In this document: positions 1-39,312 of the stretch, piece after piece | How the letters are laid out: the number at the start of each line of letters is the position of its first letter | Numbering within the stretch: the stretch's first letter is position 1 | Source: a virus | Strand: one strand, 5' to 3' | DNA length: 39,312 bases | Virus record (IMG/VR): IMGVR_UViG_3300010354_013078 | Location: 1 to 39,312 of that record | Notes under the pieces: generated by a model | What the model was told of the DNA's origin: nothing | Database searches by the model: none | What the model saw: the letters and a program-made list of their open reading frames with translations, nothing else | Program-made: the position numbers and the translations under genes

Positions 1-600
1 ATATCGAAGATTGTAACCTGAAACTGGTTCAGCTTTAGTTACTGAAATATACTTATTGAAATCGTAATTTCCGTTAGTGATATCATAGTACGATAATCCA
101 TCAAGCTCTAGTCTTGGGATAGTTGGATTACTTTCTAAAGTCATTTTATGCATCGTACTTCCATCTGGAAGCCTTGCCAAGTTTTTCGTTTTCTTTATTC
201 CAGTTAAAACAAATCCAGATGCTCTATATATCGTGCCATCACCACACTGAGCAGCATCTGCGAATGACACAACCCATTTAACATGAGGTGCATGTTTTTT
301 TATCATACGCATAGCAATTGCTATAGCTCTACTTTCAGAATTTCTAGGAAGCTCTTCGCTAAAGGCCATACGGTTTAATTCTATAAACTCGTTCCAGCCA
401 GTGCCCTCAACTAGATTCTGTAATTTGCTTTTATCAAGCGATGGCCCAAACTGCATAACTCCGTGAAGTTCACCATTCCAAAATACGCCTAAATGAAGTT
501 GACTATTTCTAACGTATTTTCCAGAGTAGTGCAATTTTTCAATAACAGAATTAGCAATATCAGCTGGGATCGGCTGTAAGATGAGATCTTTAGCTGTCAT
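1..600 (-). CDS. Mom-like DNA adenine-modification acyltransferase (3' end outside window)
   Basis: The frame is open for 200 codons from an ATG at 600 to the left edge, so the C-terminus is missing. I recognise the pattern of the phage Mu Mom family, GNAT-fold enzymes that convert N6 of adenine in phage DNA to a carbamoylmethyl (acetamido) form and protect it from restriction. Visible marks are a HYSGK segment near residue 24, a GVMQFGPS strand, ELNRMAF followed by a serine-rich helix (PRNSESRAIAIAMRM), a VSFAD(A/Q)CGDG stretch near residues 115-122 and IYRASGF, then a late G-Y-N-L-R-Y segment. The ATG overlaps the end of the ParB-like gene by 11 bases, so the two are translationally coupled. 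Product recognition is by eye; the exact modified base is not knowable from sequence. Confidence 0.75.
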   Translation of the reverse strand, partial: MTAKDLILQPIPADIANSVIEKLHYSGKYVRNSQLHLGVFWNGELHGVMQFGPSLDKSKLQNLVEGTGWNEFIELNRMAFSEELPRNSESRAIAIAMRMIKKHAPHVKWVVSFADAAQCGDGTIYRASGFVLTGIKKTKNLARLPDGSTMHKMTLESNPTIPRLELDGLSYYDITNGNYDFNKYISVTKAEPVSGYNLRY

Positions 601-1294
601 CAGATTCTTCTTTGCTATCAATATACATTTCGCATAATTTTGTTATAGCAGTTGCATTACTATTTTTAGCAGAATCTAATTTCTCTTCTAACTTTACTAG
701 ACGTAAAGCTTCCTTAACAATATCAACTTGGGTATGGTGTAAATTAAAACTCATCTGCTGAAACGATGACTTCCCACCGCTAGGCAACGAGTTCATTGCA
801 CTATCCCAATCAATTTTTGATGCCTTGTACACTTTGCCATCGGCACCAACAACTTTATCTATTTTGATACCAAGCTCATCTCTCACCTTGGCAACTGTAG
901 TATCTGAAACACCTAGACGTTTAGCAATTGAATTATTTGAATCGCTTGGGTTATCCCAAAGCTCCCCTGCAATAACAACTCTTTTTTGTGCCGTATTCAA
1001 ATGTCGTCTAGCTATGTTCAAATATCTAGATTCAGATCTCTTCTCTTGTTCGGTCAGATTTTCACGAACGATCTTTGGGCATTCAATACCTAGCTCGTCA
1101 CAGATCATCTTTCTGTGGTGGCCATCAATCACTATCCCATTTTCATCTACAACAATTGGGATTAGTACGCCTTTTTCTTTGATGCTTTCTCTAAGATTCT
1201 CTAGTTCTTCTTTGGAAAGTGGCGGGAGAAGCTGGTATGGGCCAGTTGCTGTAGGTATTGTTACTTCTTCTTTATCTTCATTTTTATCAGACAT
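590..1294 (-). CDS. ParB-like nuclease-domain protein with helix-turn-helix
   Basis: The 234-residue protein has an N-terminal ParB/sulfiredoxin-like domain (about residues 20-90) with the signature DGHHR at 57-61, preceded by the IPIVV strand. A helical segment at about 95-140 reads as a helix-turn-helix (SIAKRLGVSDTTVAKV), as in ParB and the DNA-binding ParB-like proteins of phages. It lies directly upstream of the Mom-like gene and overlaps it, so a role in guiding or regulating DNA modification is an inference. The C-terminal 80 residues are acidic and lysine-rich with no recognised fold. The start at 1294 has only a weak ribosome site (GAGAG about 13 bases upstream). Confidence 0.8.
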   Translation of the reverse strand: MSDKNEDKEEVTIPTATGPYQLLPPLSKEELENLRESIKEKGVLIPIVVDENGIVIDGHHRKMICDELGIECPKIVRENLTEQEKRSESRYLNIARRHLNTAQKRVVIAGELWDNPSDSNNSIAKRLGVSDTTVAKVRDELGIKIDKVVGADGKVYKASKIDWDSAMNSLPSGGKSSFQQMSFNLHHTQVDIVKEALRLVKLEEKLDSAKNSNATAITKLCEMYIDSKEESDDS

Positions 1295-1325
1295 ACAAAT
1301 CCAATCTCTCGAAAATAGATTAACA

Positions 1326-1331
1326 TATAAT
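1326..1331 (+). promoter_or_regulatory. Possible -10 box in the divergent ParB/methyltransferase intergenic
   Basis: The 64 bases between the divergently transcribed ParB-like gene and the methyltransferase contain an exact TATAAT at 1326-1331 and, closer to the methyltransferase ATG, a TG-extended GATAAT at 1345-1350. Neither has a convincing -35 box. There is no Shine-Dalgarno site before the ATG at 1359, so a short-leader or leaderless transcript from the second box is possible. Confidence 0.3.
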
Positions 1332-1358
1332 CAAAGAATTTGATGATAATTTATTTGA

Positions 1359-2270
1359 ATGGATAGTTTGAGTTTATTTTCTGGTATCGGTGGTTTCGAT
1401 CTAGGGTTTACTAGATCTGGTATTGAAACTATTGCTATGTGTGATGCCGATAAAATTGCTCGTAGTGTTTTATCTCGCCATTGGCCTGATATAAAAATAT
1501 TCGAAGACGTTAAGGATATTAATGGAAAAGAATATAAATCAATTGACGTTATTCACGGAGGATTCCCTTGCCAAGATATCTCTTCAGCAGGAAAGCGAGA
1601 AGGTCTTGCAGGAGAACGATCAGGTCTCTGGTGGGAGTTTTATAGAGTCGTTTCTGAAGCAATGCCAAGATGGGTTGTCATCGAAAACGTTGCCGGTCTC
1701 TTGTCTTCAGGGGGAAGAAAAGACTTGGGTGCCATCATCGGGGCGTTGGGGGAACTCGGGTATTTGGGGGGATACAGAGTGTTTGACTCTAGATATTTCG
1801 GAGTGGCCCAGCGTCGTAGAAGAGTGTTTATTGTGGGAAGTCTTGGAAGCGATACCGGACAAAAAGTATTATTTGAGTCCGAAAACTTGCAAGGGCATTT
1901 TGGCAAGAGCGGAGAAGAGGGGAAGGAAACTTCCTCAGGCTCTGATGGTGGCAATGGAGTGGGTTTGCTTGCAGAGTCAGGAGTAGTTGGTAGTTTGACC
2001 AAATCTTTTGGTGGCGCTGGTCCAGACGCTGCCCATGCTCAGAATGGTTGGTTAGTACCTGAGCGTGATGGTGAAAATTTTGCCGTCAGAAGATTAACAC
2101 CTCTTGAGTGCGAAAGATTAATGGGTTTCCCAGATAACTGGACCCAGTTTAACGCTGATGGCAAGTTTGTTTCAGACAGTGCAAGATATCGACTCTGCGG
2201 CAATGCCGTTGTTGTTAATGTTGCAGAGTGGATTGGCAATAGAATATTTAGTTTAGATAACTCTAATTAA
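1359..2270 (+). CDS. DNA C5-cytosine methyltransferase
   Basis: At 303 residues this is a compact member of the C5 methyltransferase family, which transfers a methyl group from S-adenosylmethionine to cytosine in a short DNA target. Motif I is FSGIGGFDLG at residues 7-16, the catalytic PCQ is at 70-72, motif VI ENV at 109-111, motif VIII QRRRR at 151-155, and motifs IX/X appear as RLTPLECERLMGFP and YRLCGNAVV near the C-terminus. The target-recognition region between about 165 and 225 is short and glycine/serine rich. No partner restriction enzyme is visible. Together with the adjacent Mom-like gene it probably protects phage DNA from host restriction. The start lacks a Shine-Dalgarno site. 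Confidence 0.93.
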   Translation: MDSLSLFSGIGGFDLGFTRSGIETIAMCDADKIARSVLSRHWPDIKIFEDVKDINGKEYKSIDVIHGGFPCQDISSAGKREGLAGERSGLWWEFYRVVSEAMPRWVVIENVAGLLSSGGRKDLGAIIGALGELGYLGGYRVFDSRYFGVAQRRRRVFIVGSLGSDTGQKVLFESENLQGHFGKSGEEGKETSSGSDGGNGVGLLAESGVVGSLTKSFGGAGPDAAHAQNGWLVPERDGENFAVRRLTPLECERLMGFPDNWTQFNADGKFVSDSARYRLCGNAVVVNVAEWIGNRIFSLDNSN

Positions 2271-2359
2271 CCTAAATTTGCTACCTATTATGTCTAATAA
2301 AGAAATATTAACTTCAATTAATTAAGTATTAGTGTCCCTGAATTTGGGCCAAACGAAAG

Positions 2360-2797
2360 CTATCTGCTATCAAGTATTCTTCTGGTCTCTGCAAGGATCT
2401 GAGAAATTCTGCTAGATGTGATCCCAAGAAGTTCTGCGACTTCAGACTTCAGCAAACCAGAAGCTATGTAGGATACGACTAGAGAATGCTTCTCTGGAAG
2501 GTTTAGGCATTCAATAGAAAAATATTCTTGATCCATAATTGCAGGATGATATTTTTCTTCAGGTATCTCTACGCATTCGAACCGATACTTGGAGCGACCG
2601 CTTAGCCTTCGCCATCCGTCTATGGTTCTACGTCTTACTTTTGTAACCATAACATAATCTGGGTCATCTTCATTGCATGATTCCCAGTACGCAATTCTTG
2701 CAATTTGTACAAGATCATCGTATACGTTAGAGAAATGCCATTTTGATACGGCTTTTTTGACGATCATATTCATATGATCTTCTCTAATTGTTTTCAT
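2360..2797 (-). CDS. Small sigma-70-like factor
   Basis: The 145-residue protein has the order of a minimal sigma factor. A region-2-like segment near residues 27-40 (YDDLVQIARIAYWES) resembles the DLVQEG-x-GL core. The C-terminal part (about 100-143) is a region-4 helix-turn-helix with LPEKHSLVVSYI, a KSEVAELLGIT turn and SRISQIL. Region 2.4 is degenerate, so it may be a divergent sigma factor or a sigma-related DNA-binding regulator. A good ribosome site (GGAG) sits nine bases before the ATG. It is the last gene of the minus-strand tRNA unit. A second, canonical sigma gene lies at 15145. Confidence 0.65.
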   Translation of the reverse strand: MKTIREDHMNMIVKKAVSKWHFSNVYDDLVQIARIAYWESCNEDDPDYVMVTKVRRRTIDGWRRLSGRSKYRFECVEIPEEKYHPAIMDQEYFSIECLNLPEKHSLVVSYIASGLLKSEVAELLGITSSRISQILAETRRILDSR

Positions 2798-2910
2798 TAA
2801 TCGTTACTCCAGTGCCCCGGAATTTCGATATTAGAAGAGCAGGACAGCATAGTCCCTAGAGTTTATTAGCTAACACCTGCTGCGTTTGGGCGTCCCCATT
2901 ACCTGCTTTG

Positions 2911-2982
2911 CTCCCAGAGTAGGACTCGAACCTACAACCTAATGATTAACAGTCATTTGCTCTGCCATTGAGCTATCTGGGA
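2911..2982 (-). tRNA. tRNA-Asn (anticodon GTT)
   Basis: The minus strand folds as a complete cloverleaf. The acceptor stem is TCCCAGA pairing with TCTGGGA, the D-arm begins TA-GCTC, and the anticodon arm is AATGA-CTGTTAA-TCATT with GTT in the loop. The T-arm is GTAGG-TTCGAGT-CCTAC. The discriminator base is G and CCA is not encoded. It is one of two tRNAs in a short minus-strand unit. Confidence 0.93.
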
Positions 2983-3123
2983 TTAATAGTATATATTTGC
3001 TACGAATATGGTAGCACATGCACCAGTAATACCAATAATCATTGGTATATCACGATTCTCTTCTGCGGATAACAGTGCAAGCCATGTGAAGGCTGCGAAC
3101 ACTGCACTAAATATAAATACCAT
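2983..3123 (-). CDS. Tiny membrane protein between two tRNA genes
   Basis: The 46-residue frame begins at the ATG at 3123 and ends immediately before the tRNA-Asn gene. A longer reading from further upstream would run through tRNA-Tyr and is rejected. It encodes two hydrophobic stretches (VFIFSAVFAAFTWLALL and PMIIGITGACATIFVANI) separated by a short charged turn (SAEENRD), which is the pattern of a two-helix membrane hairpin. No family is recognised. Small holin-like or superinfection-related roles are possible but not shown. Confidence 0.5.
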   Translation of the reverse strand: MVFIFSAVFAAFTWLALLSAEENRDIPMIIGITGACATIFVANIYY

Positions 3124-3125
3124 AG

Positions 3126-3208
3126 TGGGAGTGGAGGGATTCGAACCCCCTAAGTCAACGACGCCAGATTTACAGTCTGGTGCAGATCGCCATCTCTGCA
3201 GCACTCCC
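3126..3208 (-). tRNA. tRNA-Tyr (anticodon GTA)
   Basis: The minus strand has an acceptor stem GGGAGTG/CACTCCC, an anticodon arm CCAGA-CTGTAAA-TCTGG with GTA in the loop, and an extended variable arm of the class II type expected for bacterial tRNA-Tyr. The T-arm is GGGGG-TTCGAAT-CCCTC. The discriminator base is A and CCA is not encoded. Confidence 0.93.
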
Positions 3209-3274
3209 GAACATCAGCTTCCCAAGAAATTTGATGTTTCCGCTAACTCGTAGCGCATCGGCCTCCGTGCAGAA

Positions 3275-3303
3275 AATGTAGCACAGGGCAGCGATTGAAA
3301 ATC
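3275..3303 (-). promoter_or_regulatory. Possible promoter for the tRNA/sigma-like unit
   Basis: Read on the minus strand there is a TG-extended -10 box TACATT (plus 3275-3280) 17 bases after a weak GATTTT (plus 3298-3303), about 60 bases upstream of tRNA-Tyr. The extended TGTGC before the -10 box resembles the stronger promoter at 18573-18601. The -35 match is poor, so this is tentative. Confidence 0.35.
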
Positions 3304-3356
3304 ACAGAATTTCTCCGTTACAGTTTTAAATTTACAATTTAATCTCTGGGGATTCG

Positions 3357-4607
3357 ATGATCTATGTTATTGATACATCAGTGTTTCTGTCCGACCCTAA
3401 GGCTATGGAAAGGCTTAAAGATAAGCACATAGTTATTCCTCTTATAGTTCTTACTGAGCTTGAGGAAAAGAGAAATCACCCAGAACTTGGTTTCCCTGCT
3501 AGACAGTGCCTTAGAGAGTTAGAGCTTCTCAGGAAGAATTCTTCACTCATTGATCCAATCACTAATGATGCAGGTGGTAGTGTAAGGATTGAGATTAATA
3601 ATATCGATAATAGTGATTTACCAAACGCATTCAAAGAAAAGCTAAACGATAATAAGATACTAGCTGTTGCATACAATCTTTCTAAGAATGAAGATGTTAC
3701 GATTCTAACAAAGGATCTACCTCTAAGGCTTAAGGCTTCTGTCATTGGCCTGAACGCTGATGACTATTTCTCAGACCAGTTCAACGATGTGTGGTCCGGT
3801 ATTGAGAAGGTTGAGGTCGATATCGAATCAATCGATAGCCTGTATGCAAATAACAGGACAGCTTGTGAAATCCGACTTCCCCAGAACACTGGTGTCATTG
3901 CCACGAGCGGGACAAGTTCTGCTCTAGCCAAATATAGAAACGGTGAACTGCACCACATCAAGGACAGAAACGTATTTGATGTTCGTGGAAGAAGTGCTGA
4001 ACAGCGTATAGCACTTGATTTTCTAACCGATGATTCTATCCAGATTGTTTCTATGGGTGGCAATGCTGGTACAGGCAAGAGTTTGCTAGCTATCGCTGCT
4101 GGTCTTGAATCTGTTGTAGAAAAACGTTTACACAAGAAGGTCATAATCTTTAGACCTCTTTATGCTGTTGGTGGACAGGATCTTGGTTTTCTCCCTGGTA
4201 CTGCAGAGGAAAAAATGTCCCCTTGGGCAGCAGCAGTCTTCGATGCTCTTGAGGTTTTCTGTGGACCAAACATGATTGACGAGATTATTGAAGATGAGCT
4301 TCTTGAGGTTCTTCCCCTTACGCACATTAGAGGCAGAACACTGTCAGATTCATTTGTGATTATCGATGAAGCTCAGAATCTTGAGAAGATGGTTCTACTT
4401 ACTGCCCTTTCCAGAATGGGTAAGAACAGTAAGGTTGTTATGACGCACGATGTTGCTCAGCGAGACAATCTGAGGGTTGGCAAGTATGATGGAGTTATGT
4501 CAGTTATTTCTTCTCTAAAGAATGAGGAAATCTTTGCACATATCAACCTTGAGAAGTCTGAGAGAAGTCAGATTGCCGAATTAGTGTCCCATTTAATAGA
4601 AACGTAG
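3357..4607 (+). CDS. phoH: PIN-domain PhoH-like ATPase
   Basis: The 416-residue protein joins an N-terminal PIN nuclease domain to a PhoH ATPase, an architecture of the PhoH2/YlaK type. PIN acidic residues are visible at D6, E35-E37, about D98 and D120. The ATPase has Walker A GNAGTGKS at about 235-242, the family segment FRPLYAVGGQDLGFLPG near 265-281, the RGRTL motif and Walker B VIIDEAQ around 334-340. PhoH2 proteins couple ATP-driven RNA unwinding to PIN ribonuclease activity; in phages the gene is common but its role is unsettled. The start is supported by GGGG five bases before the ATG. Confidence 0.92.
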   Translation: MIYVIDTSVFLSDPKAMERLKDKHIVIPLIVLTELEEKRNHPELGFPARQCLRELELLRKNSSLIDPITNDAGGSVRIEINNIDNSDLPNAFKEKLNDNKILAVAYNLSKNEDVTILTKDLPLRLKASVIGLNADDYFSDQFNDVWSGIEKVEVDIESIDSLYANNRTACEIRLPQNTGVIATSGTSSALAKYRNGELHHIKDRNVFDVRGRSAEQRIALDFLTDDSIQIVSMGGNAGTGKSLLAIAAGLESVVEKRLHKKVIIFRPLYAVGGQDLGFLPGTAEEKMSPWAAAVFDALEVFCGPNMIDEIIEDELLEVLPLTHIRGRTLSDSFVIIDEAQNLEKMVLLTALSRMGKNSKVVMTHDVAQRDNLRVGKYDGVMSVISSLKNEEIFAHINLEKSERSQIAELVSHLIET

Positions 4608-4624
4608 TTTCCCGATAAATCATC

Positions 4625-6070
4625 ATGGAACTTTCAGCAAAAAACGTATCAGTTGGCGACCATGTGATGTATGCGGTGCCGAAGCCTCCCCAGGCTACTA
4701 CCTATGCTCATGGAGTTGTTAAGAGCATCAAAACTTCTGGAACTGTAAAAATTGATGGCACAAACGAGTCATTCGAAGCAACAAAAGATAATCCTGTTGC
4801 AACGATAGAAGTTTGGGCTGTCGATGAGGATGGTAATCCAAAGTCAAAGACTGATAGAATTGTTGCTAAGCCAGTTTCAGAACTTCGTGTTTCAAAAGAG
4901 CCTATTGAGCCTGAGTCTGCAGATAGAAACTCTACTCTTAGAGGCATAATGTCAGAGTATAACAAGACTGCTCCAGAGGGCAGAAAAGTTACTATGACTA
5001 CTTTGACAAAAGTTTTTAACAGAGGTGTAGGCGCATATAAGACTAATCCTTCCAGCGTTAGACCGAATGTGGTTAGCGCAGAGCAGTGGGGCTATGGAAG
5101 AGTTAGGGCATTTCTTAAGATGCTAAAAAGCGGTAAGGCTCCAAGAAAACCATTCGATCAGGATCTTCTTCCAAGGGAGCATCCTCTTTCAAGTAAGGCT
5201 AATGAAATGATTCAAGAAGGCGATATCGTCAAGTTTATGATGGAAAATGATTCCATGTTCCATAAGGATATGCCTCCACAGGGTACGCATGAGCATGTTG
5301 GTTCTATTGAGCATGTTATGTATGACGGATACTTTGGTGTTCAGGGTTCAAAGTTTTATGCTCCTGCATCTGTTGAGAATCCAGCAGTTCTTATTAGAAT
5401 TTGGATCGATGATCAGGAAACAGAGTTCATGACTGGTCGTATGGCTAATGAGGTCACCAAGGTTGGTGAACTTGACAACATGGACGATGATGAAGACGGC
5501 AAGCATCATATGGATGAAGAAGATGATGATTACATGGATCAGGCTGCCAGCTATCCAGTCCCTGACCGTGTAAAGAAAAATGCTCAGCGTGGTCTTGAGC
5601 TAAGAAAGAAGTTTGGTAGAGGCGGCACAGATGTTGGCGAGAACACAGCCAGAACTCTAGCTGCCGGTGGTTCGATTGGCATTGAGAAAGTTCGTCATAT
5701 CAACCGTTACTTCCCCCGTCACGCTGGCGACAACCTGAATGATAAGACTTCAAATGGTTGGATTGCTTGGTTGCTTTGGGGTGGAGATGCTGCATGGTCT
5801 TGGACCAACAGAATTGTCCGCAGTTACGAAGCAGAGCAGAAGCGCAACAAAGATGCTGCAAAGGAATTCACTCCAGAAGAGCGAGAGAAGCTTGCCAAAG
5901 AGGGTCTTGCCCTTCCAGATGGTTCATACCCAATCGTAACAATTGGTGACCTAAAGAATGCTATTCAGGCATTTGGTAGAGCAAAAGACAAGCCAGCCGC
6001 AAAGAAGCATATTATCAAGCGTGCAAAGGATCTTAACGCACAGGATATGCTTCCAGACAACTGGATGTAG
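4625..6070 (+). CDS. Two-Tudor-domain phage protein with virion-type C-terminal modules
   Basis: The 481-residue protein has an internal duplication. Residues about 8-88 and 198-270 each read as a small beta-barrel of the hypervirulence/Tudor-like type, with GD-x-V, a HGVVKSI or HVGSIEH strand and a closing NPVATIEVW or NPAVLIRIW. A very acidic linker (about 280-305) follows. Then comes a segment common in phage structural proteins (RGLELRKKFGRGGTDVG ... WIAWLLWGGDAAWSW, about 325-395). The C-terminal module (LPDGSYPIVTIGDLKNAIQAF ... HIIKRAKDL ... LPDNWM) is often fused to phage prohead proteases. The function is unknown; a virion or DNA-binding role is inferred. There is no Shine-Dalgarno site, so coupling to phoH (17 bases away) or a leaderless start is possible. 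Confidence 0.6.
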   Translation: MELSAKNVSVGDHVMYAVPKPPQATTYAHGVVKSIKTSGTVKIDGTNESFEATKDNPVATIEVWAVDEDGNPKSKTDRIVAKPVSELRVSKEPIEPESADRNSTLRGIMSEYNKTAPEGRKVTMTTLTKVFNRGVGAYKTNPSSVRPNVVSAEQWGYGRVRAFLKMLKSGKAPRKPFDQDLLPREHPLSSKANEMIQEGDIVKFMMENDSMFHKDMPPQGTHEHVGSIEHVMYDGYFGVQGSKFYAPASVENPAVLIRIWIDDQETEFMTGRMANEVTKVGELDNMDDDEDGKHHMDEEDDDYMDQAASYPVPDRVKKNAQRGLELRKKFGRGGTDVGENTARTLAAGGSIGIEKVRHINRYFPRHAGDNLNDKTSNGWIAWLLWGGDAAWSWTNRIVRSYEAEQKRNKDAAKEFTPEEREKLAKEGLALPDGSYPIVTIGDLKNAIQAFGRAKDKPAAKKHIIKRAKDLNAQDMLPDNWM

Positions 6071-6075
6071 TTCAG

Positions 6076-6372
6076 ATGAGAATTCGTCCAAGCGGTCTTG
6101 CTTGGTTTGGATTAGTTCTCTATGTCTCTGTTGTTGATATCTTTTTACTAAAAAAGAAGCAGGCTTTCGGAAATCCTTATTGCTCAATGAGCGAGGCTTT
6201 CGGTGATGCAGTGAAGCATCCGAAAAAACGTTGGCCAATCATTTCTATTTGGGGAATTCTAACTATTCATTTATTTGGTGTTCTTCTTCCAAATAAATTT
6301 GAGTTTTTGAAAAAATTAGATCCAATTGGATTTATCGCTAGAAAGATTACGAATGGAGATTCAAATGGATGA
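6076..6372 (+). CDS. Small two-helix membrane protein
   Basis: The 98-residue protein has hydrophobic segments at about 7-25 (LAWFGLVLYVSVVDIFLL) and 55-72 (ISIWGILTIHLFGVLL) joined by a basic loop rich in lysine. This pattern is frequent for small unclassified actinophage membrane proteins encoded next to lysis genes. It begins six bases after the preceding stop and overlaps the next short gene. A part in lysis is inferred from position only. Confidence 0.7.
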   Translation: MRIRPSGLAWFGLVLYVSVVDIFLLKKKQAFGNPYCSMSEAFGDAVKHPKKRWPIISIWGILTIHLFGVLLPNKFEFLKKLDPIGFIARKITNGDSNG

Positions 6373-6523
6373 GATTGATGGTTGTGATTTAGATTTCACT
6401 GAGAACCCTTTGAGTGATGAAGATATTGACGGCTTTGTGCTGTTTGCTGATCTCTCACCAAATGATGTGGAGTCTATCGAAAAGCGTGTTTATGACTGGA
6501 AGGTTTTGAGCAATGGGTCGTGA
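6365..6523 (+). CDS. Short acidic protein of unknown function
   Basis: The 52-residue acidic frame (DEIDG ... LSDEDIDGFVLFADL ... VESIEKRVYDW) links the membrane-protein gene to the endolysin by overlaps at both ends. I chose the ATG at 6365 because GGAG lies seven bases upstream. An ATG at 6353 in the same frame is possible; an earlier in-frame ATG at 6326 lies deeper in the upstream gene. No family is recognised. Confidence 0.6.
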   Translation: MDEIDGCDLDFTENPLSDEDIDGFVLFADLSPNDVESIEKRVYDWKVLSNGS

Positions 6524-7337
6524 TCTTGGTATTGCTGATAGGCTTCGTGCTGCTGGATTAAATGTTGTTGAGGTTGCTGGGTGGCAGACCCGTGGTTCTG
6601 ACTCTTTTAATCCTCGTGGTTCTGTAGATCATCATACTGCTGGGCCTCGTACTGGTAATGCTCCCAGCCTTAATATCTGTGTGAATGGTAGAACTGGTCT
6701 TCCTGGACCGCTCTGTAACGTCCTTGTTGGCCGTGACAATACTTGCTATGTAGTTGCTGCTGGCAGGGCTAACCATGCTGGTCTAGGTGGCTGGAGGGGC
6801 CTTGTAGGGAATTCCTCAGTCTTTGGCGTTGAGCGTGAGAATGTTGGAACTGGTGCTGAGCCTTGGCGTCCAGATCAAACAGAAACTGCTGCAAAAGTTC
6901 ATGCTGCTCTTATTTCCGTTCATGGCGCTAACCCAGAACTAGTTTGCGAACATAAAGAGTGGGCACCTACAAGAAAGATTGACGCTTACGGTATTGACGG
7001 TAACCAGATGCGATCAATGGTCAGAGTATTTCTAGGTAAGCCAAATCTAACTACACCACCTGCTCCACCAAAACCGGACAATAATTTCCTGAAATCTATT
7101 TCTGATGCTGCGAAGAAGAAGCCTGTCTTGCGTCGTGGCATGAAGGGTGCTGCAGTTAAGGATCTGCAATCTAATATTAATGCGATTGTAGGAAAGAATG
7201 TTTTAACTGTAGATGGTGATTTTGGTGCCTCAACTGAGCGTTGGGTTAAGCAGTATCAAAAAGATAGAAATCTTCCTGTAGATGGTATAGTGGGATATGA
7301 TACTTGGGTTCAAATTTTAGTTAATAGATTTATTTAA
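6513..7337 (+). CDS. Endolysin: N-acetylmuramoyl-L-alanine amidase with peptidoglycan-binding domain
   Basis: The 274-residue lysin has an amidase-2 (PGRP-like) catalytic domain at residues 1-175 with probable zinc ligands in DHHTAG (H40/H41), H147 (CEHKEW) and D157 (RKIDAYG), plus NHAGLGG at 87-93. A proline linker (181-188) leads to a C-terminal PG_binding_1 domain (about 205-272), with RRGMKGAAVKDLQ, VDGDFG and VDGIVGYDTW. It cleaves the bond between muramic acid and the stem peptide at the end of infection. There is no signal peptide, so a holin is needed for export. The ribosome site GGAAGG sits nine bases upstream. Confidence 0.92.
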   Translation: MGRDLGIADRLRAAGLNVVEVAGWQTRGSDSFNPRGSVDHHTAGPRTGNAPSLNICVNGRTGLPGPLCNVLVGRDNTCYVVAAGRANHAGLGGWRGLVGNSSVFGVERENVGTGAEPWRPDQTETAAKVHAALISVHGANPELVCEHKEWAPTRKIDAYGIDGNQMRSMVRVFLGKPNLTTPPAPPKPDNNFLKSISDAAKKKPVLRRGMKGAAVKDLQSNINAIVGKNVLTVDGDFGASTERWVKQYQKDRNLPVDGIVGYDTWVQILVNRFI

Positions 7338-7351
7338 TCGGAAGGGTAGTT

Positions 7352-9112
7352 ATGTCTACAAATTTTCAAGGTGAATTAACAACTTTTAATTCATCATATT
7401 CTGGTGGCCCAATAGAAGGAATAGCTTCTGATACTCTTTTTTCAGCGAGATGGGCTGCTGGCGATGCAAGAGATTATGACGACGCCGGATTTTTTGGCAA
7501 AAGCACAGAGGTAAAAACAGAAACTTCTACTAGTATAAAAGTTAATTATCCACGATTTTGGAATGAGGATCTTGATTCTTGGGAAAATCCTATTGAGGGA
7601 GATTTAATATTTTTAGTTCTAAAGGGATGGACTAGAGGCGGCCAGTTAAGTTTTAACCTAAATGCAGCTGATGGCTGGAATAAACTTGGTGACACATTAA
7701 GATCAACAAAAAATTCTGTCGGAGTTTCGCCATCATTCATAGATAAAACTATTCTAGATGTATATTATAAAAGAATTGGCCCAACTGGGGTTTCTCTTAG
7801 TGGAACTATTTCTACGATGTATACTCAGGTAACTGCATCGTCAAGCAGTTGGCCAGGAGCAGGATATTTTAGAATATCTGGTCAAATGTTCGGATATAAA
7901 AATACTACATATCCACCTCAAACATATATTGAAGCTGGAAGAACAGATAACTTTGAGTCAATTTGTGGCCCTTCTTGGGAAGAGCATAATGCAGCAGATG
8001 GCTTTAGTTCGCTAGTGGTTGATGATATTACTAATTTAAGCCAAAATGTTGGCAGTGAAAATATCAATGTTTGGTCGCTTTATAATGAATCAGCAACGCC
8101 AAATGATAGCTATGATCTTGACAATGCATTAGTTGTTGATATTATTGCAGCAGCAAACGTATCTGTTATAGGACCTGTTTATGATATTGATGATCGTTTC
8201 TCTACTCAATATCCAGACGGTTGGTGGATGAGGGCAGTCTCATCTAGCTCTCCATCTCTATTTATTGGAGAGGCACCATACATTGGATATTCAGAAACTA
8301 ATCCATTTGATGCATACAAAGAATCACCTGGTCTGAACATAGGTGTAGCAACTGACTGGCTTAGAAAAACATTCGCAATTAATGGATATAACACTCAATC
8401 AAACAAAGTTTTTCAAGCTACAGGAAGAGCAGCTTTTACAGGTATTCTTAAATTAACTCCATATACAAATATATTTCCTGATGCCGCTAGTCTAGAAGTT
8501 TATAGAAATGGTGAACTTGCCATTAGAATGACTAGGCCACTGCAGCAGCTTGATAATCCAAACGAGACAGTAAGCCTAGAAATTGAATCACTTGCCTTTG
8601 GAGCATTTGAATGGAATGACAATGTATCAATTGGTTTAAATGTCAAATATGGCGATGATATTTGGTTTGAAGCAAGATCTACAAAAAACACCGAAAATAC
8701 TTTTACAATTTTAACAATACAAGGATATCCAATGGAATACGAAATTATTATGTCAACTGACCTTCGTGACAGCGGTGGTCACCTTATGAATATTATCAGA
8801 ATGACCGACTTCGGCACGACCTATCCAATAGGTGGACTAAGCTTCACTGCATCTGATTTTGGAATGAATGAGATTACATACATGCAAATTCAGGCAAGTA
8901 CAGCATATGTAGAAACTGAGGGTGGAGCTGCCGTTCTAGCATCGCAGCAGACTGTATCAAGCTATGTCGATGCTATAACAGGAGAGGTTACTTGGAAGGT
9001 CAATGTCTTTGTTCCAGATCCTGAAACTGGCCTCTTGGTTGAGCTTGCAGAGGGTTCCCCTCTTACTTTCCCAGAGGGTTTGAAGCCAACACTTATGGTA
9101 ATGGGTTCATAA
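7352..9112 (+). CDS. Large protein of unknown function, probable tail or appendage protein
   Basis: The 586-residue protein is rich in Ser, Thr, Asn, Gly and aromatic residues and appears all-beta, with no transmembrane segment or signal peptide. The composition and the alternating strand pattern resemble phage tail-fibre or minor tail proteins, and the end (LTFPEGLKPTLMVMGS) resembles C-termini of phage structural proteins. It follows the endolysin with a strong ribosome site (GGAAGGG) and ends its transcription unit at the terminator at 9132. No catalytic motif was recognised. A glycan-binding appendage is the most likely reading. Confidence 0.6.
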   Translation: MSTNFQGELTTFNSSYSGGPIEGIASDTLFSARWAAGDARDYDDAGFFGKSTEVKTETSTSIKVNYPRFWNEDLDSWENPIEGDLIFLVLKGWTRGGQLSFNLNAADGWNKLGDTLRSTKNSVGVSPSFIDKTILDVYYKRIGPTGVSLSGTISTMYTQVTASSSSWPGAGYFRISGQMFGYKNTTYPPQTYIEAGRTDNFESICGPSWEEHNAADGFSSLVVDDITNLSQNVGSENINVWSLYNESATPNDSYDLDNALVVDIIAAANVSVIGPVYDIDDRFSTQYPDGWWMRAVSSSSPSLFIGEAPYIGYSETNPFDAYKESPGLNIGVATDWLRKTFAINGYNTQSNKVFQATGRAAFTGILKLTPYTNIFPDAASLEVYRNGELAIRMTRPLQQLDNPNETVSLEIESLAFGAFEWNDNVSIGLNVKYGDDIWFEARSTKNTENTFTILTIQGYPMEYEIIMSTDLRDSGGHLMNIIRMTDFGTTYPIGGLSFTASDFGMNEITYMQIQASTAYVETEGGAAVLASQQTVSSYVDAITGEVTWKVNVFVPDPETGLLVELAEGSPLTFPEGLKPTLMVMGS

Positions 9113-9131
9113 TAAATTTAATTAACTATAT

Positions 9132-9171
9132 AAAAAGATCCCCTTGTCAGCGTGGACGAGGGGATCTTTTT
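9132..9171. terminator. Bidirectional intrinsic terminator
   Basis: The arms AAAAAGATCCCC and GGGGATCTTTTT form a strong stem, extended inside by imperfect pairing, with A-tracts and T-tracts on both sides, so it can end transcription from both strands. It separates the plus-strand lysis unit from the converging minus-strand thyX unit. The thyX stop codon (9170-9172) overlaps the right edge of the hairpin. Confidence 0.93.
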
Positions 9172-9964
9172 AGTTAACGATCAAATGTCTTAATTGATGC
9201 CAGCCATCATAGTTTCCTGGAATAGATGCTGTTCCAATTGCTGGCGTGGCTACCATCTCAAATGGTGAAAGGTGTGGTGGCTCTGCCCCGAGCAGGCGCT
9301 CATAAAGTGCAATATCTGCATCAATATCAGCTTTATCTTGATTTAGATAAGATGAGCGAGCAACCCTTGCAACAGAAATTTTTTTCTTATCATCTATATT
9401 CAAGATCTGTTCTGCACCAGTAACATATGGCAAATGCCATTCGTTATATCCAACTTCTTTTGGTATAGAAGTATCTAAGGCTTTTTTCATCTCAATAGCC
9501 AACTGCTGAAACTCGGGCTGTGCATCTGGATGGATACGCTGCTCAAAGCAGTTGGAAAAGTCTGTTGCAGAGATTACAGATGTATGCCAAAGAAAAGGTT
9601 CCAAGATTCTGGCAGCCACCTGCTTATGTAGATTCAGTTTGCCAAGTTCTTCAGCAACATCTGCTGCATGATTTGCAGCCTTAATCCACTGATAGCAAGC
9701 TATTGTCTCACTGTTGGAATCTAGAGCAGTCTCTGCAACCATTCCACGCTGATTCTTACCCCAATGAACAGGAATAGCGGGGTTAGAACGCACTTCCTCA
9801 ATTCTACGTTTTAGTGGAATAGCTCTACTGCTAGCAGCGTTGCGTGACCACATTCTATATGTGTTTACTTCTGGTAGAATAAATCTATGGAAAGTGCATT
9901 CCATAGTTGTTAGCCTAACACCTTGCGGTGAAATAGAGTCAGCAATTACTTTAGCTGAGATCAC
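9170..9964 (-). CDS. thyX: Flavin-dependent thymidylate synthase
   Basis: The 264-residue protein carries a phage-type version of the ThyX signature at residues 36-47 (YRMWSRNAASSR, replacing the classical RHRxxSxNxxSxR). It also has GKNQRGM near 69-75 and a conserved FEQRIHPDAQPE segment near 163-174. ThyX makes dTMP from dUMP using FAD, NADPH and methylene-tetrahydrofolate. The gene overlaps the upstream dCMP deaminase by 14 bases, and that enzyme supplies its dUMP substrate. Confidence 0.92.
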   Translation of the reverse strand: MISAKVIADSISPQGVRLTTMECTFHRFILPEVNTYRMWSRNAASSRAIPLKRRIEEVRSNPAIPVHWGKNQRGMVAETALDSNSETIACYQWIKAANHAADVAEELGKLNLHKQVAARILEPFLWHTSVISATDFSNCFEQRIHPDAQPEFQQLAIEMKKALDTSIPKEVGYNEWHLPYVTGAEQILNIDDKKKISVARVARSSYLNQDKADIDADIALYERLLGAEPPHLSPFEMVATPAIGTASIPGNYDGWHQLRHLIVN

Positions 9965-10427
9965 TTACATACTCCAGTTCTACGCCAGCAGCGGCTAGAA
10001 ACGCCTCGGTCACATCGGTATATAATCTATCCGATTCGGACAGGCATACTATCCTACTAATTCCTGCAGCCGCTACAGACTTGGCGCAGGTTAGGCATGG
10101 TGGCCCGTTGACATACAGAGTCGAGCCCTTGTAGCGGGAACCGTCGCCATGTGCGAGGGCAGATACTTCTGCGTGCGAACTGTAGCAAAGTCCATCACCA
10201 TAATCATATGGAGCTCCATGCGGAACTTTATTGATCCAGCGTGGACAGCCACCATCTACGCAGTGTTTCATTCCTGCGGGAACACCATTGTAGCCTTGAC
10301 CGATAATACGGCCATATCCGTTGTCTTCTATTATGAAGCACCAGAACTGTGCCTTGGCGCAGGTAGCAAATATCTCAGCGCATGATACACAGGCTTTTAG
10401 CCATTTGATATCTCTAGTTGTTATCAT
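9951..10427 (-). CDS. dCMP deaminase
   Basis: The 158-residue protein has the zinc-dependent cytidine/deoxycytidylate deaminase motifs: HAE at 85-87 (zinc ligand and proton shuttle) and PPCLTC at 109-114 with cysteine ligands C111 and C114. The region 52-65 (GMKHCVDGGCPRW) matches the extra cysteine-bearing loop typical of phage dCMP deaminases. It converts dCMP to dUMP and feeds ThyX, which overlaps it. No clear Shine-Dalgarno site precedes the ATG. Confidence 0.93.
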   Translation of the reverse strand: MITTRDIKWLKACVSCAEIFATCAKAQFWCFIIEDNGYGRIIGQGYNGVPAGMKHCVDGGCPRWINKVPHGAPYDYGDGLCYSSHAEVSALAHGDGSRYKGSTLYVNGPPCLTCAKSVAAAGISRIVCLSESDRLYTDVTEAFLAAAGVELEYVSDLS

Positions 10428-10436
10428 CTAGAATGA

Positions 10437-10553
10437 TCAATCATCTAGTTCATCATTCCATGTTTCTGCAGCTTCTTTTATTATTTTGAAACTAGCAACT
10501 AACACGCAGGTAACTATTCCAATAATAATAGAAACACCGATTATATAGTTCAT
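10437..10553 (-). CDS. Single-helix mini membrane protein (38 aa)
   Basis: This short frame runs from the ATG at 10553 to the TGA at 10437. It encodes a hydrophobic helix (IIGVSIIIGIVTCVLVASF) followed by a charged tail ending in DELDD. Its ATG overlaps the TGA of the preceding gene (ATGA), and it ends ten bases before dCMP deaminase begins. The tight packing argues that it is real. No family is recognised. Confidence 0.6.
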   Translation of the reverse strand: MNYIIGVSIIIGIVTCVLVASFKIIKEAAETWNDELDD

Positions 10554-10663
10554 CGGTCACCGTCCAGCAGGTCGGCAGTCTTCTCGCCAGAAAAGTAGCC
10601 AACAGCAAAGCCAACTAGCGATGATGTAAAACCAATTAGAAAGAATAGAAGCGTAGCATTCAT
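10550..10663 (-). CDS. Single-helix mini membrane protein (37 aa)
   Basis: The 37-residue frame runs from the ATG at 10663 to the TGA at 10550. It has one helix (TLLFFLIGFTSSLVGFAVGYF) with a glycine-rich face, then a charged tail (SGEKTADLLDGDR). It starts inside the stop of the coiled-coil gene (TAATG) and overlaps the next gene by ATGA. Two such single-helix proteins in a row suggest a membrane complex, but nothing identifies the function. Confidence 0.6.
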   Translation of the reverse strand: MNATLLFFLIGFTSSLVGFAVGYFSGEKTADLLDGDR

Positions 10664-10932
10664 TACAAATCCACCTTGTAGCTATTTCTATTAGGATCTA
10701 TCATAGACCAAAGTCTTCTATCAAGATCAGGCTGAACCTTGGCTGACTCAATCGGATCAAAGTCACGATGCTGACGAATAGCATCCTCAAGCTCTTCGAT
10801 ACGCTCACGAAGTCTAGCGTTCTCTGACATAACTTCCACTATCTCACGACGACGCTGACGAAGTTCAGCGTGCATGATTTTCTCAGATTCAGTTTGCGTC
10901 TTCTGCCACAAGTTCTTCAGATGACTGAGCAT
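10663..10932 (-). CDS. Coiled-coil protein of unknown function
   Basis: The 89-residue protein is dominated by a charged heptad-like helix from about 15 to 60 (ELRQRRREIVEVMSENARL and RERIEELEDAIRQH). It overlaps the upstream gene by 44 bases and touches the next gene through TAATG. No catalytic motif is seen. Coiled-coil adaptor or scaffold is the only supportable description. Confidence 0.65.
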   Translation of the reverse strand: MLSHLKNLWQKTQTESEKIMHAELRQRRREIVEVMSENARLRERIEELEDAIRQHRDFDPIESAKVQPDLDRRLWSMIDPNRNSYKVDL

Positions 10933-11179
10933 CGGCGTTCATCCTCTCAATAACATCGGTCCAGCCGAGAGCTTCAAGCTCTGCTGTAATCTTCCCATTC
11001 ATAGCCTCATCAGTTTCCTTGCACTTTGCTGCGAACTCTTCAGAGTTGCGTGGAAGGTGCTGAGTCTTGCCTAGGTGATCAAACAGGTAAGCCCATGTGC
11101 CACCACCAAGAGAAACAATTCTAGTAGTATCTCCTGATGGCTGGAATGGAACATTCTTTTTTAGCTTTGGTCCTGCCAT
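10889..11179 (-). CDS. Small protein of unknown function
   Basis: The 96-residue protein starts with a basic segment (MAGPKLKKNVPF), has a glycine turn (SLGGGTWAYLFDHLG) and ends in an acidic helix (SSEELVAEDAN). It is embedded in an operon by overlaps of 19 bases with the ParB-like gene and 44 bases with the coiled-coil gene. I recognise no family. Confidence 0.6.
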   Translation of the reverse strand: MAGPKLKKNVPFQPSGDTTRIVSLGGGTWAYLFDHLGKTQHLPRNSEEFAAKCKETDEAMNGKITAELEALGWTDVIERMNADAQSSEELVAEDAN

Positions 11180-11562
11180 TGTGACTCCAGTATTTTTTGG
11201 AAGAAGTTGTATAGTCTGACTGATCTTACTTTAATTTCATCGACCTGTCTAAGTTCGATGGGGAAGTATTGCAGACCCAGATGCTGCGCCGCAACTAATC
11301 TGTGGTTTCCGTCCGTCAGTCGGACCGATGTGTTGTCGAAGTCAATCAAGCCAGGTTTTTCGAAACCATTTGCCTGTATAGAAAGTATCAAATTTTCTAT
11401 ATGCTCTTTATCTCTTAACCATATTTGACCAAGATAAGATTCATCAGCAACATAGGAAACTATTTCTATAGGCAAATAATGTAAAGAAGAAAATACTTCT
11501 TTTATACGCCCAAAGTTTCCATCATCTATAAATTCTGAACCCCAGAAAGCCTGATTATTCAT
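11161..11562 (-). CDS. Stand-alone ParB-like domain protein
   Basis: The 133-residue protein consists mainly of a ParB/sulfiredoxin-fold domain. A helix (HIENLILSIQANGFEKPGLI) precedes the signature DGNHRLVAAQHLG at about residues 88-100, which matches the D-G-(N/H)-H-R nucleotide-binding loop. It lacks the helix-turn-helix seen in the larger ParB-like protein at 590. It is the first gene of the minus-strand thyX operon. CTPase or nuclease activity cannot be decided here. There is no clear ribosome site. Confidence 0.72.
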   Translation of the reverse strand: MNNQAFWGSEFIDDGNFGRIKEVFSSLHYLPIEIVSYVADESYLGQIWLRDKEHIENLILSIQANGFEKPGLIDFDNTSVRLTDGNHRLVAAQHLGLQYFPIELRQVDEIKVRSVRLYNFFQKILESQWQDQS

Positions 11563-11602
11563 AAGATAAAAATTGTTGTCGGTGAGATAAATTTACCACA
11601 CA

Positions 11603-11926
11603 ATGTTTACTTTTTGTCACACATGCGGAGAGCATTTCTCTAGTCACAGTTTCATGCCGAACTGTCCAGACTGTGGTTCTCCAAATCTGTCAATAAAAAT
11701 ACAAGATATTTATGAGTCATCTAAAAATGATATTCATCAAATAGGCTTTGTTGCATTATTAGATAATAGTTTAGTTTGGACAGAGTTTGTTGGCAACAAT
11801 ACTTATATATATAATTTAAGAAAAAATTATGCAATAGTTCCAACACTATCCTTTGATTTTGAAAACAAAATTGTTATGGACCCAATAACAGATACTTCAA
11901 TTCAGTTAGGATTTTTAGATGGCTAA
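11603..11926 (+). CDS. N-terminal zinc-ribbon protein
   Basis: The 107-residue protein opens with CHTCGEHF then CPDCGSP (about residues 5-27), a four-cysteine zinc ribbon with histidines between the pairs. The rest is a beta-rich domain without a recognised family. It is divergently transcribed from the ParB-like gene and has no Shine-Dalgarno site within normal distance. It overlaps the following zinc-ribbon gene by eight bases. Confidence 0.7.
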   Translation: MFTFCHTCGEHFSSHSFMPNCPDCGSPNLSIKIQDIYESSKNDIHQIGFVALLDNSLVWTEFVGNNTYIYNLRKNYAIVPTLSFDFENKIVMDPITDTSIQLGFLDG

Positions 11927-12188
11927 ACCAGTCCCTTCCCTTGCCGGCATACCAGACATATATCTGTATTGTCAAAAATGCGGATCAGATGTTGATATGG
12001 AATTTATTAGATCTGGAAATGCCGCTTCTGCGTGCAACTGTTTGCCAGACTCTAAGCGTGAAACATTCTCTTGGATCAGTTCTAATTCTCAGTTGTTCCA
12101 TCATTTTCAATCAATGAATTATTTAATTGTTGGAGAAACTTCTGCACTGTTTTGTTCTAATAAAAACTCAATATTTTTTGAATTATAA
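11919..12188 (+). CDS. Small cysteine-rich probable zinc-binding protein
   Basis: The 89-residue protein has CQKCGSD near residue 18 and a second cysteine pair CNC near 39, suggesting an imperfect zinc ribbon, followed by a hydrophobic tail region. Its position between two other zinc-ribbon genes suggests related small proteins. The function is unknown. Confidence 0.6.
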   Translation: MAKPVPSLAGIPDIYLYCQKCGSDVDMEFIRSGNAASACNCLPDSKRETFSWISSNSQLFHHFQSMNYLIVGETSALFCSNKNSIFFEL

Positions 12189-12211
12189 ATTTTGGATGCC
12201 GATTAATTACT

Positions 12212-12613
12212 ATGGAAAACTGGACAGAAAAAATGGAAGCTACTATTGCTTCTGCACGACTTTTAGAAAATTTTAATGTTATCGATATATCTTTTGATAA
12301 TGGAGAAGTTTTAGAAGTTTATGTTGCGATAACAAAAGAAGAAAAAGCAGCAGGGCTTGCGACTATCCCATATCTTGATGTTGATGGGATGATCTTCTTT
12401 TATGATAAGCCTTCTTTCACTCCGTTTACAGTTGCAGACATGGGTTTCGATCTTGACATAGCATGGTTCGATGAGAACGGAGTGCTGATAAAGTCAGGTA
12501 CATATAAGGCTGGTAGTGGTACTCCGCTTTTCTCACCAAAGCCATATACTTATGTCGTAGAAACTTTGTCAGGTAATCTACCAAAGAGTAATTTAAAGGT
12601 TAAGAATGTCTAA
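12212..12613 (+). CDS. DUF192-like protein
   Basis: The 133-residue protein matches the DUF192 layout. It has an AITKEEKAAGLA segment (the usual x-x-x-R-x-x-GL), then DGMIFFYDKPSFTPFTVADM (corresponding to the GMLFxF and FWMKNT elements), LDIAWFDENGVL, and YVVETLSGNLP near the end. The DUF192 fold is a small beta-barrel with an unclear role. Cellular members often carry a signal peptide; this one does not. A weak TTGAAT-N17-GATTAA lies just before the ATG and no Shine-Dalgarno site is seen, so a near-leaderless start is possible. Confidence 0.7.
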   Translation: MENWTEKMEATIASARLLENFNVIDISFDNGEVLEVYVAITKEEKAAGLATIPYLDVDGMIFFYDKPSFTPFTVADMGFDLDIAWFDENGVLIKSGTYKAGSGTPLFSPKPYTYVVETLSGNLPKSNLKVKNV

Positions 12614-12770
12614 GCAGTTTGAAGATTTTTTGGATGAAGACGAGTGCTGCCTTAACTGTGGCGAACTGGACTTCAAGCCATCAAAGATTATGGGTCTTTG
12701 TCAGGATTGTTTCAATAATCCAAAAGATTATTACGATCTAACAAATAAAGATGAGGGACTCAAAAACTGA
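12606..12770 (+). CDS. 54-aa zinc-ribbon protein
   Basis: A short frame starts at the ATG at 12606, with AAAGG six bases before it, and overlaps the DUF192-like gene by eight bases. It encodes an acidic start (EDFLDEDE), then CLNCGELDF and GLCQDC, a clean C-x2-C...C-x2-C zinc ribbon. The C-terminus runs into the terminator stem. The function is unknown. Confidence 0.75.
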   Translation: MSKQFEDFLDEDECCLNCGELDFKPSKIMGLCQDCFNNPKDYYDLTNKDEGLKN

Positions 12771-12789
12771 ATCCCCCATCTTCTTCTTG
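12750..12789 (+). terminator. Probable intrinsic terminator
   Basis: GATGAGGGA (12750-12758) pairs with TCCCCCATC (12772-12780) with one mismatch, followed by TTCTTCTT. It overlaps the last codons of the 54-aa zinc-ribbon gene and would end the 11603-12770 unit. Confidence 0.65.
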
Positions 12790-12808
12790 AAAATATTTAA
12801 TATTTAGT

Positions 12809-12919
12809 TTAATAATAAAGACTGTTTCCACTGTCACCTTCGAATTCTACAGGCTCTATGTCAAGTAGGGATTCTAGGGTTAGTTTCCACAATCCGGTAA
12901 AATTAGTTGATAAGCAGTC
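12809..12919 (-). other. 36-codon in-frame open extension beyond the stop of the 93-aa gene
   Basis: Directly after the TAG at 12920-12922 the same frame stays open for 36 codons to a TAA, with a protein-like composition (TGLWKLTLESLLDIEPVEFEG). It has no ATG; a TTG at the Leu before Trp is the only plausible internal start, with a poor ribosome site. It could be a former C-terminus cut off by a nonsense change, a read-through extension or chance. Confidence 0.25.
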
Positions 12920-13201
12920 CTATAGATCTTCGTCTTCTTGTTCATCTTCAAGAGTTGAGTGGTGAAGGATCATGTCTCCTTTGTAAGAGACATTAATTGG
13001 TGGTAAGAGAATTTCCAAACTTTCCATAGCAGCTTTTAACATAGTTAAAGCTACCCAAGGTGAACAGTCGCCTAAATGTACTTCTGGGAAAATATTTGGA
13101 TCACTATCATATGTTATAGTGATAATATGTAAACCAGTTCCTAGATCGGAAAGTTCATCAAGTTCGGAATCTTCGGGTTCGTTGTTTTCTTCTGAAGTCA
13201 C
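12920..13201 (-). CDS. Small acidic protein coupled to the phosphoesterase
   Basis: The 93-residue protein has very acidic ends (EENNEPEDSELDELSD at the start, EDEQEDEDL at the end) around a short alpha/beta core (LHIITITYDSDPNIFPEV ... SPWVALTMLKAAMESLEILLP). Its ATG overlaps the phosphoesterase stop (ATGA), so translation is coupled. No family is recognised. Confidence 0.65.
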   Translation of the reverse strand: MTSEENNEPEDSELDELSDLGTGLHIITITYDSDPNIFPEVHLGDCSPWVALTMLKAAMESLEILLPPINVSYKGDMILHHSTLEDEQEDEDL

Positions 13202-14541
13202 AATTCGTCCCCGTTCTTATTTACAGTAGACTCAAATATCTGTCCACTGTAGAAGGCTGATCCTTCTTCTATAAGAACGGGTTCGACGGTTGCTTTTTGA
13301 TCGCCTTCTGGCTGATACCAGACAACGAAGATGCCTTGCTGCCACTTTTCAGTGAAGTTGCCAGCCTGCTTTCCTTTTGAAGTAATACCTGTTTGACCTG
13401 ATGGTAGTACACCATCAATTCTGGCTGTGGTACCCGGTGTTCCAGCAAAGATAGGTCTTGTCCAGCCTCTGCCTCGGATTCTTGAATACACTAGTTCCTG
13501 ACGATGTGTGTGTCCATAGATTGTGGACACTTTCGCATCTGACAAATATTTTGCTGCGGTACTACCGGGTGCAGCAGAAACCTTTGAACCATGCTCAAAT
13601 CGCAGATAGTCATTTACCCAGTATTCACCATCTGGATATGCTTCGACGGACACAACACCATACTCATCAAATCTACATAAGTTAGCGATAGATAATACAG
13701 GCTCTCTTGTGTTAGCTTTTGAAATACCAATTAGACCTGGTACTTTATCTACAATAATTTTGTTCAGACGATCATCATGATTTCCGCTGAGAACAACAAT
13801 TTCACCATTAGGATTGATTTCTCGTTGGATCGCAACTTCTGTACCAAACCTATCAATCTCCAACTGAGTGTTAGATGTATAGCCCGGTGCTGTGCGGTGA
13901 TGAGAGAAAGCACTGAAATCGTGATTGTCTCCAAGGATCACTGTCAGGTCTAGACCATAGGTGCGATCTAGGTATGTTCCGATCTGGTGAGCAACGTTCA
14001 AAGCTGACTCATCATGAGTTGTGGTCATATTTCCATCAACATCACGGTGGTAACCGATCTGTGGATCAGGAATAACAAGACAAACATTCCAGCCATCTGG
14101 CTTTGACTGCTTTCTTACACCCTTAACATTAATCTTGAATGAACCAATATCAGCCTTCTCTGGTGTAGGAAGTGCGGGAAGAAGATCGATATTCCAAGAA
14201 TTGGATTCTTTCTCTACCTGAACATTCTCACCATTAATTTTCTCCCAACCAGGATACTTCTTCTTTGAGTGAGAAAGCTTCACTACACGAGCGACACCAC
14301 TTGCTTCGATCTGCTTAATCGTAGAAGCGATATCTTCTGGTGATTCAGAATCAGTGGTAACGTTAATCTGCTCATTCCAGAATCTTTGTCCATAACGAGC
14401 AATGGTTGTTTCCTTAATAAGAGGTAGGGAGTTCTCCTCTAGGAAAGCAACGATATCTTTAGCACGACCACCAGACTTCCAGATCTGTTCCATCAGATCT
14501 TTTGCTGGATGGTCGGCAACCCCCTTGGGCTTTTGTGCCAT
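13198..14541 (-). CDS. Calcineurin-like metallophosphoesterase with N-terminal extension
   Basis: The 447-residue protein has the metallophosphoesterase motifs in order: D159-P-Q (first metal ligand region), GDNHD at 204-208, GNHD at 253-256, H317 and GHTH at 343-346. These bind two metal ions and hydrolyse phosphoesters. The first 60 residues look like a small helical DNA-binding unit (AKDLMEQIWKSGG ... TTIARYGQRFWNE), joined by a lysine-rich linker. Phage members are often annotated as possible DNA nucleases or phosphatases; the substrate is unknown. GAAAGG sits seven bases before the ATG. Confidence 0.88.
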   Translation of the reverse strand: MAQKPKGVADHPAKDLMEQIWKSGGRAKDIVAFLEENSLPLIKETTIARYGQRFWNEQINVTTDSESPEDIASTIKQIEASGVARVVKLSHSKKKYPGWEKINGENVQVEKESNSWNIDLLPALPTPEKADIGSFKINVKGVRKQSKPDGWNVCLVIPDPQIGYHRDVDGNMTTTHDESALNVAHQIGTYLDRTYGLDLTVILGDNHDFSAFSHHRTAPGYTSNTQLEIDRFGTEVAIQREINPNGEIVVLSGNHDDRLNKIIVDKVPGLIGISKANTREPVLSIANLCRFDEYGVVSVEAYPDGEYWVNDYLRFEHGSKVSAAPGSTAAKYLSDAKVSTIYGHTHRQELVYSRIRGRGWTRPIFAGTPGTTARIDGVLPSGQTGITSKGKQAGNFTEKWQQGIFVVWYQPEGDQKATVEPVLIEEGSAFYSGQIFESTVNKNGDEL

Positions 14542-14573
14542 TGGGAAACCTTTCAGGCGACTGTCGCTACAGT

Positions 14574-14603
14574 ATCTATAACGACAGTTTTGTTAACATA
14601 ATG
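14574..14603. promoter_or_regulatory. Possible overlapping bidirectional promoter
   Basis: On the minus strand, CATTAT (plus 14598-14603) lies 17 bases from TATAGA (plus 14575-14580), placed to transcribe the phosphoesterase. On the plus strand, ATCTAT (14574-14579) lies 17 bases from CATAAT (14597-14602), placed to transcribe the candidate noncoding RNA. The two are mirror images of each other and surround a GTTAAC palindrome. The -35 boxes share four of six bases with the phage motif GTTTAT. Confidence 0.35.
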
Positions 14604-14608
14604 GACCA

Positions 14609-15060
14609 GATCGGTCGCAAATGAAAACAATCCCGATGAACTGCCCAAGGTACACGAGGCAATACATTTGATTATCAAGATAATCATCTGTCGCACTCGA
14701 GTCGCTTCGAGGAGCTTTATCAATATTGAGATTTCGCATAATTGCGACTGGCCGCCCTGGATGTTCGGCTCGCGTTATTACAATCACAGACGATGCCCTA
14801 CAATCTTTGATCGCTTAGAAAATTTCATGCAATTTGAGGGATGCGCCCCATACAGCGCCGCAGGACTGAAGGTGGCCTTAACTCTTCCGGTGGGCAATCC
14901 GTCATCAGTGCCGTCCCGAGCGAAAAGCGGGGAAACTGGTCAAGGAACGTCCGGGCAGTTTCATCTAAGCAGCCTGCTGAGTAGCAATCTGATCTAGTGG
15001 TTGAGATACCATGTAGGTGAAGACACCGACCGTTACAGTTTTTGCTGTTTTCCCTGTGGG
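14609..15060 (+). ncRNA. Candidate large structured noncoding RNA (strand and ends uncertain)
   Basis: The 603-base gap 14542-15144 has no convincing coding frame; the open frames on either strand lack ribosome sites and family features. Bases 14841-14960 are 61 percent G+C by count, far above the surrounding AT-rich genes, as seen for structured RNAs in AT-rich genomes. Visible stems include GATTAT/ATAATC (14670-14685, CAAG loop), CCCG/CGGG (14915-14931), a seven-pair GAAACTG/CAGTTTC (14932-14962), AGC/GCT near 14968-14978 and GGTG/CACC (15016-15027, AAGA loop). A possible promoter lies at 14574-14602. No terminator is clear at the right end. Phage-borne giant RNAs such as GOLLD and ROOL are possible relatives, but I could not match any known consensus. 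Confidence 0.45.
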
Positions 15061-15109
15061 GTGGGGTGGAGTCTGTCTAAACTGAAGAAATAAGTTTTTG
15101 ATTCTTTGT

Positions 15110-15138
15110 GTTTATAGAAATGTTTCTACTACTAAGAT
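15110..15138 (+). promoter_or_regulatory. Phage-type promoter for the sigma gene, predicts leaderless mRNA
   Basis: GTTTAT (15110-15115), 17 bases, then TAAGAT (15133-15138). The sigma-factor ATG is six bases after the -10 box, so transcription should start at or next to the A of the ATG. The same -35, spacing and -10 recur at 18992 and 27757. Confidence 0.7.
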
Positions 15139-15144
15139 ATTTTT

Positions 15145-15885
15145 ATGGATACAGAAAAATTATGGAATCAATACTCAATTGATGGTTCTACTTTTCAAGA
15201 TTTAGTTATTGCATATGAATATATAGTGAAGAGTACCGCCGCTTCAATCTCCAGAAATCTACCTAATCATATAGACTATGATGATCTTGTTTCAGATGGT
15301 TTCATTGGACTGATGGACGCTATAACTAAGTATGATTCATCTTATGGATACAAGTTTGAAACATATGCTTCTTTTAGAATTCGTGGAGAGATACTTGATA
15401 GGCTTCGTCAGTTTGATTGGGCACCACGTTCTTTAAGATCTAAGAATCGTGAAATAGATTTTGCTGCAGAGAAATTGTCCAATGATTTGGGACGAGAACC
15501 TACTGATGAAGAAATTGCAAAAGCACTTGGATGGAATATTAAAGATATCTCCAGAGTTAAGGGTGCTGGTACCTCAGCTTCTATTTTCAATATTGATGAA
15601 GTAGTTAATTCTGACGGTGATTCTTTTAAACTTTCAGATATTATTCCAGATGAATCAAATAACTATCAAGTTTTAGATGAAGAAGATTTACTAATTCTTA
15701 GAGAGAAAATATTTGAATCATTTAAAGATCTTACCAGTCAGCAAAAGACTGTGTTCTTTCTTCATTATATTGAGGGTCTGTCTCTTAAAGAGATTGGTGA
15801 GATGCTTGAGGTAACTGAATCACGAGTTTGTCAGATTCATACGGGGGCGCTAGATTTCATTTGGAAATCCTGTGTTCCGGACTGA
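15145..15885 (+). CDS. RNA polymerase sigma factor of the FliA/WhiG type
   Basis: The 246-residue protein has sigma-70 region 2 at about 23-95 (DYDDLVSDGFIGLMDAI, then YKFETYASFRIRGEILDRLR and the FliA/WhiG-like DWAPRSLR). Region 3 is at about 100-145 (GREPTDEEIAKALG) and region 4 at about 195-240 (LTSQQKTVFFLHYIEGLSLKEIG ... TESRVCQIH). This is the group 3 sigma layout that directs RNA polymerase to alternative promoters. It has no Shine-Dalgarno site, but a promoter ending six bases before the ATG predicts a leaderless message. Sharing that promoter type with the late operon suggests it may control itself and later genes. Confidence 0.93.
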   Translation: MDTEKLWNQYSIDGSTFQDLVIAYEYIVKSTAASISRNLPNHIDYDDLVSDGFIGLMDAITKYDSSYGYKFETYASFRIRGEILDRLRQFDWAPRSLRSKNREIDFAAEKLSNDLGREPTDEEIAKALGWNIKDISRVKGAGTSASIFNIDEVVNSDGDSFKLSDIIPDESNNYQVLDEEDLLILREKIFESFKDLTSQQKTVFFLHYIEGLSLKEIGEMLEVTESRVCQIHTGALDFIWKSCVPD

Positions 15886-15910
15886 TCTGGCTCAGTTATT
15901 ATTGTCCCAA

Positions 15911-15950
15911 AAGAGAGGTCGCTGGTTATCGATACCTCTTTTTTATTTCT
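15911..15950 (+). terminator. Intrinsic terminator after the sigma gene
   Basis: AGAGGT (15914-15919) pairs with ACCTCT (15934-15939), with inner pairing, followed by a run of T from 15939 to 15944 and an A-tract on the other side. Confidence 0.85.
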
Positions 15951-15994
15951 AAAATATTTGTCGTAAATTATCTGTAACCCTCTAGGAGATCCCA

Positions 15995-18025
15995 ATGTCT
16001 GACTTTCTTTCTTTTCATCTTTCCGATTCATTTATTGCAGATTACGAGAACAAAGAAGTTGACTGGGGTTTCGACATTGGTGCAGGTAACTCTCTCAGCG
16101 AACTGACTTTCCTTACTAAGTACAGCCGAAAGAAGGCTGACGGCACTAAGGAGAAGTGGTACGAGGTCTGTCGTCGTTGTATTGAGGGAATGTATTCAAT
16201 CCTAAAGGATCACTGTGCCCATCAGCGTACTCCTTGGAATGAGTTCAAGGCTCAGAAGGCTGCTCAGGATGCATTCGACCGTATGTTCAATTTCAAGTGG
16301 ACGCCACCCGGTCGTGGTATGTGGGCAATGGGTACAGAGTACGTCCATCTGAACCAGTCGAATTCTAGCCTTAACAACTGTGCATTTATCTCTACCGAGA
16401 AGCTCAGCACCCATTCAGCGTATGAGGCAACTATGCCATTCTCACGACTCATGGAAATGTCTATGAATGGTGTTGGTGTCGGCTTCGATACTAATGGTGC
16501 AGGCAAACTAACTATCTGGGAGCCAACTGGTGATCCAGTTAAGTTTGTTGTTCCAGATACCAGAGAGGGTTGGTCTGAGTCTGTAGCAGTTCAGCTTGAG
16601 TCTTTCTTCTTTAAGAATCGTCAGCCAGTTGAGTTTGACTATTCAGAGGTTCGTCCAGCAGGTGCTCTACTTAAGTCTTTCGGTGGTACAGCCTCTGGTC
16701 CCGGTCCACTCATGGATGTGCATGAGTCAATCAATAAGCAGTTCGCTGGTCGTCATGGTGAAAAGATTACTAGCCGTGACATTGTAGATATTATGAACAA
16801 GCTCGGTAAGGCTGTTGTTGCTGGTGGAGCGCGACGTTCCGCTCTTATTGCTCTTGGTGACGCAGGTGACGATGACTATGTGAATCTTAAGAACTGGAAT
16901 CTTCCAGAGAATGCTGAGCGAACCGGTCCTGACGGTTGGGCTTGGACTTCAAATAACTCAGTTATGATTAACTCTGGTGATAGTCTTGATCATCTTGTTG
17001 ACAAGATTGGTATCAATGGTGAGCCTGGGGTTATCTGGCTAGATATGATGCGTCGTTTTGGCAGGATGGCAGATCCAGAGAACAATCGTGACTATCGTGT
17101 ATCTGGCTGTAACCCATGCGCCGAGATTTCCCTAGAGTCAAGCGAGTTCTGCTGTCTAGTAGAACTTTACCCATCAAAGCATGAGACATTTGCTGATTTC
17201 AAGAAGTCAGTCAAGCACGCCTATATGTACGCAAAGGCTGTGACTCTCATGCCATCAACTTGGGCTGAGACAAACGAGGTCATTACTCGTAATCGTCGTA
17301 TCGGTATTTCAATGACTGGCATTGTTGATTTCATCGAAAATCGTTCATGGTCAGATATGCAATACTGGATGGACGAGGGCTATCAGTATCTTGAGAATGT
17401 TGATACAAAGTATAGCGAGTGGCTAGGTGTGCGTAACTCAGTTAAGCTCACAACTGTAAAGCCAGCTGGAACAACTTCTATTATTGCTGGGACCACATCT
17501 GGCGTGCATTGGCCCACAACTTCTGGTTATTACATTCGTCGTATTCGTTTCCACAAGACTGATCCACTTCTACCAATTCTGAAGAAGGCTGGATATCACA
17601 TTGAGGATGATGTGATGGATTCGAAGACCACTGCAGTTGCTTCATTCCCAACAAAGGGTCTTGAGGTTAGATCAGAGCTTGAGGTTTCTATCTGGGAGAA
17701 GGCTTCTCTCGCTGCTATGGCTCAGCGTTACTGGGCTGATAACATGGTGTCGGTAACTGTTTCATTTAAGCCCGATGAGCAGAAAGAGATTTCTCCACTT
17801 CTTCGTTCACTACAGGGTCAGGTTAAGAGTCTTTCATTCCTACCTATCAGTGATGAGGGAACGACTTATGCTCAGGCACCTTACGAGCCAATCTCTGAGG
17901 AAGAGGCTTTGAAGATGATGAAGAAGATCAAGCCACTTGACCTTGAGGCTCTTTACACTAAGGCCAATGAGGGTCAGGGCGAGAAGTTCTGCACTACTGA
18001 TGTTTGTGAGATTGATCTGGGATGA
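15995..18025 (+). CDS. Adenosylcobalamin-dependent (class II) ribonucleoside-triphosphate reductase
   Basis: The 676-residue protein matches the monomeric Lactobacillus leichmannii type of class II reductase (RTPR), which reduces ribonucleoside triphosphates to deoxynucleotides using a coenzyme B12 radical. Marks are LNNC with the first redox cysteine at C129, PPGRGMWAMGTE near 104-114, the active-site NPCAE with C375 and E377 and C372 just before, KPAGTTS near the nucleotide-binding loop, and the C-terminal relay cysteines C666 and C671. It is shorter than the usual ~740 residues but all key residues are present and there is no intein. It works with the dCMP deaminase and ThyX to make DNA precursors. 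AGGAG precedes the ATG. Confidence 0.95.
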   Translation: MSDFLSFHLSDSFIADYENKEVDWGFDIGAGNSLSELTFLTKYSRKKADGTKEKWYEVCRRCIEGMYSILKDHCAHQRTPWNEFKAQKAAQDAFDRMFNFKWTPPGRGMWAMGTEYVHLNQSNSSLNNCAFISTEKLSTHSAYEATMPFSRLMEMSMNGVGVGFDTNGAGKLTIWEPTGDPVKFVVPDTREGWSESVAVQLESFFFKNRQPVEFDYSEVRPAGALLKSFGGTASGPGPLMDVHESINKQFAGRHGEKITSRDIVDIMNKLGKAVVAGGARRSALIALGDAGDDDYVNLKNWNLPENAERTGPDGWAWTSNNSVMINSGDSLDHLVDKIGINGEPGVIWLDMMRRFGRMADPENNRDYRVSGCNPCAEISLESSEFCCLVELYPSKHETFADFKKSVKHAYMYAKAVTLMPSTWAETNEVITRNRRIGISMTGIVDFIENRSWSDMQYWMDEGYQYLENVDTKYSEWLGVRNSVKLTTVKPAGTTSIIAGTTSGVHWPTTSGYYIRRIRFHKTDPLLPILKKAGYHIEDDVMDSKTTAVASFPTKGLEVRSELEVSIWEKASLAAMAQRYWADNMVSVTVSFKPDEQKEISPLLRSLQGQVKSLSFLPISDEGTTYAQAPYEPISEEEALKMMKKIKPLDLEALYTKANEGQGEKFCTTDVCEIDLG

Positions 18026-18303
18026 AGTCAATGCACAGCAGAGAAGACCTTTACAGGTTTCTCTGGGACAATAGAGATCAGAAAAATATTGTAGCGATTC
18101 CTCAGGGTGAGGTTGCTAAAAGATTTGGTATCTCGTATCAAAGACTTTCAATTGTAATGAGCGAATTTCAGGATATGGGATTGATTTCAAAGTATAAGCA
18201 TCAGTTTCTTCTTAGGTATGATCCAGATAAGATACCTTGGGGCGATCAGTTTGATAAATTTAGAGCTTCCTATATCTCTCATAAAAATCAGGAGAAAAAA
18301 TGA
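18022..18303 (+). CDS. Small winged-helix-like protein
   Basis: The 93-residue protein reads as a winged helix. It has helix DLYRFLWDNRDQ, the PQGEVAKRFGISYQRLSIVMSEFQDMGLI helix-turn-helix at about 28-56, then a beta-wing (KYKHQFLLRYDP). It overlaps the reductase stop by ATGA and the holin-like gene by ATGA, so it is coexpressed. It may be a transcriptional regulator; the target is unknown. Confidence 0.7.
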   Translation: MKSMHSREDLYRFLWDNRDQKNIVAIPQGEVAKRFGISYQRLSIVMSEFQDMGLISKYKHQFLLRYDPDKIPWGDQFDKFRASYISHKNQEKK

Positions 18304-18542
18304 ACAAGACTACTGCAGATGTTATTGAAAGAACTTTTTGGACTGCGCTACAGGCTGGCCTTGCTGTTGTAACGGTTGAGATGTTTGATCTTCCAAAGGC
18401 TTGGATTCCTGTAGTTGCTATCGTCTTGGCTGCTGCAAAGTCTATTGCTGCTACTAGAGTTGGGGTGAAGGGTTCTGCTGCTATGCTACCTACTAGCCTA
18501 GACTCATCAGCATTTGACGAGCCTGAGCCAGAGGCACTCTGA
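18300..18542 (+). CDS. Putative holin
   Basis: The 80-residue protein has the small actinophage (r1t-like) holin pattern: an RTFWTALQAGLAVVTVEMF helix near 11-29, a second helix (WIPVVAIVLAAAKSIAAT, about 35-52) and an acidic C-terminal tail (FDEPEPEAL). Holins form membrane lesions that release endolysin. The gene is about 11 kb from the endolysin, which is unusual, so the call is by pattern only. GGAG precedes the ATG. Confidence 0.7.
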   Translation: MNKTTADVIERTFWTALQAGLAVVTVEMFDLPKAWIPVVAIVLAAAKSIAATRVGVKGSAAMLPTSLDSSAFDEPEPEAL

Positions 18543-18572
18543 TCAAATCTTCATTAGGGCTCAAAATCGGGC

Positions 18573-18601
18573 TTGACACCCGGCCCCTCATGTGCTAACG
18601 T
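18573..18601 (+). promoter_or_regulatory. Near-consensus host-type promoter, predicts leaderless mRNA
   Basis: An exact TTGACA (18573-18578), 17 bases, then a TG-extended TAACGT (18596-18601). The -35 box sits within a CGGG/CCCG inverted repeat (18568-18571 and 18579-18582), which could be an operator. The ATG of the next gene is at 18608, six bases after the -10 box, so the transcript should begin at the start codon. Confidence 0.85.
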
Positions 18602-18607
18602 ACCTTC

Positions 18608-18946
18608 ATGGATCACGAGTTTGCTATACCACTAATTGAAGATATAGATACAGCTATGTCAACTGTAGGCTTGCATATGTCTGGTGTTGATATGGCAGTT
18701 ATACCAGTAGATGATGATCTTGAAGATGTGTCTGATGAAGAAATGCCATCTTTACTAAAGAATGGTGATGCAAAGCTTTTCATTAGTGCAATGTTTTCTG
18801 TCTCTAATGTAGCATGGTCTGATAAAGTTCTTGATCCTGAATCACACAAAATTCAGAGAGACTTTAAAATGGCTGCGCCAACAGAGTTTGAGGTTGAACT
18901 TGAATCTCTGAAAGATATTGTAGATAATTGGGATACTGAAGAGTAA
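18608..18946 (+). CDS. Highly acidic protein in its own transcription unit
   Basis: The 112-residue protein contains 28 Asp/Glu and only 7 Lys/Arg, with clusters such as DDDLEDVSDEE and EFEVELE. No family is recognised. It is the only gene between a near-consensus housekeeping promoter (18573-18601) and a perfect terminator (18966-18989), and it has no ribosome site because the mRNA should be leaderless. Strong early expression from host polymerase and a DNA-mimic or host-takeover role are inferences from charge and context. Confidence 0.75.
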   Translation: MDHEFAIPLIEDIDTAMSTVGLHMSGVDMAVIPVDDDLEDVSDEEMPSLLKNGDAKLFISAMFSVSNVAWSDKVLDPESHKIQRDFKMAAPTEFEVELESLKDIVDNWDTEE

Positions 18947-18965
18947 ACCTTAAAACTCTCCGATT

Positions 18966-18989
18966 AACCCGGCTTCGGCCGGGTTTTTT
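18966..18989 (+). terminator. Strong intrinsic terminator with TTCG loop
   Basis: A perfect eight-pair stem AACCCGGC/GCCGGGTT closed by the stable TTCG tetraloop is followed by a T-tract. It ends the acidic-protein unit just before the next promoter. Confidence 0.97.
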
Positions 18990-18991
18990 GG

Positions 18992-19020
18992 GTTTATATG
19001 GCCTTTTGTCAGCATATGAT
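18992..19020 (+). promoter_or_regulatory. Phage-type promoter for the RuvC/glycan operon
   Basis: GTTTAT (18992-18997), 17 bases, then TATGAT (19015-19020). It starts three bases after the upstream terminator. A GTG in frame with the next gene lies six bases after the -10 box, predicting a leaderless transcript. It should drive the run of overlapping genes to about 27789. Confidence 0.7.
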
Positions 19021-19026
19021 TTATTT

Positions 19027-19404
19027 GTGGAAAGATTCGAAATAGAAGATTTTGATGTAAGAATTTTTGTTGACGCAATTACTCCTGCACTACTTTGGGA
19101 GTCTAGATTTACAGAGTTTGAAAGAACCATTAATTCTCAAAGGATATATTCTGAAATGAATCCAGAGTATCGTGAAGCGATCACCGAAAGAATCAAAAGA
19201 GCAACTGCAGTAATGTATGATACTGTAGACGATTGGCTACCTGATTCTTTGAGCCTTTCTGATGATGGTACTTGTGTTAAGATAGAGTTTAATCTAGTAC
19301 TTGCAAAGATAGATATTGATGTTGAAAATAAAAATCGTGCAACTACATTTAAACTTATGGAAGTAAAGAAGGAGATCGAAAGTCTTCTTGAGGAAGATGA
19401 CTGA
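19027..19404 (+). CDS. Protein of unknown function, first gene of the glycan operon
   Basis: I place the start at the GTG at 19027, six bases after the -10 box, giving 125 residues. A longer reading from a TTG at 18988 would begin inside the terminator and is rejected. The protein is acidic with a predicted alpha/beta pattern (FDVRIFVDAITPALLW, later KIEFNLVLAKIDIDVE) and a C-terminal charged helix. No family is recognised. It overlaps the RuvC-like gene by one base (TGATG). Confidence 0.65.
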   Translation: MERFEIEDFDVRIFVDAITPALLWESRFTEFERTINSQRIYSEMNPEYREAITERIKRATAVMYDTVDDWLPDSLSLSDDGTCVKIEFNLVLAKIDIDVENKNRATTFKLMEVKKEIESLLEEDD

Positions 19405-19850
19405 TGCTTGTTGTTGGGGTAGATCCAGGTTTGAGCGGCGCTATTGCTTGGGTAAAAGACGGGGTTGTTTTAGATGCCGTAGATATGCCTGTGATGGATG
19501 GCAGGGTCGATGCCCCAGCTTTAGCTGATATCATTTGCAAATATGGTACTCCTGAAATGGTGATTGTTGAAAAGGTAAGTTCGATGCCAGGTCAGGGCGT
19601 TGCTTCAACATTCAAATTTGGTCAGTCTTATGGTGCGCTTCTTGGGGTTTTTGGTGCATTGAAGTTAAGGATAGTCCATGTAACTCCAAGAAAGTGGAAG
19701 GGATCTATGGGTCTTTCTTCTGACAAGGAGATGGCTAGGGCTAGAGCTATTGATACTTGGCCAGACTCTTCAGATCTTTTTAGAAGAAAGAAGGATCACG
19801 GTAGAGCAGAGGCTTGTCTTCTTGCTTCTTGGGGTGCTGTTAATGCTTGA
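19404..19850 (+). CDS. RuvC-like Holliday-junction resolvase
   Basis: The 148-residue protein has the RNase H-fold RuvC catalytic pattern: GVDPGLSGAIAW with D7, IVEKV with E56, and a C-terminal DHGRAEACLLA with D131, H132 and E136. It cleaves branched DNA, in phages typically during packaging or recombination. Its place at the head of a glycan operon is odd but the translational overlaps on both sides are clear. Confidence 0.88.
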   Translation: MLVVGVDPGLSGAIAWVKDGVVLDAVDMPVMDGRVDAPALADIICKYGTPEMVIVEKVSSMPGQGVASTFKFGQSYGALLGVFGALKLRIVHVTPRKWKGSMGLSSDKEMARARAIDTWPDSSDLFRRKKDHGRAEACLLASWGAVNA

Positions 19851-20067
19851 TGCTTTTGGTAACGATCTTTATCTTGGTTCTAAGGTTGTTGTCATTGCTA
19901 ATGCTAATACTTTTCAAACATTTTATATAGGTAAAATTGTTGATTTTGTTGGGGACTTTGCCACTGTTCAGGTTGATGAAGTCTCTATTGCATATGGTGA
20001 AGAATATGTCCCAAACTCTGGGGACGAAAAGCGTATCTGTGCTTCTCATAGATTGGTCAAAATGTGA
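19843..20067 (+). CDS. Small beta-rich protein of unknown function
   Basis: The start is the ATG at 19843, which overlaps the RuvC-like stop by eight bases; an upstream start would lie far inside that gene. The 74 residues read as an SH3-like small barrel (LGSKVVVIAN ... FYIGKIVDFVGDFATVQVD). It overlaps the first glycosyltransferase by four bases. No family is recognised. Confidence 0.65.
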   Translation: MLDAFGNDLYLGSKVVVIANANTFQTFYIGKIVDFVGDFATVQVDEVSIAYGEEYVPNSGDEKRICASHRLVKM

Positions 20068-20771
20068 AACTCTTAATTGGCTGTCCTTACAGTGATAGGT
20101 CTTGGATCATTGATCAGTGGATTGATCATGTCAATCTTGCGTGTTTTAATGCTGGAATAACTGACTTCAGTTTTCTATTTGTCGTTGGTGATGGTAACGA
20201 AAAAGATTTAGAAGATCTATCTAAAGTAGAGAACGCTATTGTAAAAGTTGTTGAAGAAGAATCAAGAACTGATGTTAGAAGATGGAATGATTCAAGATAT
20301 CATCACATGGCATTTCTTAGGAATCAATTGCTTGTCTCTGTGAGAGAGATTTCTCCAGAACTATTCTTAAGCTTGGATTCAGATATTCTTTTGGCGGAAG
20401 ATGCTATCAAGTCAGCAATTTCTGCATTAGCAAGTCATGACTATGCCTGTGCAGTTGGAATGAAGTGCTATATGTCTGAAACTACCAAGGTTCATCCAAG
20501 TATGGGTTATTGGTCAGATGGTGGATTGATTCGCTTCTATCGTAGAGATACTGACGATATTGCAACTGTTGATATTATTATGGCTGCAAAACTAATGACA
20601 CCATTTGCATATAATATTGATTATTCTTACCATAAGAATGGTGAAGATCTTGGATGGTCTTCTAATGTTAGGTCTGCTGGTGGCAAGTTCATTTGGGATG
20701 GCAAAGTTACAAATAAGCATGTCATGAGCAAAAAAATGCTTAATGTAGTTGATAAAAGGTGCGGATTTTGA
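20064..20771 (+). CDS. GT-A-fold glycosyltransferase
   Basis: The 235-residue protein has a Rossmann-like nucleotide-sugar start (KLLIGCPYSDRSWIIDQWIDH), and FLSLDSDILL near 100-109 supplies the D-x-D metal site. Later it has GMKCYMS, MGYWSDGGLIRFYRR and HKNGEDLGWS, resembling acceptor-site segments of inverting GT-A enzymes. It is the first of six such genes in the island. Donor and acceptor are unknown. Confidence 0.75.
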   Translation: MKLLIGCPYSDRSWIIDQWIDHVNLACFNAGITDFSFLFVVGDGNEKDLEDLSKVENAIVKVVEEESRTDVRRWNDSRYHHMAFLRNQLLVSVREISPELFLSLDSDILLAEDAIKSAISALASHDYACAVGMKCYMSETTKVHPSMGYWSDGGLIRFYRRDTDDIATVDIIMAAKLMTPFAYNIDYSYHKNGEDLGWSSNVRSAGGKFIWDGKVTNKHVMSKKMLNVVDKRCGF

Positions 20772-21541
20772 AAGTAGAAATTGTTGTAATTAACTATAAG
20801 ACATATGACTTGCTTCAAGCATTCATTGATTCATATGAAACTTTTAAGCCAAAAACTGATAGCCATCTAACTATAATTGATGTAGAATCAAGCGAAGATT
20901 TTGATCAATTAAAAATCCCTAAAGATGCTTGGTCGGTAAGAACTGACTGGAACCTTGGGTATGCATTGGCTTGCAATTATGCTGGCTTTAATTCTGATGC
21001 AGACGTATTGGCATTCTTTAATGCTGACACTAGATTTGTCAATGATACTTGTGTAGATTATTGTGTAGAGTATTTGAACTCAAATGAAAACGTTGGCATC
21101 GTTGGTCCTCTGCAATATGATTCAGATTTGAGGGCTACTCATGGTGGAATATTCGGCACTTTGAGCAAGCCACAGCACAATGGCTGGAGATCTCCAAGAC
21201 TTGACGATCTAAGATTTGATCAGAAGGCTGTAACAGTCTCTGGTTCAGCATTTTTTATTCGCAGAGATTTGTGGTCTGAACTTACTAACTGCTCTATTTA
21301 TGCTTCTATGTTTCCTGATACCATCGGTGCATTCCTGCCCACTCAGCATTACTATGAAGAAACTGGATGCGCTTATCATGCTCAGGCTCATGTTAAAGAA
21401 GTTTGGTATCTAGGAAACGCTGAGATGATTCATGAGTGGCATAAGTCTTCTCCTGTTGGCGGAACTGTTGATATGGAGATGGCTAAGGCCAAGGCTATTT
21501 TTGTTGATTTCTGCGAAGCACATGGGATAGATCATGACTAA
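20768..21541 (+). CDS. Family 2 glycosyltransferase (rhamnosyltransferase-like)
   Basis: I choose the TTG at 20768 (AAAAGG eight bases upstream, TTGA overlap with the previous stop), giving 257 residues; a GTG at 20759 is an alternative. The start KVEIVVINYKTYDLLQ, the NLGYALACNYA segment, FFNADTRF as D-x-D-like site and VGIVGPLQYDSD then GSAFFIRRDLW are typical of GT2 rhamnosyltransferase-like enzymes. It probably transfers a sugar within the island's glycan. Confidence 0.85.
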   Translation: MKVEIVVINYKTYDLLQAFIDSYETFKPKTDSHLTIIDVESSEDFDQLKIPKDAWSVRTDWNLGYALACNYAGFNSDADVLAFFNADTRFVNDTCVDYCVEYLNSNENVGIVGPLQYDSDLRATHGGIFGTLSKPQHNGWRSPRLDDLRFDQKAVTVSGSAFFIRRDLWSELTNCSIYASMFPDTIGAFLPTQHYYEETGCAYHAQAHVKEVWYLGNAEMIHEWHKSSPVGGTVDMEMAKAKAIFVDFCEAHGIDHD

Positions 21542-22244
21542 AATTTATGGCCTTATGGTTATTAAAAATGAGGCTGATAGATATCTTAATTCATGTTTGA
21601 AGTGGGCTTCATCTTTCTTAGATGAGATATATGTCCATGATGATAGGTCATCTGATGATTCTGTTTCTATTGCATCTAATTACGCTACAGTCACTGTAAG
21701 ACCAGAGGAGTCTTATTCATTTCTTGATAATGAGTCAGCCTTCCGATCAGAGGCATGGAAGTCATTTGAGGATTTGGCCAGTCCTTCTGAGGACGACTGG
21801 GTGCTTGCATTTGATGCTGATGAATTCCTATATTCACCTTACTCTGTTCGCAATTCACTATTAGAGTGTATTGAATTAGGTGCAAATTCTTTTGTAGTTA
21901 ATTTTCTTGAAGTATTTGGATATGATAGCGATTCGCTTTCGATCAGAGTTGACCCTTATTGGAATAGCATCTGTTCGCCCAGATTTTTCAGGTTCCAGGG
22001 AAACGCTTCCTGGCCTAATTCTGTAATGGGCTGTGGTTCAGAGCCTCTTTATGCCCGTTCGAATCCTGCTATTCAAGATCATGTAACTATGCTTCACTTT
22101 GGATATGCAAAAGAAAAAGATCGTCTAGAAAAATACAATAGATATATTTCTAGACCTGGACATAGTAGTTCTCATATCAAGTCAATTCTTAGTGAAGGAA
22201 AATATGAGCTATATCCTAACGTGGTGGGCTTAGATGTTGATTGA
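21534..22244 (+). CDS. Family 2 glycosyltransferase
   Basis: The 236-residue enzyme has YGLMVIKNEADRYLNSCL, DEIYVHDDRSSDDSV and LAFDADEFL, the pattern of the GT2 (Glyco_tranf_2_4) group. FDADEF is the metal-binding site. A conserved phenylalanine/arginine segment (SPRFFRF) and a late LHFGYAK match the same group. It overlaps both neighbours. Confidence 0.85.
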   Translation: MTKIYGLMVIKNEADRYLNSCLKWASSFLDEIYVHDDRSSDDSVSIASNYATVTVRPEESYSFLDNESAFRSEAWKSFEDLASPSEDDWVLAFDADEFLYSPYSVRNSLLECIELGANSFVVNFLEVFGYDSDSLSIRVDPYWNSICSPRFFRFQGNASWPNSVMGCGSEPLYARSNPAIQDHVTMLHFGYAKEKDRLEKYNRYISRPGHSSSHIKSILSEGKYELYPNVVGLDVD

Positions 22245-22866
22245 TATTGCTGTCGGCACATTTGGTTCAGAAGATTGGGAAAAGAAGAACGCAGCTCTTT
22301 GTGAGCAGATGTCAACTTTGAATTCGGTTAACAGAGTTATTTCAGTGCACTCAACTTCTCTAGAGAAAGCAAGAAACTCTGCTGCAAGAATGTCAAATGC
22401 GGACTACATCATCTTTCTGGATGCCGATGATTTTCTTGACGATAGTTATGTAGAAGTTATGGCTAGAGCAGCTTCTAAGGCGGAGCGTCCAACAATTTTT
22501 AAGCCAATGACTAGAGGATTTTATGAGTCTGGCGATTCTGATCCTGAAGCAATTTTTATACCAAATAGAGATATGTTTACATCTAATAGTTGTGTCATAG
22601 GATCTATGGTATCAAGATTGGATTTTTTAAGTGTTGGTGGATTTAAAGAATATCCAATTTTAGAAGATTGGGAACTTTTCTTAAATCTTATTTGCAATGC
22701 AGATTGCAAGATTAGACCAGTTCGTAATGCTGTATATTGCATTAATGTTAGAAGTGGAAGTAGGAATACTGATCAGTCCCTGCATGGCAAGATATATTCT
22801 GATATAGTAAATCAGTATAGAGATTTCTCAAAATTTGTTAAAGACATTTATTTGGAAGAGATATGA
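22234..22866 (+). CDS. Family 2 glycosyltransferase
   Basis: The 210-residue enzyme has ARNSAARMSNADYIIFLDADDFLDDSYVEV (D-x-D as DAD) and a short C-terminal LEDWELFLNLI segment typical of GT2 acceptor domains. It is at the short end for a GT2 enzyme and lacks a C-terminal extension. It is coupled to both neighbours by overlaps of 11 and four bases. Confidence 0.82.
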   Translation: MLIDIAVGTFGSEDWEKKNAALCEQMSTLNSVNRVISVHSTSLEKARNSAARMSNADYIIFLDADDFLDDSYVEVMARAASKAERPTIFKPMTRGFYESGDSDPEAIFIPNRDMFTSNSCVIGSMVSRLDFLSVGGFKEYPILEDWELFLNLICNADCKIRPVRNAVYCINVRSGSRNTDQSLHGKIYSDIVNQYRDFSKFVKDIYLEEI

Positions 22867-23537
22867 TTTCTTTTATTATTCCTTGGAATGAAAGCTCGGA
22901 TAGCTATAGGTCACAATCCTTTTCTTTGGTCAAGGATTATATAAGCTCGGTTCCTGATTCAGAACTTGTTGTCGGATACGATACGGATAATCCGATGAAC
23001 CGATCCAAGGCTCGCAATAATGCGTTTCTCCAGGCAAAGGGCGATTTTCTTGTTATTCTTGATGCAGATACATATGTATCTATTGATTCTATTTATGATG
23101 CAATTGATATTGTTAGATCAAAAAATACTTGGGTAGTTCCATACCGAGATTATTATAATTTAACACAAGAGTTTACTGATAAAATTTTTAATAATTTTTT
23201 CGATAAAAAAGATTTATCTCTCTTGGAAAAAGAAGAGTTTATTGAATATGAGTTCAAGATTCTTTCTTGGGCTGGAGCACTTGTTCTAACTAGAGATATG
23301 TATAGTGATGCCGGTTTTTATGATGAACGATTCAAGGGTTGGGGCTGGGAAGACGTTGCGTTCAGATTGAAGCTAGATAATACAGTTGGTAAGCATGTTA
23401 GATGTGGCTCTTATATCTCGCATCTATGGCATCCAAGGGGAGATGCGAACTTCAATACAGAACATGAACTTAGAAATAGAAATCTCTTTAACAAAGATTA
23501 CGCTTTGAGATATGGTTGGACAGATGAAAGAATTTAG
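22863..23537 (+). CDS. Family 2 glycosyltransferase with galactosyltransferase-type C-terminus
   Basis: The 224-residue enzyme starts ISFIIPWNESSDSYR and has KARNNAFLQAKGDFLVILDAD (DAD metal site). GFYDERFKGWGWEDVAFRL matches the Glyco_transf_7C segment of galactosyl- and N-acetylgalactosaminyl-transferases, and SHLWHPRG follows. The sugar is probably galactose-type, but this is inference from family. Confidence 0.85.
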   Translation: MISFIIPWNESSDSYRSQSFSLVKDYISSVPDSELVVGYDTDNPMNRSKARNNAFLQAKGDFLVILDADTYVSIDSIYDAIDIVRSKNTWVVPYRDYYNLTQEFTDKIFNNFFDKKDLSLLEKEEFIEYEFKILSWAGALVLTRDMYSDAGFYDERFKGWGWEDVAFRLKLDNTVGKHVRCGSYISHLWHPRGDANFNTEHELRNRNLFNKDYALRYGWTDERI

Positions 23538-24327
23538 TTTTAAAAATCTTGGATTGGCAGGAAGATTAGGCAATCAGTTGTGGCAGATTGGTTGGACTCT
23601 TGGTGAGGCAGCAAGGCTTGGTGGAGCTGGCGTTGTTGTGCCAGATTGGGAGTACCGACCTTTCTTTTCTATTCCAGAAGATCTATTTGCTAAAGCCGAT
23701 GAATTCTCTATTGATGGTGGTTTCGAGTATTATCAAGAGCTTCATTATTGGGATGGGATCAAGGACGATATCTGGTCGATGTTTCAGGCTTCTGAATTAG
23801 CAGCACTTGAGACTTCTCGCTATGTTGGAGATAGAGCTGATCTGATGAGGGAGCATGGATGTTCTGTTCACCACAGGCTTGGTGATTATGTAAATCATCC
23901 AAACCATTTTCCAATTCCTACACCAAAGTATTATAGAGACTCTATGAAAAAGGTTTTGGAAGAAGATCCAGACACAATATTTTATGTGTTTTCAGATTCA
24001 ATCAAACAGGTAATATTTAATTACAATTCAGATGAATTTACTTCAAATCTTTTAGAAGATAAGAAGATTGTTTTCTTTAAGGGAGTTCCAAGGCCAGTAG
24101 AAGTTGTTGATAGAAAAGGTGAGCCATCTGATTGGCTAGATTTATTTAGTATGTCAATGTGCAAAAATCACATCATTGCTAACTCTACATTTTCTTGGTG
24201 GGGCGCGTTTCTTTCAGAATCACGCCATGCGTATTATCCTTCTACTTGGTTTGGTAAAGATCCTGCAGTTAAAAATATTCCTTGGAGAAGGATGATTCCT
24301 TCAGATTGGACTGAGGTGCAATGTTAA
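23524..24327 (+). CDS. GT11 alpha-1,2-fucosyltransferase-like enzyme
   Basis: The 267-residue enzyme has the GT11 motifs: GRLGNQLWQ near 14-22, HHRLGDY (the HxRxGDY donor site) and ANSTFSWWGAFL near the C-terminus. GT11 enzymes transfer L-fucose from GDP-fucose in alpha-1,2 linkage. I prefer the ATG at 23524 (GGA just upstream) over one at 23512. No GDP-fucose synthase is in the window; the GDP-mannose epimerase-like enzyme at 26818 may supply a related GDP-L-sugar. Confidence 0.92.
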   Translation: MKEFSFKNLGLAGRLGNQLWQIGWTLGEAARLGGAGVVVPDWEYRPFFSIPEDLFAKADEFSIDGGFEYYQELHYWDGIKDDIWSMFQASELAALETSRYVGDRADLMREHGCSVHHRLGDYVNHPNHFPIPTPKYYRDSMKKVLEEDPDTIFYVFSDSIKQVIFNYNSDEFTSNLLEDKKIVFFKGVPRPVEVVDRKGEPSDWLDLFSMSMCKNHIIANSTFSWWGAFLSESRHAYYPSTWFGKDPAVKNIPWRRMIPSDWTEVQC

Positions 24328-24920
24328 TCGAATGGCAAGAGCTTTCAAGATTTTTTGATACACCCATAACCGGAGTTCTTCATGTTGGTGGTCATTTGGC
24401 TGAAGAGGTAGATATCTATCAGCACAATAAGATCAGTAACGTTGTTTGGGTTGAGGCAGATCAGAGAAGAGCTGAGAAGATAAGAAAGATTGTTCCAACA
24501 TCTCATCAGGTAATTTGCGCTGTTGTTGGAGATGAGATTGGTAAAGAGGTTGTCTTTCACGAAGCTAATAATGGTCAGTCAAGTTCTATTCTTGAGCTAG
24601 GCACACATTCTGAGGTACATCCAGAAGTTGAATATATTTCTTCTAGAACTGTAAAGATGGATACAATTCAGAATCTTGGTATTGAGAAAGATTTCAACTT
24701 TTTGAATCTTGATATTCAGGGTGCTGAACTTCTTGCTCTTAAGGGTATGGGTAGTCTTCTTGAAAATGTTGACTATATTTATACTGAAGTAAATGAAAAA
24801 GAACTTTACGAAGGTTGCTGTCTTATTTCTGATCTTGACGAGTTTCTGGCTGGATTCGATCGTGTACTCACTGAGATGACTCCTTTTGGATGGGGAGATG
24901 CTTTTTATGTCAGATCTTAA
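24321..24920 (+). CDS. FkbM-family methyltransferase (first copy)
   Basis: The 199-residue protein has the FkbM pattern: TGVLHVGGHLAEEVDIY (SAM loop), VVWVEADQR, FNFLNLDIQGAELLALKG and VDYIYTEVN. FkbM enzymes O-methylate small molecules and sugars with S-adenosylmethionine. In a glycan operon it probably adds a capping methyl group to a sugar. It overlaps the fucosyltransferase gene by seven bases. Confidence 0.88.
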   Translation: MLIEWQELSRFFDTPITGVLHVGGHLAEEVDIYQHNKISNVVWVEADQRRAEKIRKIVPTSHQVICAVVGDEIGKEVVFHEANNGQSSSILELGTHSEVHPEVEYISSRTVKMDTIQNLGIEKDFNFLNLDIQGAELLALKGMGSLLENVDYIYTEVNEKELYEGCCLISDLDEFLAGFDRVLTEMTPFGWGDAFYVRS

Positions 24921-25551
24921 ATTTGATACAGAAAACAGTATGTGGATTAGGCCAGATACTTCTGACCAATTTGTTCTAAACGAAATTTTTTTAGCTGATG
25001 TTTATTATATTGCAAATATGCAAAAAGTATCTTTTGCTTTAGACATAGGAGCAAATATCGGAGCTTTCTCTTCAAGACTGTCTAGAAGATTTCCTGACTG
25101 TAAAATTATTTCTGTTGAGCCAGAACCAAGCAACTTCTCTGTTCTTCAAAAGAATTGCTCAGCTAATCCAAATATTACATTGATCAATAAGGCTGTTTGG
25201 TCTCACTCTGATGGGGTTGAGATATTTGCTGATTCTGGTGGCACTGCTGTTGTATCTAATGATGAATCTTTTCTTGTTGATTCAATTTCTTTTGATGAAC
25301 TTGTTAAAGATTTCGAATATATTGACTTGATGAAAATGGATGTTGAGGGTGCTGAAGTTGAAATAATACTCAATGCTTCTCCTGATTCTCTCAGAAAGAT
25401 TTCTAAAGTAACTGGAGAGTTTCATGGATATGATCCAAGATGGGGTGATTGGGTTAGATATCTTGGAGCATTTTTCGAGTTAACAATCATTCCGCATGAG
25501 TATCCAGATCATCCTTATGGTGGAATGTTTTATGGCACAAGGAGAGTCTGA
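24907..25551 (+). CDS. FkbM-family methyltransferase (second copy)
   Basis: The 214-residue protein has ALDIGANIGAFSSRL (SAM-binding GxGxG-like loop), ISVEPEPSNFSVLQKN and the FkbM hallmark DLMKMDVEGAEVEIIL. The start at 24907 has GGGGAG nine bases upstream and overlaps the preceding methyltransferase by 14 bases. It is not a close copy of the first FkbM gene, so the two probably act at different sugar positions. Confidence 0.9.
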   Translation: MSDLKFDTENSMWIRPDTSDQFVLNEIFLADVYYIANMQKVSFALDIGANIGAFSSRLSRRFPDCKIISVEPEPSNFSVLQKNCSANPNITLINKAVWSHSDGVEIFADSGGTAVVSNDESFLVDSISFDELVKDFEYIDLMKMDVEGAEVEIILNASPDSLRKISKVTGEFHGYDPRWGDWVRYLGAFFELTIIPHEYPDHPYGGMFYGTRRV

Positions 25552-26297
25552 TGAAATTTCAGATAGTAGTTGCCAGTTATAATTCTATGGATTGGCTTCC
25601 AAGGACATTATCTTCAATTGCTGATCAGTCCTATAGAAATTTTAATGTTTGTGTTGTTGATGACGCATCAACAGATCGAAATCAAGCGAAGTTCGTTAAG
25701 TCTTTCTGCGATGATCAAGATTGGATTAGTATTCTCCATAAAAAGAATATGGGAGCACTCTATTCACAGGTTGAGGCAATTAACGCATTAGATCCAGATG
25801 ATGAAGATGTTATTGTTTGGGTTGATGGGGATGATTGGCTTTTCAATAGAAATGTTCTTAGAAAACTTGAGAATATTTATTCAACTGGAAACTATTTGAT
25901 GACTTATGGTAACTACGTTACAGAGCCTGAGTCTAAGACTTGTCCACAGCCAACTGCTTATCCAAGAGAAGTCGTTTTATCGAATGGTTACAGAAAGGCT
26001 GGATATACACATGGATTACTTTTTAATCATTTGAGAACTGTTAAATATTCGCTCTTCAAGCACCTTGACGAATCTGACTTCACTTGGCCAGATGGTTCTT
26101 GGTTCAAATGCTGTGGGGATACTGCTGTAATGATCCCATGCCTTGAACTTGCTGGTGGAAGATATAAATACATAGATACTCCACTATACGTATACAACAC
26201 GATTAATCCAGTTTCTGATTGGCGTAGGCAGTCTCCAGAAATTGATAGAACTCATTTATATATTTTAAAAACTCTTAAGGAGAAGAATCCTTTATGA
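25551..26297 (+). CDS. Family 2 glycosyltransferase
   Basis: The 248-residue enzyme has the classic GT2 start FQIVVASYNSMDWLPRTLSSIADQSYRNFNVCVVDDAST, the metal site WVDGDDWL, and a C-terminal domain with TAVMIPCLELAGGRYKYIDTPLYVYN, as in capsule and teichoic-acid transferases. It shares one base with the upstream stop. Confidence 0.88.
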   Translation: MKFQIVVASYNSMDWLPRTLSSIADQSYRNFNVCVVDDASTDRNQAKFVKSFCDDQDWISILHKKNMGALYSQVEAINALDPDDEDVIVWVDGDDWLFNRNVLRKLENIYSTGNYLMTYGNYVTEPESKTCPQPTAYPREVVLSNGYRKAGYTHGLLFNHLRTVKYSLFKHLDESDFTWPDGSWFKCCGDTAVMIPCLELAGGRYKYIDTPLYVYNTINPVSDWRRQSPEIDRTHLYILKTLKEKNPL

Positions 26298-26821
26298 AAG
26301 ACGAGCAAGAATTTTATGACTTAGTTCTCTCTGTTCGTGGAGATAGAAATATCTTTGTTGAAACCGGAACAGCAGTTGGCGAAACCACTGCTTGGGCTTC
26401 CGAACATTTTGACAAAGTTATTTCTATAGAATTTATGGATGATCTTTATCGTTCTTGTATTGAAAGATTTTGGGATACAAATAATGTAAAAGTTATTCAT
26501 GGAGATTCAAGTGATTGGATTGAGTTATTTGAGTTTCATATAGCAGATGATGCTGTATGGTTTCTTGATGCACATAATATTAATCGATCTGATGGATTGT
26601 TGCCTCCATCTGAAACTCCTATTATTAAAGAGTTGAAAACAATTTTTACGGATTTTGAGAGACCTTCTCATGATCATATTGTTATTGTTGATGATTTGAG
26701 ACTCTTTGGATCTGAGGAGGGATATCCTTCTATGTCAGATATCCACAATCTATCCAATCTTTATAATTTTGATATTGAAATCAATCGTTCTATGGATCTT
26801 TTTATTGCGAGTAAATCATGA
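26294..26821 (+). CDS. Class I SAM-dependent methyltransferase-like protein
   Basis: The 175-residue protein has FVETGTAVGETTAWA (a SAM-loop variant), KVISIEF (motif II acidic residue), VIHGDSSDW and AVWFLDAHN, typical of class I methyltransferases used on glycans. It is shorter than the FkbM proteins and of a different group. It is coupled to both neighbours by four-base overlaps. Confidence 0.75.
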   Translation: MKDEQEFYDLVLSVRGDRNIFVETGTAVGETTAWASEHFDKVISIEFMDDLYRSCIERFWDTNNVKVIHGDSSDWIELFEFHIADDAVWFLDAHNINRSDGLLPPSETPIIKELKTIFTDFERPSHDHIVIVDDLRLFGSEEGYPSMSDIHNLSNLYNFDIEINRSMDLFIASKS

Positions 26822-27789
26822 GTAATTTAGTTGTTGCTGGGGCTGGCGGTTTTATCGGTGGTCACTTAGTTAAGAAGCTTATTGGTCAGGGACATTCAGT
26901 TGTGGCCGCTGATATCAAGCCAGTAGACCAGTGGTATCAGGTGCACCCAGAGGCTAGAAATGAATTCAACTGTGATCTTCGTGATTATGCCGCTTGCTTT
27001 GCAGTAACAATCGATGCAGATACCGTTTACAATCTCGCTGCAGATATGGGTGGGATGGGATTCATTGCTACTCACAGAGTTGACTGTATGCAGTCTGCTT
27101 TGGTCACTATCAATATGCTGAGAGCATCTGAGGCCAATGGTGTTTCAGATCTCTTTTATGCATCTTCTGCCTGCGTCTACAACGATGAAGTTCAGCAAGT
27201 TGAGCAGGTCTCTCTCAAAGAGTCAGATGCTTGGCCAGCAGATCCAGAGCCGGGTTATGGCATGGAAAAATTGTTTGGCGAAGAGATCGCAATGTTTTAT
27301 AGAGATGAAACAGATCTCAATACTGTAATTGCTAGATTCCACAATATCTTTGGCCCTAATGGTACTTACCGTGGCGGAAGGGAAAAGGCTCCCGCTGCAA
27401 TCTGCAGAAAAGTTGCAGTTGCTTCAATTACTGGAGACAAGGTAATTGAAATTTGGGGTGATGGAAATCAGACAAGATCATTTCTTTACATAGATGAATG
27501 TCTTGATGGAATTGAAAGAATGATGGATTGTTCTTACGATAAGCCACTTAATCTTGGAAGTAGCGAATTAGTTTCAATTAATCAGCTAGTAACTATCGTT
27601 GAAGAAATTGCTGGTATTACTCTGAATAGAGCGTACAACCTTGATGCACCTCAGGGTGTTAGAGGTAGAAATAGTGACAATACTCTAATTGAGCAGATTC
27701 TTAATTGGAAGCCAACTGAGTCTTTGAAGAGTGGTCTTGAGAAAACTTATTCTTGGGTTTATGATCAAGTATATAATGATATGATCTAA
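26818..27789 (+). CDS. GDP-mannose 3,5-epimerase-like short-chain dehydrogenase
   Basis: The 323-residue enzyme is an extended short-chain dehydrogenase with GAGGFIGGHL (NAD site), NLAADMGGMGFI, a Ser/Ser-Ala-Cys-Val-Tyr loop and YGMEK as the catalytic Tyr-x-x-x-Lys. The AADMGGMG loop and the SSACVY serine and cysteine resemble GDP-mannose 3,5-epimerases, which make GDP-L-galactose from GDP-mannose. RGGREKAPAA and GDGNQTRSFLY are typical of the C-terminal substrate domain. It may supply a GDP-L-sugar to the GT11 enzyme. Its last codons contain the late promoter. Confidence 0.85.
   Translation: MSNLVVAGAGGFIGGHLVKKLIGQGHSVVAADIKPVDQWYQVHPEARNEFNCDLRDYAACFAVTIDADTVYNLAADMGGMGFIATHRVDCMQSALVTINMLRASEANGVSDLFYASSACVYNDEVQQVEQVSLKESDAWPADPEPGYGMEKLFGEEIAMFYRDETDLNTVIARFHNIFGPNGTYRGGREKAPAAICRKVAVASITGDKVIEIWGDGNQTRSFLYIDECLDGIERMMDCSYDKPLNLGSSELVSINQLVTIVEEIAGITLNRAYNLDAPQGVRGRNSDNTLIEQILNWKPTESLKSGLEKTYSWVYDQVYNDMI
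27757..27785 (+). promoter_or_regulatory. Phage-type promoter for the packaging and capsid operon
   Basis: GTTTAT (27757-27762), 17 bases, TATGAT (27780-27785), inside the 3' end of the epimerase gene. The expected start is near 27792, exactly where a GTCCC/GGGAC hairpin begins. It matches the sites at 15110 and 18992. Confidence 0.7.
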
Positions 27790-27791
27790 AT

Positions 27792-27809
27792 GTCCCTAAA
27801 TATTGGGAC
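27792..27809 (+). other. Hairpin at the predicted 5' end of the late mRNA
   Basis: GTCCC (27792-27796) pairs with GGGAC (27805-27809) around an AT-rich loop. There is no T-tract, so it is not a typical terminator. Placed at the predicted start of the late transcript it may protect the 5' end or act as an operator. A related GTCCCTGAATTTGGGCC lies at 2333-2349. Confidence 0.45.
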
Positions 27810-27833
27810 GATTAGTTCGTAATATTGGATACC

Positions 27834-28487
27834 ATGACTGACGATTTTGATATTAGCCAAATCATTGATGATGATGACGAATCTCTGGTTCTTGGAGTAG
27901 ACGTTACTACTCCATCTGGTGCAACTGTTAAAGTAATGAATCAAGCTGAGGCTGATTATTACGACCAAGTTCACGCTAGATATTTGACTGACAATAAGTT
28001 TAAGAACGTTTCAGATATTCTTGAGCTTGACAGAATTATTATCATGGAACTTATGTGCTATAGGTGGGGTATATGGATTCTTGCTGAAGAGGATTATTAC
28101 GGTAGAAAAATTAATCCTACTGAAGTTCAGAAATCTATTGAGACTTATTCACGAGAGATTCGTGGAATCAAGAAGGATCTTGGTATTGATAAGTCAACCC
28201 GAGATAAGGATAAGGGCGACTCAGTTGCTGAGTATATCCAGATGCTTGGCATCAGAGCTAAAGAGTTCGGAATCACAAGAAACGAACAGGCTGCTAAGGC
28301 CATAGAACTCGTGATGGAAGCTAGGGCTTTGATCACTCTTTATGAGAATTCTTCAGTTTCCGAAAGAAAAGAATTCGGAGCAAGTATGGAGAATTTAATA
28401 GATTGGTTTAAGAATAGATTTAAAGAGTTCGAACAGATTGATTCTACTCTTAGAAAAAATCAGGCAACTTGGATTCGTGATTTGTAA
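27834..28487 (+). CDS. Protein of unknown function, possible small terminase subunit
   Basis: I use the ATG at 27834 rather than a TTG nine bases earlier. The 217-residue, mostly helical, charged protein precedes an HTH protein and the large terminase, the usual place of a small terminase subunit. A middle basic/acidic helix pair (SREIRGIKKDLGIDKSTRDKDKG) and a late coiled region fit an oligomeric DNA-binding role, but no family motif is recognised. No clear ribosome site is present. Confidence 0.55.
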   Translation: MTDDFDISQIIDDDDESLVLGVDVTTPSGATVKVMNQAEADYYDQVHARYLTDNKFKNVSDILELDRIIIMELMCYRWGIWILAEEDYYGRKINPTEVQKSIETYSREIRGIKKDLGIDKSTRDKDKGDSVAEYIQMLGIRAKEFGITRNEQAAKAIELVMEARALITLYENSSVSERKEFGASMENLIDWFKNRFKEFEQIDSTLRKNQATWIRDL

Positions 28488-28999
28488 TGTCAAAGAAAAC
28501 TTCTTGGGACAAGAGATACGAAAAAATTAAATCAATGTATCCAAGCATTGATGATGTTGACTGGTCTGATGCTATAGAGCATGACGAAGTTTTCATCAAA
28601 ATGCTTGGTGATGTTCTTAAATCGGAGAGAAAAGTTTCTACTCCAGGAAAGCGTCCAAGCCTTACCAAGAGCGATGGTTTGGAAAGACTCAATAAGATTC
28701 TTGATAGAGACTATTCTTCGGCAGAGTTTGATAAGGCTTTTAAGGCTCTTTCTGCTGGAAGATCCGTTCGTTCTTTAAATGTAAAAACTGGTTTAAGTAA
28801 GTCTCATATTCAGAGATTATTAACTGGGCAAGACTCTCCTTCTATGGAAGTTATAGAAAAGATTGCTGCTGCCTTTAATAAGCATCCTTCTTATTTTCTT
28901 GAGTATAGAATTTATTTTGTTTTAAATGCCTTTAATTCATTGCTTATCAAGAATCCAGAAACTGCTACTTCTTGGTATAAAAAAATGATTGGTGGATAA
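28487..28999 (+). CDS. HTH protein next to the large terminase, candidate small terminase
   Basis: The 170-residue protein has a xre-like helix-turn-helix at about 104-135 (SVRSLNVKTGLSKSHIQRLLTG, then PSMEVIEKIAAAF), followed by a helical tail. It overlaps both neighbours by TAATG. The DNA-binding domain immediately before the large terminase makes it another candidate for the small terminase subunit that recognises the packaging site; the preceding gene is the alternative. Confidence 0.65.
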   Translation: MSKKTSWDKRYEKIKSMYPSIDDVDWSDAIEHDEVFIKMLGDVLKSERKVSTPGKRPSLTKSDGLERLNKILDRDYSSAEFDKAFKALSAGRSVRSLNVKTGLSKSHIQRLLTGQDSPSMEVIEKIAAAFNKHPSYFLEYRIYFVLNAFNSLLIKNPETATSWYKKMIGG

Positions 29000-30621
29000 T
29001 GAGCGTTTACGAGAATCTTTCTGAAGAGGAATGCTATCTTTATTCAATACTTATGGATGAGTCAGGTCTTGACTTAGCAGAATTTTCTTATCTTGATGAA
29101 ACTCAAGATGACAATGTTTTCAGGGCATGGCCAGTTCAGTGGTTCTGGTGGAGGTCTAAAGAGCAGAAACAGATTGATAGAGGTAGTCGTTCTGTTGGCA
29201 AGTCTCTTTCAATCAAGTTCAGAGCCTTTGCTTTTCCATTTGTTTGCCCTGGCGAGGAGATGGTCATTACTGCCCCAGAGGGAATCCACCTTGATGCAGT
29301 AACTGACAATATTGAATCTCTTTATACAAATAATAGGCTTGCAAAAGAAATGATCGCAAAGGGTCGTGGCGGTATTAAGCATAGGCCATTCATGATTAAC
29401 TTTGTTAATGGTGGCCGTATTATTGGACGAATCCCTCAGCGTGATGGTAAGGGTCTGAAGGGTACTCACCCTCTTTGGCTAGAACAGGATGAGGCTTCAG
29501 ATTTTCCTGAACAAGCATGGGCTGAGATTATTGAAACTGTAAAGATCCAGAATCCTCGCGCCCGTTGGCGTGCTCATGGTGTGACTCGTGGTATTGGTGG
29601 CGGCTTCGATGAGCGTTGTCAACCTGATAGCGGTTGGCAGGTCCACGCTTTGCCTGCAATGTTTCGCCCTAACTGGACTAATGAAGAGCGTGAACAGAAG
29701 ATTCAAGAGTATGGTGGACACGCAGATTCTGTTGATTATAGAAGAAATATTTTGGGTCTTCCTGGTGATCAGAATTCACCAATCTTTGTTCTTTATAGAC
29801 TTATGGCTTCTACTGATGTCGATATTGGCAGTAACTATAATGAGTTTGAATATACTTCACTTGAGATTGATGAAGCTGCTGTAAGAGAATATGGATCTAT
29901 AATCCCTCTTCTAGATCTTCCAGGTAGCCATAGATCTTATAAGCGTTTTTGGATTGGGATGGACCTTGGTTGGACTATTGCTCCAACTTCTATTGTCATC
30001 TTTGCTGAGGATAATAAGACTAAAAAAGGTAAGAATTGCCTGAAGTTACTTGCCAGGATTCTTTTGAAGAAAGTTGCTGCACCAGATCAGGCAGATGCAA
30101 TTCTCCATCTTCTTGATCTGTATAGGCCAGTTGCTTTGGCTATGGACTCTACTGGGGCTGGTTTGCCTCTTTTTGATTATGTCCAGAAAGCAACTAGGGA
30201 AGATCCAAATCTTAAGGCATTGACTTCAAGGATTAAGGGATACAACTTCTCTGAAAAGATTATCGCTGAGTTTGATGATTCAATTCCTATTGATGAGAAT
30301 TCTCCAGATGGCTACAAAGAGGCAGCTATTCATAGGAATGTTCTTGAGTGGAGTACCGATATTCTTAGAAACATGGTTGATGAGCAGAAGCTAATTCTTC
30401 CATATGACAAATCGATTATTGCAGAATTTCAAGGACAGACTTGGACTTTTGCTAGGTCAGCTATGGATTCCTATGGTAGAAAGAGGATTTTTAGCAATGG
30501 AAACTTTCATACGCTTGATGCGTGCCGCATGGCAGTGTTGGCTTACCAGCAGCAAGTCATCGAAGATTTCATCAACAGCAACGACAGGCAGTGGGAGCCA
30601 CCGCCCATGCTCTTTCTCTGA
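28999..30621 (+). CDS. terL: Terminase large subunit
   Basis: The 540-residue protein has an ATPase domain with Walker A GSRSVGKS at 62-69 and Walker B LWLEQDEAS with D164/E165. The RNase H-like nuclease domain has D322 (GMDLGWT), D383 (AMDSTGAG) and D506 (HTLDACRM). It cuts and pumps DNA into the prohead with the portal. Its last 125 bases are also read by the following zinc-ribbon frame. Confidence 0.96.
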   Translation: MSVYENLSEEECYLYSILMDESGLDLAEFSYLDETQDDNVFRAWPVQWFWWRSKEQKQIDRGSRSVGKSLSIKFRAFAFPFVCPGEEMVITAPEGIHLDAVTDNIESLYTNNRLAKEMIAKGRGGIKHRPFMINFVNGGRIIGRIPQRDGKGLKGTHPLWLEQDEASDFPEQAWAEIIETVKIQNPRARWRAHGVTRGIGGGFDERCQPDSGWQVHALPAMFRPNWTNEEREQKIQEYGGHADSVDYRRNILGLPGDQNSPIFVLYRLMASTDVDIGSNYNEFEYTSLEIDEAAVREYGSIIPLLDLPGSHRSYKRFWIGMDLGWTIAPTSIVIFAEDNKTKKGKNCLKLLARILLKKVAAPDQADAILHLLDLYRPVALAMDSTGAGLPLFDYVQKATREDPNLKALTSRIKGYNFSEKIIAEFDDSIPIDENSPDGYKEAAIHRNVLEWSTDILRNMVDEQKLILPYDKSIIAEFQGQTWTFARSAMDSYGRKRIFSNGNFHTLDACRMAVLAYQQQVIEDFINSNDRQWEPPPMLFL

Positions 30622-30886
30622 AATTGTTTGTCTGCAATGTGGAGATTCAGATCCAAAGCTTAGGGGCCTTGAAGATTCTTTTAAGTTTTGGGTATGTGAT
30701 GATTGTTTTGAACTTTGGTTTATACAGATAGATAGTTCTAACAATATTAATCTCGTTTATCCATTCGAATGTTTCATTTTAAGATCACAGAATCTTGCTG
30801 ATGCTGTAAGGTTGGCAATTGATTTCAATGGTCTTAATGACGTAAATGGAGGTAGAAAGTGGAAAAAAGCTCTTCAGAAGAGGTAG
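30497..30886 (+). CDS. Zinc-ribbon protein overlapping the terminase end
   Basis: The clear part, after 30622, encodes CLQCGDSDPKL and VCDDCFELW, a C-x2-C...C-x2-C ribbon, then a short alpha/beta tail ending KWKKALQKR. No ATG, GTG or TTG lies between the terminase stop and the ribbon, so the start must be inside the terminase gene. I prefer the ATG at 30497, which has AAGAGGA nine bases upstream, giving 129 residues. Other in-frame ATGs are at 30404, 30473 and 30518. It overlaps the next gene by 28 bases. The function is unknown. Confidence 0.6.
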   Translation: METFIRLMRAAWQCWLTSSKSSKISSTATTGSGSHRPCSFSEIVCLQCGDSDPKLRGLEDSFKFWVCDDCFELWFIQIDSSNNINLVYPFECFILRSQNLADAVRLAIDFNGLNDVNGGRKWKKALQKR

Positions 30887-31161
30887 TTAAGGGTTGGCGA
30901 GAGGAACTTTTGGGTTATTTGAGGGAAATGGGTGAATTCGGAAACCTAGATGATCCTTCAAAAATCCTAAAGAAACTTTCTGGTTTTTCTGCCAGAGCAA
31001 CCTATATGAATAATCTAATTGGTTCTTCTAAGAACCGTTTGCTAAATGAGTTCAAGTTTGAAGAGATTGTTCCATTCCTGAAAGAGACCGATTTCCAGTT
31101 CAAGATTTGGTCACGAGTAGCATCTATCAATACTTCCGAGTGGGAAATGAGTAAGGGGTAA
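30859..31161 (+). CDS. Small helical protein of unknown function
   Basis: The 100-residue protein starts at a GTG with GGAGG six bases upstream. It is helical and charged (EKSSSEEVVKGWREELLGYL ... LKKLSGFSARATYMNNLIG). It lies two bases before the portal gene. It may be a head-assembly cofactor by position; no family is recognised. Confidence 0.65.
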   Translation: MEKSSSEEVVKGWREELLGYLREMGEFGNLDDPSKILKKLSGFSARATYMNNLIGSSKNRLLNEFKFEEIVPFLKETDFQFKIWSRVASINTSEWEMSKG

Positions 31162-31163
31162 AA

Positions 31164-32819
31164 ATGCCTGAAGGTTCAGAGATTGAGTTCGATCCAGAGT
31201 TTGGTATATCTTTTATTTCTGAGGATGGTGTTTCTATAACACCTGAAATCAAGAACGAGATTATGGCTCACCCAGAGGTTGCTGCTATTAGACGTTGGGC
31301 TGTTAGTTCGCAAGGGGGTTCTTCTCGTAGAAGAACAATCTTTGATCGTGACAGGTATGTAAATCCTTCAAGTATTTTCGACAAATTCCAGATAGCACAG
31401 CAGGCTGTTGACCGAGATGATGCCGTATCTAACGTTGTAGAGACAACTGAGCAACTTGCTTTCAAGCGTATTGCTATGGAGTGTGAAGATGAGAACGAGC
31501 AGAATATCTGGAATCAGATTATCGATGAAATCGATCTTCCAGAGCGTTTGCGTGAAGGTTGGAGAGAGCTTTTCACTATTTCTCAGTGCTACCCAGCAGT
31601 TCTTTATACTCGAAAGACCTACAAGGTAAAAGGTAAGGGTCGCAAGAAAGAGTATAAGGACCTCATTGTTCCTCAGGGTATAACTTATCTAGATCCTATG
31701 AAGGTTATTCCTGTTGGCAATTTCATGTTTAATCAAGAGCGACTAGTTTATCTCGCTGATAAAACAGAGGCGCAGGAGTTTGATACTCTTGCTGGTTACA
31801 ATACTTCTGATCTGATTGTTAATCAGTTGATCGAAAGAAAGTATGAGCCTTGGAATTCCACCGATCCAGTCATTAGGGAGGCTGGTAGGGATGAGCTTCG
31901 TTATCTCATGGAGTTAACTAATCAGACTTCTATTCAGGATAGAATGTATTTATTGCGTCCTGAAAATGTTTGGCGCATCACATCTACACGCCCGCATTAT
32001 CAGCGTTTTGCTAGCGTTCGCATGGAGTCGGTATTCGAGCTCCTTGATCTAAAGCAGCAGCTCCGAGAGATGGATCGTTCAGCAATTCTTGGCAGCACCA
32101 ATGCAATTATCTTAATTAAGAAGGGTGACAAGGATCATCCTGCTCGACCACAGGAACTTGAGCAGTTAAGTGCACAGGTCCAGACAACTTCCCGTGTTCC
32201 AATCATTGTTGGTGACCATCGTTTGAGCATCGAAATCATTACGCCAAAGACAGACAAGACTCTTGCACCAGAGCGTTATAACGGTATTGATTCACGTATT
32301 ACTGCTAGAATGTATCAGATTCTTTCAACTGGTAACTATGCTGCTGGTACTGCAACTGATGACTCCATGAAACTGCTAAAGGTTATTGCTTCTTCTATGG
32401 AGGCTCGTCGTGACCATATTAGAGATTCTTTCATGAGGAATGTTTTCCGTCCTATGTGGATGAAGAACGATCAGTTACTTACTGAGCCTAAGATGGCGTT
32501 CTATCCACGACGTATTGCTCTTGATTTCGATCCGAACATTGCTAATTACATGCAGCAGCTTCGTGATCGTGGTGATATCTCCCGTGAGACAATTCTTGCA
32601 GAACTTGACATTCTTGAGACTGATGAGGCAATCAAGCGTCAGCGTGAAGCAGAGACTATGGATGAGATTTTCTCGCCAGTGAATGTTCCGTTCTCTTCGC
32701 CAAATCCGATCAATCCAGCAAATCCAGAAGGTAGAACTACTGTCACCCCAAACGGGAGTGGTTCAACTGGCGGAACTAACCCTGAGTCTTTCGTTACACC
32801 AGTTGTTAAGCCTAGTTGA
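31164..32819 (+). CDS. Portal protein
   Basis: The 551-residue protein follows the large terminase and precedes the protease, the standard portal position. It has the expected mixed alpha/beta wing (TISQCYPAVLYTRKTYKV), a long stem helix (ESVFELLDLKQQLREMD), a helix-rich crown (MKLLKVIASSMEARRDHIRDSFMRNVF) and a flexible proline/serine/glycine tail. It would form the dodecameric DNA channel. AAGGGG precedes the ATG. Confidence 0.85.
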   Translation: MPEGSEIEFDPEFGISFISEDGVSITPEIKNEIMAHPEVAAIRRWAVSSQGGSSRRRTIFDRDRYVNPSSIFDKFQIAQQAVDRDDAVSNVVETTEQLAFKRIAMECEDENEQNIWNQIIDEIDLPERLREGWRELFTISQCYPAVLYTRKTYKVKGKGRKKEYKDLIVPQGITYLDPMKVIPVGNFMFNQERLVYLADKTEAQEFDTLAGYNTSDLIVNQLIERKYEPWNSTDPVIREAGRDELRYLMELTNQTSIQDRMYLLRPENVWRITSTRPHYQRFASVRMESVFELLDLKQQLREMDRSAILGSTNAIILIKKGDKDHPARPQELEQLSAQVQTTSRVPIIVGDHRLSIEIITPKTDKTLAPERYNGIDSRITARMYQILSTGNYAAGTATDDSMKLLKVIASSMEARRDHIRDSFMRNVFRPMWMKNDQLLTEPKMAFYPRRIALDFDPNIANYMQQLRDRGDISRETILAELDILETDEAIKRQREAETMDEIFSPVNVPFSSPNPINPANPEGRTTVTPNGSGSTGGTNPESFVTPVVKPS

Positions 32820-32848
32820 TTTATAGTACCAAAGGACGTTCAAGCATT

Positions 32849-33673
32849 ATGACGATTTTAACAGAGAACTCCAACTCATTCTATTTTACATCATCTGCTG
32901 AATTGATCAAGTCAGATCGTGATATGGCAGCACATTGGGCTTCTGGAATAATGAATTCTAATCCAATGTTTAGATATATTATTGGAAAATATGTTGAGGC
33001 TGATAACGCTAATAGCAATGGGCAGTATTGGTCACTTGAGGATCTTCGTGTTTCAAAGCCAAGTATCAACTATTCGCCAATGAATATGGGTCATAGGCAG
33101 AATCATATTGTTGGTGCATACATTGGCTCAGAGATGATCTATCCTCAAGAGCAGGAAATGAATGCCTATATTGAGACTGCTTCTGTTTTCTGGAAGTATT
33201 ATTTCCCAGATGAACTTGGCATGGTTGAGAAGGCTTACGATATGGGCGCTCTTCATCAGTCAATGGAGTGCATTTCTGAGTCAGTTACTTGTGCTGGTCC
33301 AATGGGTTGTGGCGAGACTTTTGATTACGCCGGCCCAATGTCAGAAAATTATTGCGACCATATCAAGAGCCGAGCCTCATATCGTCAGTTGAATAATCCA
33401 ACCTTCTTGGCTGGTGGCCTAATTCTTCCTCCAGATAGACCTGGTTGGAAGAATGCTTCTATCGATGAGGTGGCTTCTGACGAAGAGAAGCAGAGAGTTT
33501 ATGATGAGGTTGCTAGCAGTGTTCCGCATCTTAATCCTGCTGAGTGGGAGTCACTAATGTTCGAAATTCTTAGCCTTACAAACGCTAATGACACTGCTTC
33601 AGAAGTAGATAATTCGCCATCGGCATTTCATCTTGCTGAAAAAACCGTCCTTAATTTTAGGACAATTCTTTAA
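32849..33673 (+). CDS. Prohead (capsid maturation) protease-like protein
   Basis: I use the ATG at 32849, giving 274 residues. The segment FWKYYFPDELGMVEKAYDMGALHQSMECISE has the layout of phage prohead proteases in which a serine in S-M-E-C follows a Gly-x-Leu strand and an upstream histidine (GHRQNHIVG) completes the site. Cysteines C-x4-C-x5-C and a late YCDH form a probable zinc knuckle seen in relatives. The C-terminal part is helical and ends shortly before the scaffold gene. Confidence 0.7.
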   Translation: MTILTENSNSFYFTSSAELIKSDRDMAAHWASGIMNSNPMFRYIIGKYVEADNANSNGQYWSLEDLRVSKPSINYSPMNMGHRQNHIVGAYIGSEMIYPQEQEMNAYIETASVFWKYYFPDELGMVEKAYDMGALHQSMECISESVTCAGPMGCGETFDYAGPMSENYCDHIKSRASYRQLNNPTFLAGGLILPPDRPGWKNASIDEVASDEEKQRVYDEVASSVPHLNPAEWESLMFEILSLTNANDTASEVDNSPSAFHLAEKTVLNFRTIL

Positions 33674-33732
33674 AATTAGTTTAATTTAATTATTGATAGT
33701 CGTTATTGTTTGCAGGCGTGAAAGGCAAGTTT

Positions 33733-34449
33733 ATGATTCTTAAAGATTTTCATGATCTACTCTTAAAAGAGAAGCCGGAAACCGCTGATCACGTTGCTGA
33801 GGATTGTCCCTTTTGCAACGAGGATATTTCAATTAACCATAATGATTACTCCATTGGAGGGGGTGACATGAAGACTTATACCGAAGATGAGTTTACTACT
33901 GCTGTAACTGAGGCTGTTGCCCCTCTTCAGGCCGAGGCTGCCGCTAAGGTCGCTGAACTACAGGCCGAGATTGAGGAACTTCGTACTTCTCAGGCTCGTA
34001 CTGAACTGGAGGGTCAGATTGCCGATCTACAGGCTGATCTTGATAAGGCTGAAATCCGTGTTGCTGCTGCCGAGGCTAAGCATGATGAGCTTGTTGCTTA
34101 TCTTGACGCCGAGGCTGCCGCCGAGGAGCAGGCTGTTCTAGCTCAGGCCCGTCGTGAGGCTCGCCGCGAGGCAGTAAAGACTGCGGCTCCGTTCGCAGAT
34201 GAGTACATTGATGCCAACCTTGATCGCTGGGTAGCGATGGAGGACGAGGCATTTGAGGCAGTTATTGAGGATTGGAAGGCTGTTGCTTCTACCGCTCGTG
34301 CTGAGGAAGACGAGACTGGTGATGCTGAGGCTGAGTCCATTCCTGAGACTGCAATGTCCAATGTCCGCAATGACCACACCGTCAACGGTTCTGTGGCTGC
34401 CGATGTTTTCGGCGCTCGTAACCGTGGCGTTGACGTTCGTTACCTATAA
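33733..34449 (+). CDS. Capsid scaffold-like protein with two possible starts
   Basis: The frame opens at an ATG at 33733 (AAAGG seven bases upstream) and contains a short CPFCNEDISINH zinc-like motif. A second ATG at 33868, after the very strong GGAGGGGGTGAC, would give a 193-residue protein starting KTYTEDEFTTAV. The middle is an alanine/glutamate-rich coiled coil (about 65-160), as in phage scaffold proteins, and the C-terminus ends NHTVNGSVAADVFGARNRG-like, a common scaffold end. Both products may be made. Confidence 0.75.
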   Translation: MILKDFHDLLLKEKPETADHVAEDCPFCNEDISINHNDYSIGGGDMKTYTEDEFTTAVTEAVAPLQAEAAAKVAELQAEIEELRTSQARTELEGQIADLQADLDKAEIRVAAAEAKHDELVAYLDAEAAAEEQAVLAQARREARREAVKTAAPFADEYIDANLDRWVAMEDEAFEAVIEDWKAVASTARAEEDETGDAEAESIPETAMSNVRNDHTVNGSVAADVFGARNRGVDVRYL

Positions 34450-34474
34450 CATTCTTTGAAAGGAGGGTTTAGCA

Positions 34475-35038
34475 ATGTCTTACGGTCGTAATTTTTCTTT
34501 TAGAGTAACTCCTAAGGGCGGCAATCGCGCTGGCCGATACTACCTAGATGGCTCAACCGACCTTCCCATCGGTGCCCCAGTGGTGCTTAGTGGTGAGGCC
34601 GATTCAGCTACTGGTCGTCTTGGTGTAGAGCTTGCAACTGGCGCCCAGGCCAAGCCCGCTCCGGGCACTGGTGGTGTTCTTGTATATGAGCACATCCAGC
34701 ACATTGGTCAGGACCCATATCTCTCAACCTACTCTGACTTCGACACGGTTCCCGCTGGGGAGCCCGTGCAGGTTGTAAATGGCGAGGACGTAAAGGTGGC
34801 ATTCAAGAATACCACTGCTACTTCATTCCTTACCCGTCAGAACTACCCAACCGCTCGCGTGATGGTTGCTGGCCTTGGTGCCACCCCAACTGTCGCTGTT
34901 GGTGACTACCTCACCCCCGGCACTGGCAATGGTACTGCCGGTTACTGGGCTGAGACTGCCACTGCCGCCAATGGTTGGCTTGTCGTAACCGCCGTTAATG
35001 CTTCAACCGGTGAGGTTGAGGCCCGTCTTAACTTCTGA
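34475..35038 (+). CDS. Capsid decoration or stabilisation protein
   Basis: The 187-residue beta-rich protein (RVTPKGGNRAGRYYLDGSTDLPIG-type start, glycine-rich loops) sits between scaffold and major capsid genes, the usual place for a decoration protein. GAAAGGAGGGTT gives a full Shine-Dalgarno match. C-ending codons are far more frequent than in neighbouring genes, as expected for a highly made structural protein. Confidence 0.75.
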   Translation: MSYGRNFSFRVTPKGGNRAGRYYLDGSTDLPIGAPVVLSGEADSATGRLGVELATGAQAKPAPGTGGVLVYEHIQHIGQDPYLSTYSDFDTVPAGEPVQVVNGEDVKVAFKNTTATSFLTRQNYPTARVMVAGLGATPTVAVGDYLTPGTGNGTAGYWAETATAANGWLVVTAVNASTGEVEARLNF

Positions 35039-35052
35039 AAGGAGGGTTAAAA

Positions 35053-36003
35053 ATGTCTAGCTTTAAGCTTTTCGGTAAAGAATCAAATCCAGAACTGGAC
35101 TCCCTTCGTCAGAAGGTTGCTCAGTTAAACGAAGAGGCCCGTGAGAACTTTAGTGATCCACAGTGGCGTCGTGAGCGTGCTCAGGAAATGACTGAGACCA
35201 TTTATGAGGGTTTCGAGCATGAGAATCTTCTTAGTCTTATGGCTGAGGTCGAGAATCTCCCGTTCGATGGTCGTTCTTTCGTAAAGGAAGTTCGTGGTCT
35301 CAAGGCTTTCTGGGTCGCCCGTGGTGGTCATATTGAGGCTTCTACTCTAAACGCTGACGTAATGGAGATTACCCGTGACACGGTTGGTTTCCACGTAACA
35401 GAGTTTGAGGAGAAGTTGGAGACTAACTTCGCTGAGACTGCCGCTACGGTTGCAGATCTTGCCGTTCGTCGTATGGATGCTGCTGTTAACCAGCGTGTGT
35501 TCTCACTCTTCCAGGCTGCAATCCCCTCATCTAGCCCTTACTATGTTTCGGGTACTAGCGTGAGCCTTGCTGCTCTTAACTCTGCTCTTACCGCTGTTCG
35601 TGACGCTTCTCGCACCCGTGAGGTTGTCATTGTTGGTCGTCCCACGATGACCGAGCAGATCATGGATGAGCTTCTTGGTGCTTCATACAACGGTTCAGGC
35701 TTCCTGCCTGCTACCAACGAGGAAATGGTTAGCCGTGGCCTCCTTGGTACCTACCGTGGCGCTAGCATCATCTCTCTCACCAACTACCTTGATGAGAATG
35801 AGGAGCCCTTCATCCCCGGTAACGAGATGTACGTCATCTCAACTGACGCTTCTAAGTTCGCCTTCTGGGGTGGCATGAAGTCGAAGGAGTACATGGAGGA
35901 CGACAACTGGTACTGGCACTACATCGGCAAGAAGGATTTCGGTGGTGTTGTTCACCGCCCAGATCGTGTCCGTCGATTCGTAGACACCAGCATCTCTGCC
36001 TGA
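35053..36003 (+). CDS. Major capsid protein
   Basis: The 316-residue protein lies between scaffold/decoration genes and head completion genes and has a strong ribosome site (GAAAGGAGGG). A helical N-arm (about 1-60) is followed by a globular region with ETNFAETAATVADLAVRRMDAAVNQRVF, a long helix like the HK97-fold spine helix, then a beta P-domain region. It should assemble into the icosahedral shell. The codon usage is strongly C-ending, unlike the rest of the window. Confidence 0.88.
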   Translation: MSSFKLFGKESNPELDSLRQKVAQLNEEARENFSDPQWRRERAQEMTETIYEGFEHENLLSLMAEVENLPFDGRSFVKEVRGLKAFWVARGGHIEASTLNADVMEITRDTVGFHVTEFEEKLETNFAETAATVADLAVRRMDAAVNQRVFSLFQAAIPSSSPYYVSGTSVSLAALNSALTAVRDASRTREVVIVGRPTMTEQIMDELLGASYNGSGFLPATNEEMVSRGLLGTYRGASIISLTNYLDENEEPFIPGNEMYVISTDASKFAFWGGMKSKEYMEDDNWYWHYIGKKDFGGVVHRPDRVRRFVDTSISA

Positions 36004-36028
36004 TCTGTTTACTCTTAGGTTTGGATTT

Positions 36029-36060
36029 GGGAGGGGCTTCGGTCCCTCCCTTTTCCTTTT
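36029..36060 (+). terminator. Strong terminator after the capsid gene
   Basis: GGGAGGG (36029-36035) pairs with CCCTCCC (36044-36050) around a short GCTTCGGT loop, followed by TTTTCCTTTT. It separates the very strongly expressed capsid genes from the tail genes. Confidence 0.93.
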
Positions 36061-36063
36061 TGT

Positions 36064-36092
36064 TTTTATTGGTTTAAAGGTTGTTATATTCT
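36064..36092 (+). promoter_or_regulatory. Possible phage-type promoter for head-tail and tail genes
   Basis: TTTTAT (36064-36069), 17 bases, TATTCT (36087-36092) follows the terminator and precedes the 36134 gene. It keeps the spacing and five of six -35 bases of the phage motif but the -10 box is weaker. Confidence 0.4.
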
Positions 36093-36133
36093 AGGTTGAT
36101 AGATCTAGATTCTAAGGTTTTAGGAGGTTTGTT

Positions 36134-36610
36134 ATGGATAAGGAAACTTGGTCAAACATTGGTAAGGGTGATGTTTTCATCCTGACTTACGATCACAAGG
36201 GCGCTCTTCGTTCTGTTCCGATTAGGGCTGGTCAGTCTCTCACTATTTCTGTTGAGGAGCGTCAGCTAAATCAGGATCGTGCTGCTTCTTCTGATATGGA
36301 TATTTTTAGCAATGGTCGTCTTGCCCCTATGCGTCTAGTTGATAGCGCCGATGATTATGAGGAGATTGCTAGCAATCCTAATCATCTAACTGAGGCTGAC
36401 ATGCTTGAGATCCTTAAGTCTAAGGGTAAGGTTTTCTCTCAGAGACTTGATGAGATTAGCAATGTTATTGCTCTTGAGCGTATGCATGAGCTTGCTAGCG
36501 ATGAGGCTATCAATGTTTCCATGGCACAGTTCAGGGTTCTTGAGTCTCGTCTTGCTGAGGTTCGTGGCGATGTTGCTGAGGTCTCTGAGGTTGAGGTCAT
36601 TAAGCCATAG
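36134..36610 (+). CDS. Protein of unknown function between capsid and connector genes
   Basis: The 158-residue protein begins with a beta region (KGDVFILTYDHKGALRSVPI) and ends in a helical, acidic region (SRLAEVRGDVAEVSEVEVI). TTAGGAGG precedes the ATG. The position suggests a head or head-tail protein, but no motif confirms it. Confidence 0.65.
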   Translation: MDKETWSNIGKGDVFILTYDHKGALRSVPIRAGQSLTISVEERQLNQDRAASSDMDIFSNGRLAPMRLVDSADDYEEIASNPNHLTEADMLEILKSKGKVFSQRLDEISNVIALERMHELASDEAINVSMAQFRVLESRLAEVRGDVAEVSEVEVIKP

Positions 36611-36630
36611 TGCCTAAATTTTCATATAAC

Positions 36631-36657
36631 GTTGACGTTTATCAAGTGTAGGTCAAC
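36631..36657 (+). other. Hairpin next to a ribosome binding site
   Basis: GTTGAC (36631-36636) pairs with GTCAAC (36652-36657) and the stem ends immediately before AGGAGG at 36658-36663. It lies in the 58-base gap before the 36669 gene. It may affect access to the ribosome site or be an RNA-processing site. Confidence 0.4.
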
Positions 36658-36668
36658 AGGAGGTTCTC

Positions 36669-37166
36669 ATGGCGTCAGTGGATTTAAGTGAACTCATTGG
36701 CGATCTTGAGGGTGCCGTTACTGTTCCTGGTGCAACTTCTCCATTTATTGCTGCTTCGGATACTGAGTGGTTAACTCGTCTTCGTAATGCTTTTTGGAGC
36801 GCATATAACGATGGTATTATTTCTGGTTTCGTTTGCGATGAAGATGGCATAGTTTCGCCTGCTTCTGGTGAAGCAACTTTTGGTAGAGATTTGCAGCAGA
36901 TTGTAATCATGTATGCTGCTATCAATATTTATCAGAACCAGATTATGCAGTTGAAGACGTTGTTCAGGGCTAAGGCTGGCGAGGTTGAGTATGAGACTCA
37001 GCAGTCTGCTCAGGTGATTAAGTCTTTGCTTGATTCTCTGTTGGCTCAGAGAGCAACGATTCTTCAGCGTCTTTCTGATGGTGGGTTTACTGACTCTTTC
37101 TATATTGATGCTGTTAGAAGTCGTGACGAATCTTTGCGTGGTAGTCTTATTGATTGGAACGGCTGA
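36669..37166 (+). CDS. Probable head-tail connector protein
   Basis: The 165-residue helical protein has a mid-region helix (LQQIVIMYAAINIYQNQIMQL) and a second coiled helix. This layout and its place after the capsid genes fit an adaptor or head-completion protein. AGGAGG lies five bases upstream. It ends in TGATG overlap with the next gene. Function by position. Confidence 0.6.
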   Translation: MASVDLSELIGDLEGAVTVPGATSPFIAASDTEWLTRLRNAFWSAYNDGIISGFVCDEDGIVSPASGEATFGRDLQQIVIMYAAINIYQNQIMQLKTLFRAKAGEVEYETQQSAQVIKSLLDSLLAQRATILQRLSDGGFTDSFYIDAVRSRDESLRGSLIDWNG

Positions 37167-37621
37167 TGGCTAGGGTTACAGATCCTAACTTTGGTGCTGG
37201 TTTTGATGCTGATCTTTTTAGGTCTGCTATTACTTCTGCTATGGAGATGGGTCTTCCACAGGAAACTTCGGAAAGGGCTACTTTTCGTTGGCATACTTCT
37301 TACACTTATGATGTAGCAGATCCTGAGGGTAATCCTTATGATTTCAATGGGGAACCTGCTACAACTGTTTCTAAGCCAGATGTTCAGGTTCCGGTTGCTG
37401 TTCAGTTCTTTGGTTCTGATGGCAACGGAACTGCTATGGGCGAGTTTGATAATAATAGAACTATTTTGACTATTCTTGATATTCATTATGAGCAGGTCAA
37501 GGATGCAGATCAGGTTCTGCTTGGTGGCAATACTTATGTTATTGATTATGTCGCTCCACCAACTGGCTTGTTTGAGGTAACTGTATATAATTTGTATATT
37601 ATGTCGGTGGATGAGTCATGA
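37166..37621 (+). CDS. Probable head-tail joining or neck protein
   Basis: I use the ATG at 37166, overlapping the previous stop (TGATG). The 151-residue protein is beta-rich (FRWHTSYTYDVADPEGNPYDFNGE-type loops, then TILTILDIHYEQV and DYVAPPTGLFEVTVYNLYI), as in phage head-closure proteins. No specific motif is recognised. It overlaps the next gene by four bases. Confidence 0.55.
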   Translation: MARVTDPNFGAGFDADLFRSAITSAMEMGLPQETSERATFRWHTSYTYDVADPEGNPYDFNGEPATTVSKPDVQVPVAVQFFGSDGNGTAMGEFDNNRTILTILDIHYEQVKDADQVLLGGNTYVIDYVAPPTGLFEVTVYNLYIMSVDES

Positions 37622-38148
37622 GCTATGTTGGCGGTATAAGAACTAGATTGGTTAGGGATAGTTTTCGAAAGATGATCGAAGACTCTTTAACTGAGCTTGG
37701 CTGGTTTGATGCTAATAGGAAGCATATGCCTGTTGTTGTTAAGTCAACTCCTTTTGATCCTTCAGAGGAAATTAAGCCTAACGTTGTTGCTGTTTCTATT
37801 GAAGATTCTATTTCGACTGAACTTGAGATGGGTTCAATGTTGGAAGAGACTCGTCATTTTGCTTATGTAGATATTTTTGCTCAGGACGATCCTATTGGTA
37901 CGCAGTTGTCTGGCGATGTTTATGATATTATTAGAGGCAAGTTTGCTGCTTTGAGAAGTTCAGGTATCGCTGATGGTGGCTTGAGGGTTTATGATCTCAG
38001 CCAGTCAAGCCAGCCTGAAATATTTTATTGCGAGTTTGAGGGTGCTGAGATTTCTAGGAATAGAAACTGGGATCTTAGATACAATAAGTTTTGGTGGACG
38101 ATTGCCGTTGAGATTATGGATAATTACACCGATGATGAGGTAGGATGA
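37618..38148 (+). CDS. Probable tail terminator or tail-completion protein
   Basis: The 176-residue protein has a helix (RDSFRKMIEDSLTELGWF), a beta-rich core and a late aromatic region (YNKFWWTIAVEIMD), resembling small tail-terminator proteins in this position. It overlaps both neighbours by four bases. The call is positional. Confidence 0.55.
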   Translation: MSYVGGIRTRLVRDSFRKMIEDSLTELGWFDANRKHMPVVVKSTPFDPSEEIKPNVVAVSIEDSISTELEMGSMLEETRHFAYVDIFAQDDPIGTQLSGDVYDIIRGKFAALRSSGIADGGLRVYDLSQSSQPEIFYCEFEGAEISRNRNWDLRYNKFWWTIAVEIMDNYTDDEVG

Positions 38149-38501
38149 TGGCTACTATTGAGAATAAGATTAATAGATCTGGGACTTCTTCTCCTCAGAG
38201 TTTTGCACAGGTTTCTGTAACCCTTTCTTGGGACACTGATTCTTCTCCCATTGCTAGAGTGCCTTCTACTGATACTGTTATTTCTGGTGCCAGAACTACC
38301 GCAGCTAATGCTGATGGTGAGTGGTCTCTTGACGATGTTGTTGAGAATGCTTTGATTCAGCCTTCTGGTTCTGTTTATAAGGTTGTTGAGACTTTTACTG
38401 ATGCCACTAAGCAGACTTACTATATTTCGGTTCCGTCTAGTGCAACTCCTTCTTATTGGGTTGGAGATATTCTTGCTGCTAAGCCTGCTTGGGAGTCGTA
38501 A
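38145..38501 (+). CDS. Small tail protein, probably beta-sandwich
   Basis: The 118-residue frame starts with tandem ATGs (38145 or 38148). The sequence (WSLDDVVENALIQPSGSVYKVVETF ... YYISVPSS) reads as a beta-rich domain as seen in baseplate or fibre adaptor proteins. It is followed two bases later by another small tail gene. Confidence 0.55.
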   Translation: MMATIENKINRSGTSSPQSFAQVSVTLSWDTDSSPIARVPSTDTVISGARTTAANADGEWSLDDVVENALIQPSGSVYKVVETFTDATKQTYYISVPSSATPSYWVGDILAAKPAWES

Positions 38502-38503
38502 TT

Positions 38504-38851
38504 ATGACTCCTGTAAAGTATCCGCTTACTTGTAAAAGGGGTACTACTTTTAGAAAAAAGTGGTACCTTTTTGATAGAGATAAAAAGCCTCTAGATTTTA
38601 CTAGCTATACTGCTCGTATGCATATTAAGGTGAATCCTGCTGACGACACTCCTTTGGCAATTCTTACCACAGAAAATGGTGGTATTATTATTGCTGAGAA
38701 TTATATTGAGTTATTTATTTCTGATTCCGATACCTCTGAGTTCGATCCAGCTTCTTACAAGTATGATATTGAAATTATAGCTGGTTCTAACGGGTATGTT
38801 GATTGTCCATTCTTTGGATCTTTTAAAGTCACAGATGAAGTAACGAGGTAA
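38504..38851 (+). CDS. Small baseplate or fibre-associated beta protein
   Basis: The ATG at 38504 has GGGAG eight bases upstream and is preferred over a GTG at 38489. The 115-residue protein has the recurrent phage pattern [17 protein letters not shown], then [14 protein letters not shown] and late DYDIEI-type strands, found in small phage proteins next to tail fibres. It directly precedes the collagen-like gene. Confidence 0.65.
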
Positions 38852-38853
38852 AA

Positions 38854-39312
38854 ATGGCATCCTTTCAAGAGGAAGATGAAACAATTATTATAGTTGATTC
38901 TGAGGATGCCACTTATATCGAAGTGATCGAAGAGGTAACTCCTTCGATTATCGTTGACGGCATTCAGGGACCGCAGGGTGTTCAGGGTTCAACAGGTCCT
39001 AGCGGCCCTATGGGGCCTACTGGTAGCGTTGGTGCTACTGGAGCAACTGGTAGTCAGGGTGCTACTGGATCTGGTTCTACGGGCGCTACAGGCCCACAGG
39101 GAGCTACCGGTGCTACCGGACCTATTGGTGCTACTGGTGCTGGTTTTACAGGTGCGACTGGACCACAGGGCGCTACAGGTATAACTGGTGGTGTTGGGGC
39201 TACAGGATCTATTGGTCATACTGGTCCTCAAGGGGAAACTGGTTCTCAAGGGCCTACTGGATCTGCTGGTGCTGATGCCATTTGGAATTTTGTTGGTGAA
39301 TATAATATTGGC
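38854..39312 (+). CDS. Collagen-like tail protein (3' end outside window)
   Basis: The gene starts at ATG 38854 with GAGG upstream and runs off the right edge after 153 codons. An acidic N-terminal head (about 1-38) leads to Gly-X-Y repeats of about 35 triplets rich in GAT, GPQ and GPT, forming a collagen-like triple helix. It then enters a [10 protein letters not shown] segment typical of a following carbohydrate-binding domain. It probably forms a tail fibre or appendage that reaches the host surface. Many repeat threonines are candidate O-glycosylation sites. Confidence 0.88.

Follow-up and report, generated by a model that had tools for sequence, protein, structure and literature searches.

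The gap between a metallophosphoesterase gene and a sigma factor gene in this phage DNA probably encodes a structured noncoding RNA of about 270–290 nt, expressed as its own transcript and belonging to a new family. By comparing sequences among phages we demonstrate a conserved noncoding core, a promoter motif on the plus strand and two covarying hairpins, and it is on this comparative evidence, not on a stem or on folding energy, that we count the finding as real. The window (the whole stretch of DNA analysed) is the 39,312-base IMG/VR virus fragment IMGVR_UViG_3300010354_013078, and we infer an actinobacterial host solely from protein similarity to actinophages; the nearest relatives of its metallophosphoesterase are in Microbacterium and Clavibacter phages. 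The gap (14542–15144) extends for 603 bases from the start of the metallophosphoesterase (14541) to that of the sigma factor (15145), does not adjoin the tRNA genes of the window and is, as the initial annotation held, the longest region without a plausible gene in the list of open reading frames. The 61% G+C given for 14841–14960 was reproduced on recounting (60.8% versus 41.1% for the window), a level reached by 0.5% of 120-base stretches. Elsewhere in the window, a second protein with a weak match to sigma-70 region 4 (2360–2797, minus strand) adjoins two tRNA genes (Asn and Tyr), and five consecutive glycosyltransferase-like genes occupy 20759–24327.

Five other IMG/VR contigs (L002, L003, L005, L006 and L007; L006 is the same contig as L004) have the same gap at the same junction, with the metallophosphoesterase reading leftward and the sigma factor rightward. 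L002 and L003 are near-identical, which gives five distinct sequences among six phages including the window. Three zones emerge from the alignment: some 60 conserved bases adjoining the metallophosphoesterase start, a mostly unalignable and unconserved spacer (about 14606–14776), and the core, which matches the other phages at nhmmer E values of 1e-90 or better in all. Identity to the window over the core is 81–92%, whereas four-fold synonymous sites in the genes for sigma and ribonucleotide reductase are 43–69% identical in the same comparisons; the core is thus under stronger constraint than these sites. Of the interval 14609–15060 originally proposed for the RNA, 14609–14776 is unconserved spacer, and what stands is part of an element that begins at about 14813 and ends at 15075 or a little further on. 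No members beyond the six phages turned up in pattern scans, in a sigma scan based on alignment or in a covariance-model search, and no match to the element was found among 50,697 phages and 72,556 plasmids or in a pattern search of GTDB genomes. The contig of one relative with the sigma gene (L013) ends before reaching the element, and relatives by reductase or sigma gene (L014, L017, L025, L033, L046, L048–L051 and others) gave no core match. Three sets of hits were discarded: a weak L046 match that is the metallophosphoesterase leader, matches of L010 and L061–L064 to DNA patterns that reflect chance only, and a G002 match that sits within a terminase-like coding region.

Several neighbouring and related loci have features of their own. 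Just upstream of the metallophosphoesterase start codon, the minus-strand leader of that gene (14545–14605) contains a conserved inverted repeat, ACTGTCG/CGACAGT in the window and GCGACYGT/ACGGTCGC in L005–L007 and L046, which is possibly an operator or regulatory hairpin. In the more distantly related phage L046, whose sigma factor is 51% identical, the same junction holds a different noncoding gap (1780–2165) with G+C-rich hairpins and no match to the core RNA. L014 has a noncoding gap downstream of its metallophosphoesterase genes (4395–4640); the strong hairpin in it (GGGGGCTGGCAGATTGTGCCAGCCCTC) may be a terminator or belong to a further small RNA. The ribonucleotide reductase genes of L025 (5986–9381) and L007 (4345–7467) carry an in-frame insert near residue 375, comprising in L025 a Pfam intein splicing domain and an HNH endonuclease; the copy in the window is without insert.

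No reading frame is conserved among the homologues. An ATG at 14841 is open for 48 codons in the window, which is what favours an unannotated small protein gene. However, in L005, L006 and L007 this frame ends after four codons, with TAG at codon 5, and one-base indels among the homologues shift every frame, indel lengths not being multiples of three; a coding gene at this ATG was rejected on these grounds, and we give a small protein next to no chance. Conservation without a conserved frame is instead as expected of a structured noncoding RNA.

A promoter scanner returned only one site in the region, a sigma-70-like ATTACA-16-TACAAT on the plus strand (14777–14804), where about one would be expected by chance. 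In all five distinct sequences the two elements occur in the same place and exactly 16 nt apart, with the bases between them unconserved, and because both motif and spacing are conserved in every distinct homologue the candidate rises above chance. Together with an invariant GCTTAG, this promoter suggests an RNA start near 14813, 23–25 bases before the core, and by inference a plus-strand RNA of about 270–290 nt. The 3' end may lie at a weak stem followed by T-rich DNA, comparable weak stems being seen downstream of the core in homologues; a terminator scan of the region found no strong terminator and did not detect this stem.

Because no terminator is clear, read-through into the sigma gene is possible, and one could envision the sigma message as beginning with this RNA, which would then be a leader acting in cis, like a riboswitch or attenuator, and control sigma transcription or translation through its fold. 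Such a leader would suit the position of the core, which is on the same strand as the sigma gene and always directly upstream of it, about 70 nt from core end to ATG with the weak stem and T-rich tract in between. However, these 60–70 nt are poorly conserved, and all six sequences show a separate −10-like TANNNT box 6–7 nt before the sigma ATG and no Shine-Dalgarno sequence. Such a box at this spacing occurs at 6 of 53 gene starts in the window, the sigma gene included. The sigma message is probably leaderless, in which case the main message would not contain this leader, and this signature argues for a separate RNA transcript; we regard a leader as possible, though unlikely.

Evidence that the core acts as RNA comes from its helices (Table 1). 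An anchored scan looked for 4-bp hairpins shared at aligned positions by the five distinct sequences, and the sigma, metallophosphoesterase and reductase genes of these phages were scanned likewise as controls. On the plus strand of the gap, two or more positions varied on both sides in four of 475 columns, representing three helices (P8 is counted twice), versus two in about 6,650 columns for both strands of the coding controls. The clean cases of change on both sides, paired in all five distinct sequences and found alongside these coding-gene controls, are P8 (GTGGT/ACCAT in the window; GTGAT/ATCAT, GTACG/CGTAT and GTGCG/CGCAT in homologues) and P9 (ACAG/CTGT in the window; GCAG/CTGC and GTAG/CTAC in homologues), and both thus undergo compensatory base changes. 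With these hairpins, the conservation across phages, the lack of a conserved reading frame and the conserved promoter, the initial suggestion of a structured noncoding RNA, possibly new, is supported.

Compensatory changes were not demonstrated for P1, P2, P6, P7 or the possible pseudoknot. P1 hardly varies and is weakened in L007; in P6 and P7 the changes are confined to one side, and L007 has one mismatch there. Given this near-invariance or one-sided variation, P1, P2 and P6/P7 are proposals. In P2, L006 has U-A at the pair 14861–14908 where the window has C-G, and in the possible pseudoknot a C to T change in L002 and L003 leaves a U-G pair, the rest being invariant. The seven-pair GAAACTG/CAGTTTC stem (P4, arms at 14932–14938 and 14956–14962) lies where it was originally placed, but taken alone it is not beyond chance, since 43 of 300 shuffles contain as many 7-bp hairpins as the two observed. 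In L005–L007 it becomes GAACTG/CAGTTC, a length change coordinated on both arms, and it competes with an extended P6. Pairing of GAAACTG with 15035–15041 instead was rejected; it fails in L006, where the P9 hairpin persists. In L005 a 14-base insertion between P9 and P10 (2715–2740) forms an extra 6-bp hairpin, TGAAAC-AAT-GTTTCA, found in that phage only.

Folding energy was no better than that of shuffled sequences, and thermodynamic stability was thus set aside as evidence for structure: z was about 0 for 481 nt on either strand, ranged from −1.8 to +1.5 for the core of the five homologues, and was −0.1 with alifold. The hand-drawn fold (−46 kcal/mol) is well above the minimum free energy (−82 kcal/mol), so that P1, P2 and the pseudoknot may be wrongly drawn and the global fold is unsettled. 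The number of pairs on the model-fitted alignment did not exceed that of its shuffles either, because most pairs are invariant and, in this alignment, two sequences have a gap at the most variable P8 pair.

Table 1. Features of the gap and its flanking genes (window coordinates).
Feature	Position	Strand	Remarks
Metallophosphoesterase-like gene	13198–14541	−	Divergent neighbour
−35 element ATTACA of predicted RNA promoter	14777–14782	+	Homologues TTTACA, TTAACA, TTTACG
−10 element TACAAT	14799–14804	+	TANNNT in all: TACACT, TACCTT, TAATCT, TATCTT; bases around it unconserved
Invariant GCTTAG, probable transcription start/RNA 5' end	14813–14818	+	6–8 nt past −10; inferred
Candidate long-range pairing GCTTAG/CTAAGC	14813–14818 with 14965–14970		Invariant on both sides
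Conserved RNA core	14839–15075	+	
P1 closing helix, 5' side, GGAT-g-CGCCCCA	14839–14850	+	Proposed; pairs with 15062–15074
P2 long imperfect hairpin with invariant TCCGGTGGGCAATCCGTCATCA	14855–14914	+	Proposed by RNAalifold
P4 hairpin GAAACTG/CAGTTTC	14932–14962	+	Loop contains AAGGAACGTCCGGG; coordinated length change
Possible pseudoknot strand AACG-tc-CGG in P4 loop	14946–14954	+	Pairs with 15026–15034
P6 (ATCTA/TAGGT) enclosing P7 (14969–14985) and P8	14963–15018	+	alifold
P8 hairpin, 5 bp	14997–15012	+	Three positions vary on both sides, pairing kept everywhere
Possible pseudoknot partner CCG-ac-CGTT	15026–15034	+	
P9 hairpin, 4 bp	15035–15048	+	Two positions vary on both sides, pairing kept everywhere
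P10 short hairpin CCC/GGG	15052–15060	+	Loop length varies, stem invariant
P1 closing helix, 3' side, TGGGGTG-ga-GTCT	15062–15074	+	Proposed (RNAalifold)
AAACT/AGTTT weak stem, then T-rich DNA, possible 3' end	15079–15101	+	Seen in sequence
TAAGAT, −10-like box, probable leaderless start	15133–15138	+	6 nt upstream of sigma ATG
Sigma-70 family factor gene (regions 2, 3 and 4)	15145–15885	+	Downstream neighbour

Alternatively, the constraint could act on DNA: an origin, a packaging site or a protein-binding site would be compatible with the long invariant runs, the unremarkable folding energy and the divergent gene junction. Under such circumstances one would have to account for the changes on both sides of P8 and P9, for changes on one side of P7 and of the possible pseudoknot that leave G-U pairs on the plus strand, and for a promoter motif that points into the element, and we therefore consider a conserved DNA element highly improbable.

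In the explanation that we favour, a separately transcribed structured RNA, transcription from about 14813 would be carried out by the RNA polymerase of the host and its primary sigma factor, and the transcript would fold into a multi-helix domain closed by P1, in which the P4 loop probably pairs as a pseudoknot with the strand immediately preceding P9. It would end near 15080–15100, the downstream sigma factor gene being transcribed apart as a leaderless message. Because of that leaderless signature, the RNA would most likely be trans-acting and form the conserved core of a ribonucleoprotein, in which its invariant loops TCCGGTGGGCAATCC, GAGCGAA and AAGGAACGTCCGGG would form the surface contacting a protein or target.

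Strongly conserved unpaired bases and a possible pseudoknot could also indicate an RNA with catalytic activity, either of a new class or of a highly divergent one, a reduced RNase P-like RNA among the options. A word resembling conserved region I of RNase P RNA had been pointed out, and GAACGTCCGGGC is indeed present at 14945–14956; the 12-base GGAACGTCCGGGC is like conserved region I of class A RNase P RNA (RF00010), but here the word sits in the hairpin loop of 14932–14962 and is altered at one position in L002 and L003 (GTCTGGG). The possible partner, CCGACCGTT, is no conserved region V sequence, and a P4 of RNase P made of regions I and V was rejected. At E≤10 the RF00010 model matched none of eight phage contigs and 11 of 14 control genomes, and the proposed link to RNase P is thus not upheld. 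No ribozyme or intron family of Rfam matched the element, and we consider a catalytic RNA improbable. When all Rfam families were searched at the gathering threshold and at E≤10 there was no match to the element; a mir-375 hit (E 0.02), short, with a shrunken loop and in the unconserved part, was dismissed as chance.

GOLLD and ROOL are structured RNAs of phages and prophages whose functions are poorly understood, and the RNA described here is like GOLLD in being a structured noncoding phage RNA and like ROOL in being a structured RNA of phage or prophage. Many GOLLD members exceed 800 nt, ROOL is 659 nt in a solved example, and both usually occur near tRNA islands (PMC12286853). In contrast, the present RNA would be only about 270–290 nt within a gap of 603 nt in its entirety, is beside a sigma factor gene and not beside tRNA genes, has no Rfam match, and is far smaller than GOLLD and than ROOL (about 600 nt or more), so that the large GOLLD- or ROOL-like RNA first suggested is not supported. 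The Ms1 and 6S-type RNAs of Actinobacteria are small and structured, as is the RNA here with its sigma gene neighbour; RNA polymerase-binding RNAs such as Ms1 occur in actinobacteria (PMC4191392, PMC9130861). These Ms1-type RNAs and the constant sigma factor neighbour make host RNA polymerase the first candidate partner, and a doubtful guess, from position only, would be that the RNA binds this enzyme and helps the switch from host to phage sigma factor. A further speculative and improbable reading would be that a single group of actinophage-like viruses has a ribonucleoprotein or catalytic RNA of a new class, which targets transcription or RNA processing of the host while the switch to the phage sigma factor takes place. 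The Rfam 6S model gave no match to the element, and the fold proposed here branches and may contain a pseudoknot, whereas 6S is a long bulged hairpin. Should the RNA cooperate with the sigma factor next to it, it would be an example of phage RNA involved in taking over transcription; at minimum, it would be a new RNA family left blank by annotation pipelines, and the structured RNAs of phages, represented by GOLLD and ROOL, would gain a compact member with a defined promoter, defined neighbours and small size.
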